NCBI GenBank assembly: GCA_018266775.1
Contig: JAFDZS010000011.1
Coordinates: 317,245-381,244 of the forward strand
Length of the DNA stretch: 64,000 nucleotides
Reading direction: 5' to 3'
Source of the DNA: Bacteroidota bacterium
Lineage (GTDB): Bacteria > Bacteroidota > Bacteroidia > Chitinophagales > Chitinophagaceae
Notes under the pieces: generated by a model
What the model was told of the DNA's origin: nothing
Database searches by the model: none
The model's input: the letters and a program-made list of their open reading frames with translations, nothing else
Program-made: the position numbers and the translations under genes
Shown here: piece after piece, positions 1 to 64,000 of the stretch
Layout of the letters: every line of letters starts with the position of its first letter
Position numbering within the stretch: position 1 is the stretch's first letter

Positions 1-500
1 AACTGGTAAGCGGTAATATCGCAATTAATGTGATGGAACATTTTTGTTGCTGCATGCTCACAGTATAGGCAAATATTCAGGCAGTCAACTATCGCATTAT
101 TTGTATCATAAAAAACAATTGCATCTCTGTAAATTGGTGCACACAACCAATTCGGAATTTCTTTTACTTCTGTCAATAAAATTTGTTTGATCTTATTAAT
201 ATTTGGATCATCCTGTTTAAATGTATGTGTTTTCTTACCTGAAAAATGTAATTGCCCTTTTGCATCAATTAAGTATTGTGTTTGTTTCAGCAGAGTGTTT
301 AACTCCGAAAGCCTGGTTTCTTCCAAATCAGTTAAATTAATTCGTTCATCTTTGCAGGACTGAAGTTTTTCCCACTCCCCTTGCAGTTGTGTTTTTACTC
401 TCCCATATTCTTCACCACGTTGAAAAGAATAGGTTTCAACATATGCGAATTCAAGATTGCTTATAAATTCTGGAGAGTTGGTGTAGGTATAAAGTGTCAT
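1..500 (-). CDS. hypothetical protein, C-terminus cut by window edge
   Basis: The minus strand is open from an ATG at 500 to the left edge, giving 166 visible codons that begin MTLYTYTNSPEF. The product looks soluble, with no signal peptide or membrane segment in the visible part. It is rich in charged residues near the N-terminus (a probable helical stretch around residues 35-75) and ends in a Cys/His-containing stretch (LYCEHAATKMFHH). I do not recognise the family. The ATG overlaps the TGA of the upstream membrane-protein gene in an ATGA arrangement (497-500), so the two are probably translationally coupled. The unbroken frame and codon use support a real gene. Confidence 0.6.
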   Translation of the reverse strand, partial: MTLYTYTNSPEFISNLEFAYVETYSFQRGEEYGRVKTQLQGEWEKLQSCKDERINLTDLEETRLSELNTLLKQTQYLIDAKGQLHFSGKKTHTFKQDDPNINKIKQILLTEVKEIPNWLCAPIYRDAIVFYDTNNAIVDCLNICLYCEHAATKMFHHINCDITAYQ

Positions 501-919
501 TTAATTGTATTTTTTGGTGTATTGTCTTTTTCTTCGGCGTTTTTGAAGATCAGTAAAAATATATACAGTGGAAATATGAATACAGACAGCATGGCACCAA
601 TGGAAGGTTCATAATCCTGGCCCGCCATGGCCACGGAGGATCCGGAAATAAGAAAAACAAAACCGGCAGTTATTCCCAGCAGTATCTTAAATAGTATTTT
701 TTTAAACGCACGTGGCCAGGTGAGCAATATGATCCAGGATAAAATAAAGGGTAAAAAGAACGATAATGTCAACCAATCTTCCCATAAGTATTCCGCAATC
801 CACAATCCCTGGTTACTGTCATTGCCGGTATCAATAATATTTCCAAATGGCAAAATAAACAGCACTATAATGATTACGGAAATCAGAACCACGATTATCT
901 TTTGTATAATCCTGAGCAT
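497..919 (-). CDS. small integral membrane protein of unknown function
   Basis: This encodes 140 residues starting MLRIIQKIIVVLIS. Four hydrophobic stretches can be seen, at roughly residues 5-25, 50-68, 78-98 and 106-124, with a short charged C-terminal tail (KNAEEKDNTPKNTIK). I chose the ATG at 919. A TTG twelve bases upstream would add four residues (METN) but is a weaker start. The family is not recognised. Its stop overlaps the start of the next gene by four bases, so the pair may act together, and the partner's loss at the window edge hides what that role is. Confidence 0.6.
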   Translation of the reverse strand: MLRIIQKIIVVLISVIIIVLFILPFGNIIDTGNDSNQGLWIAEYLWEDWLTLSFFLPFILSWIILLTWPRAFKKILFKILLGITAGFVFLISGSSVAMAGQDYEPSIGAMLSVFIFPLYIFLLIFKNAEEKDNTPKNTIK

Positions 920-1258
920 GTTTGTTTCCAACGAATATAGTTGATTTTTGCTTCCCGCATTTTAATGCGTGTGCCCTACCGACCACACCACAACAGGTTC
1001 ATAAAATGATCCTCTATTTTCAATCCACTTTATTACGCGTTTGTTTATTTTCGTTACGCTTATTAAAAATGGAAAGCTATCCCAAAATATATCTCTGTCA
1101 CCGCATCGTGCAGGCCAAACTATTTATTAATGCACAATGAATTTACCAAAGCGCCTAAACATGTTATGGTCTTGAAGCGTTGTTTAAAGATGATCCAGGA
1201 AACTGGTTCTCACTAGGGCAAAAAAATAAATCCTGTAAAAGCTGCTGAAGGTTGTATC
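920..1258. other. gene-free stretch, nothing supported
   Basis: About 340 bases lie between the membrane-protein gene and the permease stop codon. A small palindrome (CGCATT/AATGCG near 957-970) and a 27-codon open stretch ending at 1248 can be seen, but neither is strong enough to call. It is probably the upstream region of the minus-strand pair, plus decayed sequence. Confidence 0.4.
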
Positions 1259-2578
1259 TTATTGAACAGCCTTTGGCAGTTTTTTTTGCTGATACATTTT
1301 CCAGCCAAAATAAAACAGTATGAATATTGTAATGCAGACGAATACGGTAATGATTTCCGGTAATGACACATGGTATAAAAGCCATACAATGGCAACAACA
1401 GCCAATACCGGCACCACCAGCCCACCCGGAATTTTAAAAGTACCGGCAGCCGTAGTATTTTTTTGCAAGCGCAATTTAATGGTGGCCAATGCCACAGCAA
1501 GATAAATCAGCAGTATAAAAGAACTGGTAAGATCAGCCAATTTCTTAAAATTACCAGTTGACGCAAATACAAATCCCAGTGCCGCATACACGATAATGGC
1601 CCAGTATGGCGTGGCATATTTTGAATGTATCTTTCCCAGGAATGCGGGCAGCAATTTATCGCGGGATGCAGCATATACAATGCGTGGTGAGGCAAGAACA
1701 TCTCCGCATAATAAGCCAAACATTGATACCACACCGGCAATCAATATCACGGTAGCGCCTGCTTTGCCTGCGATGATATGGGCTACAGCGATAAATGCAT
1801 TCTCTTTATACCTGCTTAAATCATTTCCCAATACACCCTGTGCAACTAATTGCAATAACAGGTACAGCAGCACCACACCTGTAATGCCGCCTAAAATTCC
1901 TTTAGGAATATTTTTTTGCGGTTGTTTCACTTCCCCGCTTACATTCAACGCGGTTTCTGAACCGGCAAATGCAAAGAACAGCGTTAGCGAAGTATTGCCG
2001 GTTACTGCAATTGCAGGCCATGTGGCAATATGCAGATTGGTTGTTTTGAGATAGAACAGTCCGCATATACCCAACAAAACCAGTGGCAGTAATTTCAATA
2101 TGGTAATAACAATGGTAAACCGCATACCCTGTTTAATGCCAGCAATATTGATACCTGCCAGCATTCCAAATATTATGAGAAAGAAAAGTATTCTTACCCA
2201 TTGAATGGTGAATACGGGGAACCAGGCAGACAACATGTCTGTCATCAAATTAATTACAGCAGCATCGGCTACAGAACTAAAGCCCACCCAGAATAATGTA
2301 TTCACAAGAAATCCTGCGAAGGGGCCAAAAGAGGTTTCTACATATACATAAGAACCTCCGGTAACGGTTATTTTAGAACCCACTTCGGCATAACACAACA
2401 TGATAAGTATGATGACTAAACCACAAACCAGGTAAGCTATAAATGCTGCTCCACCCATTGCTGCAGCCGCAATAGCAGGCAGGCCAATGATACCTGAACC
2501 AATGGTAAGGTTCATGGCATTAAGTGCAAGGCCGGCTGGGCCTATCTCCCGCTTTAATGCTGATTCAGGTGATTGCAT
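1259..2578 (-). CDS. APC-superfamily amino-acid permease
   Basis: The product is a 439-residue polytopic inner-membrane transporter with about twelve hydrophobic segments. Near the N-terminus, TIGSGIIGLPA matches the glycine-rich unwound first helix of the amino acid-polyamine-organocation superfamily, and the segment LTLFFAFAGSETALN resembles helix 6 of these carriers, which helps bind substrate. The family takes up or exchanges amino acids or polyamines, and the substrate cannot be read from sequence. The ATG at 2578 is preferred over the TTG at 2581. It stands alone on the minus strand, and a repeat-rich region lies upstream. Confidence 0.88.
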   Translation of the reverse strand: MQSPESALKREIGPAGLALNAMNLTIGSGIIGLPAIAAAAMGGAAFIAYLVCGLVIILIMLCYAEVGSKITVTGGSYVYVETSFGPFAGFLVNTLFWVGFSSVADAAVINLMTDMLSAWFPVFTIQWVRILFFLIIFGMLAGINIAGIKQGMRFTIVITILKLLPLVLLGICGLFYLKTTNLHIATWPAIAVTGNTSLTLFFAFAGSETALNVSGEVKQPQKNIPKGILGGITGVVLLYLLLQLVAQGVLGNDLSRYKENAFIAVAHIIAGKAGATVILIAGVVSMFGLLCGDVLASPRIVYAASRDKLLPAFLGKIHSKYATPYWAIIVYAALGFVFASTGNFKKLADLTSSFILLIYLAVALATIKLRLQKNTTAAGTFKIPGGLVVPVLAVVAIVWLLYHVSLPEIITVFVCITIFILFYFGWKMYQQKKLPKAVQ

Positions 2579-2691
2579 CAATAAATATAATGATTATCGG
2601 TTTATTGAATGAAAGATTGTTCCTTGCAGAGAATGCTTTGCATGTTGTTTCGTTTACAGAGGTGCTAAGGCACAGAGTTTACACTTCACTG

Positions 2692-3112
2692 CTTTATTTA
2701 CCTATATACTTTATTTACTTTTATACTTACTCCGGCCACACAGGAAGGAAGGACACACAGAATGCTTCGCATTTTTTTGCCGGGAAGGCGTTAAGACGGA
2801 AAGAAAACACTTCAACACTTTATATACCTATATACTTTATTTACTTTTATACTTACTCCGGCCACACAGGAACACAGGACACTTACAATGCTTCGCATTT
2901 TTCTGCCGGGAAGATGGTAAAACGGAAAGAAAACACTTCAACACTTTATATACCTATATACTTTATTTACTTTTATACTTACTCCGGCCACACAGGAACA
3001 CAGGACACTTACAATGCTTCGCATTTTTCTGCCGGGAAGACGCTAAGACGGAAAGAAAACCCTTCAACACTTTATATACTTTATTTACTTTTATACCTAT
3101 CTGCATTTATCC
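2692..3112. repeat. 126-bp tandem repeat, three full copies plus a partial fourth
   Basis: Units start at 2692, 2818, 2944 and 3070, an exact 126-base period. Each unit begins with an AT-rich run (CTTTATATACCTATATACTT and variants), followed by a GC-richer core containing CTCCGGCCACACAGGAA, GCTTCGCATTTTT and CTGCCGGGAAG. The fourth copy holds only the AT-rich part. Related sequence in the opposite orientation occurs at 27,550-27,680, and the AT-rich part alone near 9,485-9,530. Because 126 is divisible by three, one frame stays open across the array, but the peptide is low-complexity and I do not treat it as a gene. The array ends just before the GH27 gene. Confidence 0.9.
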
Positions 3113-3136
3113 CTATTTTTGATTAAAACTTCAAGT

Positions 3137-5332
3137 ATGAAACCTTTGCTCGCCTTATTGCTGGTGCTTGCTGTAAGTACCGTTCATGCACAAAAATTTG
3201 AATTGCGTACGGCCCGTTTTTCCATTGGCGATAATCCTGCTTACAGTCAGCTTAATTATGATGACAGTAAATGGAGTGAAATAAAAACCAATGTCAATTG
3301 GGAAGAACAGGGTTATCCACAGTATGATGGTTATGGCTGGTACCGCTTTCATATTGTAATGCCCACCACTATTCAAAATGGTAATCCCATTCGTTTTTTA
3401 TTAGGCAAGGCAGATGATGCCTGTGAAGTTTTTTTTAATGGGGTGCTTATTGGTAAATCGGGTTCTTTTCCAACTGATAAAGATGGTTATAAAACCACAT
3501 GGGATAAACTGCTTGAATTCCGCATAGACCCCACCAGTAAATATATCAAATGGAATGAAGTGAATTTGATCAGTGTGCGGGTATATGATGGCGGTGGCAA
3601 TGGCGGCCTGTTTGAAGAATATCCTTACATCAGTTCGTTAGAAAAAATTGATGCCATCACATTAGATCCTGTTACCGCCGCGGATGGCAAACATTCCTTC
3701 CAGGTAAAGAATACTTTAAATACTCCGGTTGAAGGGACTTACAGCATTACCTGCACGGATGAAGATGATCTTTCAGTAATCAGTAAAACCGATAATAATA
3801 TTTCACTTGGTATAAATGAATCCAAGGCAATTGCTGTACCGCTTCCAAAAAATAAAACACATATCAGTTATACCTGCACCTTTACGGAAAGCAGTACTAA
3901 AAAATCATTAACTGCACATCTGGTGTTACCCTATATTCTGACACCAAAGCCTGGCCCTGAACCTAAGATCAATGGTGCAGCTGTTTCCGGTGTACGGATC
4001 AATTCTCCTTTCTTATATAAAATTCCTGCAACAGGCAAAAAGCCATTGCGGTACAGCGCTGAAAATTTACCCGCAGGTTTTAAAGTGAATCCGCTTAACG
4101 GCGTAATTACCGGTCAACTTGCCCAGGCTGGTGAATATAAAATCACATTAGTGGTAAAGAACAGTTTAGGCACTGTGAAAAAACCGTTCAGCATACAGTG
4201 TGGTAATGTGCTGGCGTTGACACCACCAATGGGCTGGAACAGCTGGAATTGCTGGGGATTGAGCGTGAGCGATGAAAAACTAAAAGCATCTGCCAAAGCC
4301 ATGATGGATAAAGGATTGATAGATCACGGTTGGGCATACATGAATATTGATGATGGCTGGGAAGATGAACAACGAAAAGCCAATGGTGAAATTGCTGCCA
4401 ACAAAAAATTCCCGGACATGAAAAAACTTGGTGACTGGTTACACAGCAACGGGTTGAAGTTTGGCATCTATTCCTCTCCCGGCCCACGCACCTGCGGCGG
4501 TTACCTGGGCAGTTACCAGCACGAAATGCAGGATGCTTCCACCTATGCCAGCTGGGGTATTGATTACCTGAAATACGATTGGTGCAGTTATGATCAGATT
4601 CATACTAAGGGAGATGAAACACTGGAATCATACAAAAAACCTTACGAGGTAATGCGTGATGCATTGGTACAACAAAAAAGAGACATCGTTTTCAGCCTTT
4701 GCCAATATGGTATGAAAGATGTTTGGGAATGGGGTGAAACAGTAAATGGTAATTGCTGGAGAACGACTGGCGATATTACTGATACCTGGAAGAGTTTAAC
4801 CAGTATTGGGTTCAACCAAACCAAGCAATATCCTTTTGCCAAACCGGGCAGATGGAACGATCCTGATATGATGATAGTTGGGCAAGTGGGCTGGGGCGAA
4901 CACCTGCATAACACCAGGCTTACTCCCGATGAACAATATACGCATGTTAGTTTATGGAGTTTACTCAGCGCACCATTACTCATTGGTTGCGACCTGAGCA
5001 AACTGGATGATTTTACTTTGAACCTGCTTACCAATGATGATGTAATAGCAGTAAACCAGGATGTGCTGGGCAAACAGGCGAAACAGGTACGGGTTACCAG
5101 CACTTACCAGGTGTGGATCAAAGACCTTGCCGATGGCAGTAAAGCAGTGGGCATTTTTAATTTGGGCGACAACAGTGATGTGATCCGCTTTTACTGGAGT
5201 GAACTGAATGTATCCAAAACACAGCAGGTGCGTGACCTGTGGCGCCAGCAAGACCTTGGTGCGTTTACCAATATGTTTGCCACACGGGTTCCTGCGCATG
5301 GTGTAACTTTGATAAAAATTACTGCAAAGTAA
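3137..5332 (+). CDS. secreted GH27 alpha-galactosidase with N-terminal accessory domains
   Basis: This 731-residue exported enzyme should release terminal alpha-galactosyl residues. Residues 1-19 form a signal peptide ([18 protein letters not shown]). Residues ~20-175 resemble a galactose-binding jelly-roll domain ([10 protein letters not shown]...GYGWYRFHI). Residues ~275-355 look like a putative Ig domain (He_PIG type, [17 protein letters not shown]). Residues ~360-731 are the GH27 barrel, starting [12 protein letters not shown]. By family analogy with human alpha-galactosidase A, D481 in YLKYDWC is the nucleophile and D546 in CWRTTGD is the acid/base. The ATG at 3137 gives a clean signal peptide, unlike the TTG at 3119. 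The pdxJ start follows one base after the stop. Confidence 0.93.
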
Positions 5333-5333
5333 C

Positions 5334-6053
5334 ATGACGAAACTATCGGTTAACATTAATAAACTCGCCACGCTGCGCAACAGCCGCGGCGGCAATAATC
5401 CTGATGTCATACAGGCTGCAAAAGATATTGAACGCTTTGGCGCCGATGGCATCACTGTGCATCCGCGGCCTGATGAAAGGCATATCCGTTATGCTGATGT
5501 GTATGCGTTGAAAAAAATAATTACCACGGAATTTAATATTGAAGGCAATTGCGCTGAACATAGTTTTGTTGAACTGGTGTTGGCCAATAAACCCGACCAG
5601 GTTACGCTGGTGCCCGATGCGGTGGGGCAACTCACCAGCAACCATGGATGGAATACCCTTGAACACCGGGATTATTTAAAAGATATGGTTACTACCTTTC
5701 AGCTTGCTGGTATCAGGGTATCTATTTTTGTTGACCCGGTAATTGAAATGGTGGAAGGCGCCAAAGCCACCGGCACCAACCGTATTGAATTGTATACGGA
5801 AGGTTTTGCGCATGAATTTGCACTGGGTAATAAAGAGAAAGCCATTGCTGCTTATGCTGCCGCTGCACAAAAAGCCAATGAACTGGGTTTAGGTATTAAT
5901 GCAGGTCACGATCTTGACCTGCACAACCTGCAATATTTTGCGCAGCATATTCCCGGTTTGCTGGAGGTTTCTATTGGACATGCGTTGATTTGCGATGCCG
6001 TTTATTTAGGACTGGAGAACACTGTTCAGCTATATAAAAGATGTTTACAATAA
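5334..6053 (+). CDS. pdxJ: pyridoxine 5'-phosphate synthase
   Basis: PdxJ condenses 3-amino-2-oxopropyl phosphate with 1-deoxy-D-xylulose 5-phosphate to make pyridoxine 5'-phosphate, the ring-closing step of DXP-dependent vitamin B6 synthesis in the cytoplasm. The 239-residue length is typical. Diagnostic stretches are [17 protein letters not shown] at the N-terminus, [22 protein letters not shown] and [13 protein letters not shown] with its C-terminal phosphate-binding region. The start lies one base after the GH27 stop codon, so it is probably co-transcribed with that unrelated gene. All recognisable active-site motifs are intact. Confidence 0.95.
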
Positions 6054-6072
6054 AAACCCTGTGTCTTGCTGT

Positions 6073-6735
6073 ATGAAAAAAATCACCCTGTTACTATCAG
6101 CAGTTGTATTGGTTACCGTTGTTTCAGCACAACCGAATAAATCTATTGACTCGCTGGCCAACCGCATTTGCTCGATGCTGGAGGAAGAAAAAAATCAACC
6201 GGATTCTGTATTGATCATCGAAGCATATGCCAAACACATCTTACCCTATATGCAACTGATGAATATGCCGCTTACAGACAGTGCCATTGATATTGTTTAT
6301 GTAAGGGCACAACGGCAATGCAAAACATTTAATGCTTTGGTGGCCAGGCTAACGCCCATGCTGGGCGACTGGCAATTAGTGGAAGAAAAACCGGTTATCA
6401 AAGCAAGTGTTGCAGACTGCCGGGCATTTATGAAGACGGGGCGCTTTACTTATCTTGAACCAAACGGGGATACGGTACATGTAAGCATTGGCAACGGTTT
6501 ATGGACAGACCATTTCAATGATGGCACTTATTCTCAACTGAAAATAAAGTTCAGCAGTGAGTGTGCATTTGCACTGGAATTTGTAAAAAGCACCAACGAA
6601 AGCAGAAGCAAATTAAGCAAGCCCGGCGATAAATATTTTTACCAGGTGGTGGAAAAAGGCAACCACTATTTTTATATGTCTGTTGAAGTAAAGGAATCGC
6701 AGGAGTATGAAACCTTCAAACTGTATTATGAGTAG
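6073..6735 (+). CDS. secreted protein of unknown function
   Basis: The product is 220 residues with a clear signal peptide (MKKITLLLSAVVLVTVVSA, cleavage before QPNK), so it should be periplasmic or outer-membrane associated. The N-terminal half is probably helical (SLANRICSMLEEEKNQPDSV...). The C-terminal half has a beta-strand pattern with short Phe/Tyr-rich segments ending YETFKLYYE. I do not recognise the family. I chose the ATG at 6073 because it starts the signal peptide, while a GTG twelve bases upstream adds MSCC. It follows pdxJ by 19 bases and may be the last gene of a GH27-pdxJ transcript. Confidence 0.65.
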   Translation: MKKITLLLSAVVLVTVVSAQPNKSIDSLANRICSMLEEEKNQPDSVLIIEAYAKHILPYMQLMNMPLTDSAIDIVYVRAQRQCKTFNALVARLTPMLGDWQLVEEKPVIKASVADCRAFMKTGRFTYLEPNGDTVHVSIGNGLWTDHFNDGTYSQLKIKFSSECAFALEFVKSTNESRSKLSKPGDKYFYQVVEKGNHYFYMSVEVKESQEYETFKLYYE

Positions 6736-6833
6736 GGCAATATGGAATAATAAATTGTTCTTCCAACATACAGTATTTTGCTGTATAACGAGGTTGAACA
6801 ATGAGTTACCACAATGGAGTTTTAATTTACTTC

Positions 6834-6942
6834 AACCGGTTTCGCCCCACAGGGTAAACACGCTCAACCTGACAGTCTTTATTATTTAAAAGCTTTCACT
6901 CTGCATCCTTAACACCTGTCAGCCTGAGTTTATCGAAGGCGG
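6834..6942. repeat. composite of two dispersed intergenic repeat elements
   Basis: Two elements lie side by side. The first (6834-6875) contains TTTCGCCCCACAGGGTAAAC followed by ACGCTCAACCTGACAG. A reverse-oriented relative is at 24,410-24,456. The second (6916-6942) contains CTGTCAGCCTGAGTTTATCG followed by AAGGCGG. Its relatives are at 21,845, 24,466, 25,068, 25,210, 51,808 and 51,873. The region lies between the convergent ends of the 6073 gene and the redoxin gene and holds no other recognisable feature. Confidence 0.8.
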
Positions 6943-7021
6943 TTGATTGGTAATTTCAATAAAATCTAAGAAATAATTTTCACAAGTTCTGATAGTATTT
7001 CCTATTCAGTTTTGCATTCAA

Positions 7022-8122
7022 TTAATGTAGCAGCTTTTCCAGTTTTTTCTCCAATGCTATACCACGCAGATTCTTCCCAACAATTTTTCCCTGCGGGTCA
7101 ATCAAAAAGTTTTGAGGAATTGAAGTGATGTTGTTTTGCTGTGCCACGGCATTTTGCCAACCTTGCAGGTCGCTGACATGCGTCCAGGTTAAACCATCCA
7201 TCTTTATCGCATCCACCCAGGGATTTTTAGTACGGTCTAATGAAACACCGAGTACCGTAAAATTTTTGTCTTTATACTTGTTGTATGCTGCCACCACATT
7301 GGGGTTTTCCTGCCGGCAGGGGCCGCACCAGCTTGCCCAAAAATCCACCAGCACATATTTGCCACGCAATGAAGATAAAGTTACAGGATTGCCTGATGTA
7401 TCTGCCTGCGTAAAGTCTGGCAATAACCTGCCATAATCATTTTTTGTTTGTGCAATGAATTGCAATACGGCAATACCCATAGGTGAATTCTTTACATCGT
7501 TACTGAGTTGGTTGTACAGGTTTTCTGTTTGCGCCATATCTTCTGAAAGCTGGCAGTAGCGGTAAATTGCTAAGGGATTGATGAAAGAAGTATTATGCTT
7601 CGTTGCAAAGTTGTAACACAGCGACATAGCTGTGGCATTTGTAACAGAATCATAAGGTGCCGTTTCTGAAAATGCAGATTGATAAGGCGCAACGAGGTTA
7701 TTAAATTCCTGGTAATCGTTATGAGATGCAGAACCGGTAACGTTCAATTGATCCATTTGGTCTTTATTACCGGTAATGGTAACATCGCTGTTGTCTAAAA
7801 AAATATACGTGTAAGGCGGTTGTTTGGAGAAGGTGAGCAGTTTAAAATCCGGCGCTGCCAGTTTTCCTTTCAATGTAAATTTTTCATGGCTGATGGTGGT
7901 CTCTTCTTCTGTAGCACCGCTTTGAGGATTCAGCAACGCAACAGAAATACCATCGGGCAAACCTTTGATAGTACCATTAATTACAAAACCATCAGCAACT
8001 GTTGGAGTAATAGTGGCTTTCGTTTTGCCTTTGGGTGCAGAAACAGTTTTGGGTTTTGCTTTTGTGGTTTGTGCTGCTGCAAACAAAGGCAGCATACATA
8101 TTGCGAAGAATACTCTTTTCAT
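7022..8122 (-). CDS. TlpA-like thiol-disulfide oxidoreductase with DUF4369-type N-terminus
   Basis: This 366-residue exported redoxin has a signal peptide (MKRVFFAICMLPLFAAAQ). A basic, Thr/Lys-rich linker leads to a beta-rich region at ~45-140 like DUF4369 (FVINGTIKGLPDGISVALLN), then a helical section, then an AhpC/TlpA thioredoxin fold at ~230-366. The redox motif WCGPC has its cysteines at residues 266 and 269, and the cis-proline region is SIPQNFLIDPQG. Such proteins reduce or isomerise disulfides of periplasmic proteins. I chose the ATG at 8122 because the longer reading lacks a signal peptide and runs into trpA. It lies 43 bases after the trpA stop on the same strand, so it may be read with the trp operon. 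Confidence 0.85.
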   Translation of the reverse strand: MKRVFFAICMLPLFAAAQTTKAKPKTVSAPKGKTKATITPTVADGFVINGTIKGLPDGISVALLNPQSGATEEETTISHEKFTLKGKLAAPDFKLLTFSKQPPYTYIFLDNSDVTITGNKDQMDQLNVTGSASHNDYQEFNNLVAPYQSAFSETAPYDSVTNATAMSLCYNFATKHNTSFINPLAIYRYCQLSEDMAQTENLYNQLSNDVKNSPMGIAVLQFIAQTKNDYGRLLPDFTQADTSGNPVTLSSLRGKYVLVDFWASWCGPCRQENPNVVAAYNKYKDKNFTVLGVSLDRTKNPWVDAIKMDGLTWTHVSDLQGWQNAVAQQNNITSIPQNFLIDPQGKIVGKNLRGIALEKKLEKLLH

Positions 8123-8165
8123 AGTTTCTATTTGACCATGCAATTTACTGGATTTTGGGCAATCC

Positions 8166-8957
8166 TCATCCGCGAACCTGTGCAATGAAGGCATTAGTGG
8201 TTTCTGCAATATCAGTGCTGTTTTCCAGTGCTTTAATGTAGGCGCTGCCAATGATGGCACCATTAGTATGTGCACAGGCTGCTGTAAACGTTGCATGATC
8301 CTTTATACCAAAGCCAACCAGTATGGGATTTTGCAGTTGCAGTTGCTGCAGCCGTTTAAAATAATCCTGCTGCGCTTCAATGGCTTTATTTTTTCCTGTT
8401 GTAGATGAAGAAGAAACGGCGTATACAAATCCGCTGCAAAGCTGATCAATTTTTTTTATTCTTTCATCGCTGGTTTCCGGTGTTACTAAAAAAATGAAAT
8501 GCAGGTGATGTTGTTCAAACAGTTTTTTATACATGGTTTCATACTCGAACATCGGCAGGTCGGGCAGAATAACACCATCCACTCCGGCAGCAGCGGCATC
8601 GGCACAAAATTGTTCTATGCCATATTGCAATACGGGATTCATATAACCCATCAGCAATACCGGCAATGTATGGCCAATGCCACCTTCTGCAATGTTGTTA
8701 CGCAGTTGCTGTAGTTGCTGAAACAAGACCTGCATGGTCATACCATTTTGCAGGGCAACAGAACTGCTGTGCTGTATCACTTCACCATCAGCAAGCGGGT
8801 CGCTGTACGGCATACCAATTTCAATAATGTCTGCACCGCCTTTCTGTAAAGCCTGCAATACTTCCATAGTGGATTGTACCTGCGGAAAGCCTGCGGTACA
8901 ATACATATTCAATACCTGTTGTTTCTTTTTGCTGAATAAAGCATCTAACCTGTTCAT
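8166..8957 (-). CDS. trpA: tryptophan synthase alpha subunit
   Basis: TrpA cleaves indole-3-glycerol phosphate to indole and glyceraldehyde 3-phosphate, and indole is channelled to TrpB. At 263 residues it has the usual length. The catalytic Glu lies in DIIEIGMPYSDPLADG, with the catalytic Asp in PLADG. GVILPDLP, GFGI and GAIIGSA form the barrel's later strands and phosphate site. It is the last biosynthetic gene of the operon and is separated from trpB by a small lipoprotein gene, whose stop is two bases upstream of the trpA start. No key residue is missing. Confidence 0.96.
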   Translation of the reverse strand: MNRLDALFSKKKQQVLNMYCTAGFPQVQSTMEVLQALQKGGADIIEIGMPYSDPLADGEVIQHSSSVALQNGMTMQVLFQQLQQLRNNIAEGGIGHTLPVLLMGYMNPVLQYGIEQFCADAAAAGVDGVILPDLPMFEYETMYKKLFEQHHLHFIFLVTPETSDERIKKIDQLCSGFVYAVSSSSTTGKNKAIEAQQDYFKRLQQLQLQNPILVGFGIKDHATFTAACAHTNGAIIGSAYIKALENSTDIAETTNAFIAQVRG

Positions 8958-8959
8958 GA

Positions 8960-9328
8960 TTAAAATTTATCTGTAGGAACAATTGCTATTGTTTGATCGC
9001 CGAGTTTAATGTGATGATAAGCGGGTTTTGCATCAATGTCCAAAGTAATTTTGAACAATGCTGTTTGCTTTGTGGGTGTTTTAAAATTCACGAGTAGGCT
9101 GTCGCCATTGCGGGTGATGGTGTAATCTTTGGAATCAAAATCTTCATCCAGGCAATACATAAACTCATACCGTTCCCCGTTGATGTTGGAGTTCATTTTT
9201 ATGGGTGGTTTATTACCGGTACAAGGCCCCATTTTCTCCACCTGCATAGATTGATTGATGAATGCATTACTGCAGGAACATATTCCCATTGCTGTAACAG
9301 TCAGTGCAATAAAAAATAGCTGTTTCAT
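8960..9328 (-). CDS. small lipoprotein embedded in the trp operon
   Basis: The 122-residue product has a lipoprotein signal (MKQLFFIALTVTAMGICSC) with a candidate lipidated cysteine at 17 or 19. The rest is short and beta-rich (GERYEFMYCLDEDFDSKDYTI...), with two further cysteines. The family is not recognised, and nothing in it suggests a role in tryptophan synthesis. It lies between trpB and trpA, with only two bases between its stop and the trpA ATG, so it must be co-transcribed with trpA. Its position may be a chance insertion tolerated by the operon, or it may reflect a need for shared expression. Confidence 0.7.
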   Translation of the reverse strand: MKQLFFIALTVTAMGICSCSNAFINQSMQVEKMGPCTGNKPPIKMNSNINGERYEFMYCLDEDFDSKDYTITRNGDSLLVNFKTPTKQTALFKITLDIDAKPAYHHIKLGDQTIAIVPTDKF

Positions 9329-9434
9329 ATTGTAATTCTTGTTTAAGATTATTATTAGATCCTTAACACCAGTTCAATCAGTGTTATCAGCGTTCTATCC
9401 TATAATCTGTATTACCGCAGCTGCGCAGATAATC

Positions 9435-9545
9435 TTTCATAAATCTGGCTCACAAAGGCACAGCGGCACAGAGAATATTCTTCGTTACTTTATTTACTTA
9501 TATACTTTATTTACTTGTATACTTCTTAGAAACACGAATTAACTG
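9435..9545. repeat. dispersed repeat fragments between trpB and the lipoprotein gene
   Basis: This intergenic stretch carries CTCACAAAGGCACAGCGGCA, then the AT-rich phrase TTTATTTACTTATATACTTT related to the 126-bp array at 2,692, then ACACGAATTAACTGATTAAC directly after the trpB stop (minus-strand reading). It appears to be a patchwork of the repeat families found elsewhere in the window. Confidence 0.7.
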
Positions 9546-9558
9546 ATTAACCAACACC

Positions 9559-10737
9559 CTACTCCATCTCCTTCATATACGTTGCCAGGTCCTTATCTCC
9601 CCTTCCACTTAAACAAACCACCACCACATCATCTTTTTTAAATGTAATCTTATTGAGTGCGTACAAAGCATGAGCACTTTCCAATGCAGGAATAATGCCT
9701 TCCAGTTTGCTTAATTCAAAAGCAGCTTCCAGTGCTTCTTTATCTGTTGCGCTTAAAAATGTGCCGCGGCCGGTTTCAAATAAATGAGCGTGGAGCGGAC
9801 CAATGCCGGGATAATCCAGTCCTGCGGAAATGCTGTGCGGCTCCACCACCTGTCCGTCTGCCGTTTGCATCAACAAACTTTTACTGCCGTGTAAAACACC
9901 GGGCTTGCCTAACTGTGTTGTAGCTGCACTCATACCACTGTTGATGCCGCAACCTGCTGCTTCAACAGCAATCAACCGAACGCTTTCTGCTTCTAAAAAA
10001 TGATAGAATGCCCCCGCCGCATTACTACCCCCACCCACACACGCAAATACATAACCTGGATTTTCAAGGCCGGTTTTTTCCAATAATTGTTTCTTTATTT
10101 CTTCACTGATCACACTTTGAAATTTTGCCACCATATCAGGGTATGGATGCGGCCCCACCACGCTGCCAATGATATAGTGTGTATCAACAGGATTATTGAT
10201 CCAGTCGCGGATGGCTTCGTTCGTTGCATCTTTCAATGTTTTGCTTCCGCTTGTTGCAGGTATTACTGTTGCGCCCAGCATTTTCATACGGGCTACGTTT
10301 GGTGCCTGCCGTTCAATATCTTTTTCTCCCATATACACAATGCACTGCAAACCTTTCAGTGCACAAACCGTTGCGGTGGCCACTCCATGCTGGCCGGCGC
10401 CGGTTTCTGCAATGATTCTCTTTTTGCCCAACCGTTCTGCCAATAAGATTTGCCCGATAGTATTATTGATTTTATGTGCACCGGTATGGCATAGATCTTC
10501 ACGTTTTAAATAAATGGCAGCGCCATATTTGGCACTCAATCTTGAGGCATAGAATAACGGTGTGGGACGACCGACATAATCCTGCAGCAGCTGATGAAAT
10601 TCTTTTTGAAATTGTTCATCCTGCATAATGCGCAAATATTCCTGCTGCAGCTGATGCACATTCGGGTACAACATCTCCGGAATGTATGCGCCTCCAAAAT
10701 TGCCGTAATAACCGTGTTCGTTAACTGTGTATTGCAT
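9559..10737 (-). CDS. trpB: tryptophan synthase beta subunit
   Basis: TrpB is the PLP enzyme that joins indole to L-serine to make L-tryptophan, in an alpha2-beta2 complex with TrpA. At 392 residues it has standard length. The PLP lysine lies in [13 protein letters not shown], the substrate loop is [14 protein letters not shown], the phosphate-binding loop is GGGSNAAG, and the C-terminal CLSGRGDKD is conserved. It starts at the ATG at 10,737, after a 236-base gap downstream of the first trpF. The gap is unusual within an operon and contains short repeated phrases rather than a gene. Confidence 0.97.
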
Positions 10738-10973
10738 TGTTATTTTTTATCCCGCCCTGCGGAATTATTTTTTGTGAAACCAGCACATATAATACTATTG
10801 AACTGCATTGGCATCGTTCGCAGAACCCTGTGGGCACTCTTCAACTTTAAATCGTTATGCATCATTTTCCAATGTCGCCCCGATGGGTCTTTAATAACTA
10901 TCAACTGTCATCTATCATCTCCCAACCATCAACATTCAACCATTTCACAGAACCCTGCGGGCAACTTTCAACC
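10738..10973. repeat. intra-operon spacer with repeated phrases
   Basis: The 236-base gap between trpF and trpB holds two similar copies of a phrase. On the plus strand these are CAGAACCCTGTGGGCACTCT near 10,821 and CAGAACCCTGCGGGCAACTT near 10,949, each followed by a CAAC-rich run. A short inverted sequence (CCGCCCTGCGG) lies near 10,752. No open frame or promoter was convincing. Confidence 0.5.
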
Positions 10974-11603
10974 TCATTTCATCGCCTGCACAAACGCCAG
11001 TACTTTTGCCATATCTTTTACGCCGGGTTCTTTCTCAAACTGGCTGTTGATGTCTACACCGTAATAATCCGGGTGGCTGAATTTTTTCAGTTGTTTTGCA
11101 TCATCCATTCCAATACCACCACTGATGAAAAATGGCTTTTCAATTTTGGCTTTCTTTAGAATGGCCCAGTCGAATTTTTGTCCTGTTCCGCCAGTGGCGC
11201 CATCGGTGGTTTTCGTATCAAAGAGATAATAATCACACACTGCATCATAATCTGCCACCAATTCATCAATATCAGTAGTGGTTGCGTCAACATTAAATAC
11301 TTTGATCACTTCCACTTCGTTGCTCAGGTCTTCGCACATCTCCGGGCTTTCATCGCCGTGCAGTTGTACAATATCCAATCCATATTCATCAATAGCATCC
11401 AGCACATCAATCATTTCAGGATTTTTAAATACGCCTACTTTTTTCAAATCGAAGTCAGCATTTTTCACAGCTTCTTTGTCTAATTGTTCGCCAACATAAC
11501 GTGGTGAATCTTTTACAAAAATCAATCCCGCAAATGGGATTTGCAAGCCGTCTAACTGCTGCAGTTGTTTGAATTGCGTAATACCGCAAACTTTAATATT
11601 CAT
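10974..11603 (-). CDS. trpF: phosphoribosylanthranilate isomerase, copy 1
   Basis: TrpF isomerises phosphoribosylanthranilate to CdRP, the third step of tryptophan synthesis. This 209-residue copy keeps the general base Cys6 in KVCGIT, VGVF, VQLHG, the general acid Asp129 in LFDTK, GGTGQKFDW and the phosphate loop ISGGIGMDDA, ending VDINSQFEKEPGVKD. It is the more canonical of two adjacent trpF genes. The two are about 40% identical by eye, so they are not a recent duplication. It follows copy 2 after an 85-base gap. Confidence 0.93.
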   Translation of the reverse strand: MNIKVCGITQFKQLQQLDGLQIPFAGLIFVKDSPRYVGEQLDKEAVKNADFDLKKVGVFKNPEMIDVLDAIDEYGLDIVQLHGDESPEMCEDLSNEVEVIKVFNVDATTTDIDELVADYDAVCDYYLFDTKTTDGATGGTGQKFDWAILKKAKIEKPFFISGGIGMDDAKQLKKFSHPDYYGVDINSQFEKEPGVKDMAKVLAFVQAMK

Positions 11604-11688
11604 ACTTCATTTTAATTTTGGATAATGGATGATTCAATCAGTGTTACACCAGTATCATCTATCTTACTATATCCTGTTTACAATATTG

Positions 11689-12318
11689 TTACACCAGTTG
11701 CCTGGTAAATTGTTTGATCAGTTCTATATTTTTTACGCCGGGCATCGTTTCAAACCGGGTGCTGATGTCAATTGCAAACAATGCTTTTGCTTCGGGCAGT
11801 TGTACAAAATCATTTAAACGCTTTGCATCACCGGGGTCAATCATTCCGCTGAGAAAATAAGGTTTACCCACCACTACACCATGCAGTTTTTCCATGTTAA
11901 ACTTTTTTCCTGTGCCACCATAACCCACGCCTTCTGTATCGAACATGAACATATCACAATAATCCATGTATTCCTGTATGCGCCACCCGATGTTATCCGA
12001 CTCACTGAAACGAAATGCTTTTACCACCGAAATATAGTCTGCAATCTTTTCACAAAACTTTGGTGTTTCATCACCATGCAATTGAACCATGTGCAGGCGG
12101 CATTCATCCACCATTTGCAAAATCTCATCCACAGATGCATTTACAAACACGCCCACTTTGTTCAGCTTGTTTTCTTTTTTGATCTGGCTGGTGGTCATGT
12201 GGCGCAATACATAACGTGGCGATTTAGGATAAAAAATAAAACCGGCAAAGGACACACCCGCATCGGGCAATTGATGCAACTGTTCTTCCTGCGTAATGCC
12301 GCATACTTTTACTCTCAT
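11689..12318 (-). CDS. trpF: phosphoribosylanthranilate isomerase, divergent copy 2
   Basis: This second 209-residue TrpF homologue keeps Cys6 in KVCGIT, VGVF, VQLHG, Asp127 in MFDTEG and GGTGKKFN. Both catalytic residues are therefore present. It differs at the usual phosphate loop, where the paired glycines are replaced (FLSGMIDPGDA), and in FAIDISTRFETMPGVKN. Its start overlaps the trpC stop by four bases (ATGA), so it is translationally coupled to trpC, whereas copy 1 is not coupled. It could be a redundant isomerase, or could have shifted to a related Amadori rearrangement. The sequence does not decide. Confidence 0.88.
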   Translation of the reverse strand: MRVKVCGITQEEQLHQLPDAGVSFAGFIFYPKSPRYVLRHMTTSQIKKENKLNKVGVFVNASVDEILQMVDECRLHMVQLHGDETPKFCEKIADYISVVKAFRFSESDNIGWRIQEYMDYCDMFMFDTEGVGYGGTGKKFNMEKLHGVVVGKPYFLSGMIDPGDAKRLNDFVQLPEAKALFAIDISTRFETMPGVKNIELIKQFTRQLV

Positions 12319-13106
12319 GTTGTTTGCTGTTTAAGCAGGGTGACAAAATCAGCAAATGCAATCGTTGGGTCGGGTTGTTTCATAAAGTTTTCTCCAATTA
12401 AAAAACCTTTGAAGCCCGCATTTCTGAAGGTACAAATTGTATCAATATGGTCAATACCGCTCTCTGCTATTTTCACTTTATCAGCCGGAATTTTTTTCCC
12501 CAATTCCAGCGACCTGTTGATATCTACCGTAAACGTCTTTAAATCCCTGTTGTTGATACCCACTAAATGAACAGCGTCACAAATATGTGCCAGTTCATCT
12601 TCTGTATGCAGTTCCAGCAATACCTCCAGTTGCAGGCTTTGTGCATAACGGGCAAGCGTTTCCACCCGCTGTGGCATTAAACATGCGGCAATCAGTAAAA
12701 TCACATCTGCACCCATGGCACGGGCCTCGGTAATTTGGTATTCATCAATAATAAAATCCTTGCGCAAAATGGGAATATTATTTACCCGTGCTTTGATCAG
12801 ATCGTCGGTACTGCCACCAAAGAAGTTGGTATCAGTAAGCACTGATAAACCACTGGCGCCATGTTTTGTATACGCACCGGTTACCTGCACCACATCTGCT
12901 GTTCCGTTAATAATGCCTTTTGATGGTGAGCGTCTTTTAAATTCTGCAATAATGCCCGTTTTATTTTCATCCAGTAAAAATTGTTTTAAAGACAAGGTGG
13001 TTCTTTTAAAACCTTCCTGCTGCAGCAGTAAAGATTCCGGCACCGCTGCTTTTGCAGCGCTTACTTCTTTATGTTTATGTGCGATGATGGTATCGAGAAT
13101 GTTCAT
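12315..13106 (-). CDS. trpC: indole-3-glycerol phosphate synthase
   Basis: TrpC closes the indole ring, converting CdRP to indole-3-glycerol phosphate with loss of CO2 and water. It has 263 residues, the usual length for the unfused enzyme. The catalytic Lys lies in IIAEFKRRSPSKG. LRKDFIIDEYQ, the Glu of LLELHTE, GINNRDLKTF and IAESGI are all present. It overlaps trpD upstream and trpF copy 2 downstream by four bases each, forming a tightly coupled trpD-C-F block. In many bacteria trpC and trpF are fused, but here they are separate. Confidence 0.96.
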   Translation of the reverse strand: MNILDTIIAHKHKEVSAAKAAVPESLLLQQEGFKRTTLSLKQFLLDENKTGIIAEFKRRSPSKGIINGTADVVQVTGAYTKHGASGLSVLTDTNFFGGSTDDLIKARVNNIPILRKDFIIDEYQITEARAMGADVILLIAACLMPQRVETLARYAQSLQLEVLLELHTEDELAHICDAVHLVGINNRDLKTFTVDINRSLELGKKIPADKVKIAESGIDHIDTICTFRNAGFKGFLIGENFMKQPDPTIAFADFVTLLKQQTT

Positions 13107-14098
13107 GACTGCACGCTGATTAATTGTTGTAATGATTGATATGCCTTACCACTTTCCAGGCTCTCCACCGCTGCATGATAACAATTTTCGTAACTGTTAT
13201 ATTTACCGGTACACTGCAATGCCATGGCGGAATTAGCGAGTACCACTGCATTCTGCGCCCAGGTGCCTTCACCTTTCAATATCTTTAAAAATATTTTTGC
13301 TGCATCTTCAACAGTGTTGCCGCCATAAATATCTTCTGCATTTACCATGCGTTTGCCTAAAGTTTCAGCACTGAAAATTTTTTCACCGGTATTGGTAATG
13401 ACTTTAGTATCGCCTGTTAAAGAAATTTCATCGTATCCATCCAATGCATGAATGATGGTGAACGCATTGCCTGTGTGCTGCAGCAGGTAATTATAAATTC
13501 TTGCCATTTCCAAATTGTACACGCCCACCAATTGATATTTTGGAAAAGCAGGGTTCACCATTGGGCCCAGCATATTAAAAAATGTACGTACACCCAAATT
13601 TTTACGAATAGCACCTACTGCTTTTAGTGCAGGGTGAAACATGGGCGCATGCAGAAAACAAATTCCTGCTGCATCAATTTCCTGTTGCAGTTTGGCGGTA
13701 TCGTTTTTAAATTGATACCCCAATTGCTCCATCACGTTACTGCTGCCGCTTACAGAAGTTGCCCCGTAGTTACCATGTTTGGCCACTTTGTTGCCCGTAC
13801 CTGCCACAATAAAACAACTGAGTGTGGAAATGTTGAACGTGTTTTTTCCATCGCCGCCGGTGCCAACAATATCAATTACATCACCACCGTTGAGGTCAAC
13901 ACGCACACATAATTCCAGTAGTGCATCACGAAAGCCCTGCAATTCATCAATAGTGATGCTGCGCATGAGAAACACGGTGATGAATGCCGCAATTTCACTT
14001 TCATTATACATATTCTTCGATATATTCACCAGCACTTCCTCTGCCTGTGCACGGGAAAGTGTTTTATGTTCGAAGAGATAGTGGAGTATTTTTTTCAT
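13103..14098 (-). CDS. trpD: anthranilate phosphoribosyltransferase
   Basis: TrpD transfers phosphoribose from PRPP to anthranilate, the second step of the pathway. The 331-residue protein has an N-terminal helical domain and the PRPP-binding loop IVGTGGDGKNTFNIST, then KHGNYGATS and SGSSNVMEQLG, and FLHAPMFHPALK in the anthranilate tunnel. All are characteristic of the family. It ends in a four-base overlap with trpC. A 104-base gap of repeat sequence separates it from trpG upstream. Confidence 0.96.
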   Translation of the reverse strand: MKKILHYLFEHKTLSRAQAEEVLVNISKNMYNESEIAAFITVFLMRSITIDELQGFRDALLELCVRVDLNGGDVIDIVGTGGDGKNTFNISTLSCFIVAGTGNKVAKHGNYGATSVSGSSNVMEQLGYQFKNDTAKLQQEIDAAGICFLHAPMFHPALKAVGAIRKNLGVRTFFNMLGPMVNPAFPKYQLVGVYNLEMARIYNYLLQHTGNAFTIIHALDGYDEISLTGDTKVITNTGEKIFSAETLGKRMVNAEDIYGGNTVEDAAKIFLKILKGEGTWAQNAVVLANSAMALQCTGKYNSYENCYHAAVESLESGKAYQSLQQLISVQS

Positions 14099-14104
14099 TG
14101 TACT

Positions 14105-14220
14105 GTCAGAACTATTTTTTTTATCACGAATTAAAACGAATTACACGAATTAACCAGTAAACACGAATTTTTACGAATTACACGAATTGACCAATTAACC
14201 AGTTAACCATTTAACCAATT
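14105..14220 (-). repeat. stop-anchored TTAATTGG / TTCGTGTAATTCG element after trpG
   Basis: Read on the minus strand, the end of trpG runs directly into TTGGTTAAATGGTTAACTGG and then repeated AATTCGTGTAATTCG phrases, filling the gap to trpD. The last trpG codons (Asn-Trp-Leu-Asn-Gly-stop) appear to be encoded by the element itself. The same kind of sequence, in the same orientation, follows the stops of trpB, the 27,445 gene, the 31,399 permease and the 32,031 methyltransferase. Confidence 0.75.
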
Positions 14221-14787
14221 CCTTATTATCTGCTCCCCATCCGGCGTTAACACACTTTCAGGATGAAACTGCACGCCCTGCACATCAAAAGTTTTATGCT
14301 GCAGCGCCATAATATAACCGTTGGCATCAGTAGCTGTCACTTCCAATTCACCAGGAAAACCATTATTATTTACTATCCAGCTGTGGTAACGACCAACTGG
14401 AATACTACCAGTTAAGCCCTCAAACAATTGCGGTTGATGCGTTAATTTTTCCGAAGCAACAATATCAATACCGGTAGCCACACCATGATACACAGTACTC
14501 AGGTTGGTTAATGTACCGCCAAAAGCCTCGCCAATGGCCTGGTGCCCCAAACATACGCCCAGTATAGATTTGGTGGGAGCATACTGTTTGATCAACGGTA
14601 ATAGCAACCCTGCTTCCGATGGAATACCCGGCCCGGGTGATAAAATAATTTTATCATACGCCTGTACCGCATCCAATGCAATTTCATCGTTGCGGAATAC
14701 ATCCACTTTTTCATTGGTGATCTTTTCCACCAGGTGTACCAGGTTGTAAGTAAAAGAATCGTAGTTGTCGAATACTAATATTTTCAT
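14203..14787 (-). CDS. trpG: anthranilate synthase glutamine amidotransferase subunit
   Basis: TrpG hydrolyses glutamine and passes ammonia to TrpE for anthranilate synthesis. The 194-residue class I amidotransferase has the oxyanion motif SPGPGIPSEAG, nucleophile Cys79 in GVCLGHQAIGEAFGG and the His/Glu pair in VQFHPES. Homologues like this can also serve p-aminobenzoate synthesis (PabA), but its position inside the trp operon favours TrpG. Its C-terminal codons merge into an intergenic repeat. It lies 111 bases after trpE. Confidence 0.94.
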   Translation of the reverse strand: MKILVFDNYDSFTYNLVHLVEKITNEKVDVFRNDEIALDAVQAYDKIILSPGPGIPSEAGLLLPLIKQYAPTKSILGVCLGHQAIGEAFGGTLTNLSTVYHGVATGIDIVASEKLTHQPQLFEGLTGSIPVGRYHSWIVNNNGFPGELEVTATDANGYIMALQHKTFDVQGVQFHPESVLTPDGEQIIRNWLNG

Positions 14788-14898
14788 GTGTTCTTATCGT
14801 TGATTATTGAACATTGATTATTGATTATTGATTATTTGCAAAGAGCCCGGAACTTTCAACCATCAACTTACAACCTTCAGCTGTAAACATTTAGCTCA

Positions 14899-16317
14899 TT
14901 ATATTTCCTGCGCCAGCACAATGGCCTGTTTTAATGCATTTAATTTATTGTTCACTTCCTGCAATTCACTTTCGGGTTTACTTGCAGCCACTACTCCTGC
15001 CCCGGCCTGGTACACCAATGTATTATCCCGGCTTAAAAAGGTTCTGATCATGATGGCATGATTTACAGTGCCGTTAAAACCAATGATCCCGATTGCCCCG
15101 CCGTAATATCCCCGCGCCGTGGGTTCATAAGCATCTATCAGCTGCATGGCTTTGAATTTAGGTGCGCCGCTTAACGTTCCGGCAGGGAATGTAGTGGCCA
15201 TTAATCCAAATGGATTTGATTCCGGTGTAACCGTTCCTGTTACTTCGCTCACCAAATGGATCACATGACTATAGTAGTTGATTTTTTTGTATTGCGTTAC
15301 TTCAACATGGTGGCACATGCGGCTGAGATCATTGCGGGCAAGATCCACCAGCATCACATGCTCTGCATTTTCCTTTTCATCTGCTTCCAGTGCTTTGGCA
15401 AGCGCCTGGTCTGTTTCATCATCTCCTGTTCTTTTAAAGGTTCCGGCTATGGGATGTACAATGGCTGTATTGTTCTGAACAATTAACTGGCTTTCCGGGG
15501 ATGAGCCCATGAGTTTATAATCTCCATAGTCAAAATAAAATAAATAAGGCGAAGGGTTGATGCTGCGCAATGCCCGGTACACATTGAACTCATCGCCAGT
15601 GAAACGTTGTTCAAAACGGCGGCTTAATACAATCTGGAATACATCACCACGCAAACAACTGCTGATTCCTTTTCTTACCATTTCCATATACGCTTCGTTG
15701 GTAAGGTTAGATGTTTCTTCCCCTGCCGCTTTAAAAGGAAATGCCGGTACATCCCTGCTCCTGATGAGGCTTTCCACCACAGGCAATTCACTTTCTATCC
15801 CTTTAATTACATTCTCACAAATGAACAGTTCATCTTTAAAATGATTAATAACGATCACGTATTGATACAACCGGTAACGCATTAACGGTATAGCCTCTTT
15901 AGCAGCCGGCTGTTCCTTATGTAATGTAATGGAATCGAAAAACTGTACTGCATCAAAGGAAGTATAACCAAATAATGCCTGTGCCATTGCCACCTGTTTT
16001 GTTGCAGCAGGTATTATTTCAAAGTAATTCATGAAATCGCCGCACAATGCCGGTACTGCAGCTGTGTTTTGAATGGCCTGCCGTTCGGGTTTCATTCCCG
16101 GTAATTTAAATTCCATATACTGCGTATTGGAAATTTCTATACCGGCAATAGCATTGATGCCAATAAAAGAATAGCTGTTCTCTCCAGCGTGAAAATCTGT
16201 ACTCTCCAGCAGAATGGTATCACGGAAACGGTCACGCAACCGCAGGTAAATGCCCACCGGTGTGTACACATCAGCAAGGAGTTTTTTAAATGTTGTTTCG
16301 ATTGTAATGCGCTTCAT
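14899..16317 (-). CDS. trpE: anthranilate synthase component I
   Basis: TrpE makes anthranilate from chorismate using ammonia from TrpG, the committed step. The 472-residue protein has the N-terminal tryptophan-binding domain with LLES at 36-39, the segment in which mutations relieve feedback inhibition in enteric TrpE, so it is probably feedback-sensitive. The chorismate-binding domain includes PSPYLFYFDYGD, GSSPE, PIAGTFKRTGDDETD, DLARNDLSRM, FPAGTLSGAPKFKAM and YYGGAIG. It is the first structural gene of the operon. A leader peptide gene with three Trp codons and a terminator hairpin lies directly upstream. Confidence 0.97.
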   Translation of the reverse strand: MKRITIETTFKKLLADVYTPVGIYLRLRDRFRDTILLESTDFHAGENSYSFIGINAIAGIEISNTQYMEFKLPGMKPERQAIQNTAAVPALCGDFMNYFEIIPAATKQVAMAQALFGYTSFDAVQFFDSITLHKEQPAAKEAIPLMRYRLYQYVIVINHFKDELFICENVIKGIESELPVVESLIRSRDVPAFPFKAAGEETSNLTNEAYMEMVRKGISSCLRGDVFQIVLSRRFEQRFTGDEFNVYRALRSINPSPYLFYFDYGDYKLMGSSPESQLIVQNNTAIVHPIAGTFKRTGDDETDQALAKALEADEKENAEHVMLVDLARNDLSRMCHHVEVTQYKKINYYSHVIHLVSEVTGTVTPESNPFGLMATTFPAGTLSGAPKFKAMQLIDAYEPTARGYYGGAIGIIGFNGTVNHAIMIRTFLSRDNTLVYQAGAGVVAASKPESELQEVNNKLNALKQAIVLAQEI

Positions 16318-16321
16318 ATAA

Positions 16322-16355
16322 TGAAATTAAAAAACCCGGCAACTTGTGCCGGGTT
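16322..16355 (-). terminator. trp attenuator: intrinsic terminator before trpE
   Basis: On the minus strand, AACCCGGCA (16,355-16,347) pairs perfectly with TGCCGGGTT (16,341-16,333) around a five-base loop, followed by a T-rich run (TTTTTAATTT). It ends only a few bases before the trpE ATG. The 5' arm and loop contain GGCACAA (16,350-16,344), which is exactly complementary to TTGTGCC (16,395-16,389) just after the leader peptide stop. The two structures are mutually exclusive, so this is a terminator/antiterminator switch. Confidence 0.9.
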
Positions 16356-16388
16356 CAACTATGTATAAACGTATAACAATAGCAATGT

Positions 16389-16395
16389 GGCACAA
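16389..16395 (-). promoter_or_regulatory. antiterminator segment of the trp leader
   Basis: TTGTGCC follows directly after the leader peptide TGA. It can pair over seven bases with GGCACAA in the terminator's 5' arm and loop. A ribosome that reaches the stop codon would cover it. A ribosome stalled at the Trp codons (16,411-16,419) would leave it free. The adjoining CCAC could alternatively pair with GTGG within the Trp codons. Confidence 0.8.
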
Positions 16396-16449
16396 TCAAC
16401 CGATTATGCTCCACCACCAATTTTTGTTATATGAACTATGTTTTGTCAT
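16396..16449 (-). CDS. trpL: trp operon leader peptide with three consecutive Trp codons
   Basis: A 17-codon frame, MTKHSSYNKNWWWSIIG then TGA, lies between the candidate trp promoter and the terminator hairpin before trpE. Codons 11-13 are TGG TGG TGG. Tryptophan is rare, so three in a row in a tiny frame at this exact place is the hallmark of ribosome-mediated attenuation. When Trp-tRNA is scarce the ribosome stalls at these codons, the antiterminator forms and the operon is transcribed. When Trp is plentiful it reaches the stop codon and termination follows. The mechanism is inferred from sequence and from the classic enteric example. Confidence 0.88.
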   Translation of the reverse strand: MTKHSSYNKNWWWSIIG

Positions 16450-16457
16450 TTGTAGTG

Positions 16458-16489
16458 CAAATATGGAGTCAAAATTTTAATTGGGCAAA
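16458..16489 (-). promoter_or_regulatory. candidate trp operon promoter (Bacteroidota type)
   Basis: On the minus strand, TTTG (16,489-16,486), 20 bases, then CATATTTG (16,465-16,458) fits the Bacteroidota consensus TTTG-N(~19-21)-TAnnTTTG at all but one position. Transcription would begin a few bases before the leader ATG at 16,449, so the leader peptide mRNA would have almost no 5' untranslated region. Confidence 0.6.
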
Positions 16490-16511
16490 TTTTTTTACAG
16501 GTGTACCTTTA
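16481..16511 (+). promoter_or_regulatory. candidate promoter of the NAD(P)-binding protein gene
   Basis: On the plus strand, TTG (16,481-16,483), 20 bases, then TACCTTTA (16,504-16,511) matches TTG-N-TAnnTTTG except for the last base. It is divergent from, and overlaps, the trp promoter's upstream element, so the two promoters share their -33 region. The gene start is 16 bases downstream. Confidence 0.5.
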
Positions 16512-16527
16512 ATAAAATCATCTTCCC

Positions 16528-17157
16528 ATGAATATTATTGTTTTTGGCGCTACTGGTATGGTGGGCAAACAACTGGTACAACAGGCTTTGCTGAACGGAG
16601 ATTCCGTTAAAGCATTTGGCAGAAATGTGTTTACTGAATTTGATACCAAAACCAGTAACCTTGAACTGATCAAAGGCGCTTTGTTTGACGAAGGCGAAGT
16701 ACTGGCTGCTTTAAAAGGTACCGATGCGGTGGTTTCTGCAATAGGCGGTGGGTTTGATGGTGTGGATAAAACCCGTACGCTCGGTATAAAAAATATTATT
16801 GCGCAAATGAAAAAAGCCGGTATAAAAAGAATTATTGCTGTTGGCGGTGCCGGTGTATTGAATGCAGGCGAACATACTTTGCTGGCAGATACAGAAAATT
16901 TCCCCAAAGAATTTGTACCTGTCAGTAAAGAACATGAACAGGCTTATTGGTATTTGAAAGAAAGCGGCCTGGACTGGACTTTTGTGTGCCCTCCCGTAAT
17001 TAAAGCTCATAAAGCCACCGGTTCTTTTCATACCAAAGCCAATTATCTTCCTGAGCCCAATAACAATGTGATATATTCGGGGGATCTGGCTTTATTTATG
17101 TTAGCTGAAATTAAACAGAATGAATTTGTACGGGAAAGAGTAGGTATTTCCAATTGA
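16528..17157 (+). CDS. NAD(P)-binding atypical short-chain dehydrogenase family protein
   Basis: The product is a 209-residue Rossmann-fold protein of the NAD(P)H-binding / NmrA-like type. The dinucleotide motif is IIVFGATGMVGKQLV at the very N-terminus, followed by an Arg in KAFGRN that could select NADP, then VVSAIGGG and IIAVGGAGVLNAG. No classical YxxxK catalytic pair stands out, as in other atypical SDRs that act as flavin or quinone reductases or as regulators. The substrate is unknown. It is transcribed away from the trp operon and ends at a hairpin terminator shared with the convergent DUF4382 gene. Confidence 0.85.
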   Translation: MNIIVFGATGMVGKQLVQQALLNGDSVKAFGRNVFTEFDTKTSNLELIKGALFDEGEVLAALKGTDAVVSAIGGGFDGVDKTRTLGIKNIIAQMKKAGIKRIIAVGGAGVLNAGEHTLLADTENFPKEFVPVSKEHEQAYWYLKESGLDWTFVCPPVIKAHKATGSFHTKANYLPEPNNNVIYSGDLALFMLAEIKQNEFVRERVGISN

Positions 17158-17204
17158 ACATGGTAACTGGGCATTGATTATTTCCTAAAATATTTTGCAA
17201 TAAA

Positions 17205-17245
17205 AAACAAAAGAGGGATTCCATGGTTGAATCCCTCTTTTTGTT
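17205..17245. terminator. bidirectional intrinsic terminator
   Basis: AAGAGGGATTC (17,211-17,221) and GAATCCCTCTT (17,229-17,239) form an 11-bp stem with a seven-base loop. It is flanked by an A-rich run on the left and a T run on the right, so it can end transcripts from either side. It lies between convergent genes. Confidence 0.88.
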
Positions 17246-17286
17246 GTGCTTGTTGGATGAGAAATATTTCTAAACGCCTTAAGCAC

Positions 17287-18165
17287 TTATTGATGCAGCA
17301 CAATTGTGCCCACTTGTGTATCCTGGTGCTGTACAACCGTCACGTTGCTGATGGTTGAGTCTTTATATCCGTTTGCTCCTTTTATCAGTACACTGTAGGT
17401 TCCTGCTTTCAAACCACGGATCTTGAATTCTCCCTGGTCGAACGGTAACGCATAGCCGGTATCTGTTGCATTGTAAGCCTGGATCAAACCAAATGAGTGC
17501 ACCGGCCTTACCTTTCCTTCTATTTCGCCAAAACTGTGCAGACTGAATGGTTTCAGTACAGGTTTCAGCCAGTACTGTCCGCCGATATAAAAAATAGAAT
17601 GTTGTAAATCGAAATCGAGATATAACTGGAAGTTGTTGGAAGTTAATGAGTCCAGGTGCTGACGGAGAATATTCACATACACAAAGTTCTGGTTATTGAT
17701 CAGGTGCAGCGGATGAATTACACTGTCTGCCATTACGCTGTTATTGGTGCCCAGTGTTAATTTGATACGTAAAATTTTACCGTTAATAGTGAAACCACTG
17801 GCCAGTAAAGTATCTAAACCATTACGCAGTTTCAGCAGGTCGTAAACACCGGGATTAATGTTGAGCGTATCCCAAATTTCGCAATTGCTGTGGTGTTGAT
17901 CATGATCATCATCGCAACCGGGTTGGTCGTGATCGTCATCTCCATTACGATGACAGGTATCCACTTTCACAGCTATTTGTTGAATATCAATCAGTACTTG
18001 TTGATAATCGGTAGGGCCATCCGCCAGGTAAACCGATACTTTTTGCTGGCCTGCCGGAATGTTATCACCTGCAGCAGAGGTTTCTTTCTGGCACGAATAA
18101 AAAAACAGGCAGATTGCAACAACAGCAATGCCGCCCAGCCACAGGGATCCTGAATTTGGTTTCAT
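17287..18165 (-). CDS. DUF4382-type lipoprotein with an Asp/His/Cys-rich insert
   Basis: The 292-residue product has a lipoprotein signal with the candidate lipidated Cys in CLFFYSCQK. Residues ~40-190 match the DUF4382 pattern: KVSVYLADGPTDYQQVLIDI, DLLKLRNGLDTLLASG, KILRIKLTLG. The C-terminal ~80 residues look like a carboxypeptidase-regulatory or Ig-like beta domain (GEIEGKVRPVHSFG...AGTYSVLIKG). Around residues 70-95 there is an unusual insert (DDDHDQPGCDDDHDQHH) with a Cys on each side. It resembles a metal-binding loop, but no metal can be assigned. DUF4382 function is unknown, and the protein is probably anchored in the envelope. Confidence 0.85.
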   Translation of the reverse strand: MKPNSGSLWLGGIAVVAICLFFYSCQKETSAAGDNIPAGQQKVSVYLADGPTDYQQVLIDIQQIAVKVDTCHRNGDDDHDQPGCDDDHDQHHSNCEIWDTLNINPGVYDLLKLRNGLDTLLASGFTINGKILRIKLTLGTNNSVMADSVIHPLHLINNQNFVYVNILRQHLDSLTSNNFQLYLDFDLQHSIFYIGGQYWLKPVLKPFSLHSFGEIEGKVRPVHSFGLIQAYNATDTGYALPFDQGEFKIRGLKAGTYSVLIKGANGYKDSTISNVTVVQHQDTQVGTIVLHQ

Positions 18166-18360
18166 AACTTTTCTTTTTTACAGTGATTGATTTTAATAAT
18201 AAGAAAAAGTATAATTCTTCTATAGTGAGGATTTTATTTGTTGTTTTCAAAAAAAGTGCCAACCTAAAAAAATGTGCATAACCTTTTATACACATGATAC
18301 TGTTGATGTGGAAATCGTTGGCTGATGAAAATGGATTAACCCCCGGTTAACAGATGTAAA

Positions 18361-19806
18361 TTACCGGATGAGGACCAGCGTGCCTTTCATATCGGCAAAG
18401 TCTGGTATATTAAAATGTATGGAATATACATAAGTGCCTGCTTCGGCAGGTTCATTTTTATAAGTACCGTCCCAGTCAACGGTACCGCCACGGTTGTAGT
18501 ACACCAGCCTGCCCCACCGGTCGTACACACTAACAGCTGCGTCTAACCCGGGATCCAGGAAAGGAATGCGCCAGTGGTCATTTTTCCCATCATTATTGGG
18601 TGTAAATGCATTGGGCACAAAAATACCCGCCACTACTTTTATGCTCATTACATCGCTTGCTGTACAACCATAAGCCGACTCTGCATTTAGTGCATACGTA
18701 ATATCTACAGGTGGTGTGGCTACTGCATTGAGTAAATGATAATCGCTGAGGTATGCCGGGGGATCCCAGTAATACGTGGGTTGTTCCCCACTCACACTGC
18801 CATTCAATGTAATGGTCTTTCCTGCATACAGCACCCGGTTAGTACCTGCATCCACCAGTGGTTTGCCATGCACATTAATAGCCACAATATTGGAACCGAT
18901 ACGGCAGGCGGCAATGCCCAGTGCTGACTGTTCTGCAACCGTTAAACGGTACCAATATGCGCCGGCGCCGGTAGATGCCCTAATATAAGTAAAGGTTGTA
19001 GCACCGGCAATATCCTTCCATGTTGCACCGGAATCTGTACTTACCTGCCATTGATAAGCCGGGCTCGCATAAGTACCGCCTGTTACAGCTGTATTTAGTG
19101 TATACGTTGTAGTAATTCCTTCACAAATATTGACAGTATCAGTATTGTTTTGTATGGAAGAAGTCAGTTTAATGGAGCCGCATGGCCGGAAGGTAATATC
19201 ATCCAGGGCAAGGTCATTACCATTACCGCCGGGTGCGTTATTGGTCATACGCAGTACAATGGGGGTATTGGTTGCCGGTGTGGTAAAGAAAAAGCCGTAT
19301 TGCCGCCAGATGGGTGTGGGTGTTTCCAGTATATCGCCGGTGGAATACTGCTGCAGTACCGTTCCTGTTGATGTTTCGATGGTAAAAGTAATATTCGGCC
19401 TGATACCGCTGAAGTTGAGCACATTCATGATCCATGCTGCAAACTCATACGTTGTGTTGGGGCAAAGATTATCAACGTTTGTTTTCACAAAATCTCCCGG
19501 CGTTAAGGATGCATTCACCAGCATAAAATTGCCGCCATTGCCGGTATGGTCTGCGGTAATGGTATGCCAGTGGTTACCAAAACATCCCGCAGTCTGATTG
19601 GTAATAGTATAGTAACCATCGTTGGGGCAGGTGGAACTGGTGTAAGTATAAGCGTCAGTTGCAAAACCACCATTGCTGGCACCGCTGCCAAATGTGATGT
19701 TTACCACGGGATCGCCTAAGCTGCCATTGCATAATTGCGCCATCGTTATTGCAGGTGCAAAAACAATCAGCAGCAAAGCAAAAGTCCATTTCAGGGCGGG
19801 CAGCAT
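18361..19806 (-). CDS. secreted protein with T9SS type B (CHU_C) sorting domain
   Basis: The product is 481 residues with a signal peptide (MLPALKWTFALLLIVFAPAITMAQ). The N-terminal ~200 residues form a beta-sandwich module with NGGNFMLVNASLTPGDFVK and LALDDITFRPCG, as in surface proteins of this phylum. An Ig-like segment follows (YQWQVSTDSGATWKDIAGAT), and the C-terminal ~90 residues form the gliding-motility-type domain (VPNAFTPNNDGKNDHWRI...VYDRWGRLVYYN). That domain directs export by the type IX system and retention at the cell surface. The binding target is unknown. Confidence 0.92.
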   Translation of the reverse strand: MLPALKWTFALLLIVFAPAITMAQLCNGSLGDPVVNITFGSGASNGGFATDAYTYTSSTCPNDGYYTITNQTAGCFGNHWHTITADHTGNGGNFMLVNASLTPGDFVKTNVDNLCPNTTYEFAAWIMNVLNFSGIRPNITFTIETSTGTVLQQYSTGDILETPTPIWRQYGFFFTTPATNTPIVLRMTNNAPGGNGNDLALDDITFRPCGSIKLTSSIQNNTDTVNICEGITTTYTLNTAVTGGTYASPAYQWQVSTDSGATWKDIAGATTFTYIRASTGAGAYWYRLTVAEQSALGIAACRIGSNIVAINVHGKPLVDAGTNRVLYAGKTITLNGSVSGEQPTYYWDPPAYLSDYHLLNAVATPPVDITYALNAESAYGCTASDVMSIKVVAGIFVPNAFTPNNDGKNDHWRIPFLDPGLDAAVSVYDRWGRLVYYNRGGTVDWDGTYKNEPAEAGTYVYSIHFNIPDFADMKGTLVLIR

Positions 19807-19859
19807 CCGGGTTTATTTAAGATGATAAAATTACTTCATTTTGTTGATGAAATTTCTTT

Positions 19860-20095
19860 AAGATGATGGAAACACAGATGACGCTGATGCGACGGATAGG
19901 TACAGAACTATCCCTCCATGCCTTTGTGCCACTGTGAGAAAATCCCTCTGCGGCCTCTGCCCCTCTGCGTGCAACAAAATAGAACACAGATGACACTGAT
20001 AACACTTGTGAGCACTGAAATATCCCTCCGTGCCTTTGTGCCACTGTGAGAAAATTCCTCTGCTCCTTTGCGTGCCTCCCTCCGTTTTGAAAAAA
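19860..20095. repeat. two copies of a 112-bp dispersed repeat
   Basis: The phrase GCCTTTGTGCCACTGTGAGA recurs at 19,920 and 20,032, a period of 112 bases. Each copy is accompanied by [18 protein letters not shown] and a CCTCTGC/TGCGTGC run. Relatives are the 117-bp array at 54,321 and a copy near 27,670-27,755. The region fills the gap between divergent genes and overlaps the spurious upstream part of the next reading frame. Confidence 0.8.
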
Positions 20096-20152
20096 TATTC
20101 TTTACATTTAATCAGCAAACTTTACCATTTGTTACCAGTTAAAATCGTAGTG

Positions 20153-20971
20153 GTGAAAAGATACTTCATTCCTGCATTGATTGTGTTAGCTTTTATTGCC
20201 TGCCGGTCTTCTTACAAAACGGTGATTCACTGCAGTGATGAAAATGCACTGCGTATAACCGGCAGCAACTTTTACCAAACCGTAGCTTCATGGCAATGGA
20301 AAGCCAGGGATTCTTTTGCAGTGGAAGAAATACTGAAAGGCAATATACCTGGTTTCATGAAAAAATTTGCACCGGTGGAAACCAGTTTTACAGACAGTAC
20401 CGGACAAACACATCACGCTACCTTTTATGTAACACCCGACTATCTTTGCATCGGCACCAATGACGATTGGGCAAGAATTCCCCTCACCCCTATGGCGGCA
20501 CAAAAAATTGCTGACAGCTTCAGTTGTTTCTTACCAACAAAATTTATGGTGGACGCAATCTATCAACAGGCAAAAGTAAAACTGGCACCGGTGCCTATGT
20601 ATGCGTTCCGCGACAGCAGTGTTACCATGTGGCAGCACCACCTCATCATTGAAGGACAGCGCAAAGGACGAAAAGGCCTGATCGCAGGAATCAAAAAAGA
20701 TGTGGTCATCTCCGGAAAAATTTCAAGAGATGCCAAGCCCAACCGCGTAGCCATTTATGGCTGGCATCAGCCGGATGGTAAACCCATTCAGCCTTTATAT
20801 ACCGGGCATGTAAACTGGTATGCAGATTATAGCCACGGCATTCGCCTGGTGTACAGAACAATTATTGTTGATGGCAAAAAAATGGATTATATGGATATAC
20901 TCAAACATCCGCTTCTCCATCAGTTGTTATGCAATGAAGAATGGTGTGATTGTTTTGGATATAAATATTAA
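20153..20971 (+). CDS. lipoprotein of unknown function
   Basis: The product is 272 residues from a GTG start at 20,153 (fMVKRYFIPALIVLAFIAC), giving a good lipoprotein signal with the Cys in FIAC. A GTG one codon upstream is equally possible. The longer open frame reaching back to 20,030 is translated repeat sequence and is rejected. The mature protein has stretches such as HATFYVTPDYLCIGTNDDWARIPLT, a basic middle section, GHVNWYADYSHGIRLVYR and a Cys-rich end (CNEEWCDCFGYKY). The family is not recognised. It ends 29 bases before the exported VOC gene and may be co-transcribed with it. Confidence 0.7.
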   Translation: MKRYFIPALIVLAFIACRSSYKTVIHCSDENALRITGSNFYQTVASWQWKARDSFAVEEILKGNIPGFMKKFAPVETSFTDSTGQTHHATFYVTPDYLCIGTNDDWARIPLTPMAAQKIADSFSCFLPTKFMVDAIYQQAKVKLAPVPMYAFRDSSVTMWQHHLIIEGQRKGRKGLIAGIKKDVVISGKISRDAKPNRVAIYGWHQPDGKPIQPLYTGHVNWYADYSHGIRLVYRTIIVDGKKMDYMDILKHPLLHQLLCNEEWCDCFGYKY

Positions 20972-21000
20972 TTATCTTGTCTGCACCTAAAACGCATGCC

Positions 21001-21810
21001 ATGAAAAAATTGCTTCCCATCGCTGTTCTGTTTATCACTTCAGCAATATCAGCGCAGGTTAAACCCAGTGAAGTAAGTTGTGTATACATCACTACCACCA
21101 ACCTGGATTCATCTGTTGCCGTATATGAAAAACTGGGTTTCAGCAAAACGGCTTCCAATACATTTCCCAGTCCATGGGTGCAGGTGAGCGATGGCAGTGT
21201 AATGATCATGATGCGTAAAGATGATACACCGTATATCGGGTTAACCTATTATGTGGATGATATTGAAGCCGTAGCGGAACAACTGGAAAAAGACAGTATC
21301 GTTTTCACACAAAAACCAAAGGCAGGTGATTTAATTAAACGGTATTATTTTAAAAGCCCCGATGGTTTCAATATCATGCTGGCCGCTAATATTGGGGGCT
21401 TTAAAGCGCCGCATGGCCCCACATTACTCACAATGCAACCGGCAGATTTCTCCAAAGAAGAAAAATTTCCCAATAAACTTTGCGGTGCTTTCGGTGAGTT
21501 TGCACAACCGGTGAAAGACCTTACTGCTTCCATTAATTTTTGGAAGAAGTTGGGTTTTATTTCCAAATCCCTCACACAAACGCCTTACCCTTATGCCATA
21601 CTCAGCGATGGCAATATGATTATTGGCCTGCATCAAACAAAAAATTTTGATTATCCTGCCATCACGTATTTTGGTTTGCATACCGCAACACATATTCAGC
21701 AATTAAAAGAAAAAGGGTTAACTGCTTTTTCTGAAATGCAGGGAAAAAATAATGCAGTACTGAAAACCTGGGAAGGCCAGCATGTTTTTATTTTTTCATT
21801 GGGAATGTAA
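21001..21810 (+). CDS. exported VOC (glyoxalase/bleomycin-resistance) family protein, two modules
   Basis: The 269-residue product has a signal peptide (MKKLLPIAVLFITSAISA) and two glyoxalase-like modules. Module one (~22-125) contains VYITTTNLDSSVAVYEKLGF and YYFKSPDGFNIML. Module two (~150-269) contains EFAQPVKDLTASINFWKKLGF and HVFIFSLG. Each shows the beta-alpha-beta-beta-beta layout of the vicinal oxygen chelate superfamily. Most VOC proteins are cytoplasmic, so an exported tandem version is less common. Metal ligands cannot be assigned safely, and the activity is unknown. I chose the ATG at 21,001 because it begins the signal peptide. Confidence 0.82.
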   Translation: MKKLLPIAVLFITSAISAQVKPSEVSCVYITTTNLDSSVAVYEKLGFSKTASNTFPSPWVQVSDGSVMIMMRKDDTPYIGLTYYVDDIEAVAEQLEKDSIVFTQKPKAGDLIKRYYFKSPDGFNIMLAANIGGFKAPHGPTLLTMQPADFSKEEKFPNKLCGAFGEFAQPVKDLTASINFWKKLGFISKSLTQTPYPYAILSDGNMIIGLHQTKNFDYPAITYFGLHTATHIQQLKEKGLTAFSEMQGKNNAVLKTWEGQHVFIFSLGM

Positions 21811-21835
21811 TTGATTGCTGTCTGAAACCTGCAAT

Positions 21836-21870
21836 TATAAAAGCTGTCAGCCTGAGCCTGTCGAAAGCAG
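21836..21870 (+). repeat. dispersed CTGTCAGSCTGAGCCTGTCGAA element
   Basis: The sequence AAAAGCTGTCAGCCTGAGCC followed by TGTCGAAAG, just after the VOC gene, belongs to a family with copies at 6,916, 24,466, 25,068, 25,210, 51,808 and 51,873. It is intergenic in every case. Confidence 0.8.
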
Positions 21871-21916
21871 CTTATGCGTCCAACCCGTTTATCAATGTAA
21901 GGCGCCCGACGATCCA

Positions 21917-21952
21917 AAGACGTCAGAACGGTTCATAACCGCCAGACGTCTT
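21917..21952. repeat. nested palindrome between convergent genes
   Basis: Outer arms AAGACGTC (21,917-21,924) and GACGTCTT (21,945-21,952) enclose an inner stem CGGTT/AACCG (21,929-21,933 and 21,937-21,941) around CAT. The inner core ACGGTTCATAACCG recurs at 26,911-26,924. It could serve as a transcription end for the VOC gene and the GH92 gene, but it lacks a clear T run. Confidence 0.65.
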
Positions 21953-21968
21953 ATAAAACCATCTTAAA

Positions 21969-24278
21969 CTATTTTGTATTGGGCCTTGCCGACATATAAA
22001 ACACCAGCTTTCCGCCATTCATAATTTCTTCATGCGTAATGTAACGCCTGTTCAATGGCTGGCCATTCAGCAATACTTTTTTTACGTACACATTTTTATC
22101 GCTTTGATCAATGGCTTCCACTGAAAATGTTTTTCCATTTTCCAGTTGCACCGTTGCGGTTTTAACCGCCGGGCTTCCCAGCCAATATTGATCAGATGCC
22201 GGTGCCACAGGATAAAAACCCAGCGCACTGAAAATATACCAGGCGCTCATCTGCCCGCAATCATCATTACCACCCAAACCGGCAGCACCACTATGGTATT
22301 GATTTTTTAAGATCATCCGTACCCGTTCCTGTGTTTTCCATGGTGCATCTGTCCAGTTGTATAAATAAGCCACATGATGTGCAGGTTCATTGCCATGTAC
22401 ATAATTACCAATGATGCCGTCACGGGTAATGTCTTCCGTTTCGGCAAAAAATTCATCAGGTAATTGCATCGTAAATAAAGAATCGAGGTGTGCCGTAAAT
22501 TTTTTCTTGCCGCCCATGGCTTCAATCATCGCTGCAGGATCATGCGGTACAAACAAACTGAAGTTCCAGGCATTGCCTTCAATAAAACCCTGTCCGTCTG
22601 TTTTCAGTACATCAAATTCTTTTTTGAATGTACCATCGCTCAATCGCGGACGCATAAAGCCAATGGATGGGTCAAAAACATTTTTCCAGTTTTGCGAACG
22701 TTTGATGAATTCATCATAAATATCTTTTTTGCCGAGATGCTGAGCCAACTGTGCAATCGCCCAGTCATCATACGCATATTCCAAAGTGGTGGAAACGGAA
22801 ACACCATTTTTATCCTGCGGAATATATCCTTTGTCAATATACAAACCGATGCCTTCATAACTGCGTTGCCTTGCCGTGGTAACGCATGCCTGCAATGCTT
22901 TTTCTGCTTCTGCCACAGGCATGGTGCCTTTTATAAAAGCTTCTGCAATCACCGATGCGCTGTGGTAACCACTCATGCACCAGTTGTCGTTGGCATAATG
23001 CGACCAGATGGGCAGCATGTGCAATACACTCTGATCGAAATGCGCTAACATCGAACGCACCATGTCTGCGTTGCGTGTGGGATGAATGATATTCTGCAAC
23101 GGATGAAAGGCACGGTACGTATCCCATAAAGAAAATGAAGTATAGTTGGTAAATCCATCTGCATGATGCACATTCTGATCCAGCCCTTTGTATTCACCGT
23201 TTACATCCATATACACAGTAGGCATTAATGCAGCGTGATACATGGAGGTATAAAAGTTGATCATGTCTTCTTCACTTCCTGCGGTAATGCTGATCTTGTT
23301 CAGCTCTTTATTCCATGCCTGTTGCGCTTCATTTTTGGTGCGTTCAAAATCCCAGTGCGGAATTTCAGTGCTCATATTTTCCAGCGCATTCGCCGTACTT
23401 ACAGGTGATAATGCAAACTTGATTTTGATCTTTTCATTTTCAGCCGTTTTAAAATCAAAATATAACCGCAGTTGTTTGCCTGCCAGGTCCGGAAAATTTT
23501 TAGATTGATTGAACTTGCCCCAGAAGCCGCGGTACGGCTGCCTTTTGGAAAAATCTTTACAACCATAATTGATGAAAGGTTTTGAAAAAGCCATCGCAAA
23601 ATAAACCGTACGGGTTCTGCCCCATCCGTTCGTTTGGCGATAGCCGGTAACCAGCGTATCATTTTCCACCCGAACAAAAGTCCACACATCTTTATCATCA
23701 TAATTATAAATGCCCGACATCATATCAAGAATGATATGCGCCTGGTCAGTTTGCGGGAAAGTATATTGATGAAAACCGGTTCGTGTTGTGGCAGTCAGTT
23801 CTGCAGTCACATTCGGTTCATCTAATTTTACTTTGTAATAACCGGGTTCTGCAATTTCATTATCGTGAGAAAACGTTGAGCGGAAACCGTTTTCAGGATG
23901 ATCTGCCGTACCGGGATTTAATTGCAATGCACCTGTTGTGGGCATGATCAAAAAATCACCAAGGTCTGAATGCCCGGTACCGCTGAAATGTGTATGGCTG
24001 AAACCTGCAATCGTTTTATCGCTGTATTGATAACCGGCGCAGTATTGATACACTGCGGGATTGTATTTACCATTGAATTCATAGGGAATAGTATCAGTAT
24101 CCGGGCTTAGCTGTACAGCACCAAATGGCACTGTGGCACCAGGAAAAGTATGGCCCATTTTGGCAGTACCAATAATTGGTTTTGCATATTGAATAAGGTT
24201 AGGCAATTGCTGTGCGTAAACAGTGGCTGTGTTTATGAAGATTAACACCAAAACGATTTTCCGGAAATTACAATACAT
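21969..24278 (-). CDS. secreted GH92 alpha-mannosidase
   Basis: This 769-residue exported enzyme has a signal peptide (FRKIVLVLIFINTATVYA). GH92 members are calcium-dependent, inverting exo-alpha-mannosidases. Family signatures include KPIIGTAKMGHTFPGATVPFGAVQLSPDT at the start of the N-terminal beta domain, the TIAGFSHTHFSGTG segment, FSLWDTYRAFHPL, and in the catalytic (alpha/alpha)6 domain GNYVHGNEPAHHVAYLYNW and GGNDDCGQMSAWYIFSALG. The length matches the family. It probably trims mannose from N-glycan or yeast-mannan type substrates in the periplasm. No SusC/SusD pair lies nearby, so it is not in a classic polysaccharide-utilisation locus here. Confidence 0.95.
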   Translation of the reverse strand: MYCNFRKIVLVLIFINTATVYAQQLPNLIQYAKPIIGTAKMGHTFPGATVPFGAVQLSPDTDTIPYEFNGKYNPAVYQYCAGYQYSDKTIAGFSHTHFSGTGHSDLGDFLIMPTTGALQLNPGTADHPENGFRSTFSHDNEIAEPGYYKVKLDEPNVTAELTATTRTGFHQYTFPQTDQAHIILDMMSGIYNYDDKDVWTFVRVENDTLVTGYRQTNGWGRTRTVYFAMAFSKPFINYGCKDFSKRQPYRGFWGKFNQSKNFPDLAGKQLRLYFDFKTAENEKIKIKFALSPVSTANALENMSTEIPHWDFERTKNEAQQAWNKELNKISITAGSEEDMINFYTSMYHAALMPTVYMDVNGEYKGLDQNVHHADGFTNYTSFSLWDTYRAFHPLQNIIHPTRNADMVRSMLAHFDQSVLHMLPIWSHYANDNWCMSGYHSASVIAEAFIKGTMPVAEAEKALQACVTTARQRSYEGIGLYIDKGYIPQDKNGVSVSTTLEYAYDDWAIAQLAQHLGKKDIYDEFIKRSQNWKNVFDPSIGFMRPRLSDGTFKKEFDVLKTDGQGFIEGNAWNFSLFVPHDPAAMIEAMGGKKKFTAHLDSLFTMQLPDEFFAETEDITRDGIIGNYVHGNEPAHHVAYLYNWTDAPWKTQERVRMILKNQYHSGAAGLGGNDDCGQMSAWYIFSALGFYPVAPASDQYWLGSPAVKTATVQLENGKTFSVEAIDQSDKNVYVKKVLLNGQPLNRRYITHEEIMNGGKLVFYMSARPNTK

Positions 24279-24634
24279 AGTGAATGATAAGGAAGTGTTA
24301 GAATGAATGTAAAATGAGTGGCAAAATTAGGTACTAATCATCAGAATGAACGGCATCAAAAAAAATAGCAGTATCCTGATTTGAAACTTTATAAGAATAA
24401 AAGATGCCGGGTTGAGCGTGTTTATCCTGTGAGGCGAAACCGGGTTGATCATTGCAATACCCGCCTTCGCTAAACTCAGGCTGACAACTTTTATTATTTG
24501 AAGACCATCAATCTTCAACCCTGAAGTTTGTCATTCTTGACAGCTTTTAAAATAATGAAAGGCATCACCAAAAAATTATAGTAAGCCCGGTAAATTATTT
24601 TTACATTGCATATAAAGCCAGCAGTAGTAAAGCC
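24279..24634. repeat. gene-free stretch with dispersed repeats
   Basis: This 356-base gap separates divergent genes. It contains a reverse-oriented relative (24,410-24,456: TTGAGCGTGTTTATCCTGTG then AGGCGAAACC) of the element at 6,834, and next to it (24,468-24,495) CGCCTTCGCTAAACTCAGGC followed by TGACA, a reverse copy of the CTGTCAG element. Promoters for the flanking genes must lie here, but none fits the consensus well. Confidence 0.7.
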
Positions 24635-25021
24635 ATGAAAATAAAAAACCTGTTGCAGTTGTATGAAATGCTGCCGGATGAAGAGCGCATTATTACCGAT
24701 GTATTGCGGCAAATTATTACTGATACACTTCCTCCTTATTGTAAAGAAAAAATTTCTTACAACGTGCCTTTCTTTTATGGCAACAGAAGCATTTGTTTGG
24801 TCTGGCCTGCCTCCGTGCCGCGTGGCGGTATTAAAAAAGGCGTATTGCTGGGCTTTTGGTATGGTAACCGTTTGAAAGATAAAGACGGTTATTTAATGCA
24901 CGGCACCAACAAACAAATCTATTATAAAATATTTTATAGTGCGGATGACATTGAAGAACAGCCATTGATCAAAATATTAAAAGAAGCGGCTGCACTGGAT
25001 GGGCAGATGAAAAAGAAATAG
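24635..25021 (+). CDS. DUF1801 domain protein
   Basis: The 128-residue cytoplasmic protein matches the DUF1801 (YdhG-like) pattern: LPDEERIITDVLRQIITDTLP, then KEKISYNVPFFYGNRSICLVWPA with the typical central Tyr/Phe strand, GVLLGFWYGNRL and a C-terminal KILKEAAALDG. Members are small alpha/beta proteins of unknown biochemical function. It stands alone on the plus strand, followed by a repeat-containing gap and a Crp/Fnr regulator gene. Confidence 0.82.
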   Translation: MKIKNLLQLYEMLPDEERIITDVLRQIITDTLPPYCKEKISYNVPFFYGNRSICLVWPASVPRGGIKKGVLLGFWYGNRLKDKDGYLMHGTNKQIYYKIFYSADDIEEQPLIKILKEAAALDGQMKKK

Positions 25022-25053
25022 TTCATCGGTATGCAGTAATTTGGGCGTAATAG

Positions 25054-25299
25054 TCTTCAAATTAAAAAGCTGTCAGGCTGAGCCAGTCGAAGCCGGGTTA
25101 TAATATGATTACAGCCAGTACAGGAACAGTACTTAAAACGCTTAACTAAATTTCATTAATGGTTTATCAATAAAAAGTAATTTGCTGATTGATCATCTTC
25201 AAATTAAAAAGCTGTCAGGCTGAGCCCGTCGAAGCCGGGTTATAGTATGATTTCAGCCAGTACAGGAACAGTACTTAAAATTCTTAACTGCATTTCATT
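25054..25299. repeat. 104-bp direct repeat upstream of the Crp/Fnr gene
   Basis: Two nearly identical 104-base copies (25,054-25,157 and 25,196-25,299) lie with a period of 142 bases. Each contains the CTGTCAGGCTGAGCC element, then GTCGAAGCCGGGTTATA, then CAGCCAGTACAGGAACAGTA, in which GTAC is repeated with an 11-base spacing. The second copy ends 20 bases before the regulator's ATG. The repeated GTAC-containing phrase could be a protein binding site. Confidence 0.85.
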
Positions 25300-25319
25300 G
25301 AAATAATTTTTTAGGTTGT

Positions 25320-25901
25320 ATGCAATCATCACCAGTATTACAAAACGTAAACAAACATATTCAACTGACTGAAGATGAGGTGATGTATTTTCTATCCTTA
25401 TTACACCAACAGGTGGTTCCTAAAAAACATTTTTTATTGAAAGAAGGATGCGCCTGTAACCAATTGTATTTTGTTGAATCCGGAACGCTGCGGGCATATT
25501 ACCTGGACAGGAATGGTAAAGAATCTACGATCATGTTTGCAGTAAATGATTGGTGGATCACGGATATGTATTGCTTCATCAACCGCCTGCCTGCCATGCT
25601 GCATATTGAAACGCTGGAATCAGCCAGTATTCAACAACTGTCACGTGATGGTTTTGATGCGCTTTGTTCACGTATTCCCAAATTTGAGCGGTTCTTCCGT
25701 ATCATCATGCAGAATGCTTATACGAGGGAACAACTGAGAGTGATACAGAATCTCTCGCTGAGTGCAGAGGAACGCTATGATCAGTTCGTGGCCAAATATC
25801 CGCAAATTGTACAGCAGGTTACACAAAAACAAATTGCTTCTTACCTTGGCATTACGCCGGAATTTTTAAGCAGCATCAGGGCGGCACGGGCTAAAAAATA
25901 A
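25320..25901 (+). CDS. Crp/Fnr-family transcriptional regulator
   Basis: The 193-residue protein has an N-terminal cyclic-nucleotide-binding-like beta barrel (LLKEGCACNQLYFVESGTLRAYYLDRNGKESTIMFAVNDWW), a long dimer helix, and a C-terminal winged helix with QIASYLGITPEFLSSIRAA as the probable recognition region. The barrel lacks an obvious cAMP phosphate-binding Arg-Ala signature, and there is no Fnr-type cysteine set, so the signal is unknown. Two 104-bp direct repeats lie directly upstream and may carry its operator. The nearest downstream genes encode a deoxyribosyltransferase-like protein and NudK. Confidence 0.88.
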   Translation: MQSSPVLQNVNKHIQLTEDEVMYFLSLLHQQVVPKKHFLLKEGCACNQLYFVESGTLRAYYLDRNGKESTIMFAVNDWWITDMYCFINRLPAMLHIETLESASIQQLSRDGFDALCSRIPKFERFFRIIMQNAYTREQLRVIQNLSLSAEERYDQFVAKYPQIVQQVTQKQIASYLGITPEFLSSIRAARAKK

Positions 25902-25964
25902 ATTTCTTAACCTACCTTAAGTATTTCTCCGGCCTCATCACTTTTCTTTGTAAAAAAAATTATT

Positions 25965-26321
25965 ATGCTTGTATTGATTGCCGGCCCTTACCGCAGTGGC
26001 ACTAATGATGATCCTGTATTGATGAAACAAAACCTCGACAGGCTGGAAGCGGTTGCATTGCCTTTGTTCCGCCTGGGGCATGTACCCGTAATTGGCGAAT
26101 GGCTCGCCCTGCCTTTATTGAAATTAGCAGGCTCGCCACAACCCGGCGATGCCGCTTATGAAGCAATTCTCTACCCCACCGCACACCGGTTATTGCGCAA
26201 ATGCGACGCCGTATTGCGTTTGGAAGGCGCTTCCAAAGGTGCTGATGAAGACGTACGCATCGCCACATCGCTCGGCTTAAAAGTTTATTATCGTATAGAA
26301 GATGTGCCCCATGCAGAATGA
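25965..26321 (+). CDS. DUF4406 / nucleoside 2-deoxyribosyltransferase-like protein
   Basis: The 118-residue protein begins MLVLIAGPYRSGTNDDPVLMKQN, a Rossmann-like start with the GPYR motif of the deoxyribosyltransferase-like fold. VPVIGEWLALPL and CDAVLRLEGASKGADEDVRIATSLG follow, the last resembling the region that carries the catalytic Glu in that superfamily. Its substrate is uncertain. It overlaps the following nudK gene by 11 bases, so the two are translated from one message, and both plausibly act on nucleotides or nucleotide sugars. Confidence 0.75.
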   Translation: MLVLIAGPYRSGTNDDPVLMKQNLDRLEAVALPLFRLGHVPVIGEWLALPLLKLAGSPQPGDAAYEAILYPTAHRLLRKCDAVLRLEGASKGADEDVRIATSLGLKVYYRIEDVPHAE

Positions 26322-26892
26322 CCGTATAAAAAATATGCGTACCGATATGCTTTCCGGCAACTGGTACAAACTCTATAAAGTAACTTTCGATTACCTGAAA
26401 CAAAACGGGCAATGGCAAACCCATAGCCGGGAAGCGTATGATCGCGGTAATGGTGCAGCCATATTGTTGTACCATAAATCCGCACAAACAGTTATACTTA
26501 CCCAACAGTTTCGTTTGCCCACTTTTATTAATGGCAACAATAACGGTATGCTGGTTGAAGTCTGTGCAGGATTACTGGATAAAGACAATCCTGAAGATTG
26601 CATTAAAAGAGAAACTGAAGAAGAAACGGGCTATACGATTACTGAGGTACAAAAAGTTTTTGAAGCGTATATGTCGCCCGGTTCGGTTACAGAGAAACTG
26701 TATTTTTTTATTGCAGCATACGACCATTCAATGAAAACCCAGGCCGGGGGCGGCGTGGCAGATGAGCAGGAAGATATTGAACTGCTGGAATTACCTTTTA
26801 AAGAGGCAGTCGCTATGATGGAATCAGGTATTATTGAAGATGCCAAAACCATTATGCTGCTGCAATACCTGCAACTGCACCCGGTTTGGTAA
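26311..26892 (+). CDS. nudK: GDP-mannose pyrophosphatase, Nudix family
   Basis: NudK hydrolyses GDP-mannose and related GDP-sugars to GMP and sugar 1-phosphate. The 193-residue sequence aligns along its length with the E. coli enzyme as I recall it: REAYDRGNGAAILLYH, QFRLPTFINGNNNGMLVEVCAGLLD, and the Nudix box at ~87-109 (AGLLDKD...RETEEETGY). FEAYMSPGSVTEKLYFFIA and AGGGVADEQEDIELLELPF, typical of the NudK subgroup, follow. The ATG at 26,311 gives an N-terminus matching the family and overlaps the upstream gene by 11 bases. A hairpin lies just after the stop. Confidence 0.92.
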   Translation: MQNDRIKNMRTDMLSGNWYKLYKVTFDYLKQNGQWQTHSREAYDRGNGAAILLYHKSAQTVILTQQFRLPTFINGNNNGMLVEVCAGLLDKDNPEDCIKRETEEETGYTITEVQKVFEAYMSPGSVTEKLYFFIAAYDHSMKTQAGGGVADEQEDIELLELPFKEAVAMMESGIIEDAKTIMLLQYLQLHPVW

Positions 26893-26900
26893 GCCTGTGC

Positions 26901-26934
26901 AGGCGTTAAGACGGTTCATAACCGTCAGATGCCT
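26901..26934. repeat. hairpin after nudK, related to the palindrome at 21,917
   Basis: GACGGTT (26,910-26,916) and AACCGTC (26,920-26,926) form a perfect stem around CAT, with outer arms AGGC (26,901-26,904) and GCCT (26,931-26,934). The core ACGGTTCATAACCG is shared with 21,928-21,941. It may end the nudK transcript, though no T run follows. Confidence 0.65.
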
Positions 26935-27043
26935 TTGAAGACTTGGGAAACCCGGTAAGCGATTCAACCATTTTAACAAATCAGCTCAACTCCGTTTGCA
27001 ACGCTGGCATAATTTTTTCCATCTTTGCTGTAAACAGTTTGAT

Positions 27044-27445
27044 TTGAAAACATTTTTACTCCTGTTGCTTACCATCTTCAGCTTTACAGTAAAAGCACAG
27101 CATGTAGACAGTATCTACGTGCATTTATATACCGACAGCCTGAAAAAAGGCACGTACAATTATATCAATATTGATGGCTTGCTCAGCAATGGCCGTTACC
27201 TTCCGTTAGACAGTTCGCAAATACAGTTCAGCGCATCAGCAGGAAAATTCTATGGCAATACACTATTCATTGATAAAAATTTTGCAGAGGAAAAAGTAAA
27301 CATCAAAGTGGTACTGAAAGCCAATCCTGCATTGTACAAAGAATTTGTGATGTATATTAAGAAAAAAGCCGATGACGAAAACCTGAAATCTGTTGAAGAA
27401 ATCATGAGCCAGCCTGCACCTCGGGGGAAAAGAAAAGGTGGATAG
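27044..27445 (+). CDS. small secreted protein of unknown function
   Basis: The product is 133 residues if it starts at the TTG at 27,044, which gives a signal peptide LKTFLLLLLTIFSFTVKA with cleavage before QHVD. No ATG is available, and a TTG at 26,996 would add a Cys-containing stretch. The mature part is beta-rich (VDSIYVHLYTDSLKKGTYNYINIDGLLSNGRYLPLDSSQIQFSAS-like pattern, with alternating hydrophobic residues), ending in a basic tail PRGKRKGG. It suggests a periplasmic Ig-like domain, but the family is not recognised. The start remains uncertain. Confidence 0.6.
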   Translation: MKTFLLLLLTIFSFTVKAQHVDSIYVHLYTDSLKKGTYNYINIDGLLSNGRYLPLDSSQIQFSASAGKFYGNTLFIDKNFAEEKVNIKVVLKANPALYKEFVMYIKKKADDENLKSVEEIMSQPAPRGKRKGG

Positions 27446-27765
27446 GATCTTGGATTAGTTTAGTTAATTGGTTAATTAGTGTAATTCGTAAAAATTCGTG
27501 CTGCCAGATTAATTGGCTAATTCGTGTAATTGATTTTGTAATTCGTGATTCCGCAAGTATAAAAGTAAATAAAGCATATAGGTATATAAGTATATAAAGC
27601 ATTGAAGCGCTTGCTTTCCGTCTTACCATCTTCCCGGCAGAAAAAAATGCGAAGCATTCTATGTTTCTCTGTGCCTTTGTGCCGCTGTGAGCAAAAATTT
27701 ATGCGCAGCATCATCTGCGGCAATAGAACACAGATAACACTGATTGAATTTATTTGCACAGATAT
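27446..27765. repeat. gene-free stretch built from three repeat families
   Basis: Directly after the 27,445 stop, GTTAATTGGTTAATTAGTGT and AATTCGTAAAAATTCGTG phrases appear (27,465-27,545). They are followed by a reverse copy of the 126-bp unit (27,550-27,655, with TATAGGTATATAAGTATATA and CTTCCCGGCAGAAAAAAATG). Last comes a GTGCCTTTGTGCCGCTGTGA / AACACAGATAACACTGATTG stretch (27,668-27,755) of the family seen at 19,860 and 54,321. No gene is supported. Confidence 0.8.
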
Positions 27766-27784
27766 ATTAAACTATATAAATAAC

Positions 27785-27809
27785 AATGCCGGAAAATATT
27801 TCCGGCATT
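27785..27809 (-). terminator. intrinsic terminator of the transaldolase-like gene
   Basis: AATGCCGGAAA (27,785-27,795) and TTTCCGGCATT (27,799-27,809) form an 11-bp stem with a three-base loop. On the minus strand it is followed by the U-rich TGTTATTTATATA. It lies about 30 bases after the minus-strand gene's stop. Confidence 0.75.
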
Positions 27810-27842
27810 ATCATTATCGAGAAAAATTAATTTGTTTTTACC

Positions 27843-28496
27843 TTATGCAAATTTCTTCGCATCTTCTAAAAACTGCGCCAACCCATTATCCGTTAACGGA
27901 TGTTTCAGTAAACCTAAGATAGATGCTAACGGACAGGTGCAAACATCAGCACCCGCTTCAGCACATTTAATAATGTGATTAGGGTTACGGATAGAAGCAG
28001 CAAGGATTTCTGTTTTATAACCCTGTATACTGAATATCTGGCGCAATTGATGAATCAGATCCATACCATCCCAACCCGTATCATCAATTCGTCCAATAAA
28101 AGGAGATACATAAGTGGCCCCGGCTTTTGCCGCAAGAATAGCCTGCCCGGCAGAGAAAATTAATGTGCAGTTGGTCCTGATGCCATTGTCAGAAAACCAT
28201 TTGATGGCTTTAATACCATCTTTAATCATCGGCACTTTCACCACAATATTGGGATGTATAGCAGCCAGTTTTTTACCTTCTTCCACAATACCATCAAAAT
28301 CGGTAGCTACCACTTCAGCACTGATATCGCCATCCACCATTTCACAAATGGCTTTGTAATGCGCCATTACCGCTTCCGCACCTTTAATTCCTTCTTTAGC
28401 CATTAATGAAGGATTGGTGGTAACACCATCCAGGATACCTAAATCGTTGGCTTCCTTGATTTGTGCCAGGTTAGCCGTGTCTATAAAAAATTTCAT
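27843..28496 (-). CDS. transaldolase / fructose-6-phosphate aldolase family protein
   Basis: The 217-residue protein is of the short transaldolase subfamily (MipB/TalC/FSA). [20 protein letters not shown] and [13 protein letters not shown] mark the N-terminal barrel strands, [14 protein letters not shown] carries the Schiff-base lysine, and [28 protein letters not shown] is strongly conserved. It would act in the non-oxidative pentose phosphate pathway as a transaldolase or split fructose 6-phosphate. The sequence alone does not separate these. I chose the ATG at 28,496 (a TTG at 28,505 would add MSA). The SRP RNA gene lies directly upstream on the same strand. Confidence 0.93.
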
Positions 28497-28534
28497 TGCA
28501 GACAATATATTTAGTGAAGGAAAAAAATAAAAAA

Positions 28535-28628
28535 GGCAAGTTACTTACATCGCACCGCTCAACCACCTACCCTTGCTGCCTTCCGGCCCTGGGGGAGTTC
28601 AGCAGGAGCTGGCCGTATAAGACTTGCC
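28535..28628 (-). ncRNA. ffs: signal recognition particle RNA (4.5S type)
   Basis: Read on the minus strand, a 94-base RNA runs from GGCAAGTC (28,628) to ACTTGCC (28,535), and these ends pair. The diagnostic apical domain is present: CTGCTGAACTCCCCCAGGGC, then CGGAAGGCAGCAAGGG, with the GGAA tetraloop and the symmetric internal loop that bind the Ffh M domain. A T-rich run (28,534-28,521) follows the 3' end and a perfect TAnnTTTG promoter element precedes the 5' end. It directs nascent membrane and exported proteins to the translocon. Confidence 0.95.
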
Positions 28629-28632
28629 GCCG

Positions 28633-28640
28633 CAAATGTA
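28633..28640 (-). promoter_or_regulatory. promoter -7 element of the SRP RNA gene
   Basis: On the minus strand the sequence is TACATTTG, a perfect match to the Bacteroidota -7 consensus TAnnTTTG, ending four bases before the folded 5' end of the SRP RNA. The -33 region is weak (TATGG about 20 bases upstream). Confidence 0.75.
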
Positions 28641-28760
28641 AGACGGTTTCATCAATATTCCATACGGAATTCAAAAATATAGGTTGTAAAAAAATTGCAT
28701 CAACATACTGCAATATTGCATGTAATAATGTGAGGTTTTGCTGCAACAAATCTGTTACTG

Positions 28761-30092
28761 TTAAAAACTTACCCCTGCAGTAGCTACACGTGAGCTGATC
28801 CTCGACACGCCAATCAATTGATCACTGCGGTCGGTAAATCCTTTATAATACATGAGTATAGTGTAGGTGTTCTGTGTTTCCCAGTAATTGCCTTCAAGGT
28901 CTGTTCGTTGCGTTGGGTCGTTTTTATCTACAGCAATATAAGTGTAATTGTAATACCCCTGCTTTAAAAAAGCAGTGCCTTCATAAACGCCTTTTGCCGC
29001 ATTAAACACCATTCTTGTTTTATCATTAAACGCATAATCAGTTAACTGGCCGGCTAAATAAATATCTTTGCCCGGCATTGGTTTGCCATCTGGTGTAACA
29101 AAGGTAAAATGCACCGTGGCAAAATCGCCCTGCCAGTAAGGGTTGATGTTGTTATACGTTTCTATTGAAAACATGCCATCCAGGTCGCGGTAATAAATAT
29201 ACCGTTCAGCACTGCGGTCATGATCGGGTTTTACATACACATCGGTGGCTGTTTTGCCATAGTGTGCACTGTCTACCCTGTCGCTTTGCAGTCTGAAATC
29301 CCGCAGGTCTAACCAGCGCCATTCTTTACCTGCGGGAAACAGGCAATTATTTTCTGAACTGTATTCCAGCGAATTGCCGCGTACAAATGTTGGCGCAATA
29401 TCTCTTAAAGCATTATCCCAGCGGTTATTTTGGAGTATCACCGCTTTCACCTGCTGCGCTGCGCTAAAAGCATTGGTGCCGGTAATGTTTGCAGTGAACT
29501 GAATTTTTTGATGCGTATTGAAATACTGCGGTGCAAACGGCTGCACCACTTTTGCTGCAATGGCAGCTTTGGAATCCACCACCAGCACACGCCTTGTAAA
29601 AGCCAGTAGCGAGGTATCCCCATTTAAATACACTTTCAGCATGTAGTTTCCGGATAATGTAATCGTGGTGCTTTTATCCGGTATCATGGCCTGGTAGTGC
29701 GTATAGCGGGTATAAGCAATGGATGAATAACGGTTGGTGGTAATCATTTGCTGCGTAAACCCTTTCAGGTACATGAAAGGGTTCAGGTCAACCGGTTTCC
29801 AGTTGTAATCGCAGAGTTGAAAAGTATAATAATAAGATTTGATATTCGCATCCAGGTCATCAAAATCCAGTTCTAATTGGTCGCTGCTGTTCAGGTTCAG
29901 TACGGGCAGCGAAAACTGGTCGCCATACACATTCAGCCGCACACACTTGATATTGTTTTTATAAATCATTTCAGGCTCCTGCGCATGCACATGCGGCATG
30001 CCTGTCAGCAAACAGGAAACAATCAATAATAAAATGGTAAAACGGTTGTAATAAAAATGAGTTGCAGGTTTGCAGGCATTAACTTTTAGCAT
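28761..30092 (-). CDS. type IX secretion system plug protein (DUF5103)
   Basis: The 443-residue exported protein has a signal peptide ([18 protein letters not shown] after a basic N-region). Residues ~45-150 match the first plug domain: [65 protein letters not shown]. The remainder is the beta-rich C-terminal portion typical of DUF5103 ([36 protein letters not shown]). In flavobacteria this protein closes the SprA translocon channel on its periplasmic side. I chose the ATG at 30,092 because it begins the signal region. The presence of two T9SS cargo proteins in this window agrees with an active system. Confidence 0.9.
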
Positions 30093-30121
30093 GTGGCGAC
30101 TGTTCGTTACAATTAAATAAA

Positions 30122-30129
30122 TACATTTG
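30122..30129 (+). promoter_or_regulatory. candidate promoter -7 element of the FtsX-like permease gene
   Basis: TACATTTG is a perfect match to TAnnTTTG, 22 bases before the TTG start at 30,152. The -33 region is not convincing. Confidence 0.5.
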
Positions 30130-30151
30130 TAAGATACCAAAAGTATGCCAT

Positions 30152-31399
30152 TTGAACGTATCTGTTTTTATAGCGAAACGAATAGCTTTTAACAGGGAAA
30201 AAACTTTTTCCCGCTTTATCATACGCCTTGCAGTAACCGCTACCGCCATCAGCGTTGCTGTAATGATTGTGGCCATAAGTTTTGTAAACGGTTTTGAAAA
30301 TGTAATCAGCGATAAAGTGTTCAGTTTCTGGGGGCACATCCGGGTACAGCAGGACAGGGATAATAAAGGCAATATTGGAGAAGAATATCCCATTACGCAA
30401 AATGATACAGTTGAAAGAAACCTGCGCAAGGTTCCTGAAATTAAAAGTGTGGAGCGTTTTGCCACCAAAACAGCGATGCTGCGCCATGGTTCAGATATAG
30501 AAAGTGTGATACTGAAAGGCATTGACTCCAGTTTTGATTACACCCGCATGAACAGCCTTTTAAAAAAAGGCAGATGGATTCATCGTACCGACAGCAGTTA
30601 CAGCCAGGAAATCGTATTGTCTGAATTTACGGCCAACCAGCTGAACTTAAATATTAATGACACCTTCCTCGTTACTTTCATTACTGGTGCTGATTTATCC
30701 AGCGCTATGACACGGCAAAGAAAATGTGTACTCACCGGTATCTATAAAACTTCTATTGAAGATTACGACAAGCGTTTTGCCATTTGTGATATCAACCTCA
30801 TCCGCCGCCTCAACAATTGGGAAAGCAACTGGATTGGCGGTTATGAAATCTATTTAAAAGATTATAAAAAAATGGACGCTGTGAACGCAGCCATTTATGA
30901 TGTAAGCGTATTGCCACAGGAATGGTACAGCAAAACGATCAAAGAGATCAACCCCGGCATTTTTGACTGGCTGGAATTACAGGAAAAAAATAAAAATATT
31001 TTGTTGGGCATCATGGTTGTGATTGCAGTGGTTAACCTCATTACCTGCCTGTTAATTTTAGTATTGGAAAGAACCCGTATGACGGGCATTTTAAAAGCCG
31101 TTGGCTCCGGCAACTGGACTTTGCAACAAATCTTTTTATACAACACTGGCTTCATTGCCATCACCGGTATTATTATTGGTGCTGCCTTCGGGCTATTCCT
31201 TTGCTGGCTGCAGGAAAGCACCGGTTTTATTAAATTAGATGAAGAAGCCTATTATATGAGCCGTGCGCATGTTGATGTGGTATGGTGGCAGGTGTTGATG
31301 GTTTGCGGCGGCACACTCGCCATTTGCATGGCCACGTTGCTCATCCCCACTTTACTCATCAGGAAAATACAGCCGGTGAAGGCGATACAGTTCAGGTAG
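30152..31399 (+). CDS. ABC transporter permease, FtsX/LolC-LolE family
   Basis: The 415-residue inner-membrane protein has one N-terminal membrane helix (~25-48), a large periplasmic domain of the MacB_PCD type (~50-270) and three C-terminal helices (~285-310, 330-355, 378-402) forming the FtsX domain. [29 protein letters not shown] and [25 protein letters not shown] (the coupling helix that contacts the ATPase) resemble LolC/LolE, which extract lipoproteins from the inner membrane. No ATPase gene lies next to it. The start is a TTG, as no in-frame ATG precedes the first helix. Confidence 0.87.
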
Positions 31400-31443
31400 A
31401 ATGGTTAACTGGGTGATTGGTCAATTAGTTAATTGGTTAATTA
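31400..31443 (+). repeat. stop-anchored TTAATTGG element after the permease gene
   Basis: Immediately after the TAG stop: AATGGTTAACTGGGTGATTG followed by GTCAATTAGTTAATTGGTTA. This is the same phrase and orientation found after trpG, trpB, the 27,445 gene and the 32,031 gene. Confidence 0.7.
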
Positions 31444-31563
31444 TGCCTGCAATTTGCTTATTCTCAGTTACCGGCCTCTCATATATTTAACTGCTGTACT
31501 AGTTTGTTTTTTTATTTGCAGAATATTTCGTTTATCCGTTTTAGATATAAACAAGTAAGCGAC

Positions 31564-31941
31564 ATGGAATACACTTTAGAGAAACTGGATGTGTACCAAC
31601 TTTCCGAAACATTTTCTGATACAATATGGTACCTGGTAGAAGGATGGAATTATTTTCAAAAAGGCACTATTGGAAAACAAATTGTTCGATCGGCAGATTC
31701 AGTATCTGTAAATATTGCTGAAGGATATGGAAGATTTTTTTATAAAGAAAGCAAACAATTTTATTATTACTCCAGGGCATCATTACTGGAGACAAAATCC
31801 TGGTTGATAAAATGTAAAAGAAGAAAAGTTATTGCTGATGATTTGGCAGAAAAACTAATTGCCGAATCCGAGAAAATACTGATAAAGCTTAATGCCTGCA
31901 TAAAGTTTATTTCAAATTCCAATAAACACAACCCTAAATAA
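31564..31941 (+). CDS. four helix bundle protein (23S rRNA intervening-sequence family)
   Basis: The 125-residue protein begins MEYTLEKLDVYQLSETFSDTIWYLVEGW. The middle contains GKQIVRSADSVSVNIAEGYGRF, the signature stretch of the small four-helix bundle family first noted as intervening sequences in 23S rRNA genes. Members are often free-standing in Bacteroidota, and their function is unknown, though they form pentamers in known structures. I chose the ATG at 31,564. The longer open frame adds a low-quality N-terminus. It is flanked by repeat sequence on both sides. Confidence 0.88.
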   Translation: MEYTLEKLDVYQLSETFSDTIWYLVEGWNYFQKGTIGKQIVRSADSVSVNIAEGYGRFFYKESKQFYYYSRASLLETKSWLIKCKRRKVIADDLAEKLIAESEKILIKLNACIKFISNSNKHNPK

Positions 31942-31974
31942 TTCAACTGAAAATTAAATCCAAATTTCTAACAC

Positions 31975-32036
31975 AAAATAACCCTCCATACACCCAAACC
32001 AACCAATCAACCAATTGACAAATTAACCAATTAACA
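31975..32036 (-). repeat. stop-anchored TTAATTGG element after the methyltransferase gene
   Basis: On the minus strand the gene's TAA stop is itself part of GTTAATTGGTTAATTTGTCA, followed by ATTGGTTGATTGGTTGG. The orientation relative to the gene end is the same as at the other four loci. Confidence 0.7.
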
Positions 32037-32783
32037 ATCTCCCACCACCCCAGCCAATATTATCCCCGTTGCCACAGCAGCATTAAGCGATTCAGCATGC
32101 CCAATCCTTTCAATAGTAATCTTCTCATCTGCCATACGCATCACTGCATCGCTGATGCCCTTGCCTTCATTACCAATGATGACAATGCCTTCTTTCAGTG
32201 TGCCCATCTTTTTAATACCGGTACCATCTAACGCTGCGGCATACCGCTTTACATTATTGTTTTGATGCAGCCATTCCTCCAGGCTGGTATATAAAATATT
32301 TACCCTTGCCAAACTGCCCATGGTACTTTGTACTACTTTTGGGTTATACATATCTGCGCAATGAGGGGAACATACGATTTGCTGAATACCAAACCAGTCT
32401 GCCGTGCGGATGATGGTACCCAAATTGCCAGGATCCTGGATCGTATCCAATACCAATGTAATAGTATTCGCTACAGTAATCTGCACAGGTGCTGTTTTCT
32501 TTTCAAACAATGCCAGCACCTGGTTGGGTGTGGTGAGCAATGATAATTTTTCCAGCTCAAAATCTTTTACTCCCGTTACAACAACATCATGCTGTTTACG
32601 GAGCAATGCAGTGTGTTCATTGATCCATTCTTCTGTAGCAAAAACTTCTCTGCAAACAAATGCGCCACTGGCCATTAATTCAAAAACCACTTTAGGTGTT
32701 TCAGCAATAAAAACACCATTTTCATCCCTGAATTTTTTATGGTGTAAACTTTGGATATATTTGGTATGTGTTTTGTTAAGCAT
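32031..32783 (-). CDS. TrmH-family (SpoU) RNA 2'-O-methyltransferase
   Basis: The 250-residue enzyme has an N-terminal L30e-like substrate-binding domain (RDENGVFIAETPKVVFELMASG) and a C-terminal SPOUT knot. The three SpoU motifs are seen: IQDPGNLGTIIRTADWFG, VIIGNEGKGIS and ESLNAAVATGI. It should 2'-O-methylate a ribose in rRNA or tRNA using S-adenosylmethionine, and the exact site cannot be told. It is divergent from the TamL-like gene with only 18 bases between starts. Its stop codon lies within a dispersed repeat. Confidence 0.93.
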   Translation of the reverse strand: MLNKTHTKYIQSLHHKKFRDENGVFIAETPKVVFELMASGAFVCREVFATEEWINEHTALLRKQHDVVVTGVKDFELEKLSLLTTPNQVLALFEKKTAPVQITVANTITLVLDTIQDPGNLGTIIRTADWFGIQQIVCSPHCADMYNPKVVQSTMGSLARVNILYTSLEEWLHQNNNVKRYAAALDGTGIKKMGTLKEGIVIIGNEGKGISDAVMRMADEKITIERIGHAESLNAAVATGIILAGVVGDC

Positions 32784-32801
32784 CAGTCACGAAATTGTTT
32801 T

Positions 32802-35255
32802 ATGTCGATAAGCACCCGTTATTTAAAAAGCCCCTTTCACCGGCGTTCAGGCCTGTTCTTTTTATTGATGGCAATGCTTTCTTCCTGTATTTCCACCCGT
32901 CATTACCAGGGCGACAAGCCTTTTATTGTTGCCAATAAATTCGAAGTTATAACTAAAGGGGGAAATTTTTCCAAAGACGAAATATTGAATTTAAAATCAA
33001 GAATGAGTTTACAACTGGATGACAGCGCCAAAGTAAACCGGGTGGATAAATTTTTCTTTTTTCATGTGTATGACCATCCCCCTGTATTTGATACGGCGTA
33101 TGTAGGCAAATCGGCCCGCAACATACAGGGTTCCATGCTGCACCTTGGTTACTATAAATCAGCAGTGGATTATAAAGTTGACACAGTCCATTTACCCAAA
33201 CACAAAACAGGTATAAATGTCACTTACGAACTTACACCCGGCAAACCCACCATTATTGATACGTTCAGTTATAATATCAGCGACAGCAGCCTGCAGCAAA
33301 TTGCCCTCTCCAACCATGACAATACGATTATAGAACAGGGAAAACCCGTTACCAAAGCGGCCGTGCTGGGCGAGATCAGCCGGTTGGTGGACCTTTACCG
33401 CAATAACGGGTATTATAAATTTACTTCTGAAGAATTGCGTATGCAGGGCGATACTTCGCTCAGCATCTTAACCAACATCAGCGATGATCCGTTTGAGCAA
33501 ATTCAGCAGCTGGCCGAAGCACAGCAGAAAAGAGATTCCCCGAAAATTAAACTGGCGTTGGTATTGAACCCCACTGATACCAACCGGTTAAAACAATATT
33601 ACATCAACAATATTTATATTTTACCCGATTACCATCCCGGCGATTCATTGAACGACCCCACGCTTACAGACCGCATCACCAGGAAAGACAAGCACATCAT
33701 CATCCGTTTTCATAATAAATTTTTCCGCACCGGCTTTTTATTAAGAAAGCTGACATTGAAAAGCGGTGAATTATACAGCCAGCAACATTATTATGAAACG
33801 CTGAACAGTTTTTCCCGTACAGGCGTATGGCAAAGCGTGAATATCGACATCCGCGAAGTAAAAGACAGCACCAGCAATAAAATCGACCTCATCATCCAGT
33901 TATTGCGTTCACCACAATTTGCGTTTGAAACAGCAATCGAAACCAGTTATTCTGCCAACAGCAATACCAATAGTGTTACTGCGGCCAATGCGGGTAACCT
34001 GCTGGGCTTATCCGGCAATGTTTCCATTACCAACCGCAACTGGCTGAAAGAAGGCATCCGTATGACCACAGGGCTGCGTGCAGGTGTGGAACTCAACATC
34101 AGGCCCGACAGCAGCAATACCAAAAACATCATCAACTCCAATGATGTAACCTTATCAAACAGCATTTTTTTCCCAAGGGCTTTTCCGTTTAAGAAATTCG
34201 ACAGTTGTAAACACATTCTTCAAACCGAAACCTTTGTCAATACCAATCTCTCTTATACTAACCGTATCAATCTCTTCAACCTGCAATCTATTACCTTCAA
34301 TTCAGGTTGGAATTTCCTGCTTAAAAACAAGGCCCAGCTGGTGGTAAAACTGCTCAATTTTGAATTTACACGTTTATATAATTCAACAGACAGCTTTAAG
34401 AAAACGCTGGATGAAAATCCTTTCCTGCGCTATTCTTTCAATACAGCATTGGTTGCCGGTGCCAGCATTGGTTATTCACTCACCAAAACCAACCCTAAAC
34501 ATCCCGGCAGGCAATCAAGTCTTAAAATAAATGCAGAGGAATCGGGTTTCCCGTATTGGCAAATCAATGTGTTGCATAAATATTTACGGCGGTATGGCAA
34601 GTTTGATGTGGAGTACACCCATTCCCGCAGTAAACCCAAATCGGCATTTGTATTTCGTGCATTCGCCGGCGTTGGTATAGCTTCTAAAAGCGATACCACC
34701 CTACCCTTCTTTAAACAATATTTTGGCGGTGGCAGTAACAGCATGCGGGGCTGGCCCATCCGTGGCATCGGCCGCGGTTCTCAACCACTGGCGCCTTTTG
34801 GCACCAACCAGTTTAACGACCGTACCGGCGACATCCGCTTTGAATTGAATGGTGAATACCGTTTCAATATTGCCCGCATCATTCCGAATACATTGCAACT
34901 GAGGGGTGCGTTTTTTGCAGACGCCGGCAATATCTGGAACCTGCGTAACTCCAAACCCGGCGGCGGAACAGACAGTGCCCAATTCCAGTTCGGTAATATG
35001 TACCGCGATCTTGGCATAAATATTGGCCCAGGATTACGTTTTGATTTTAACTACTTCATCGTTCGTTTCGATTTTGGCTTCAGGCTGAAACGTCCTGAAC
35101 TGGCTTATGTAAACGATGGCTGGAAGGTTCCTGCGCTGGGCTTTGATGATGTATTAAAGAAAGTATTTGCACGTGGCCCCAATGATGAATACCGGAGATG
35201 GCGGTATGAAAATTTTAATTTCACTATTGGTATCAACTATCCATTCTCATTCTGA
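32802..35255 (+). CDS. TamL-type lipidated outer-membrane BamA/TamA family protein
   Basis: The 817-residue protein has a lipoprotein signal ending in MLSSC, as in the lipidated TamA homologue (TamL) of Bacteroidota. Residues ~45-390 hold POTRA-like repeats (PTIIDTFSYNISDSSL, RTGFLLRKLTLKSGELYSQQHYYETLN). Residues ~400-817 form the 16-strand barrel, with FGGGSNSMRGWPIRGIGRGS corresponding to the conserved loop-6 V/MRG motif. It ends in a strand closing with Phe (INYPFSF). It probably helps fold or insert outer-membrane proteins or lipids with a TamB partner, which is not in this window. Its 3' end overlaps truB by 19 bases, convergently. Confidence 0.9.
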   Translation: MSISTRYLKSPFHRRSGLFFLLMAMLSSCISTRHYQGDKPFIVANKFEVITKGGNFSKDEILNLKSRMSLQLDDSAKVNRVDKFFFFHVYDHPPVFDTAYVGKSARNIQGSMLHLGYYKSAVDYKVDTVHLPKHKTGINVTYELTPGKPTIIDTFSYNISDSSLQQIALSNHDNTIIEQGKPVTKAAVLGEISRLVDLYRNNGYYKFTSEELRMQGDTSLSILTNISDDPFEQIQQLAEAQQKRDSPKIKLALVLNPTDTNRLKQYYINNIYILPDYHPGDSLNDPTLTDRITRKDKHIIIRFHNKFFRTGFLLRKLTLKSGELYSQQHYYETLNSFSRTGVWQSVNIDIREVKDSTSNKIDLIIQLLRSPQFAFETAIETSYSANSNTNSVTAANAGNLLGLSGNVSITNRNWLKEGIRMTTGLRAGVELNIRPDSSNTKNIINSNDVTLSNSIFFPRAFPFKKFDSCKHILQTETFVNTNLSYTNRINLFNLQSITFNSGWNFLLKNKAQLVVKLLNFEFTRLYNSTDSFKKTLDENPFLRYSFNTALVAGASIGYSLTKTNPKHPGRQSSLKINAEESGFPYWQINVLHKYLRRYGKFDVEYTHSRSKPKSAFVFRAFAGVGIASKSDTTLPFFKQYFGGGSNSMRGWPIRGIGRGSQPLAPFGTNQFNDRTGDIRFELNGEYRFNIARIIPNTLQLRGAFFADAGNIWNLRNSKPGGGTDSAQFQFGNMYRDLGINIGPGLRFDFNYFIVRFDFGFRLKRPELAYVNDGWKVPALGFDDVLKKVFARGPNDEYRRWRYENFNFTIGINYPFSF

Positions 35256-36052
35256 TTGCCGCCCGCTGTGTTTGATGCAGGTAATAATGCTGCTTCCACC
35301 TGTTCAATCGTCTGCGATTGTTCTATTACATGTTCCCCCACTTTGGTACGGCGCAAAGCACTAAGGTATCCGCCGCAACCCAATGCAGCGCCAAAATCAT
35401 GCGCCAAACTGCGTATATACGTTCCAGTAGAACAGGTAACTTTGAAATGAACCTGCGGCAATTCAATTCCCGTAATATCAAATGCGAATATGGTCACCGG
35501 CCGCGGTTGCAGGTCCACTTCTTCTCCCCGCCTTGCCAGTTCGTACAATGCCACGCCATCTTTTTTTATGGCAGAATAAACAGGCGGTTTCTGTAAAATA
35601 GTACCGGTGAATTTAAGTGCGGCCTCTTTCAATAATGCCTCAGAAACAAACGAATAGTCTTTATGTTGCGCTGGTAAACTTTCCAGGTCGTAAGTGGGTG
35701 TTACTGCACCCAATGTAATGGTGCCGGTATATTCTTTTTCCGCAGCCATGAGGCCGTTGATCTTTTTGGTGAATTTACCTGTACAAACCAGCAGCAACCC
35801 GGTCGCCAATGGATCGAGCGTGCCTGCATGCCCGATTTTTTTGATCTGCAGCATTCCACGCAGTTTCCTGATCACATCAAATGAAGTCCAGTGCAGGGGT
35901 TTATCCACCAGCAGTATTTTTCCTTCCAGGTATTGTTGTTGTATGGCCGGATCGATGGGTGGATGTTTGATGCGTTCTTTACGCTCTGCTGTTACACCTT
36001 CAGCCGCCAGTTGCTGTTCACGTTTTGCCCGGTAAGTATTTTTTCTTGCCAC
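35237..36052 (-). CDS. truB: tRNA pseudouridine-55 synthase
   Basis: TruB makes pseudouridine 55 in the T-loop of tRNAs. The 271-residue enzyme has ILLVDKPLHWTSFDVIRKLRGML, the catalytic Asp in GHAGTLDPLATGLLLV, YTGTITLGAVTPTYDLES, QKPPVYSAIKKDGVALYELAR and CSTGTYIRSLAHDFGAALGCGGYLSALRRTKVG, all typical. A basic N-terminal extension (~40 residues, many Arg/Lys/Glu) precedes the core. The start appears to be GTG at 36,052. Its last residues overlap the end of the convergent TamL gene. Confidence 0.95.
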   Translation of the reverse strand: MARKNTYRAKREQQLAAEGVTAERKERIKHPPIDPAIQQQYLEGKILLVDKPLHWTSFDVIRKLRGMLQIKKIGHAGTLDPLATGLLLVCTGKFTKKINGLMAAEKEYTGTITLGAVTPTYDLESLPAQHKDYSFVSEALLKEAALKFTGTILQKPPVYSAIKKDGVALYELARRGEEVDLQPRPVTIFAFDITGIELPQVHFKVTCSTGTYIRSLAHDFGAALGCGGYLSALRRTKVGEHVIEQSQTIEQVEAALLPASNTAGGNQNENG

Positions 36053-36100
36053 AACTATTCCAGTTTTGCTGCAAACTTAGCGTTTTAATGCGTAGTGCAA

Positions 36101-37444
36101 TTATATTGCCTGCCTTGCTTTTACCTCCAGGTATTTGTTTACTGCATTCACTGTAAGTTTTTCCGGTGGTGTTAACACAGCCAGTATGCCGTGGTTCTGC
36201 AGTTCCTTTACAATGAGCCTTTTTTCAAACTCAAATTTTTCTGCGATGGTTTTAATGTAGATGTCTTCTATATTTTTAGCCTGCACATGAGATAGCTGGT
36301 GCAGTTCTGTATTTTCAAAAAACACCACCATCAGCAAATGGTGCCGGGCAATGCTGCGCAGGTAAGGCAGCTGGCGTTTAAGGCCGGATAATGATTCGAA
36401 GTTGGTATATAATATCAGCAGGCTGCGGTGTTTGATACGGCCGCGTATCTGCAGGTACAGCATTTCAAAATCGCTTTCAAGAAAAGCTGTTTCCTGGTTG
36501 TACAGTAACTCCAGTATGCTTTCTCTTTGTATGGGCTTGCGGTCGGCCGCAATAAGCGAACCCATTTTATTGGCAAACGTCATTACACCCACACGGTCTT
36601 GCTTTTGCAGGCATACATTACTCATCACCAGCGTGCTGTTGATGGCATAATCCAGCAGGGTAAGATTATTAAAAGGCATTTTCATTAACCGGCCTTTATC
36701 GATAATGCAATATACCTGCTGAGAGCGCTCATCAGTATAATTGTTCACCATCAAGCTGCCTTTGCGTGCAGTGGCTTTCCAGTTAATAGTGCGGATATCG
36801 TCTCCCCGCACATATTCCTTGATCTGTTCAAACTCCATGCTGTGGCCAATTTTGCGCATGCGTTTATTGCCGTGTTCAGTTTGTATAGTGGTTTGCGACA
36901 GCAATTCATATTTACGCATCTGCAAAAATGAGGGATACACCGGAATGGTTACGGCAGCATCCACATCATGCCGGCGTATTAAAAAACCCAGCAGGGATTT
37001 TACGTATAAAATGATATTACCGAAATGATATTCACCACGGTTTACCGGCCGCAATTTGTATTCAAAAACTTTTTGTTCCCCCGGTGCAAAAACCTGAGCC
37101 AGTGACCAGTCACGTACCTGGAACTGTACCGGCAGTTCATCAATGATTTCCATACTCACCCTGAACGATAGTGTATTGGTCACCTGCAGTTCCACCCTGT
37201 TGTCGTCTCCATTACTCAGCCTGTCTGCCGTTATTCTTTTGGCCAGCGGGCTTTTGCCAATCACAAAAAGAAAAGCATAATCAATTAGTGTAAGCGCAAC
37301 AGTGATCAGCAATACAATACCCGGTATTTGCTGCAGCGGCGGCACAAAGAATGATACGATGTACAGCACAACGCAAATGATAAGTGCCAGGTACAACCGG
37401 GGTGCCAGGTACAGGTTGCCGATATATTTTCGTGTTGATGTCAT
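36101..37444 (-). CDS. DUF58 domain protein of the MoxR cluster
   Basis: The 447-residue protein has two N-terminal membrane helices (~15-60), a beta-rich section (~80-190) and the DUF58 domain with HSMEFEQIKEYVRGDDIRTINWKATARKGSLMVNNYTDERSQQVYCIIDKGR. The Arg-Gly-Asp-Asp/NWKATAR segment is the DUF58 signature, and the C-terminal half resembles a von Willebrand A fold with IDKGR. Such proteins accompany MoxR ATPases, which are thought to act as chaperones in assembling envelope or metal-containing complexes. The gene lies 20 bases after moxR, in one operon. Confidence 0.9.
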   Translation of the reverse strand: MTSTRKYIGNLYLAPRLYLALIICVVLYIVSFFVPPLQQIPGIVLLITVALTLIDYAFLFVIGKSPLAKRITADRLSNGDDNRVELQVTNTLSFRVSMEIIDELPVQFQVRDWSLAQVFAPGEQKVFEYKLRPVNRGEYHFGNIILYVKSLLGFLIRRHDVDAAVTIPVYPSFLQMRKYELLSQTTIQTEHGNKRMRKIGHSMEFEQIKEYVRGDDIRTINWKATARKGSLMVNNYTDERSQQVYCIIDKGRLMKMPFNNLTLLDYAINSTLVMSNVCLQKQDRVGVMTFANKMGSLIAADRKPIQRESILELLYNQETAFLESDFEMLYLQIRGRIKHRSLLILYTNFESLSGLKRQLPYLRSIARHHLLMVVFFENTELHQLSHVQAKNIEDIYIKTIAEKFEFEKRLIVKELQNHGILAVLTPPEKLTVNAVNKYLEVKARQAI

Positions 37445-37464
37445 GCACAGCTGAGGCCTGGTTT

Positions 37465-38445
37465 TTAACGGGGAATTTCTATTGCTTTTAAAATATTATC
37501 AATCAGGTCATCTGCCGTTACCCCTTCCATTTCCTTTTCGGGTGTAAGAATAATGCGGTGCCTGAGCACATGCGGTGCCATTTCAACAATATCTTCAGGG
37601 GTTACAAAATCTCTTCCTTTAACGGCTGCGTTGGCCTTAGCCGATTTCAATATGGCCAGCGAAGCCCTCGGCGATGCACCGAGATATAATGCCGGGTTAT
37701 TTCTTGTTTCATTTACAATACGTGCAATAAATTCAATCAGTTTGGGCTCAACAATGATGGATTGTATGAGGCTGCGGTAATGCTGAATATCTGCCGGTGA
37801 TAAAATTTTCCGTATCTCTTCCAGCATCTGCCCCTGTGTTTTAGCCTGCTGGCTGGTTAATATTTTTACTTCTTCATTTAATGCAGGATATTTTACATCA
37901 ATCTTAAACAGGAAGCGGTCCAGCTGTGCTTCGGGCAACCGGTAGGTTCCCTCCTGCTCAATGGGGTTTTGTGTAGCCAGTACAATAAATGGTGCCCGCA
38001 TAATATGCGTGTACCCGTCTACGGTAACCTGCCGTTCTTCCATTACTTCAAACAGTGCCGCCTGTGTTTTTGCCGGGGCACGGTTGATCTCATCAATCAG
38101 TACAATATTGCTGAATATGGGGCCTGATTTAAAACGGAAATCGCCTTCTTTGGGATTGAATACAGATGTACCCACCACATCACTGGGCATCAGGTCGGGC
38201 GTAAACTGCAGGCGTGAAAAATCCACGTCAATGATTCTTGCCATCAGCTTTGCGGTGAGGGTTTTAGCCACTCCCGGTACACCTTCAATAAGAATGTGCC
38301 CATCGCAAAGCAAACCAATCAGCAACAGGTCCACCATCTGATGCTGGCCTATGATTACTCTTCCAATTTCGTTCCTGATATCATATACAGCACGGTTCAG
38401 GCCGCTGAGGTCAATCCGTTGTTCGAATATATTTTCTTCCATCAT
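37465..38445 (-). CDS. MoxR-family AAA+ ATPase
   Basis: The 326-residue ATPase has Walker A GVPGVAKT, Walker B VLIDEINR, the MoxR stretch RAPAKTQAALFEVMEERQVTVDG, sensor 1 ATQNPIEQEGTYRLPEAQLDRFLFK and sensor 2 ASPRASLAILKSAKA. It follows a DUF4350 lipoprotein-like gene by nine bases and precedes the DUF58 gene. In this phylum the ATPase is almost always paired with DUF58, and the pair probably remodels or loads cofactors into client proteins. The client here is unknown. The neighbouring envelope proteins (DUF4350, DUF4129, SpoIIM) suggest an envelope task. Confidence 0.95.
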   Translation of the reverse strand: MMEENIFEQRIDLSGLNRAVYDIRNEIGRVIIGQHQMVDLLLIGLLCDGHILIEGVPGVAKTLTAKLMARIIDVDFSRLQFTPDLMPSDVVGTSVFNPKEGDFRFKSGPIFSNIVLIDEINRAPAKTQAALFEVMEERQVTVDGYTHIMRAPFIVLATQNPIEQEGTYRLPEAQLDRFLFKIDVKYPALNEEVKILTSQQAKTQGQMLEEIRKILSPADIQHYRSLIQSIIVEPKLIEFIARIVNETRNNPALYLGASPRASLAILKSAKANAAVKGRDFVTPEDIVEMAPHVLRHRIILTPEKEMEGVTADDLIDNILKAIEIPR

Positions 38446-38454
38446 TTACTAAGA

Positions 38455-39648
38455 TTATTTTGAATAAAATTTTTGTATTTGCTCGTTTAAAGATAATAAT
38501 TGATAGTCATCCACCTGCACACTCTGGTAAACGTGGGTGATGGCCCTGTACAACGATTCCACACGCTCCTGCTGTACACCGCTTTTACGGCTTAACGTGG
38601 TAATAAATTCCTCATCAACAACATTGGTGTTAAGGAAATAAGTGTTGCGTACATGCTCATTAAAATAGGTGATCATTTTCTCGGCAATATTCCTGTTGTC
38701 CTTCTTTTGCAGGTATAACCTTCCAATGGTTTCTGTAAAAGCCAATGTGGTGTTGACGTTGGGTTTTATTTGCTCAACAATACGCTGCTTTCTTTTGCTG
38801 GCAAACAATGCGTACAATATCATTAAAGCCAGGATGAGATAAAAGGCTGCTGCCAATGGTGGGTGCGACAGAATTTCCCCCAGTGCTCCCCTGCTTCCCC
38901 TTCTTGCGGTAAACCGCCGGTAATAATCATCCCAATATAAATGATCCGGGCTCAGGTTGGTATAAGCCATTGCATTTTGAAGATATTTGTAGTTGTCATC
39001 TTTCAGCAAAAAATAATTACTGAATGCTTTGGGCTCGCAGTGCAAAAACAATTTTCCCTTGCCATGAAAGTATACCAGGAAATTGGTATTCATGTGTTCA
39101 TCATGCCCCAGCACTTTGGTATACACAGTATCTTTTACAATAAAATTATTTTGAAATGGATAATAGAAGTACGAATAAAGGCTGTCGCGTGTTTTAGCGC
39201 CGGTTTGCATCATCGTGTCTATGTTCCAGTTCAGCCCGTAAAAAAATTCGTTGAAGTTTTCTTTGCATTTAACCTGGTTCAGCAGTGATGTATCAATATA
39301 ATTGGCGGAAATAAAAAGGGTGTTGCCTGCATATACATAATCCAGCATGGCTTTGGCTTCTTCATCACTTAAAAAAACAAATTTTGAAATGCATACGTAT
39401 AAAGACCCGGTATCTGACAACTGGCTCCATGTATTGTCGAAAGGCTGATTTTTGGTACGAACATCGTTGCGGCTGAACATATTCTCCAACTGGTGATACG
39501 CCACATAACCGCCAAAAGGAATCTGGTCGTTTTTGGCATAAGTTTCCCGCAGGTCGGGCCTGGGCCTTTTATTTTCAGTGCCCGAACAGGATGCCAGCAA
39601 CCCCAGCGCCATGCAGCCAATAATGATATGAAAGATTCGTTTGGTCAA
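38455..39648 (-). CDS. DUF4350-type lipoprotein with C-terminal membrane helix
   Basis: The 397-residue protein begins at a TTG (39,648) that yields a good lipoprotein signal: MTKRIFHIIIGCMALGLLASC. Residues ~35-230 match DUF4350, a class I glutamine amidotransferase-like fold (PFGGYVAYHQLENMF, SDEEAKAMLDYVYAGNTLFISANY). One membrane helix follows at ~265-285 (PPLAAAFYLILALMILYALFAS), then a cytoplasmic helical tail. Having both a lipid anchor and a membrane helix is unusual and would fix both ends to the inner membrane. It is the third gene of the SpoIIM-DUF4129-DUF4350-MoxR-DUF58 operon. Confidence 0.82.
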   Translation of the reverse strand: MTKRIFHIIIGCMALGLLASCSGTENKRPRPDLRETYAKNDQIPFGGYVAYHQLENMFSRNDVRTKNQPFDNTWSQLSDTGSLYVCISKFVFLSDEEAKAMLDYVYAGNTLFISANYIDTSLLNQVKCKENFNEFFYGLNWNIDTMMQTGAKTRDSLYSYFYYPFQNNFIVKDTVYTKVLGHDEHMNTNFLVYFHGKGKLFLHCEPKAFSNYFLLKDDNYKYLQNAMAYTNLSPDHLYWDDYYRRFTARRGSRGALGEILSHPPLAAAFYLILALMILYALFASKRKQRIVEQIKPNVNTTLAFTETIGRLYLQKKDNRNIAEKMITYFNEHVRNTYFLNTNVVDEEFITTLSRKSGVQQERVESLYRAITHVYQSVQVDDYQLLSLNEQIQKFYSK

Positions 39649-39654
39649 AAGCGT

Positions 39655-40458
39655 TTACAGTTTACTGTTAAATTGTGTGAATGATGGAACCAGTTTCTGA
39701 TAGATGGCATCATCTATCGCAAATTCCCCATACCACACGTATTCATAATTTAATGTAAGGGCAGAGAATTCATTTTGCATTTGATAATTGCTGATCTCCC
39801 TTACATACTGGTAATTGGTTTTATCTGCCGCCAGCTGCACCAGGTTTTTTGCTGCCAGTTTGTACAATGTTTGCAAATATTGATACCGTATGGCCAGCCG
39901 GTAATTACCTTCTTTTGCGGCTTGTTGTATCAATGCACTGAGGTTTGTTTTATCAGTTACTTTTTCTTCATCCGGCTGTTCAGTTACCACCACTGCCGAT
40001 TTTGTATTGCGCCTGAATACACCATCTGAAAGGAATAACCGGAACAGCACAAATAAAATAAATCCGCCGGCCAGTATCCATAATATTACCTGGAAAGCAC
40101 GGCTGCTCAACAGGTCAATCAGCCAGTTACTGCCCGATGATGATTGTTGTTCCTGTGGTTTATCTTCTTTATTTTTTTTGTTTTGTTCTGCCTTTAATAA
40201 ACTGTCAAGATAATGCGTATAAGCAAACCCTTTCATGTTTCTCCAATACGCAATGGAATCTTTGTCCATTGCGGGCATGCGGTACTGCAATGAGGTATCG
40301 ATATAGAGTGTATCGTTAGCAGTAAAAGTTACTTTTTCTTCTTCGTCTGCTTTGGGCGCATCGTTATACGCAGAATCCACGTACACGGAGTCTGCACTTT
40401 GGGCTGTTGCCCAAAACCCGCAAAAAACCATCATCATTACAAGGAAGCTTTTACGCAT
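39655..40458 (-). CDS. DUF4129 domain membrane protein
   Basis: The 267-residue protein has a signal peptide (MRKSFLVMMMVFCGFWATAQ), a polar periplasmic region, one membrane helix (~122-142, AFQVILWILAGGFILFVLFRLFL) and a C-terminal DUF4129 domain (LAIRYQYLQTLYKLAAKNLVQLAADKTNYQYVREI). DUF4129 occurs next to MoxR/DUF58 genes in many bacteria, and its function is unknown. It starts at 40,458, overlapping the SpoIIM stop by eight bases. A TTG/ATG further upstream is possible but would destroy the signal peptide. Confidence 0.85.
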   Translation of the reverse strand: MRKSFLVMMMVFCGFWATAQSADSVYVDSAYNDAPKADEEEKVTFTANDTLYIDTSLQYRMPAMDKDSIAYWRNMKGFAYTHYLDSLLKAEQNKKNKEDKPQEQQSSSGSNWLIDLLSSRAFQVILWILAGGFILFVLFRLFLSDGVFRRNTKSAVVVTEQPDEEKVTDKTNLSALIQQAAKEGNYRLAIRYQYLQTLYKLAAKNLVQLAADKTNYQYVREISNYQMQNEFSALTLNYEYVWYGEFAIDDAIYQKLVPSFTQFNSKL

Positions 40459-41473
40459 GTGCTTGATTAATCCGGTTAACAATGCCATCGTTCTGTATAT
40501 AATATCCTTTTTTATGCAACCGGATGGGCAAGATAATGAAATACCATACCAGGAAACTGAGCGAGGCGGCTAAAATTAATACCGATGCCCATACCGGCAG
40601 GCCAAAATTCTTTTCTTTATCGAACGACTGGCTCATCAGGTGGGTAACGTAGGTTTCTAAAAAAGCCGCCACAATAAATAATGGCACGAGTATAATCATG
40701 ATCTTCATTGCATCTTTAAAGCCCCGTTTAAAACTTTCCATACGGGAGTAAGTGCCGGGAAATAAGTATGAACAGGTAATGATGAAACCTGCTGTTGCAG
40801 CTATGATAAAAGAAAGAATCTCCAGCGTGCCGTGTATCCAGATCACCAATATAGATTGCCAGCCCAGGTTATGTTTAAAAAACATGTACTGGAAGGCGCC
40901 GAGCATAATATCGTTTTGCCAGACGGAAATTAATGTCCATAAGCTTAGTGCAACGCCGCCAATCACCATCAGCAACGCTACAAATGTATTGTTCATAGCT
41001 ATTGCTATAAACATGTTGAACGGGTTATTATCTTTATAAACGCCAAAAGGGTCTCCTTTCGCAATATTGTCTTCAGTTTTTTCCACATAACCGTAAGGAA
41101 GTGCACTCCTCATTACTTCATCGTTGGTCATGGAACCCCAAACACCAATTGCTGTAATAAATACTTCCAGCACAAAAGTGAAAAATAATATACGGTGGTA
41201 TTTTTTGAACAGCAAAGGCAGTTCATACCGCCAGAAAGTAAAAATGCGGGTGTACTTTTCTTTTTTATTCTGGTAGATGCTTTGGTAAATGCTGGCTGCA
41301 ATGCCATTGATCCACCGGGTTACCTTGCTTTTGGGGTAAAAAGTTTTGGCATAGGAAAGATCATCGATAAGGGTGATAAAGCGTTCTGCTGTCTCATCAG
41401 GGTTATCGGTGGATGAATGCTGGTACTCTTTCCACTTTTCGGCATTCTTCTTAATGAACATGGCCTCTCTCAT
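40451..41473 (-). CDS. SpoIIM-family (DUF95) integral membrane protein
   Basis: The 340-residue protein has an N-terminal soluble helical region (~1-90) with ERFITLIDDLSYAKTFYPKSK, then five or so membrane helices between ~90 and 325. The signature region is IAMNNTFVALLMVIGGVALSLWTLISVWQNDIMLGAFQYMFF, and WIHGTLEILSFIIAATAGFII carries the conserved His-Gly-x-x-Glu. In spore-formers SpoIIM belongs to an engulfment complex. Homologues in non-sporulating Bacteroidota always sit with MoxR/RDD genes. It is the first gene of the minus-strand operon, divergent from the RDD gene. Confidence 0.9.
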   Translation of the reverse strand: MREAMFIKKNAEKWKEYQHSSTDNPDETAERFITLIDDLSYAKTFYPKSKVTRWINGIAASIYQSIYQNKKEKYTRIFTFWRYELPLLFKKYHRILFFTFVLEVFITAIGVWGSMTNDEVMRSALPYGYVEKTEDNIAKGDPFGVYKDNNPFNMFIAIAMNNTFVALLMVIGGVALSLWTLISVWQNDIMLGAFQYMFFKHNLGWQSILVIWIHGTLEILSFIIAATAGFIITCSYLFPGTYSRMESFKRGFKDAMKIMIILVPLFIVAAFLETYVTHLMSQSFDKEKNFGLPVWASVLILAASLSFLVWYFIILPIRLHKKGYYIQNDGIVNRINQAHA

Positions 41474-41583
41474 AGGCTAAAATTAAATGAAAATTCGAAT
41501 TATTGAAATTCTTACTTTTTATTTGAATAAAAAAATTGTTCGGGTGAAAAAGAGAATATTTTTATTACGATATTTGAAATACC

Positions 41584-42357
41584 ATGTCGATTATACAAAT
41601 ATCCACCCCTTTCAATATTGATATTGAGTTTGAGCAGGCCGAATTTCATAAACGCTTACTGGCGTATATCATCGATTTTGTGATCCTGTTCATGTATATG
41701 TTCGCCATGTTTACGCTTTTGTTCGATGGCTTTGATGTAGATATCTCAGAATTCTATGCCACCCTGGCCCTTATTATACCACCCATGCTGCTGTACACCC
41801 TGCTAACAGAGTTGTTTTTTAACGGGCAAACTATTGGCAAAAAAATCTTACGCATCAAAGTGGTCAGCCTGGATGGCGGCGAACCCACGCTGGGCCAGTA
41901 TTTGCTGCGGGCATTTTTCCGCTTTTATGAATGGGGCGCTATCATATTCTGGATATTTTTTCGGGAAGGTGTGGGTACCCTGATATTTATGCTGGGTGGC
42001 GTGGTGTGTATTATTGTAATTGCCGTTACCGCCCGCAGCCAGCGCCTGGGCGACCTTGCCGCAGGCACTGTTGTAGTGAACACCCGTACCAAACTGACTA
42101 TTGATGATACCATTTTTATGAACATCAATACCTCCGATTATAAAGTGATGTTCCCCTCCGTGATGCGTTTAAGCGACCGGGATATCAATACCATTAAAGG
42201 CGTGGTGTCACAAGCCGCAAAAAGCCGGAATTATGATATGTGCAACCGTGTAGCCATGAAGGTAAAAGATGTTTTAAAGATCAATACCAACATGTACCCC
42301 GACCAGTTTTTGGAAAAATTGCTGGAAGATTATAATTATCTGGCGACGAAGGAATAA
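41584..42357 (+). CDS. RDD-family membrane protein
   Basis: The 257-residue protein has an RDD domain at ~20-165 with about three membrane helices: FHKRLLAYIIDFVILFMYMFAMFTLLF (containing the Arg...Asp pair), LLTELFFNGQTIGKKILRIKVVSLDG and RSQRLGDLAAGTVVVNTRTK. The cytoplasmic C-terminal part (~170-257) is helical. Some RDD proteins act as Na+/H+ antiporters, but most are uncharacterised. Its position, divergent from the SpoIIM gene with 110 bases between, is the usual arrangement of this cluster in the phylum. Confidence 0.92.
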   Translation: MSIIQISTPFNIDIEFEQAEFHKRLLAYIIDFVILFMYMFAMFTLLFDGFDVDISEFYATLALIIPPMLLYTLLTELFFNGQTIGKKILRIKVVSLDGGEPTLGQYLLRAFFRFYEWGAIIFWIFFREGVGTLIFMLGGVVCIIVIAVTARSQRLGDLAAGTVVVNTRTKLTIDDTIFMNINTSDYKVMFPSVMRLSDRDINTIKGVVSQAAKSRNYDMCNRVAMKVKDVLKINTNMYPDQFLEKLLEDYNYLATKE

Positions 42358-42516
42358 AATCTACCACATAAAATATCTTTTTTCATAAGATAAAGTAAAG
42401 TTTAGCTACGGCATTTATTATCTGCAATCAACAAGCAGTTGTTCTATGGCATTCTTGTTTTTACAGTCTTTTCTTTATTTATAAAAAGAATGGAGATGAA
42501 TAAAATGTGCTTTCAA

Positions 42517-43449
42517 ATGAAACAGGCATTACTTCTTCTGCTATTATTGACTGTTTGCCATTTGTTGCCTGCACAAAAAAATCTTTCCAAATTAGACAGT
42601 TTGCATTCCAGGACAGATATTGAAAAACTGATCCGTTCATTCACCGCCATGAACAAAAGTTTTACTCTGAAGCCTGTTGCCGAAGTTGTGAAAGATAAAA
42701 AACTGAAAACCGCTTTTAAAAAATTGGCTGATTCATTGGGCGTTACCAAATCTTATTATAAATCTGATTTTGATCATAATGGTTATACTGATTTGCTGGT
42801 TACAGGAGAATGTTTTGGTTTACAGGTTTTTGTTGTCATGAGTTTTGGAAAAGATTCATTTAACCTTTGCTGGCTGACGGGTAACGGTCATATTGATTGC
42901 GCTTTTCCAAAAATGCTTAACGATACGGTGATCAGGTATTTTTTTATCCCTGACCCGCATTATCAAAATCCCGACTGGCATAAAAGTTTACAATATAAAG
43001 ACCTCGTGTATCAATATGGAGGATTTATAGAACAGGATCGCCTGGATAAAAAATATGCCATCAGCAAAATTGAATTCAAGGCTGGTTTATGTTATGGATT
43101 ATGCCCTGAATTTTCACTTACCATTGATTCAGGCAGGCAATCCGTTCTTAAAGCAATACAGTTTAACTTCCGGGAATTTAATAGCACTGAATTAAAAGGA
43201 ACATTCAAAACAACCATTACTGATAGCGCTTACTCCACAGTAACCGGCTTGTTGCAGTATATTAATTTTCCCGGGTTGAATGATTACTATCCCGGATACA
43301 ACGAGCACAGCTCCACCAGGACAACAATCATTACTTATGACAACGGAAAAATCAAGACCATAGAAGATGATGGATCAGCAGAGAATTACGGCTTACGAAG
43401 ATTGTATAACTTATTTTTTGATTTAAGATTTAACCAGGATTGGAAATAA
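42517..43449 (+). CDS. secreted protein with DUF6438-like domain
   Basis: The product is about 310 residues from the ATG at 42,517 with signal peptide MKQALLLLLLLTVCHLLPA. An ATG at 42,490 would add nine residues. The N-terminal half has SDFDHNGYTDLLVTG, an EF-hand-like or FG-GAP-like Asp-rich loop. The C-terminal half has KIEFKAGLCYGLCPEFSLTIDSG, the Cys-x-x-x-Cys-Pro pattern of DUF6438 proteins. The function is unknown, but the protein should be periplasmic. Confidence 0.75.
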   Translation: MKQALLLLLLLTVCHLLPAQKNLSKLDSLHSRTDIEKLIRSFTAMNKSFTLKPVAEVVKDKKLKTAFKKLADSLGVTKSYYKSDFDHNGYTDLLVTGECFGLQVFVVMSFGKDSFNLCWLTGNGHIDCAFPKMLNDTVIRYFFIPDPHYQNPDWHKSLQYKDLVYQYGGFIEQDRLDKKYAISKIEFKAGLCYGLCPEFSLTIDSGRQSVLKAIQFNFREFNSTELKGTFKTTITDSAYSTVTGLLQYINFPGLNDYYPGYNEHSSTRTTIITYDNGKIKTIEDDGSAENYGLRRLYNLFFDLRFNQDWK

Positions 43450-43616
43450 AAATATGATCAATACAATCATTTTCTCCCAGGGCCAGACGAAGAAGTCAAA
43501 CCATATCGTCTGCTCTTATATTGTCAAACTTTCTTTCCTTAATAGTAACGAAAGAAAAATCTTCATCAGTTAAACCATCTGCAAGTGCATAAGTCTAAAG
43601 CGGCAAAATCAGCTCA

Positions 43617-45803
43617 ATGACCTCCACCAAACTGATGAGATTTCATTTACTATTCTTTACCTTTCTGATATCAGCAAAAGCACATGCGCAAGCTGTATTC
43701 AACAGCGCTGCAAGCGGCGACTGGGATAACCCTTCCACCTGGACGATCATATCAGGTACGCCGGCCAATACTTATCCTTCCGCCGGAGATTCAGTGGTGA
43801 TCTTAAATGGCAATTCCGTTTCAGTAAATGTTCCTTCACAGGTAAAAAGCGTAACCATACAGGATAATTCTTCCCTGCTGTTTAATGTAAGTACTGCAAG
43901 CAGTATACTCACTGTGTCTAATCAATTATTAATAACAGGTGCATCGCTGCTGTCAATGGATGCAGGCGTACTTACCGTTACCGGCAACATGACTGTTAAC
44001 GCAGCATCTTCCATAACACAAAACCAGGGGCTTATTAACGTACTCGGATTAGTATTTGTAACAGCTCCTACAGCGTCCACTGTTCCCTCTTCAGGAACAT
44101 CTTTACTCAATATTGCCGGTGGTGCATTCAGTTGCGCTGGTGGTGTTACACTTACCAGCCTGGCCAACACCAGCCGCCTTAGTGAACTTCGCATAGGAAA
44201 CAGTTCTGTAAATATTGCTGGTTCTTTAGCTACCACCACCACCAATTCCAAAATCAATTTCTCCGGTTCGGGCTTGCTTACGCTGGCAGGATTGATCACC
44301 ATTCCTTTTCAATCCAGTTTTGTTGCAGGCACTGGCAAAGTTTTGTACCTCGGCATTCCCGGCAGCAATCAATCAGTAGCGCCGCTCACCTATTACAGGC
44401 TGGCCATTTCTGGGTTTGGCAACGGGCTAAAACAAATTAACGGCACCGTTACAGTAACAGATTCTCTTTCGCTGCTGACCGACACACTTATCATTAACAG
44501 TGGCGGCACGCTGAATATGAACAACAGCACAACCATTGTCCGCACCGCCGGAATCATCAGCAATGCACCCACTTTCCTGGGCACAGTTGACCTGGTGTAT
44601 AATGATATTTTAAAAGATACTACCGGGTTTGAAATGCCAGTGGCAACCGGCGTACTCGGTAACCTCACCATTAATGATATTTCCGGAATTGTACTTGCTG
44701 CCGATATAACAGTAAACAATACACTCAGTTTACAAAACGGTCCGCTGATTACAGCGGGCTTTGCGGTAAACATTACAAACAACAACGGAGGTGCAGGCGT
44801 TGACCCCGCGATTAACCAGGTGAATGGATGGGTAACAGGAAAGATAAACAGGAGCATTGGTACTTCAACAGGTTTGCGCTTATTTCCCTTTGGTAAAGAT
44901 GAAAATGGCGGCAATCGTTTCTTCAGTATTAATTATACCACTGCGCCCACTGCAGCCGGCGTTTTAAGTGTGCAACATTTCAACAGCAACGCAGCCAATC
45001 AAAGCGGTTTTCCATTGATTGATGGAAGTGTTACCCTTGTAAATACCGCTCCCATATACTGGCAGGCCGATGCTGTTGCTGGTTTAAGCGGCGGAGCTTA
45101 CACACTGTCTTTAACAGCAGAAGGTATTACAAGCGTAACTGATTATACTTCGCTAAGAATTATCAAAAGGCCTTCTTCCGGCGGGCCCTGGGTATTGGAT
45201 GGTGTTGCTGGAACCAATACCGGCAGCAATGCCATTCCTGTTGTAATTAGAAATAATATGGCGGGTTTCTCGCAATTTACGATCGGTGGAAACAGCGCCA
45301 ATATATTGCCGCTGAAACTGCTCTCGTTCCTGGGAAATATTTCAACAGGCAAATCATTTTTAACATGGGTTACCGCACAGGAATACAATACCGCTTATTT
45401 TACTGTTGAGCACAGTATTGATGGTGTTCATTTTAGTTCGATCGGCCAGGTGAGCAGTAACGGAACATCATCTACAAACCTTACTTATAACTTTACTGAC
45501 AACCATCCCGTAACAGGTTTGAATTATTACCGGTTGAAACAGGTTGACCTCGATGGCCAATATACTTTAAGTGATATCATTGTTTTGCGTAACACTGAAA
45601 GTAAACAGATGATGGTATACCCCACATTGACAAATGGTATTATCACCATTGATAATGCAGGTACTGATCCTATTTTATTATACAATGCCAATGGTGCAAG
45701 TATTGCCCGCCTGCTGCCTGGCGTGAATAATATACAATCCATTGCCGATGGCATTTACTTCATTAAAAGTGGAAATAATACAGTAAGGATTCTTAAACAA
45801 TAG
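43617..45803 (+). CDS. secreted adhesin-like protein with T9SS type A sorting domain
   Basis: The 728-residue protein has a signal peptide (FHLLFFTFLISAKAHA). Residues ~28-130 carry the SGDWDNPSTWTI and TYPSAGDSVVILNGNSV pattern that begins many Bacteroidota surface beta-helix proteins. The middle is Ser/Thr/Asn/Gly-rich beta repeat. At ~565-660, LPLKLLSFLGNISTGKSFLTWVTAQEYNTAYFTVEHSIDG is a fibronectin-like module common before sorting signals. The C-terminal ~75 residues (MVYPTLTNGIITIDNAG...DGIYFIKSGNNTVRILKQ) form the type A sorting domain. The ligand is unknown. A strong terminator follows. Confidence 0.92.
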   Translation: MTSTKLMRFHLLFFTFLISAKAHAQAVFNSAASGDWDNPSTWTIISGTPANTYPSAGDSVVILNGNSVSVNVPSQVKSVTIQDNSSLLFNVSTASSILTVSNQLLITGASLLSMDAGVLTVTGNMTVNAASSITQNQGLINVLGLVFVTAPTASTVPSSGTSLLNIAGGAFSCAGGVTLTSLANTSRLSELRIGNSSVNIAGSLATTTTNSKINFSGSGLLTLAGLITIPFQSSFVAGTGKVLYLGIPGSNQSVAPLTYYRLAISGFGNGLKQINGTVTVTDSLSLLTDTLIINSGGTLNMNNSTTIVRTAGIISNAPTFLGTVDLVYNDILKDTTGFEMPVATGVLGNLTINDISGIVLAADITVNNTLSLQNGPLITAGFAVNITNNNGGAGVDPAINQVNGWVTGKINRSIGTSTGLRLFPFGKDENGGNRFFSINYTTAPTAAGVLSVQHFNSNAANQSGFPLIDGSVTLVNTAPIYWQADAVAGLSGGAYTLSLTAEGITSVTDYTSLRIIKRPSSGGPWVLDGVAGTNTGSNAIPVVIRNNMAGFSQFTIGGNSANILPLKLLSFLGNISTGKSFLTWVTAQEYNTAYFTVEHSIDGVHFSSIGQVSSNGTSSTNLTYNFTDNHPVTGLNYYRLKQVDLDGQYTLSDIIVLRNTESKQMMVYPTLTNGIITIDNAGTDPILLYNANGASIARLLPGVNNIQSIADGIYFIKSGNNTVRILKQ

Positions 45804-45886
45804 TGATTATTGAAAATACTTTTGTTGTACTTGTTTTGTTGCGTTATCGATAAGAGATTAAACAAACATCGATTTTGCTATAAAGC

Positions 45887-45934
45887 CAAGATGCCGCTTC
45901 ATTAAATGGAGCGGCATCTTGATTTTGTTTTTTT
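45887..45934 (+). terminator. intrinsic terminator after the T9SS cargo gene
   Basis: CAAGATGCCGCT (45,887-45,898) and AGCGGCATCTTG (45,910-45,921) form a 12-bp stem with an 11-base loop, followed by ATTTTGTTTTTTT. Confidence 0.9.
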
Positions 45935-46032
45935 ATGTGGCAATAACCTTTTGTTTAACAGGCAATGATCAGACGTGATATCAGACTATTTTCCCTGCGT
46001 TGTCTGCTCCTCTGCGTACCATCAATTTCCTG

Positions 46033-46060
46033 CATGATCAGACGCGGACGTCAGATCATG
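46033..46060. repeat. imperfect palindrome CATGATCAGACG / CGTCAGATCATG
   Basis: CATGATCAGACG (46,033-46,044) and CGTCAGATCATG (46,049-46,060) pair around a four-base loop with one A-A mismatch. A sister element with the same mismatch is at 54,746-54,773. A partial relative (ATGATCAGACGTGATATCAG) lies at 45,964. It lies two bases from the GH97 stop and may help end its transcript. Confidence 0.75.
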
Positions 46061-46062
46061 CC

Positions 46063-48201
46063 CTACTTCACCGGCACAATACTCACTGCACAACCACCGC
46101 CCCTTGCCAGTTGCAAACTTAACACCGTTTTACTGTCCACTGTTTGTTTAGTGATCTTATACGCTTCAGGATTTTTTTCATAATCTGCATCCGCTGCATC
46201 AGCGTAGATAGTAGCAGTGTATTTTTTACCGGCATCCAAAAAGTCAAGGTTTACCGTTGCAGTGCGTGCATTTTCATTGGTGATGGCGCCCACAAACCAT
46301 TTATGGGTGCCTTTTGCTTTGCGGGCTTCTGTAATGTATTCGCCAGGTTCTGCTTCTAAATATTTACTGTCATCCCAATCCACAGCCACATCTTTAATAA
46401 ACTGAAAGGCATCTAATCTTTTTTCATAACTCTCCGGTAAGTCTGCTGCCATTTGCAGCGGGCTGCAAATGGTAACATACAATGCCAGTTGTTTGGCTAA
46501 TGTGGTATGAATGGTTTCTTTTTTGTTCTTATCCCAATAATTCAATTCTAATTGAAAAATACCTGGTGTATAATCCATCGGCCCGCCCATAAAACGGGTG
46601 AAGGGGAAAATGGTTTCATGCCTTGGTTTATTGCCTTCGCTCCAGGCGTTGAATTCCATACCGCGGGCAGCTTCACAGGCCAGCCAGTTTGGATAGGTGC
46701 GGCATAACCCTGTAGGGCGAACGGGTTCATGTGCATCCAGCATAATTTTATAAGAAGCTGTTTTTTGCGCCACCCGTACATAGTGGTTCACCATCCATTG
46801 CCCGTCATGATGTTCGCCACGGGGGATAATGTGGCCTACATAACCCGTCTTCACAGCATCGTAGCCATTGGCTTTCATGAAGCGATAGGCGGTATCCATC
46901 TGCCGTTCATAATTAGTGGCAGAACCTGATGTTTCGTGATGCATAATTAATTTTACATGTTTGGATGCTGCATAGTGGTGCAATTCCTTCACATCAAAAT
47001 CTGGATAAGGCGTTACAAAATCAAACACATTTTCTTTATACTGTCCAAACCAATCTTCCCAGCCCACATTCCAGCCTTCCACCAATACGCCATCAAAACC
47101 ATGTTTGGAAGCAAAATCGATATAGCGTTTAACGTTAGCCGTTGTAGCGCCGTGTTTACCGGTTGGTTTTAAACCTTTCGGGTCAAAGCTGCTGGCATTC
47201 TGGCTGCCCGCATAATCCCAGGTGGATTTGCCTACATGCATCTCCCACCACACACCAACATATTTAGTCGGTTTGATCCAGCTTACATCTTTGATCACAG
47301 AAGGATCGTTTAAATTTAAAATAGTATGTGAAGCAATGATGTCTGTTGCCTTATCTGATACGATAATGGTGCGCCACGGCGTTTTTGCAGGTGTTTCCAG
47401 GTACGCTTTATTACCCAGCGCATCCGGCACCAAACGGGCAGATAAATTGAAATTTGATTTATCAATATGCAGATCCATGGCCGGGTAATTCACCAGCGCC
47501 GCTTCGTGCAGGTTGATGTATAATCCTTCGGCAGATTTCAGCATCAGCGGCGTTTGTACAGCATTACTGTCAAAAAACTGGTGGGCAAAAATGGCCGCCG
47601 CATATTTGGGATCCATCGCATTTACTTCGGATAAATTGGTCACATTCGGACTAAACTCGTTACTGTCATAATCACCGGGAATCCAGAATGCTTTATGATC
47701 TCCCGTTAAATGAAAAGAAGTATTTTCTTCTGCAACAATAAAATGTTTCAGGTTTTGTTGTTCGGGAAATTCATAGCGGAAGCCCACGCCATCATTAAAT
47801 ACTCTAAAGACGATATTGAAGATAATGGCGTCCTGTCCTTTTTGTGATAGTTTAATGATCATTTCATTATGATTATCACGGATCACATTTACATCTCCCC
47901 AAACGGGTTTCCATGTTGTGTTGGATGATGATGGTATTGTGGAAACAACAGTAAGATTTTTACCCAACGATGGCAATGGCTTATCTGTCATCGTTTCTTT
48001 AATGTCCAAACCCAATGCCGAAGGCAGCATTATCGGTTTATTTTTATAAGCAACATCATACATCGGTGCGCCGTTGGCATCGAGCCAGAAATGCACCACA
48101 ATATTATTATCAGGAGAAGTAACCGTTGTTTTGTTTTGCGCAAAACCGGTAACCATAAACACGAAAGTGCTTATGGCAGCAAGCAATCTTTTCAGCATCA
48201 T
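46063..48201 (-). CDS. secreted GH97 alpha-glucosidase-type glycoside hydrolase
   Basis: The 712-residue protein has a signal peptide (MLKRLLAAISTFVFMVTGFA). Residues ~25-285 are the N-terminal beta-sandwich (LTVVSTIPSSSNTTWKPVWG, GVGFRYEFPEQ), ~290-600 the catalytic barrel and the rest the C-terminal beta domain. Three Glu residues, in HHETSG, LDAHEPVRPTG and ARGMEFN, are spaced 69 and 24 residues apart. This is the spacing I recall for catalytic E439, E508 and E532 of the inverting GH97 SusB, so an inverting alpha-glucosidase is favoured over the retaining alpha-galactosidase subgroup. It is probably periplasmic. Confidence 0.93.
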   Translation of the reverse strand: MMLKRLLAAISTFVFMVTGFAQNKTTVTSPDNNIVVHFWLDANGAPMYDVAYKNKPIMLPSALGLDIKETMTDKPLPSLGKNLTVVSTIPSSSNTTWKPVWGDVNVIRDNHNEMIIKLSQKGQDAIIFNIVFRVFNDGVGFRYEFPEQQNLKHFIVAEENTSFHLTGDHKAFWIPGDYDSNEFSPNVTNLSEVNAMDPKYAAAIFAHQFFDSNAVQTPLMLKSAEGLYINLHEAALVNYPAMDLHIDKSNFNLSARLVPDALGNKAYLETPAKTPWRTIIVSDKATDIIASHTILNLNDPSVIKDVSWIKPTKYVGVWWEMHVGKSTWDYAGSQNASSFDPKGLKPTGKHGATTANVKRYIDFASKHGFDGVLVEGWNVGWEDWFGQYKENVFDFVTPYPDFDVKELHHYAASKHVKLIMHHETSGSATNYERQMDTAYRFMKANGYDAVKTGYVGHIIPRGEHHDGQWMVNHYVRVAQKTASYKIMLDAHEPVRPTGLCRTYPNWLACEAARGMEFNAWSEGNKPRHETIFPFTRFMGGPMDYTPGIFQLELNYWDKNKKETIHTTLAKQLALYVTICSPLQMAADLPESYEKRLDAFQFIKDVAVDWDDSKYLEAEPGEYITEARKAKGTHKWFVGAITNENARTATVNLDFLDAGKKYTATIYADAADADYEKNPEAYKITKQTVDSKTVLSLQLARGGGCAVSIVPVK

Positions 48202-48261
48202 AAAAAATTATTTTGCTGTAAAAGTATTCAATGTTGTGTACAAATTACACAATCACTTCAA

Positions 48262-49023
48262 CTATTTTCTTCCGGTTGCCGCCCAATAGATTCCTGCATA
48301 AAGATGGTTCAGAAAAACAGGGTCGCTGAAGTTGGTGGGCAGGTGCCCTAATGCAGTATAAAAAGCCCGCCCGCCATCGTAATTATGATACCAGGAAATG
48401 GGATGGAATTTACCCATGCCTTCTCCTTTTTTAGCACCCCAGTCTGCCTTGGGATTGTATGAGGATTCATCCACGCTTAAAATATAATTCAGCCCGGATA
48501 TTTTTTCTGGCCCGAATTCATACCATTCGTCTGTCCATAATTTATTGTTGGCAAAACCCTGCAGCCCGGGAAATTTATCGTCCAGTATGTTTACTTTGGC
48601 GGTCTGTATTACCGGGTGAATATAAAACATTCTTCCTACAAGTTTCGTGTACCAGTCCCAGTCATATTCAGTGTCTGATGCACTGTGAATGCCCACATAG
48701 CCTTTACCCGATTGTATGAAGCGTTCCATTACTTTTTGTTGTGCAGAATCAAAAATATCACCGGTGGTGTTGAGGAAGATGATCACCTGGAATTGCTTCA
48801 CGTAATCATCGGTAAAACCATTGGGATTTTCCCATAACACTACATCAAAATAATTTTTGACACCCATTTCTTTCAACGCCACTACGCCATAATGCAGCGA
48901 CTCATGGTGCCAGCCACGGGTTGTGGTAACCAGTAATGCTTTAAACTGTTTTTGCTGTGCAGTGATGGCAGTGCTTACGTTGAGTGCAAGTATAACAAGG
49001 AAAAGTGGCTTGAATATTTTCAT
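48262..49023 (-). CDS. secreted ThuA-like domain protein
   Basis: The 253-residue protein has a signal peptide (MKIFKPLFLVILALNVSTAITA). The ThuA domain spans the mature part: FKALLVTTTRGWHHESLHYGVVALKEMG, the amidotransferase-like core QVIIFLNTTGDIFDSAQQKVMERFIQSGKGYVGIHSASDTEYDWDWYTKLVG, then PISWYHNYDGGRAFYTALGHLPTNFSDPVFLNHLYAGIYWAAT. The fold is related to class I glutamine amidotransferases but lacks the nucleophilic Cys. ThuA members are linked to sugar utilisation (trehalose in rhizobia), which fits the neighbouring GH97 gene 60 bases downstream on the same strand. Confidence 0.92.
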   Translation of the reverse strand: MKIFKPLFLVILALNVSTAITAQQKQFKALLVTTTRGWHHESLHYGVVALKEMGVKNYFDVVLWENPNGFTDDYVKQFQVIIFLNTTGDIFDSAQQKVMERFIQSGKGYVGIHSASDTEYDWDWYTKLVGRMFYIHPVIQTAKVNILDDKFPGLQGFANNKLWTDEWYEFGPEKISGLNYILSVDESSYNPKADWGAKKGEGMGKFHPISWYHNYDGGRAFYTALGHLPTNFSDPVFLNHLYAGIYWAATGRK

Positions 49024-49580
49024 ATAACATTTAGGTTTTTGCGTTATGAAGGTAATGGATTTTGCGTATAATTAAATCTTTGTATTTTGACATTTACCCT
49101 TCTTTTTTTCTTAATAAAAAAAGAAGCAAAAAAATCAAGGCAAAACAATTGCTCCGCTGTTTTGCCGGCCAGCCCTGCATGAAGAGTTTATTGCATCCAA
49201 AGCACTTTTCAAGTTGAAAAATAAAACCAGGTTGCTCTTTGTTTTGTAAGATCAATTAAACAGAGGAATCACTGCATGCTTCTTAATGCAAGACCAGGAA
49301 AGTAATGTACCGTATCTGAAGATTTTATGGAACCCGTTGAAGTGGCTGTTTTATTCTTTACAGCATTAAAGCTGTCTAAGCAACATGAACTACTTTATTC
49401 TAAGAGTAGAGTTACTGAAATTGAAGTCACAGTAGTGCAAAACAAAGGCCTGTTTCTGATTTACACCAGGGAATTGCCTGCCCCTGGGTGAATGTGAGTT
49501 ATATTTTTCATAAAACATCTTTCCTCCTTCCCGGCAGAAAAACTTCTTTACTTTTTCCCGCAAAAAAAGTAAGATGCAAA
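49024..49580. other. long gene-poor stretch
   Basis: These 557 bases between two minus-strand genes contain an AAAAAAAGAAGCAAAAAAAT run with an imperfect inverted partner upstream (CTTCTTTTTTT), a GCTCCGCTGTTTTGCCGG phrase, one possible small plus-strand frame (49,327-49,491, listed separately), and near 49,533 a CCTTCCCGGCAGAAAAACTT phrase that resembles the core of the 126-bp repeat family. No RNA gene or transposon end is recognisable. Confidence 0.5.
49327..49491 (+). CDS. possible small protein, 54 residues
   Basis: A plus-strand frame from ATG 49,327 to TGA 49,489-49,491 encodes 54 residues starting MEPVEVAVLFFTALKLSKQ and ending LFLIYTRELPAPG. The composition is protein-like: a hydrophobic helix at ~5-15, then a charged section, then beta-strand-like VTEIEVTVVQNKGLFLIY. 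No ribosome binding site, promoter or family can be shown, and the frame is short enough to be chance. It lies in an otherwise empty 557-base region and is opposite in strand to its neighbours. It may also be the end of a decayed gene. Confidence 0.25.
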   Translation: MEPVEVAVLFFTALKLSKQHELLYSKSRVTEIEVTVVQNKGLFLIYTRELPAPG

Positions 49581-50309
49581 CTATATCCCTAATATTGTTT
49601 TCAATTTTATATAACCCGTTTTGCTCACCGGTAATTGTGCACCGTTAGTCAATAAAGCCAGATGGCTGTCTTTTTCATAAGGGGTAATACGGGTGATGAG
49701 TTGTGCATTCACAATATAACTGCGGTGAATACGGATGAACTCCTGCTGCGGCAGGCTGTCTTCAAAAAACTGCATGGTTTTCTTTTTCAGGTAATGCCCA
49801 TCAGCAGTAACAATTTTTACATAATCATCTGCCGCTTCCACATACTGTACCTGCGGCAATGGTATAATCCTGATCTTGCCATTATCTTTCACCACAATGC
49901 GGTTGGCAGGTGCACTGGTTTCCAAAGCTGTGGTGGTTACTGCCTGTGCCATGTTGGCTTTATGCAGCATCATTTTCTGCATAGCTTTATCAAAACGTTC
50001 CTTACTGAATGGTTTCAGTAAATAATCAGCGGCATGCGCATCAAAGGCTTTAATAGCATATTCTTCAAAAGCAGTGGTAAAAATTACCAGCGGCGGATTG
50101 TCCACCAGCTCCAGCATTTCAAACCCATTGATCTTGGGCATTTGTATATCTAAAAAAATCAAATCCGGCTGGTGTTGCTGAATCGCTTTTAATCCTTCAA
50201 ATCCGTCATTGCATTCCTCCACCAGTTCTATTGCAGTATAAGGTTGCAGGTATTCTTTTATAATTGACCTTGCTAATGGTTCATCATCAATAATAATCGC
50301 TTTCATCAT
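49581..50309 (-). CDS. LytTR-family response regulator
   Basis: The 242-residue regulator has a receiver domain (~3-120) with acidic pair DDE, phosphoacceptor Asp54 in LIFLDIQMPKING, Thr in FTTAFEEYA and Lys in YLLKPFSKE. The C-terminal LytTR DNA-binding domain (~138-242) has VQYVEAADDYVKIVTADGHYLKKKTMQ and FIRIHRSYIVNAQLI. It is the last gene of a unit with the LytS-type kinase, 17 bases after the kinase stop. Either of two adjacent ATGs (50,309 or 50,306) can start it. Such regulators control envelope or secretion genes, and the targets here are unknown. Confidence 0.95.
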   Translation of the reverse strand: MMKAIIIDDEPLARSIIKEYLQPYTAIELVEECNDGFEGLKAIQQHQPDLIFLDIQMPKINGFEMLELVDNPPLVIFTTAFEEYAIKAFDAHAADYLLKPFSKERFDKAMQKMMLHKANMAQAVTTTALETSAPANRIVVKDNGKIRIIPLPQVQYVEAADDYVKIVTADGHYLKKKTMQFFEDSLPQQEFIRIHRSYIVNAQLITRITPYEKDSHLALLTNGAQLPVSKTGYIKLKTILGI

Positions 50310-50326
50310 ACTAAACTGTTTTCACT

Positions 50327-51394
50327 TTACTGTTTATTGTTGCCTGTTGTGCGTTGCGGCACATGCAGTGTTACCATAAATTTTTCTGCAGCTTTATTAA
50401 TTTGCAGCAGGTCCTGCCGGCCAAAAAGAAGAAACAACCGGCGCCGGATAGACGCTAATCCAAATCCTGTTCCTTTGATCTGCATGGCAGTGGATTCATC
50501 ATAAGGGTTCTGTACTGTTACTTCCAGCATTTCTTCCACCCTTTTTGCCGCAATCAGTATTTCCACTTCGCCAATGGTATCATACAAACCAAATTTAATG
50601 GCATTCTCCACCAGTGGTTGTAATAACATAGCGGGCAATTGCAGTTGCCATGCATTTTCATCGCACCGTATCACCGATTGCAGCCGGTACCCAAAGCGTA
50701 CTTTTTCTATATCAAGATACAACTGCAAATGATCGATCTCACTTTGCAGCGTTGCCCATTGCTGCCCTTCATTGCGTAAAGTGCCGCGAAGGAAATCAGA
50801 CAACTGCTGTATCATGTGCCTTGCCTTCTCCGGTTGCTGGCCGGTTAACGCACTGATGGAATTTAAACTGTTGAATAAAAAATGGGGTTGCAGTTGCTGG
50901 CGCAGTTTATTCAGTTCTGCTTCCCGTGCCAGCCGTTCTGTATCTGCCCGGCGCTCGCTTTCTTCAGCCTGTTCTTTTTGTGTGTACCAGGTTAAACTTA
51001 ATAAGGTATTGCAGGCCATCATCAGGAATGCGATCATGTACCGTATCACCAATGATTGATTGAGAAATTGCAGGTAGGCTTCATCACGTTTATAAATAGA
51101 ACGCAGTATGCCCCTGTCTAACGCCAGCCAGATGGCAGTTAATGCAAACGAGATCACGATGACATACAGGTATTTTTCTTTTTTGGGAAGATAATACCGC
51201 ATATTGTTAATGATAAAAAGACAGGCTGCAGCAAGCATGGAACAGCTTACTGCAGCATCTGTCAATGCATGGCTATACGTTATATTGAAAAATTGCAATA
51301 CCCCTGTGTGGATACTACCCCACACCAGCCACCAAACAATAAAGATGATGGCGATTCTTTTTTTATCTTCTTTTTTAATGATTTGTTCCGGCAT
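50327..51394 (-). CDS. LytS-type sensor histidine kinase
   Basis: The 355-residue kinase has four N-terminal membrane helices (~13-33, 43-63, 75-92, 115-135), a short coiled-coil and a His_kinase domain with the phosphorylated His171 in QLQPHFLFNSLNSISAL. The ATPase part has LLQPLVENAIKFGLY (N-box) and GTGFGLASIRRRL (G-box). No periplasmic sensor domain is present, so it probably senses a membrane state or protein partner. Its start shares one base with the DUF4288 gene's stop, and the cognate LytTR regulator follows. Confidence 0.94.
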   Translation of the reverse strand: MPEQIIKKEDKKRIAIIFIVWWLVWGSIHTGVLQFFNITYSHALTDAAVSCSMLAAACLFIINNMRYYLPKKEKYLYVIVISFALTAIWLALDRGILRSIYKRDEAYLQFLNQSLVIRYMIAFLMMACNTLLSLTWYTQKEQAEESERRADTERLAREAELNKLRQQLQPHFLFNSLNSISALTGQQPEKARHMIQQLSDFLRGTLRNEGQQWATLQSEIDHLQLYLDIEKVRFGYRLQSVIRCDENAWQLQLPAMLLQPLVENAIKFGLYDTIGEVEILIAAKRVEEMLEVTVQNPYDESTAMQIKGTGFGLASIRRRLFLLFGRQDLLQINKAAEKFMVTLHVPQRTTGNNKQ

Positions 51395-51747
51395 TACGCA
51401 AATGTGAATTCATGCATACCCTGTTCCAGTAACCGATTGGCCTGCAGTTGTGTGTTGCGAATGTACAACTCTGCATTGGCATCTTCGCTGGTGCATGACC
51501 ATAGTTCCGCCCCGTCTGCCAATTGATTTACCGGTAAAATTTCTGTTACATCAATGAACTTCCATTTAATATTCATCCCGTCTTTGATAATATCCAGCGT
51601 TTCCCTTTCGCCCAGCAGCCTTGCTTTGTAAAATGCATGCAATGCATCTTCTGCCACAATCAACCGCAACTGTTCATTAAACTGTGGCGTATGTGTACCG
51701 CTGCCGCAGATAAATTGAAACACCAGTTTGGCCATATACCAGTTCAT
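51394..51747 (-). CDS. DUF4288-like protein
   Basis: The 117-residue protein starts MNWYMAKLVFQFICGSGTHTPQFNEQLRLIVAEDALHAFYKARLLGERE, the pattern of DUF4288, whose members are small cytoplasmic proteins of unknown role. I chose the ATG at 51,747. A TTG at 51,783 would add 12 residues. Its stop codon overlaps the histidine kinase start by one base, so it is probably translated together with the two-component pair, and a role in tuning that system is possible but unproven. Confidence 0.8.
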   Translation of the reverse strand: MNWYMAKLVFQFICGSGTHTPQFNEQLRLIVAEDALHAFYKARLLGERETLDIIKDGMNIKWKFIDVTEILPVNQLADGAELWSCTSEDANAELYIRNTQLQANRLLEQGMHEFTFA

Positions 51748-51807
51748 TGTTTTGGTTTTGATGTTGAGTTGAATGATATTCAATCTTGTTGTGTTTCATC
51801 GTCAACC

Positions 51808-51899
51808 CGCCTTCGACAGGCTCAGGCTGACAGCTTTTTATTGTGAAAGCTTTTACTCTTCAATTCATTTAACTGTCAGTCTGAGTTTATCGAAGACGG
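51808..51899. repeat. inverted pair of CTGTCAG dispersed elements
   Basis: CGCCTTCGACAGGCTCAGGC then TGACAG (51,808-51,833) faces CTGTCAGTCTGAGTTTATCG then AAGACG (51,873-51,898). The two copies are inverted, so the transcript could fold into a long imperfect hairpin about 90 bases across. It lies between the LiaF-like gene and the DUF4288-kinase-regulator unit and might lower readthrough between them. Confidence 0.75.
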
Positions 51900-51963
51900 T
51901 TATCTCAATGACAATTTGCTTTCGGTGCTTCAGGTAACCACACTTAATTGTGGTTAAACACAA

Positions 51964-52734
51964 TCAATAACTTTTAATTTCCACGCCACCGAAAATCACT
52001 GAACCACGCAATACTAATATCTTGTCTGATGTTGTGGCATCGCCCCTGAATTTTCTTTTATCTTCCACACCATGAAATACACCATCGGTTTCATTGTGCA
52101 CCGTCCAGTGTGGAGGCACAATTATTTTTACTCCGCCAAAGATTACTTCCAGCCTGATTTCTTTGGTACCCTGTATATCTGCCTGCGTCAGGTCAATATC
52201 TGCACCACCAAACACACAACTGATGCGGCCACCCTGGAAATTTTTGGAAACAATATTGCGTTGCACCCCGCTGAAGATGGATGATGTTTTTAAAAAATCA
52301 CTCGCGTCTGTGGTGTAACTGCTGCTGCCTGCCTGGTAAGTGGTTTTTTGCCCTAAGCCTAAATCGTCATTTTTTTTTTCGTTGTCGCCGATATGGATCC
52401 ATCGCCTGCGGTCTGGCCGCAGGATAAACAATATGCCCACTCCAATAATAATGGCCGGCCAGAAGTTGGCCGCCAGTTTTATTTCTGGTGCAAAACGGTC
52501 AACCATAAAGAAACCGCCAATGGCAATTAATATCAGCCAGGTGTTGTTACGGAAATTATGTTTTGCCCCACTGTAAATACCCACCAGTATTAAGATCATG
52601 GGCCAGCTGAATAACCAGTATGGTAAGGGAAAACCAGAGTTGCGCAATAAAAGGGCTGCCCCCACGCCTACTAAAATTAACCCTGCAATGATCCTTGATT
52701 CAGGATTATGTCTGCTTTTCAAATTGTCGTCCAT
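51964..52734 (-). CDS. LiaF/LiaI-like envelope-stress membrane protein
   Basis: The 256-residue protein has four short membrane helices in ~13-110 (IIAGLILVGVGAALLLRN, WLFSWPMILILVGIYSG, WLILIAIGGFFMVDRF, FWPAIIIGVGILFILRP), matching the LiaI/LiaF transmembrane region (DUF5668 type). The C-terminal domain (~160-256) is a beta-helix-like cell-wall-response domain with GGRISCVFGGADIDLTQADIQGTKEIRLEVIFGGVKIIVPPHW. In Firmicutes LiaF holds back a kinase-regulator pair in response to cell-envelope damage. Its closeness to a LytS/LytTR pair suggests an analogous link, but this is inference. Confidence 0.88.
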   Translation of the reverse strand: MDDNLKSRHNPESRIIAGLILVGVGAALLLRNSGFPLPYWLFSWPMILILVGIYSGAKHNFRNNTWLILIAIGGFFMVDRFAPEIKLAANFWPAIIIGVGILFILRPDRRRWIHIGDNEKKNDDLGLGQKTTYQAGSSSYTTDASDFLKTSSIFSGVQRNIVSKNFQGGRISCVFGGADIDLTQADIQGTKEIRLEVIFGGVKIIVPPHWTVHNETDGVFHGVEDKRKFRGDATTSDKILVLRGSVIFGGVEIKSY

Positions 52735-52856
52735 TGTTCGTTGTTTTGATAGAACAAATGTATGGCGGCAATACCACCATGCAAAAGCACATTAGGTTGT
52801 TATACGCAAAACGTCGGTGAACGGCACTGGTTTGTCGGTGAAAATTCCCGTTTTTT

Positions 52857-54299
52857 TTAACCGATCATTTTTTTGATCAATCTTCCCAGCATCATCAACC
52901 CGTAATCAGCATCATCCGACCAGGGTTTACCAAAACTGATGCGGATATAATTGGAGAAATCAATACTGGCAGCAAATATCTTTCCCGGCACAATGGAAAT
53001 GTTTTGCTTCATTGCTTCGGTACGCAGTTTAAAGGAATCTACTTTTGGATTCAGTTCTATCCAAAATGTAAAACCACCCGTTGGCCTGGATATTTTTGTA
53101 TCGGCAGGGAAATATTGTATAATGCCCTGCATGTAACGCAGGCTTTGTGTGTGCAGGGCTTTGCGTAAATGTTTCAGGTGATATTCATAACGGCCATTCT
53201 TTAGATAATGTGCCACTGCTGCCTGTGTTAAGGATGGGCTGCTGATGTTCTGCACACGCTTGATCTGCCGCACTTTTTCAAAATATTTTCCTGGTATGGC
53301 CCAGCCAATGCGGTAACCCGGCGCCAATGATTTGGATACTGATCCGCAATACATCACCCAACCTTCCCGGTCAAAAAATTTGCAGGCTTTAGGGCGGTTC
53401 TTTCCAAAATACAATTCACCATACGTATCGTCTTCAATCAATGGAATTTTATGCTGCGTTACTATCTCCACCAGTTTCTTTTTATTGTCATCACTCATGC
53501 AGGTGCCCAGGGGATTATTAAAATTGGGCACCGCCACGCAGGCTTTGATGGGATATTTTTTAATCGCTTTTTGCAGGCTGATTAAATCCAAACCTTCAGC
53601 AGGATCAGATGGAATCTCCACCACTTTCAATCCTAAATTTTCTATGGATTGATAAATACCGAAGTACGTGGGGCATTCCACTGCTACTGTATCGCCGTGA
53701 TTGGTAACGGCACGTAAGCACATCATCACTGCTTCCAGGCATCCGTTGCTTACAATCACATCTGCAGGTTTTACTTTTCCGCCCCAGTTAAAAGAAAGTT
53801 TGGCAATTTGCTGGCGCAACTCAGGATTTCCCTGCGTGTGTTCGTAACTGATACAATGATCTTTATGATTACGTAAGGCATGAACGACCGACTTATTCAG
53901 TTTGGCTGCGGGCAATAATGAAGTATCGGGCACACCCAATGCAAAATTGATCACGTCTTTAGATGCAATATCTGAATAGATGGATGCGATCATTTCCTTC
54001 ACACTTACTTCGTGAGACAGTGTATCCGGCTTCACCTGGTCGGGCAACTGCGGAAAACGGTTGTGATTGAAACGAACATAGTAACCGGATTTTGGCCGGG
54101 ATTCGATCAATCCCCTCCCCTCCAAATGATAATAAGCCTGGAAAGCGGTACCCATGCTGATACCGTATTCATTGCTGAGTACCCTTACTGATGGCAGTTT
54201 ATCGCCAATACGCAGTACTTCATCAGCAATCATTTTTTCCAAACCATCTGCCACCTGTAAATACAAGTGATCGTCTGCATTAAAACTGTTTTTTTTCAT
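52857..54299 (-). CDS. MocR/PdxR-type GntR-aminotransferase regulator
   Basis: The 480-residue protein has an N-terminal GntR winged helix (~10-78: GLEKMIADEVLRIGDKLPSVRVLSNEYGISMGTAFQAYYHLEGRGLIESRPKSGYYV pattern) joined to a fold-type I aminotransferase domain (~110-480). The PLP lysine is in YCGSVSKSLAPGYRIGW, with NFNNPLGTCMSD and IEDDTYGELYFG around the cofactor. MocR proteins bind PLP and control, for example, vitamin B6 or amino-acid genes, usually ones divergent from themselves. Here the divergent neighbour across a 615-base repeat region is a GNAT acetyltransferase gene. No operator can be picked out. Confidence 0.93.
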   Translation of the reverse strand: MKKNSFNADDHLYLQVADGLEKMIADEVLRIGDKLPSVRVLSNEYGISMGTAFQAYYHLEGRGLIESRPKSGYYVRFNHNRFPQLPDQVKPDTLSHEVSVKEMIASIYSDIASKDVINFALGVPDTSLLPAAKLNKSVVHALRNHKDHCISYEHTQGNPELRQQIAKLSFNWGGKVKPADVIVSNGCLEAVMMCLRAVTNHGDTVAVECPTYFGIYQSIENLGLKVVEIPSDPAEGLDLISLQKAIKKYPIKACVAVPNFNNPLGTCMSDDNKKKLVEIVTQHKIPLIEDDTYGELYFGKNRPKACKFFDREGWVMYCGSVSKSLAPGYRIGWAIPGKYFEKVRQIKRVQNISSPSLTQAAVAHYLKNGRYEYHLKHLRKALHTQSLRYMQGIIQYFPADTKISRPTGGFTFWIELNPKVDSFKLRTEAMKQNISIVPGKIFAASIDFSNYIRISFGKPWSDDADYGLMMLGRLIKKMIG

Positions 54300-54320
54300 G
54301 AGCTATACTTTTATTTTTAT

Positions 54321-54740
54321 CTGCGTCTTTGTGCCGCCATGAGCCATTTTAAATCAATGCACCATTTATCTGCGCATCTGCGGCAATCAGATAGAACACT
54401 GATGACACTGATTGAACTTATATTCAATGATATTGATCCGTGCCTTTGTGCCACCATGAGCCATTTTAAATCAATCACCATTTATCTGCGCATCTGCGGC
54501 AATAATATAGAACGCTGATGACGCCAATTGAACTTATATTCAATGATTTTTCTCTGTGCCTTTGTGCCACCGTGAGCCATTTTAAATCAATGCACCATTT
54601 ATCTGCGCATCTGCGGCAATAACATAGAACGCTGATGACGCCAATTGAACTTATGTTCAATGATTTTTCTCCGTGCCTTTGTGCCGCCATGAGCAATTTT
54701 TTTTGCTATTGTCAACACAACTGCGCATCTGCGGCAATTT
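54321..54740. repeat. 117-bp tandem repeat in the gene-free stretch 54,300-54,914
   Basis: The phrase CTTTGTGCC recurs at 54,327, 54,444, 54,560 and 54,677, giving a period of 116-117 bases over about three and a half units. Each unit has GCCACCATGAGCCATTTTAA, CATTTATCTGCGCATCTGCG then GCAAT, and TAGAACRCTGATGACRCYAA then TTGAACTTATATTCAATGAT. Relatives lie at 19,860-20,095 and 27,668-27,755. Translated frames across it are open on both strands in places but repeat the same low-quality peptide. The remaining sequence to 54,914 is AT-rich and shows only the palindrome at 54,746. Confidence 0.88.
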
Positions 54741-54745
54741 TTTTT

Positions 54746-54773
54746 CATGGTCAGACGAGGGCGTCAGACCATG
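54746..54773. repeat. imperfect palindrome CATGGTCAGACG / CGTCAGACCATG
   Basis: Arms at 54,746-54,757 and 54,762-54,773 pair around AGGG with one A-A mismatch, at the same position as in the sister palindrome at 46,033-46,060. The arm base that differs between the two (A/G) is compensated in the partner arm (T/C), which suggests selection on pairing or shared origin with compensation. Confidence 0.75.
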
Positions 54774-54914
54774 TGCGAATTATCCCAGCGATCATCTCCA
54801 ATCAACTTGTCATTAAATCTGATACAGTCAAAAACAACGAATCTGCATCTGTTTTAAATCACGTAAAAGTACAAATTTTGCATTACGTTCAAATTATTTT
54901 TAAAAAGTACAGCC

Positions 54915-55430
54915 ATGAACAAAATTGCAGTAGTGGATTATGAAACTGCACATCAACCCTTCTTTGAACAATTCAACCGGCGGTGGATTGAAGCATGGTT
55001 CACTATGGAACCAATAGATGAATACGTGCTCACCCACCCGGAAGAAGCGATACTGAATGAAGGTGGTGCCATACTGATGGCTTTGTATAATGATGCCGTT
55101 GCAGGAACTGTTGGATTAAAAAAAGTGAATGCCCACACGTATGAATTTACCAAGATGGCAGTGGGTGAAAATTTTCGCCGCAAAGGCATTGCAGAAGCGC
55201 TAAGCTATGCCAGTTTTGAAAAAGCAAAATCCCTGGGCGCTGCAACTGTGATTTTATACAGCAACACTAAAAATGCTGCTGCCATCAAGTTATATGAAAA
55301 AATTGGGTTTGAACATATCCCTGTTGAACAAGGCGTGTATGAAAGAGCCAATGTGAAAATGAAAATGGCTATTGACCCGGGAAAAAAATACAGTACTATT
55401 TATACACCATTATTAATACAAACAGTATGA
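54915..55430 (+). CDS. GNAT-family N-acetyltransferase
   Basis: The 171-residue enzyme has the GNAT fold: EGGAILMALYNDAVAGTVGLKKVNAHTYEFTKMAVGENFRRKGIAEALSYASFEKAK carries the acetyl-CoA binding loop (Arg-Arg-Lys-Gly-Ile-Ala), and VILYSNTKNAAAIKLYEKIGFEHI is the typical C-terminal segment. It transfers an acetyl group from acetyl-CoA to an unknown amine. Its stop overlaps the DinB-like gene start by four bases (ATGA), so the two are coupled. It is divergent from the MocR regulator. Confidence 0.9.
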   Translation: MNKIAVVDYETAHQPFFEQFNRRWIEAWFTMEPIDEYVLTHPEEAILNEGGAILMALYNDAVAGTVGLKKVNAHTYEFTKMAVGENFRRKGIAEALSYASFEKAKSLGAATVILYSNTKNAAAIKLYEKIGFEHIPVEQGVYERANVKMKMAIDPGKKYSTIYTPLLIQTV

Positions 55431-55873
55431 TCATTGAAACCTTACAGCAATTATTTAAAAGAGATTTAGACCGGCTGAAAAAAGAAATAAACTTGTACCA
55501 GGATGAAAATAAAATCTGGATTATTGAAAAAAACATTGCCAACTCTGCCGGTAATTTGTGTTTGCATTTATTAGGCAACCTCAATGCTTTTATTGGCGCC
55601 ACATTTGCACAAACCAATTATATTCGCCACCGTGATTTGGAATTTTCACTAAAAAATATTTCCCGTAAAGAACTCATCAATCAGATAGAGAATTTACAGG
55701 CCATAGTGGAAAAAGGTTTGGGGGCAATATCGGATGCTCAACTGGAACAGGATTTTCCCATCGTAATATGGGAGCAGCCAACCAGCATGGCTTATACGCT
55801 AATTCATTTATCAACGCATCTCAACTATCACCTTGGGCAAATTAATTATCACAGGAGATTACTGGATGCTTAA
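55427..55873 (+). CDS. DinB-like / DUF1572 family protein
   Basis: The 148-residue helical-bundle protein has the DinB-superfamily layout: FKRDLDRLKKEINLYQDENKIWIIEKNIANSAGNLCLHLLGNLNAFIGATF in helices 1-2 and LIHLSTHLNYHLGQINYHRRLL in the last helix. His residues in CLHLLGN and HLNYHLGQ are at positions typical for the metal triad. Family members include thiol S-transferases and many uncharacterised proteins. It is translationally coupled to the GNAT gene, and ilvE begins 31 bases later. Confidence 0.85.
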   Translation: MIIETLQQLFKRDLDRLKKEINLYQDENKIWIIEKNIANSAGNLCLHLLGNLNAFIGATFAQTNYIRHRDLEFSLKNISRKELINQIENLQAIVEKGLGAISDAQLEQDFPIVIWEQPTSMAYTLIHLSTHLNYHLGQINYHRRLLDA

Positions 55874-55904
55874 ACAAAACGTTTGTTCATTTTAAATACA
55901 TTTT

Positions 55905-56972
55905 ATGGAAATGACTGCTGCAATACCCGTACGCAAAACCACTTTTTCAAAATTGCATGAAGTGGATTTTAACCACCTTGAATTTGGCAAATATGTAAGC
56001 GACCACATGCTTATTTGTGATTTTGCCAAAGGCGAATGGCGCAGCCCGCAAATTGTGCCTTTTGCCAATCTATCTTTAAGTCCCACTGCTTTGGCGCTGC
56101 ACTATGGCCAAACGGTTTTTGAAGGCATGAAAGCATTCACCATGCATGATGGCCGCATTAATATTTTCCGCATGGAAAAACATTATGAACGCTTCACCAA
56201 ATCCTTACTGCGCATGTGTATGGCGCCTGTGCCCAAAGATATTTTTGTGGAAGGATTGATGCAGTTGATTGCTGCAGATAAAAACTGGGTGCCCAAACAA
56301 CCTGGCAGTGCGTTGTACATTCGCCCGTTTATGTATGCCAGCGAAGCCCGCTTTGGCGTGAAGGTTTCTGATGAATATCGTTTTATCATTTTCTCCGGCC
56401 CGGTGCCCGGGCTGTTTGCAAATCCCATTAAAGTTAAAGTGGAAAGAGATTATATCCGTGCTGCAAGGGGCGGTACCGGCTTTGCCAAATGCGGCGGTAA
56501 TTATGGCGGTGCCTTCTACCCTACACAATTGGCCAAACAGGAAGGTTATGACCAGGTGTTGTGGACTGGCGGCGACAATCATGAATATATTGAAGAATCC
56601 GGTATGATGAATGCGATGTTTGTGATCAATGATACATTAGTAACGCCGCCTTTATCTGATTCTATTTTAGATGGTGTTACAAGAGATTCGCTGCTCACTC
56701 TTGCACGGGATATGGGCTATACAACGGAAGAACGCCCTGTAAGTATTGCGGAATTAGAAACAGCATTCAAACAAAAAACCATTAGTGCTGCATTTGGTGC
56801 AGGCACCGCAGCTGTGGTAGCGCCTATTGCCATGATCAATATCAATGGAATTGATTATCGCTTACCCGATTACGATAGCTACAGCTTACATAACCGTTTG
56901 AAAGATCGATTAGAATTGATCCGCAGTGGATTGGCACCAGATGTGCATGAATGGAACTGTATTATTGGTTAA
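55905..56972 (+). CDS. ilvE: branched-chain amino-acid aminotransferase
   Basis: The 355-residue fold-type IV PLP enzyme catalyses the last step of valine, leucine and isoleucine synthesis and the first step of their breakdown, with glutamate/2-oxoglutarate as partner. The PLP lysine is K195 in TGFAKCGGNYGGAF. ALHYGQTVFEGMKAF, RPFMYASEARFGVK, EYIEESGMMNAMFV and SAAFGAGTAAVVAPI are conserved. The length matches the larger BCAT subtype used by Bacteroidota. It follows the GNAT-DinB pair on the same strand. Confidence 0.96.
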   Translation: MEMTAAIPVRKTTFSKLHEVDFNHLEFGKYVSDHMLICDFAKGEWRSPQIVPFANLSLSPTALALHYGQTVFEGMKAFTMHDGRINIFRMEKHYERFTKSLLRMCMAPVPKDIFVEGLMQLIAADKNWVPKQPGSALYIRPFMYASEARFGVKVSDEYRFIIFSGPVPGLFANPIKVKVERDYIRAARGGTGFAKCGGNYGGAFYPTQLAKQEGYDQVLWTGGDNHEYIEESGMMNAMFVINDTLVTPPLSDSILDGVTRDSLLTLARDMGYTTEERPVSIAELETAFKQKTISAAFGAGTAAVVAPIAMININGIDYRLPDYDSYSLHNRLKDRLELIRSGLAPDVHEWNCIIG

Positions 56973-57003
56973 GTGCAATTTTTTTAGTTAGTGATAAAAC
57001 AAT

Positions 57004-57041
57004 AAACAAATGCCGGCTGTAATGCCGGCGTTGTTGTATCA
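57004..57041. terminator. probable terminator between ilvE and the repeat-protein gene
   Basis: TGCCGGC (57,011-57,017) and GCCGGCG (57,024-57,030) form a short GC-rich stem around TGTAAT, flanked by AACAAA on the left and TTGTTG on the right, which can extend it. It lies in the gap between convergent genes. Confidence 0.65.
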
Positions 57042-57109
57042 TACAGATTTGTCTTTTTCTAAATGAAAGATATTACTTGTAAAACCAACTCAAGAAAAAA
57101 TGCACAAGC

Positions 57110-57796
57110 TTACCAGATACTGAAAGTAATACCATTAATTTTCTGTATCGTGCTGCCCGATTTCATTGAACCCTGGTATTCTTTACGGTCAAATTCGCCG
57201 TACCATGAATAGGAAACAGTACCGATGCTTTTGATCTTTCCTTTATTCAGCCGGTCATCCAATTGAGAATAATAAGTGAGTGCTGTTCCGGTTACGGATT
57301 TTAATTTTCCGCGGAAAGATTCATTATCGTACGATGCATAATACTCCACTGCTGATCCGTTGATAGATTTTAGTTTACCGCGAAAGGCATCATTATCATA
57401 TTCCATGTAATAATCCAGTTGCACACTGCCGATGCTTTTTACTTTTCCTTTTTGAGTTGCAGGTTGTGAGGCGCCATAGTAAGTAATGTTACACGTGCCG
57501 ATACTTTTCACTTTTCCCCGGTACGCTTCATCTGCTTCCTGGCCATAATAATCCACACGGCCCATAAAAGGCTGCAATTTTCCCTGGTAATAACCTATGC
57601 GGGTGGGTTCCAATGCCATACCCCAATCAATGATATTGCCATCGGGAGAAATTCTTATGATAGCCTGCTGATCAGTTGTAAAGGAAAATGAAGATAAAGC
57701 AATACCACCGCCTGATAAAGAAACCTGGCTTAATGACTGCGCATAATTATACGTTGTAAGCAATGATACTGCAAGCAGCAACAAGATTTTTTTCAT
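57110..57796 (-). CDS. secreted protein made of 23-residue repeats
   Basis: The 228-residue product has a signal peptide (MKKILLLLAVSLLTTYNYA). After a beta-rich lead (20-70), residues 93-207 are five exact-length 23-residue repeats of the form [RK]GK[VLI]KSIG...YY....D.., for example KGKVKSIGSVQLDYYMEYDN. A degenerate unit lies before them (71-92) and another after (208-228). The 23-residue period and Tyr-rich strands recall MORN-like or WG-like beta repeats, but the consensus is its own and I do not recognise the family. It is probably an extended periplasmic beta structure. It is convergent with ilvE. Confidence 0.8.
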   Translation of the reverse strand: MKKILLLLAVSLLTTYNYAQSLSQVSLSGGGIALSSFSFTTDQQAIIRISPDGNIIDWGMALEPTRIGYYQGKLQPFMGRVDYYGQEADEAYRGKVKSIGTCNITYYGASQPATQKGKVKSIGSVQLDYYMEYDNDAFRGKLKSINGSAVEYYASYDNESFRGKLKSVTGTALTYYSQLDDRLNKGKIKSIGTVSYSWYGEFDRKEYQGSMKSGSTIQKINGITFSIW

Positions 57797-57838
57797 ATCA
57801 TCAGATTATGGTGTGAAATTACGCTTTTTCATGATTCA

Positions 57839-58831
57839 CTAACGCTGCAACTCCTGCCCGGATTGTTCTTTTTTCCTCAATTCTTTGGTGGTAAGCCTGC
57901 TGCCATCGTGGCTATAGCCGGGTGGGCCAAAAAGGTAACGGAGCTTTTGTTTCATTGTAACCGGTTTTCGGGTATCATTAATGATAGACTTGATCTCATT
58001 AGTTACCACATCGGCAAAATTTTTATACGGCGCTGCCTTTCTTACTCCAAATTCCACCGGTGTTGCTTCCATTTCTTTTTGAAAGGTACCAAAGAGTTTA
58101 TCCCATAACACGATTGTCATTCCAAAATTCTTATCTAAATACACAATGTTTTTGGCATGGTGCACCCTGTGGTGCGAAGGGGTAATGAGAACATATTCCA
58201 GGAAACCCATTCTGTTGATGAGCCGGGTATGCGCCAGCGTACCATAAGTTTGTGAAATAATGTAAATAAGTAAAATATCAACAGGCCTGAAACCCACCAA
58301 TGCTAATGGAATAAAAAAGAAAAATTTTTCCACAGGTTCAAAAATGGCAGCCCTTACGCCTACCGAGAAATTGAACTCATCGGAATTGTGATGTGTAATA
58401 TGCCCTGCCCACAGAATGCGGATGTGATGATCAAGATAGTGCATGGTGTAATAAATCAAATCTTCCAGCAGGTATAAACTGATCCAGTATACATAAATAT
58501 TGGCTGGCGCCCGGCGGAAGCCATGATCGTAAATAGTAATGAGCATTAATAAGCATGCACCGCCCAGCAATGCTTCCACACCCGCAAACAAAACGCCCAG
58601 TAATACATTGTGTTTTGTATCGGTAACCGAATAATATTTTTTTTGCTGGCGGTGGCCAATGTACAGTTCAATACAAACCAGTAAAAAGGTGAACGGAATG
58701 CTGAAGATCACCACCATCTTACTGTTAATAAAACCCATCATACAATTGGAGCAGCAGTTTAAATGAAAATGAGCAGCCTGCGGATGGCAGTGCTGCTCAA
58801 ATGTATACTTTGTAACCAATTTTTTTGTCAT
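57839..58831 (-). CDS. sterol desaturase / fatty acid hydroxylase family membrane protein
   Basis: The 330-residue membrane protein has about four hydrophobic segments and the His-rich motifs of the di-iron hydroxylase superfamily: HYLDHH (~139), HITHH (~154) and HHRVHH (~229). Such enzymes use O2 to hydroxylate or desaturate a lipid. Homologues in this phylum include alkylglycerol monooxygenase-like and carotenoid hydroxylase-like proteins, and the substrate is unknown. The N-terminal ~30 residues (TFEQHCHPQAAHFHLNCCSNC) are rich in Cys and His and may not be translated if MGFINSKMV is the real start. It lies downstream of the AHSA1-like gene on the same strand. Confidence 0.88.
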   Translation of the reverse strand: MTKKLVTKYTFEQHCHPQAAHFHLNCCSNCMMGFINSKMVVIFSIPFTFLLVCIELYIGHRQQKKYYSVTDTKHNVLLGVLFAGVEALLGGACLLMLITIYDHGFRRAPANIYVYWISLYLLEDLIYYTMHYLDHHIRILWAGHITHHNSDEFNFSVGVRAAIFEPVEKFFFFIPLALVGFRPVDILLIYIISQTYGTLAHTRLINRMGFLEYVLITPSHHRVHHAKNIVYLDKNFGMTIVLWDKLFGTFQKEMEATPVEFGVRKAAPYKNFADVVTNEIKSIINDTRKPVTMKQKLRYLFGPPGYSHDGSRLTTKELRKKEQSGQELQR

Positions 58832-58885
58832 ATTATTGTTGCTTTAACCAGTTTTTTACATGGTTGAGCAACAACAGTGGCGCAG

Positions 58886-59317
58886 TTAGTGTGTTTCTGT
58901 GTATTGTTTAAAATTATTCAAAATGGACTGCCACCCTGCACGCTGCATTTCAACGGGGTTCATGGTTTCGGTTTCAAAGCTTTCCACTACTTTGGTACTG
59001 TCGCCCATTGCAGTAAACACCGTATTGGTTTTGCGTCCGTCTCCCAGTGTAGTGGCAATTTGCTCGTGCAGTTTTACGGTATCATACACGCCTCCAAATT
59101 CAAAACCCATGCTGCCGTCCCGTGCTTCCATACGGAAGGAGAACGAACCACCTTCCCTTAAATCGTTCTTTGCCCAGGGCGTATGCCATTCCGGTATCGC
59201 ATAATTCCATTGGGTGATGTGTTCAGGCTGTGTCCAGTAATTCCAGACTTTTTCCACCGGCGCCTGGATGGTGGCTTCAATTGTTACTGTAGTTGATGGC
59301 ATGTTTTCCATGATCAT
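58886..59317 (-). CDS. SRPBCC (AHSA1-type) domain protein
   Basis: The 143-residue protein has the START/Bet v1-like fold: TTVTIEATIQAPVEKVWNYWTQPEHITQWNYA at the N-terminus, LREGGSFSFRMEARDGSMGFEFGGVYDTV in the middle strands, and the final helix EMQRAGWQSILNNFKQYTE. AHSA1-like proteins bind hydrophobic ligands or act as chaperone co-factors, and the ligand is unknown. Three in-frame ATGs occur within the first seven codons, and the first is used. It precedes the hydroxylase-like gene by 54 bases. Confidence 0.92.
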   Translation of the reverse strand: MIMENMPSTTVTIEATIQAPVEKVWNYWTQPEHITQWNYAIPEWHTPWAKNDLREGGSFSFRMEARDGSMGFEFGGVYDTVKLHEQIATTLGDGRKTNTVFTAMGDSTKVVESFETETMNPVEMQRAGWQSILNNFKQYTETH

Positions 59318-59566
59318 TTTTTATTTGGTGTACAATAATTTCAATACAAATATCTGCCTTAAAAATCAATCAGCTGCTGTGCAAAAGCGAAATTCATGCG
59401 GGTGCTTTGCGACAGTGGGCTGATTTATTTTGCACACATTAGCAGTTGATTAGCAAACATTCATCTTTTTCAATTACGAACTGGCACAACATTTGGAAGT
59501 ATTACTGTACTGTTGAGCACCTGCACTGATTGCAGCCTTTATTGTGTAACCGTTAAAATAAAGACC

Positions 59567-60016
59567 ATGCTGAAAAGATTATTGAACATACCCATACTGG
59601 TAGCTATTTTTTTAAGCGCTGTTGCGTACAGCGGTTGTTCCAAGAACAGCGGCACTGCATCTTCCACCGCACATGATTTTTTTACCGCCAACTTATTGAA
59701 CCGTGACCTTGCTGTGGTTATGGCCAAAGATGATACCACAGACATCAGTGCTGATTATGTGGGTTACACTTTCCACCTTACTGATACCTCTGCCGTTGGC
59801 GGCTCTATTGGTGCAGCTAACCTGGTAAGAACAATTTTTGGCACCTGGGGCACCGATGCCGCTTATCTCAATATCACTTTTGCTTTTCCTTCCGGCTCCA
59901 ACAGTTCGCTTACGTTCATGAACCGGCAATGGCAGATTTCAACCAGCAATAGTACCAATATTACTCTCACCACTACTGTTGGCAGAAATGGTACACTCGT
60001 TTTTAAAAAGCTTTAG
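59567..60016 (+). CDS. small lipoprotein of unknown function
   Basis: The 149-residue product starts at the ATG at 59,567. The lipoprotein signal MLKRLLNIPILVAIFLSAVA leads to the Cys in YSGC. The mature part is a small beta domain (AHDFFTANLLNRDLAVVMAKDDTTDISADYVGYTFHLTDTSAVGG-type strands), ending TVGRNGTLVFKKL, probably a lipocalin-like or Ig-like fold. No family is recognised. A terminator follows 22 bases after the stop. It is probably envelope-anchored, facing the periplasm. Confidence 0.7.
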   Translation: MLKRLLNIPILVAIFLSAVAYSGCSKNSGTASSTAHDFFTANLLNRDLAVVMAKDDTTDISADYVGYTFHLTDTSAVGGSIGAANLVRTIFGTWGTDAAYLNITFAFPSGSNSSLTFMNRQWQISTSNSTNITLTTTVGRNGTLVFKKL

Positions 60017-60030
60017 TAACTCCACATATA

Positions 60031-60067
60031 TAAAAAGTGCCGGCCATGTGCCGGCATTTTTGTTTTT
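60031..60067 (+). terminator. intrinsic terminator after the lipoprotein gene
   Basis: TGCCGGC (60,038-60,044) and GCCGGCA (60,050-60,056) form a seven-base stem around CATGT, extended by AAAA/TTTT and followed by TTTTTGTTTTT. Confidence 0.88.
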
Positions 60068-60125
60068 GGCAAGGCTAATGCAGAACCTGTATTTTCGTAT
60101 CATTGCATTGATTAATTTTTGATTT

Positions 60126-60632
60126 ATGACTCATTTGAAAAAAAGACAGGACTATATTTCGTGGGACGAATATTTTATGGGTGTGGCGTTATTGAGTGCC
60201 TGCCGGAGTAAAGACCCCAATACCCAGGTGGGCGCCTGTATTGTAAATGAAAAAAATAAAATTGTTGGTGCCGGGTATAACGGCTTGCCCACCGGCTGCA
60301 GCGATGATGAATTTCCCTGGGAAAAACAGGGTGAATTTCTTTCCACCAAGTACCCTTACATCTGCCATGCCGAACTGAATGCCATTTTAAATAATATTGG
60401 TATGGATCTGCAGGGTTGTAAAATCTATACTGCACTTTTTCCCTGTAATGAATGTGCCAAAGCCATCATTCAATCAGGTATTACAGAAGTCATTTATTTA
60501 TCGGATAAATATGAAGGCACAGACGTATTCAAAGCATCTAAATTTATGCTGGATAAAGCGGGTGTGCGGTACCGTAAAGTAAAAGCCCAAATCAAAAAAT
60601 TAGAATTGAGCTTTGATGAAAAAGATGTGTAA
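60126..60632 (+). CDS. deoxycytidylate (dCMP) deaminase
   Basis: The 168-residue zinc enzyme deaminates dCMP to dUMP, feeding thymidylate synthesis. Zinc ligands are seen in HAE (His81, Glu83 as proton shuttle) and PCNEC (Cys107, Cys110). The substrate region [34 protein letters not shown] is typical of dCMP deaminases and the ComEB family. The length is normal and the ATG at 60,126 gives the usual N-terminus ([17 protein letters not shown]). Confidence 0.95.
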
Positions 60633-60634
60633 TG

Positions 60635-60748
60635 TTAATTATCCGTTTTTTGATTTTTGCTGCCGCTCATTTTATAAATAACATAGCCAAAACCAATCAA
60701 CAGGTGCAGCATAACGATGCCAAATATGATCATTCCTGTAGTATCCAC
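60635..60748 (-). CDS. possible small single-pass membrane protein
   Basis: A minus-strand frame from GTG 60,748 to TAA 60,635-60,637 encodes 37 residues (32 if it starts at the ATG at 60,733): MIIFGIVMLHLLIGFGYVIY as one hydrophobic helix, followed by a charged tail KMSGSKNQKTDN. The helix-plus-positive-tail design is what a real small membrane protein looks like, and chance frames seldom show it. It faces the dCMP deaminase gene tail-to-tail with two bases between stops. No family is recognised. Confidence 0.5.
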   Translation of the reverse strand: MDTTGMIIFGIVMLHLLIGFGYVIYKMSGSKNQKTDN

Positions 60749-60856
60749 TGTTATTTTTTGAAAACAAGTTCGTCACACTTTACTGCATTGGCGGTAACCT
60801 TTGTTACATAAGTATGGTAATGATACGATACTGCTGGTCAACACTGCCGTATGTTG

Positions 60857-61717
60857 TTATTGCTTCTTATTAAATGTTGCATTCATTGCCTTCAGCATGC
60901 CCTGGGTGCTCCACGTACCGGGCACAATCATACGGCGTACGGTATATAAAGGTTCGGTAGAATCTCTTTTGGTGGATAAGATAAAGGCCAGTTTATAATT
61001 CCTGCTTTTCAGTTCAGGAATAGCCGCCTGGTTCCACAGCCCGAATGGATACGCAAAATAGTCAATGGATTTACCGGTGATAGCTTCTAATTGTTTGCGT
61101 GGCTTTACCAATTGAACATCCCAGTCATTGCCGGTGTATTTGGTTACCATGTGATGGTCCCATGTGTGAGCAGCAATAACATGCCCGCTGTCTGCCAATT
61201 CTTTCAACTGCTCTTTGCTCATATAACGGGGACGGTTAATGGAAATAGTCATAACAAAGTACACGCCTTTAAAACCATATTTATTCATTTCTTTTGCACC
61301 GATACTGTATTGCTCTTCGTCTGTATCATCAAAAGTGAGCATAATGGGCTTGGAAGGCAATGAACCGTTATGCACCAGGTATTCATACAACTGGTCGGGT
61401 AAGATGGTATGATACCCGCTGTCGTACAATGTTTTCATTTGTTCCGCAAAAGCACCAGGCGTTACCGAGTAACTTTTCATTGTTTCGCTTTCAGAAGGGC
61501 TGATAGCCCTGATGTGGTGGTAACACAACACCGGCACTTCCCGCTTCGATAAAATCTCGGCAAGGCTGGCCATTGGCTGGCCGGATGTATTTGCTGCACC
61601 GGGTTTTCCGGCATTGGGAGAAGCACTGTCTTTTTTTACAGGCTCATTTTTTTCTGCTGCATTATTGCAGGCATACAACAGTACAACAGCTGTACTGATG
61701 AACAATATCTTTTTCAT
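60857..61717 (-). CDS. polysaccharide deacetylase-family lipoprotein
   Basis: The 286-residue protein has a lipoprotein signal (MKKILFISTAVVLLYAC) and a Ser/Ala/Lys-rich linker to about residue 55. The NodB-type domain follows: VPVLCYHHIRAI, PIMLTFDDTDEEQY (metal-binding Asp pair), VIAAHTWDHH (the second metal motif H-x-x-x-H), YFAYPFGLWNQAA and the C-terminal RRMIVPG. The domain removes acetyl or formyl groups from glycans, using a divalent metal. The usual Gly after the Asp pair is replaced by Thr. I chose the ATG at 61,717. It lies 24 bases after another lipoprotein gene on the same strand, so they are probably one transcript. Confidence 0.9.
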   Translation of the reverse strand: MKKILFISTAVVLLYACNNAAEKNEPVKKDSASPNAGKPGAANTSGQPMASLAEILSKREVPVLCYHHIRAISPSESETMKSYSVTPGAFAEQMKTLYDSGYHTILPDQLYEYLVHNGSLPSKPIMLTFDDTDEEQYSIGAKEMNKYGFKGVYFVMTISINRPRYMSKEQLKELADSGHVIAAHTWDHHMVTKYTGNDWDVQLVKPRKQLEAITGKSIDYFAYPFGLWNQAAIPELKSRNYKLAFILSTKRDSTEPLYTVRRMIVPGTWSTQGMLKAMNATFNKKQ

Positions 61718-61741
61718 TTTGGGCAATTTCTTTTAACTGAA

Positions 61742-62773
61742 TTACTGGTATTGAATGTAGAGGGGTTGCGGTACAAATTTCAGCAACTCTCCGGGTGTGA
61801 ACATACCCGCCGTTCCTGGTTTGGTATCGTTTTTATAAAACAATTTAAAGCCGGTGAACTCTACCGGTTCTTTATAAATATACCGCAGGTAAGTGGAGCG
61901 TTTCAGGTATTTATCTCCAAAGCCATCCATATCCATCACAATCTGCACTTCAGGTACTTTCTTGATCTTATCATAGCCGGTTACCATTCCCTGTGTAAAG
62001 CGGTGTACAATTAAAATTTTAGGCGCAAGATGATTTTTACGAACAATATCCGCCAGCAGGTCTACGGCATCGTTGATATCTTCATAACTCATAGTACCAA
62101 TTTTTGAGCCCGGTGTTTCCCCATGTTTCATAGAGAATTCCGGATCAATGCCCAAATGTACGTTCGGCAATTTCAGGTAAGGTTCCAGTAATGGCGCTTC
62201 GTCTTTTACCAGGCTGTGCCCAACCTGTATGTCTAAAAATACCTGTGCGTTGATTTCTTTCGCCCAGTTCATGATGGTATCAATTTGATGGAAGGGCATG
62301 CGAAAACGGTGTTTGCCGTCTTTACCTGCGGCACCCTGTGCTGTTACTGCAATGTAATGCAATGCAGGAATGGTGGGCATTTGGGGGTCTGCCGCCTGCC
62401 ATTTGGCCAGCTCTTCTTTCAGTTTGGCCAGCATACTGTCTTTGGGAATTTCACCAAGAATGCCCATTTTTTTGGAATACATGTTCCCGTAAAAAGCCAC
62501 AATCCTGTTATAAGGCAACAGTGCACCATCTAAAGGCGTGGGCATTTGCGCCGGCCATTTACCGGTAGTATCATGATTACTGTTCGCCAGTAAACGTTTG
62601 GCAAAATCTGCAGCATCAATTTTAGTTACAGGCGGAGCGGTTGCTTTTGCAGCAGTTGTGTCTTTTGATGTGGTTGATGATTTGCTGGTGGCGTTGCTGT
62701 GATCATTACAGGCTGAAATACAAATGCCACCGGCAATAGGCAGCATCAGCAGAAGGGGGTATATTTTTTTCAT
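61742..62773 (-). CDS. lipoprotein with probable TIM-barrel domain
   Basis: The 343-residue protein has a lipoprotein signal (MKKIYPLLLMLPIAGGICISAC) and a Ser/Thr/Lys/Ala-rich linker to ~45. The rest alternates strands and helices like a TIM barrel: RIVAFYGNMYS, PALHYIAVTAQG, NAQVFLDIQVGHS, VHLGIDPEFSMKHG, PKILIVHRFTQGMV, VQIVMDMDGFGD, FTGFKLFYKND. Acidic residues at strand ends (DPEF, DMDGFGD) recall glycoside hydrolases, but I cannot assign a family. Its gene lies 24 bases upstream of the deacetylase gene, so the two probably work on the same envelope polymer. Confidence 0.75.
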   Translation of the reverse strand: MKKIYPLLLMLPIAGGICISACNDHSNATSKSSTTSKDTTAAKATAPPVTKIDAADFAKRLLANSNHDTTGKWPAQMPTPLDGALLPYNRIVAFYGNMYSKKMGILGEIPKDSMLAKLKEELAKWQAADPQMPTIPALHYIAVTAQGAAGKDGKHRFRMPFHQIDTIMNWAKEINAQVFLDIQVGHSLVKDEAPLLEPYLKLPNVHLGIDPEFSMKHGETPGSKIGTMSYEDINDAVDLLADIVRKNHLAPKILIVHRFTQGMVTGYDKIKKVPEVQIVMDMDGFGDKYLKRSTYLRYIYKEPVEFTGFKLFYKNDTKPGTAGMFTPGELLKFVPQPLYIQYQ

Positions 62774-62928
62774 AAAGTGTGACAGTGATTTTTTACACTG
62801 TCCAATAAGTTTCAATGGTTGTTATGCAAGGCGAAGAACAATAATGCAAATATCAGTGATTAAACGGTATTATAGATAACGGGATTGTACCGAAGATAAA
62901 ATTTTCTTTTCTACCAAATGCATACACC

Positions 62929-63381
62929 CTAACCAGCAAAAAACTGGGTGTAATACATTCTTCCCTCCTTATCTTTTGCAATACCAATTCCAATGTAAGT
63001 AAACCTGCCCAGCAGGTTGCGGCGGTGGCCGGGTGAATTCTTCCATAGTGTAACCACATCTTTTGCAGTGGTGGCGCCATAAGCTACATTCTCGCCGTAA
63101 GTAGTGACACTGCTAATGGAAGCTTTTGCCATTTCATTGCGCTGCCCAAATCCATCATGCCCAAAAGCCACTTTCCCTTCCGCCATGTTTTCGCTGTGCT
63201 GTTGTGCAATACTGTTTAAATTATTATTGATGATGAGTGGCGGTAATCCTTTTTCTTTTCTGAATGTATTAGTTTGTTGCAGTATTTCACGGTTAAGCCT
63301 GTTGGCGTTATCCTGTGCTTTAACAGAAGCAGTGGCAACAAAAAATGTAATGGCAATGATAAACCGGTACAGAGTGGACAT
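62929..63381 (-). CDS. secreted CAP-domain protein
   Basis: The 150-residue protein has a signal peptide (MSTLYRFIIAITFFVATASVKA). A single CAP/SCP domain makes up the rest: LNREILQQTNTFRKEKGLPPLIINNNLNSIAQQHSENMAEGKVAFGHDGFGQR, TYGENVAYGA, VVTLWKNSPGHRRNLLGRFTYIGIGIAKDKEGRMYYTQFFAG. The His of FGHDGF, the Glu of GENVA and the His of SPGHRRN are the expected cleft residues. Bacterial CAP proteins are thought to act in envelope maintenance or as proteases or lipid binders, and the role is uncertain. I chose the ATG at 63,381. Confidence 0.92.
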   Translation of the reverse strand: MSTLYRFIIAITFFVATASVKAQDNANRLNREILQQTNTFRKEKGLPPLIINNNLNSIAQQHSENMAEGKVAFGHDGFGQRNEMAKASISSVTTYGENVAYGATTAKDVVTLWKNSPGHRRNLLGRFTYIGIGIAKDKEGRMYYTQFFAG

Positions 63382-63543
63382 ACACAAAGAAAATCAATTA
63401 TTATTCCTGAACATAACGGTTATACCTTTTTATAAACTTTTTAACGGTTCATAATAATTGATGCGGTTCATTATTGATAAAATAACATTTCCGTTTCTGC
63501 CATTAATTTTTTATTTTGATAACCTTAACTAAAAATAACTGAT

Positions 63544-64000
63544 ATGAAAAAAACAATTGTTGGCGCCCTGGTTGGCGGCGTAATTCTTTTCATCTGGCAA
63601 TTCCTTACCTGGGGTGCATTGAATTTGCATGAAGCCCAGCAACGGTACACACCCAAACAGGATAGTATACTGGCTTACCTGAAAACACAGTTTACTGAAG
63701 ACGGTGCCTATATGATGCCCACTGTAGCGCCCGGCACTTCCAGCAAAGACATGGAGGCACAAATGAAAGCCTGCGAAGGCAAACCCTGGGCACAGGTGGT
63801 GTATCATAAAAGTATGCCTGGTATGGATGCCATGTTTATGAATATGGGCCGCAGTTATGTAATAGATTTTTTAGTAGTGGCCCTGTTGTGCTGGCTTCTT
63901 GTAAAAATTCCATCGCCTTCCTTCGGTACCGTTTTCCTTGGCAGTGTTTTTACCGGCCTTATCGTGTTCTTTAATATACCATATACCATGCACATCTGGT
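63544..64000 (+). CDS. membrane protein, C-terminus cut by window edge
   Basis: From the ATG at 63,544 the frame is open to the right edge (152 codons). The product starts MKKTIVGALVGGVILFIWQF, a first membrane helix, followed by a periplasmic-like section with NLHEAQQRYTPKQDSILAYLK and MMPTVAPGTSSKDMEAQM. Two more helices follow (SYVIDFLVVALLCWLLVKIP and TVFLGSVFTGLIVFFNIPY). I do not recognise the family with certainty, and the missing end hides its length. It is divergent from the CAP gene. Confidence 0.75.
   Translation, partial: MKKTIVGALVGGVILFIWQFLTWGALNLHEAQQRYTPKQDSILAYLKTQFTEDGAYMMPTVAPGTSSKDMEAQMKACEGKPWAQVVYHKSMPGMDAMFMNMGRSYVIDFLVVALLCWLLVKIPSPSFGTVFLGSVFTGLIVFFNIPYTMHIW

Follow-up and report, generated by a model that had tools for sequence, protein, structure and literature searches.

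A predicted ribosome-mediated attenuator of the trp operon in a Chitinophagaceae genome

The trp operon and its leader region

The window analysed here is a 64,000-nt stretch of DNA from a Bacteroidota bacterium (Chitinophagales; Chitinophagaceae; assembly GCA_018266775.1, contig JAFDZS010000011.1, 317,245-381,244). It carries a trp operon preceded by a short leader ORF, with the following features in window coordinates.

14899..16317, minus strand: trpE, the first structural gene (PF04715, PF00425)
8166..14787, minus strand: trpG, trpD, trpC, two trpF copies, trpB, an ORF without a Pfam match, and trpA (Pfam)
16396..16449, minus strand: leader ORF trpL, 17 codons, stop included in the coordinates, peptide MTKHSSYNKNWWWSIIG (sequence)
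16449-16447, minus strand: leader start codon ATG (sequence)
16411..16419, minus strand: sensor, three Trp codons in a row, TGGTGGTGG (sequence)
16398-16396, minus strand: leader stop codon TGA (sequence)
16389..16395, minus strand: antiterminator strand TTGTGCC, immediately 3' of the stop codon (sequence, genus covariation)
16344..16350, minus strand: segment 3, GGCACAA, partner of the antiterminator strand and part of the terminator 5' arm and loop (sequence, covariation)
16355-16333, minus strand: 9-bp core of the intrinsic terminator, AACCCGGCA-CAAGT-TGCCGGGTT (sequence)
16332..16356, minus strand: intrinsic terminator with its G-U pair included, nine Watson-Crick pairs plus one G-U, loop CAAGT (-16.3 kcal/mol)
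16334-16329, minus strand: T run of the terminator (sequence)
16402..16419, minus strand: segment 1, the Trp codons and the next bases, 5' side of the 1:2 hairpin (fold)
16380..16397, minus strand: segment 2 side of the 1:2 hairpin, including the antiterminator strand (fold)

Within the operon, the tandem phosphoribosylanthranilate isomerase genes (the two trpF copies, 10974-12318, minus strand) are 39% identical. The 122-aa ORF between trpB and trpA (8960-9328, minus strand) had no Pfam match at E 1e-5 and, by eye, has a lipoprotein-like N terminus. Elsewhere in the window lies a small SRP RNA (RF04183, 28530-28636, minus strand, 88.1 bits).

An earlier, sequence-only reading had described a 17-codon leader peptide with three consecutive Trp codons (16,411-16,419), TTGTGCC (16,389-16,395) directly after the leader stop, and a 9-bp terminator (16,333-16,355) whose 5' arm and loop hold the exact complement GGCACAA. 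The sequence confirmed each of these, and all coordinates given there were correct to the base; two parts had been overlooked, namely the 1:2 hairpin (16419-16402/16397-16380) and a promoter motif (16489-16486/16465-16458). The short leader ORF upstream of the biosynthetic operon carries consecutive codons for the operon's end product, and an intrinsic terminator separates that ORF from the first structural gene. The leader stop is 78 nt upstream of the trpE ATG, which itself begins 14 nt past the end of the terminator.

Three adjacent Trp codons in an ATG ORF occurred in none of the shuffled upstream regions (109 upstreams, each shuffled 100 times with dinucleotides preserved), and a search of both strands of the 64-kb window for ATG...WWW ORFs no longer than 40 codons gave a single further case (9671-9609). 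When the 30 nt following the Trp codons were shuffled 20,000 times, about 1% of the shuffles contained a perfect complement of at least 7 nt to the terminator 5' arm and loop. Within the window alone, the complementarity of the strands is suggestive and not decisive, and it is the relatives that decide.

Folds and predicted promoter of the leader RNA

The enteric trp attenuator is a four-segment scheme. In E. coli trpL, a leader peptide with two Trp codons is combined with 1:2, 2:3 and 3:4 helices. We folded the window leader in the state corresponding to each ribosome position. Up to 16380, the leader folded at -18.4 kcal/mol into a hairpin of 16419-16402 with 16397-16380, with the Trp codons on one side and the antiterminator strand on the other; the region of this 1:2 hairpin alone gave -18.3 kcal/mol (z -2.44). 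Folds and helix counts thus place segment 2 in a 1:2 hairpin when no ribosome is present, although RNAalifold did not recover this helix. When everything 5' of 16399 was masked to mimic a ribosome stalled on the Trp codons, the TTGTGCC/GGCACAA helix formed (-12.3 kcal/mol) until the RNA reached 16337, and under the same mask the terminator was the better fold once the RNA had grown to 16336 or further. When the mask extended to 16385, to mimic a ribosome at the stop codon, the terminator formed together with a small upstream hairpin and the antiterminator could not form.

At equilibrium, with the 3' arm made and the Trp codons masked, the terminator was more stable than the antiterminator (-19.5 versus -12.3 kcal/mol), so the antiterminator must win by timing. 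Judged on sequence and folds, the antiterminator is exclusive with the terminator and can be masked by a ribosome on the stop codon, not by one on the Trp codons; the masked folds support the same claim in the sequence-only reading. In these models the four-segment enteric scheme is present, provided that the antiterminator wins by timing. The likeness to enteric trp logic proposed earlier was upheld, and with the overlooked 1:2 hairpin the scheme is fuller than had been stated.

The sequence-only reading had named transcription starting beyond the leader frame as evidence that would count against it. The best predicted promoter match lies instead just upstream of the leader ATG, with the following parts.

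16486..16489, minus strand: candidate -33 element TTTG, 20 nt upstream of the -7 box
16458..16465, minus strand: candidate -7 box CATATTTG, matching 5 of 6 informative letters of the Bacteroidota consensus TAnnTTTG
16453, minus strand: predicted transcription start, an A, placed by setting the box at -12 to -5, giving a 5' UTR of about 4 nt

The octamer CATATTTG itself recurs in 36 of 100 same-family leaders. A TAnnTTTG box with 5-6 of 6 letters was found in 88/100 of these leaders versus 374/2000 control windows, and 90/100 versus 405/2000 had TTTG on the 5' side of that box at a distance of 16-27 nt, in a scan that favours leaders, as it took the best of several possible ATGs for each leader and one position for each control window. 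The distance from the end of the -7 box to the leader ATG was 4-9 nt in 88 of the 100 leaders (7 nt in 51). According to parts of the Flavobacterium psychrophilum transcriptome study, sigma-A sites in that species have the box at -12 to -5 (PMC9723704), which for a gap of 4-9 nt implies a 5' UTR of 0-5 nt, and of 4 nt in the window. Thus, the leader is probably nearly leaderless. 5' UTRs of 0-5 nt are rare among ordinary genes: excerpts of the available reports give 5.5% of genes as leaderless in F. psychrophilum (PMC9723704) and about 3.7% of 5' UTRs as shorter than 10 nt in B. thetaiotaomicron (PMC7366714). Between the leader and trpE, the only candidate for a second promoter was TACGTTTA at 16373-16366, which has no TTTG 16-27 nt upstream; a start from it would anyway precede the terminator. 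Compared with E. coli trpL, the window has a similar Trp-codon leader, three helices and the same predicted logic, and differs in having three Trp codons and a leader that is probably almost leaderless.

Leaders and helices among relatives

A TrpE search matched 144 of 147 same-family genomes, some of them at paralogue level only. We fetched 110 trpE upstream regions and dropped one (L107, TrpE start unaligned), leaving 109. The runs of Trp codons that the sequence-only reading had proposed looking for in related trpE upstreams were present: 103/109 regions, including the window, contained an ATG ORF with at least two adjacent Trp codons within 450 nt, and 92/109 contained WWW. Dinucleotide shuffles yielded 0.0147 (two or more) and 0.00000 (WWW) such ORFs per upstream, and the antisense strand yielded 0/109. 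A first scan that allowed other start codons also gave 103/109, with L008 in place of L053 among the misses. Both a leader and a terminator no more than 110 nt from the leader stop were found in 100/109 regions, and in these 100 the terminator ended 8 to 190 nt from trpE.

Within the window's genus, 41 of 49 upstreams had an ATG ORF with adjacent Trp codons. Inspection of the remaining eight by eye revealed W-x-W leaders in five (L241, L244, L246, L247, L248) and no Trp leader in L222, L223 and L251. Beyond the family, TrpE was matched in 254/296 genomes of a wider phylum search and 61 + 20 loci were read; adjacent-Trp leaders occurred in 57/61 loci (59 of the order or class, with L125 and L170 from another class) and in 14/20 loci hand-picked from different families elsewhere in the phylum, counts that admit ATG, GTG or TTG starts and carry no shuffle control. 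Adjacent Trp codons in the type of ORF scanned were thus absent from 6/109 family, 8/49 genus, and 4/61 and 6/20 outer upstreams. By eye, some upstreams of this kind had W-x-W, a single W or an ATG-less WWW before a terminator, and others nothing recognisable. TrpE itself was matched at E 1e-80 or better in 52/93 genomes of the genus and in 39/67 of the more complete ones, which suggests frequent loss of tryptophan synthesis in the genus.

The commonest same-family leader peptides ended in WWWHTN..RGL and WWWHTN.SGV. In leaders of this type the antiterminator is CGGGG, located towards the 3' end of the ORF, where it occurs in two different reading frames, and it pairs with a GCCCCG terminator arm. 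In the window's genus the antiterminator strand followed the stop codon in 35/35 aligned loci; by eye, it precedes the stop in three further genus members outside that alignment (L250, L252, L253), and in L098, from another genus, the window's own ATTGTGCC sits before the stop. The distance from the last Trp codon to the antiterminator start was 12-18 nt in 82/100 same-family leaders, and that to the antiterminator core was 15 or 16 nt in 31/35 genus leaders. This conserved distance would place the antiterminator just outside a ribosome stalled on the Trp codons. In L033, L065, L087, L095 and L096, a strand GCTGTG near the ORF end complements the terminator loop and 3' arm (CACAGC) and not the 5' arm; this subgroup, to which L033 was assigned by eye only, would represent a different way to block the terminator.

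We examined base pairing in three alignments: 85 of the 100 loci with both leader and terminator (the other 15 have differently arranged antiterminators), the 55 of these 85 that form the CGGGG class, and 35 sequences of the genus (36 references from 49 genus loci, with L239 left out). As the sequence-only reading had suggested looking for, the alternative pairing was present in relatives, with pair-preserving changes in the helices. Own antiterminator/terminator duplexes scored 18.43 versus 16.29 when partners were swapped (sd 0.25, maximum 17.14, 1000 swaps), and in the 24 sequences without GGGG the values were 19.06 and 14.73, with 0/2000 as high as the observed. Across the 35 genus sequences the antiterminator was paired in 88.5% of cells (shuffled 83.5%, slid 17.8-48.0%), with pair 35:83 being UA in 20, CG in 13, UG in 1 and unpaired in 1, and the terminator was paired in 95.7% of cells, again with pair-preserving changes. 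One position shared by both helices changes in three strands. On a TrpE tree of the 27 genus members with full trpE this entailed 6 label changes, and the commonest three-strand state takes 5 changes, 2 of them forced by well-supported branches.

Within the CGGGG class, 90.8% of cells were paired in the 1:2 helix, 81.8% in the 2:3 helix and 97.7% in the 3:4 helix. On this measure each helix exceeded its 500 shuffles and its slid versions (for the antiterminator, 0/500 shuffles reached the observed value), with the shuffle controls leaving the relatedness of the sequences in place. Two-sided pair changes in the 2:3 helix did not exceed shuffles, being reached by 283/500 in the CGGGG class and 81/500 in the genus. 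Both sides had changed in 7/19 pairs of the 1:2 helix in the CGGGG class, and all three helices show pair-preserving changes among relatives. RNAalifold recovered only the terminator from the whole 85- and 35-sequence alignments, so the 1:2 and 2:3 helices were counted on named structures and single folds. When the terminator 3' arm was removed from the genus alignment it returned a 4-pair antiterminator core (-1.27), and it gave no consensus 1:2 helix on the cut genus or 85-sequence alignments. The modelled 1:2 helix of the genus rests on single folds, in which the region averaged -13.5 kcal/mol (z -2.04) for the 35 genus sequences and -17.4 kcal/mol (z -2.35) for 97 others. The ORF, all the strands, their conservation and their covariation can be read in the sequences themselves.

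Known systems, mechanism and alternatives

A Trp peptide leader of Bacteroidetes, Bacteroid-trp (RF01692), was predicted in 2010, as parts of Weinberg et al. describe (PMC2864571). It resembles the window element in being a cis-regulatory Trp leader before trpE in Bacteroidetes, with an ATG ORF whose Trp-run codons pair in a hairpin, and in the alignment the end of the model resembles the start of the terminator; the antiterminator sequence of the window appeared unrelated by eye. We ran Rfam at an E-value threshold on 16 of 110 same-family and 13 outer loci. RF01692 matched upstream of trpE in 4/13 outer loci (L121, L127, L132 and L136; 76.2, 74.5, 69.1 and 49.8 bits). Its cut-off of 49 bits was reached by 0/16 same-family loci (one match at 41.7 bits, the other 15 giving none at E up to 1), and in the window it had no match in 16250-16560 even at E 10. 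RF00513 (Trp_leader, cut-off 41 bits) likewise had no match there at E 10, and gave sub-threshold matches of 26.2-28.7 bits in 5/16 relatives. At gathering score, Rfam returned nothing at the leader site; at E 10, the matches to 16250-16560 were all to unrelated families, chiefly sRNAs, with scores far short of the respective cut-offs. In its place before trpE, its Trp-codon hairpin and its phylum, the window copy is a divergent member of the predicted kind that lies outside RF01692 by score, and the likeness of place, parts and pairing makes it probably a homologue. The current Rfam model overlooks it, as it does all 16 same-family loci tested against the cut-off.

This kind of attenuator had already been predicted for the phylum and is not new. 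In F. psychrophilum, which belongs to the same phylum and a different family, parts of an RNA-seq study report strong signs that leader peptides attenuate amino-acid operons, with conserved 5' elements before pheA, hisG and others (PMC9723704), and an excerpt of another paper names a Bacteroid-trp RNA upstream of its trp operon (PMC6414381); structured 5' regions before amino-acid operons are shared with the window, in a different species. The sequence-only reading knew of no experimental example in Bacteroidota, and we found no direct experimental test of such an attenuator there in open-licence papers, but the prediction behind RF01692 had escaped it. What is added here is the 1:2 hairpin, the covariation, the near-fixed spacing from codons to antiterminator, a leader that is probably almost leaderless, and the breadth of occurrence.

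We also looked for similar leaders in the window's own genome. A scan for TGGTGGTGG hit 342 places and was uninformative. With a genus covariance model the window leader scored 79.2 bits and the next candidate 29.7, and no second Trp leader was seen among the 150 of 4117 first-look candidates that were scored. Reading by eye pointed to candidates of similar build for his, ilv and phe, and possibly for thr. A His-rich leader ORF, MIKFIHIHHRHTLLFG, lies upstream of hisG (L197:1082-1132, G000:C13) and is followed by a terminator; GTAAGC across its stop complements GCTTAC of the terminator arm, and HHHH leaders precede hisG in the relatives L199 and L200. Before ilvD, a leader ORF MLNNGINNVIKNIAIIIVVVIIIPALHGGGIG (ending AIIIVVVIIIPALHGGGIG; L206:1034-1132, G000:C6) is followed by a strong terminator and is a candidate branched-chain amino-acid attenuator; Ile/Val-rich small ORFs also precede ilvD in L202 and L205. 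hisG was found in 4/20 and ilvD in 7/20 genomes searched, own genome included. A Phe-rich leader, MISKGNHSFFYFSYYFTNRPGCFC, precedes a prephenate dehydratase gene (L294:1340-1414), and in the weakest of these cases a Thr/Ile-containing ORF, MAYSKSHIASLSKIGYPAFGTTIITTTIR (ending GTTIITTTIR), precedes an aspartate kinase gene (L295:1319-1408).

We consider it very probable that the window element is a ribosome-mediated transcription attenuator of the trp operon, a reading in which we infer the start site, leader translation, stalling and the response to tryptophan. RNA polymerase would initiate some 4 nt ahead of the leader ATG; close behind the polymerase, a ribosome loaded at the nearly leaderless 5' end would translate the leader ORF. 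With ample charged tRNA-Trp, the ribosome would arrive at the stop codon and cover TTGTGCC (according to PMC4833913, a ribosome there can extend up to 12 nt beyond the stop), the 3:4 terminator would form, and transcription would end before trpE. With charged tRNA-Trp scarce, a stall on the Trp codons would break the 1:2 hairpin and leave TTGTGCC free to pair with GGCACAA; the terminator would then form too late and the operon would be transcribed. If the leader were not translated, the 1:2 hairpin would keep TTGTGCC and termination would occur by default.

It has to be weighed whether the peptide rather than the RNA is the effector. In TnaC, a nascent chain arrests the ribosome with free tryptophan, and a Trp leader peptide might do likewise or act in trans, leaving attenuation secondary. 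The residues after the Trp run are indeed conserved in much of the family (HTN in 51/100), yet the HTN codons pair in the 1:2 hairpin (CAUACAAAC with UUGUA and UG), the occurrence of CGGGG in two reading frames (the RGL and SGV endings) implies that RNA and not peptide is kept there, and the window peptide has little of the WWWHTN consensus beyond its Trp run. An apparent conserved peptide signal (HTN, RGL) was accordingly set aside, since the same letters pair in the RNA and CGGGG is used in two frames. A second role for a Trp leader peptide does have a precedent in peTrpL of Sinorhizobium meliloti, as described in parts of PMC7298713, where the trpL ATG forms the 5' end of the attenuated RNA and the cells accumulate the peptide. 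That system resembles the window in having its leader ORF at the extreme 5' end (predicted in the window), and belongs to a different phylum; the trans roles are those described for peTrpL. Overall, we regard an effector peptide as very unlikely.

Even less probable is a constitutive terminator, or the end of a small RNA, with an incidental ORF, the operon being controlled by a repressor protein that binds DNA or by RNA in some other way (T-box, TRAP-like). At equilibrium no fold is stronger than the terminator, and a terminated leader would be a short RNA, both as this explanation would have it, but the Trp codon runs are far above chance, the antiterminator spacing is conserved and the alternative helix covaries. 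No cis-regulatory RNA family appeared in the window at Rfam gathering score, and the 15 Rfam matches that 16250-16560 gave with E no higher than 10 included no T-box. We give next to no credence to the idea that the leader ORF, as a short ORF upstream of a structural gene, chiefly feeds ribosomes to trpE by reinitiation, as in the antenna model set out in parts of PMC4833913. Bacteroidetes leader-to-gene distances peak at 11-14 bp in the same parts of that paper, whereas here 78 nt and a terminator lie between the leader stop and the trpE ATG, a geometry that speaks against reinitiation.

Attenuation by a translating ribosome, if extended to the whole set of observations, leads to a joint reading that we hold at about even chances. 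Amino-acid operons of Bacteroidota would be anciently and generally controlled by ribosome-mediated attenuation via nearly leaderless leader ORFs. Shine-Dalgarno pairing is weak or not relied on in Bacteroidota; at the same even chances, a start codon 0-5 nt from the 5' end would let the ribosome load as the RNA emerges, without such pairing. It is equally balanced whether the codon-to-antiterminator ruler has stayed constant in evolution while the stop codon, frame and pairing sequence drift, and there is a one-in-two prospect that one genome may carry the full set (trp, his, ilv, phe, thr). Apart from that reading, the analysis adds conservation, and base-pair evidence at all three helices, to what was a single predicted attenuator, from a phylum where translation does not depend on Shine-Dalgarno pairing. 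Its probably almost leaderless ORF and nearly fixed codon-to-antiterminator distance offer test objects for ribosome-polymerase coupling.
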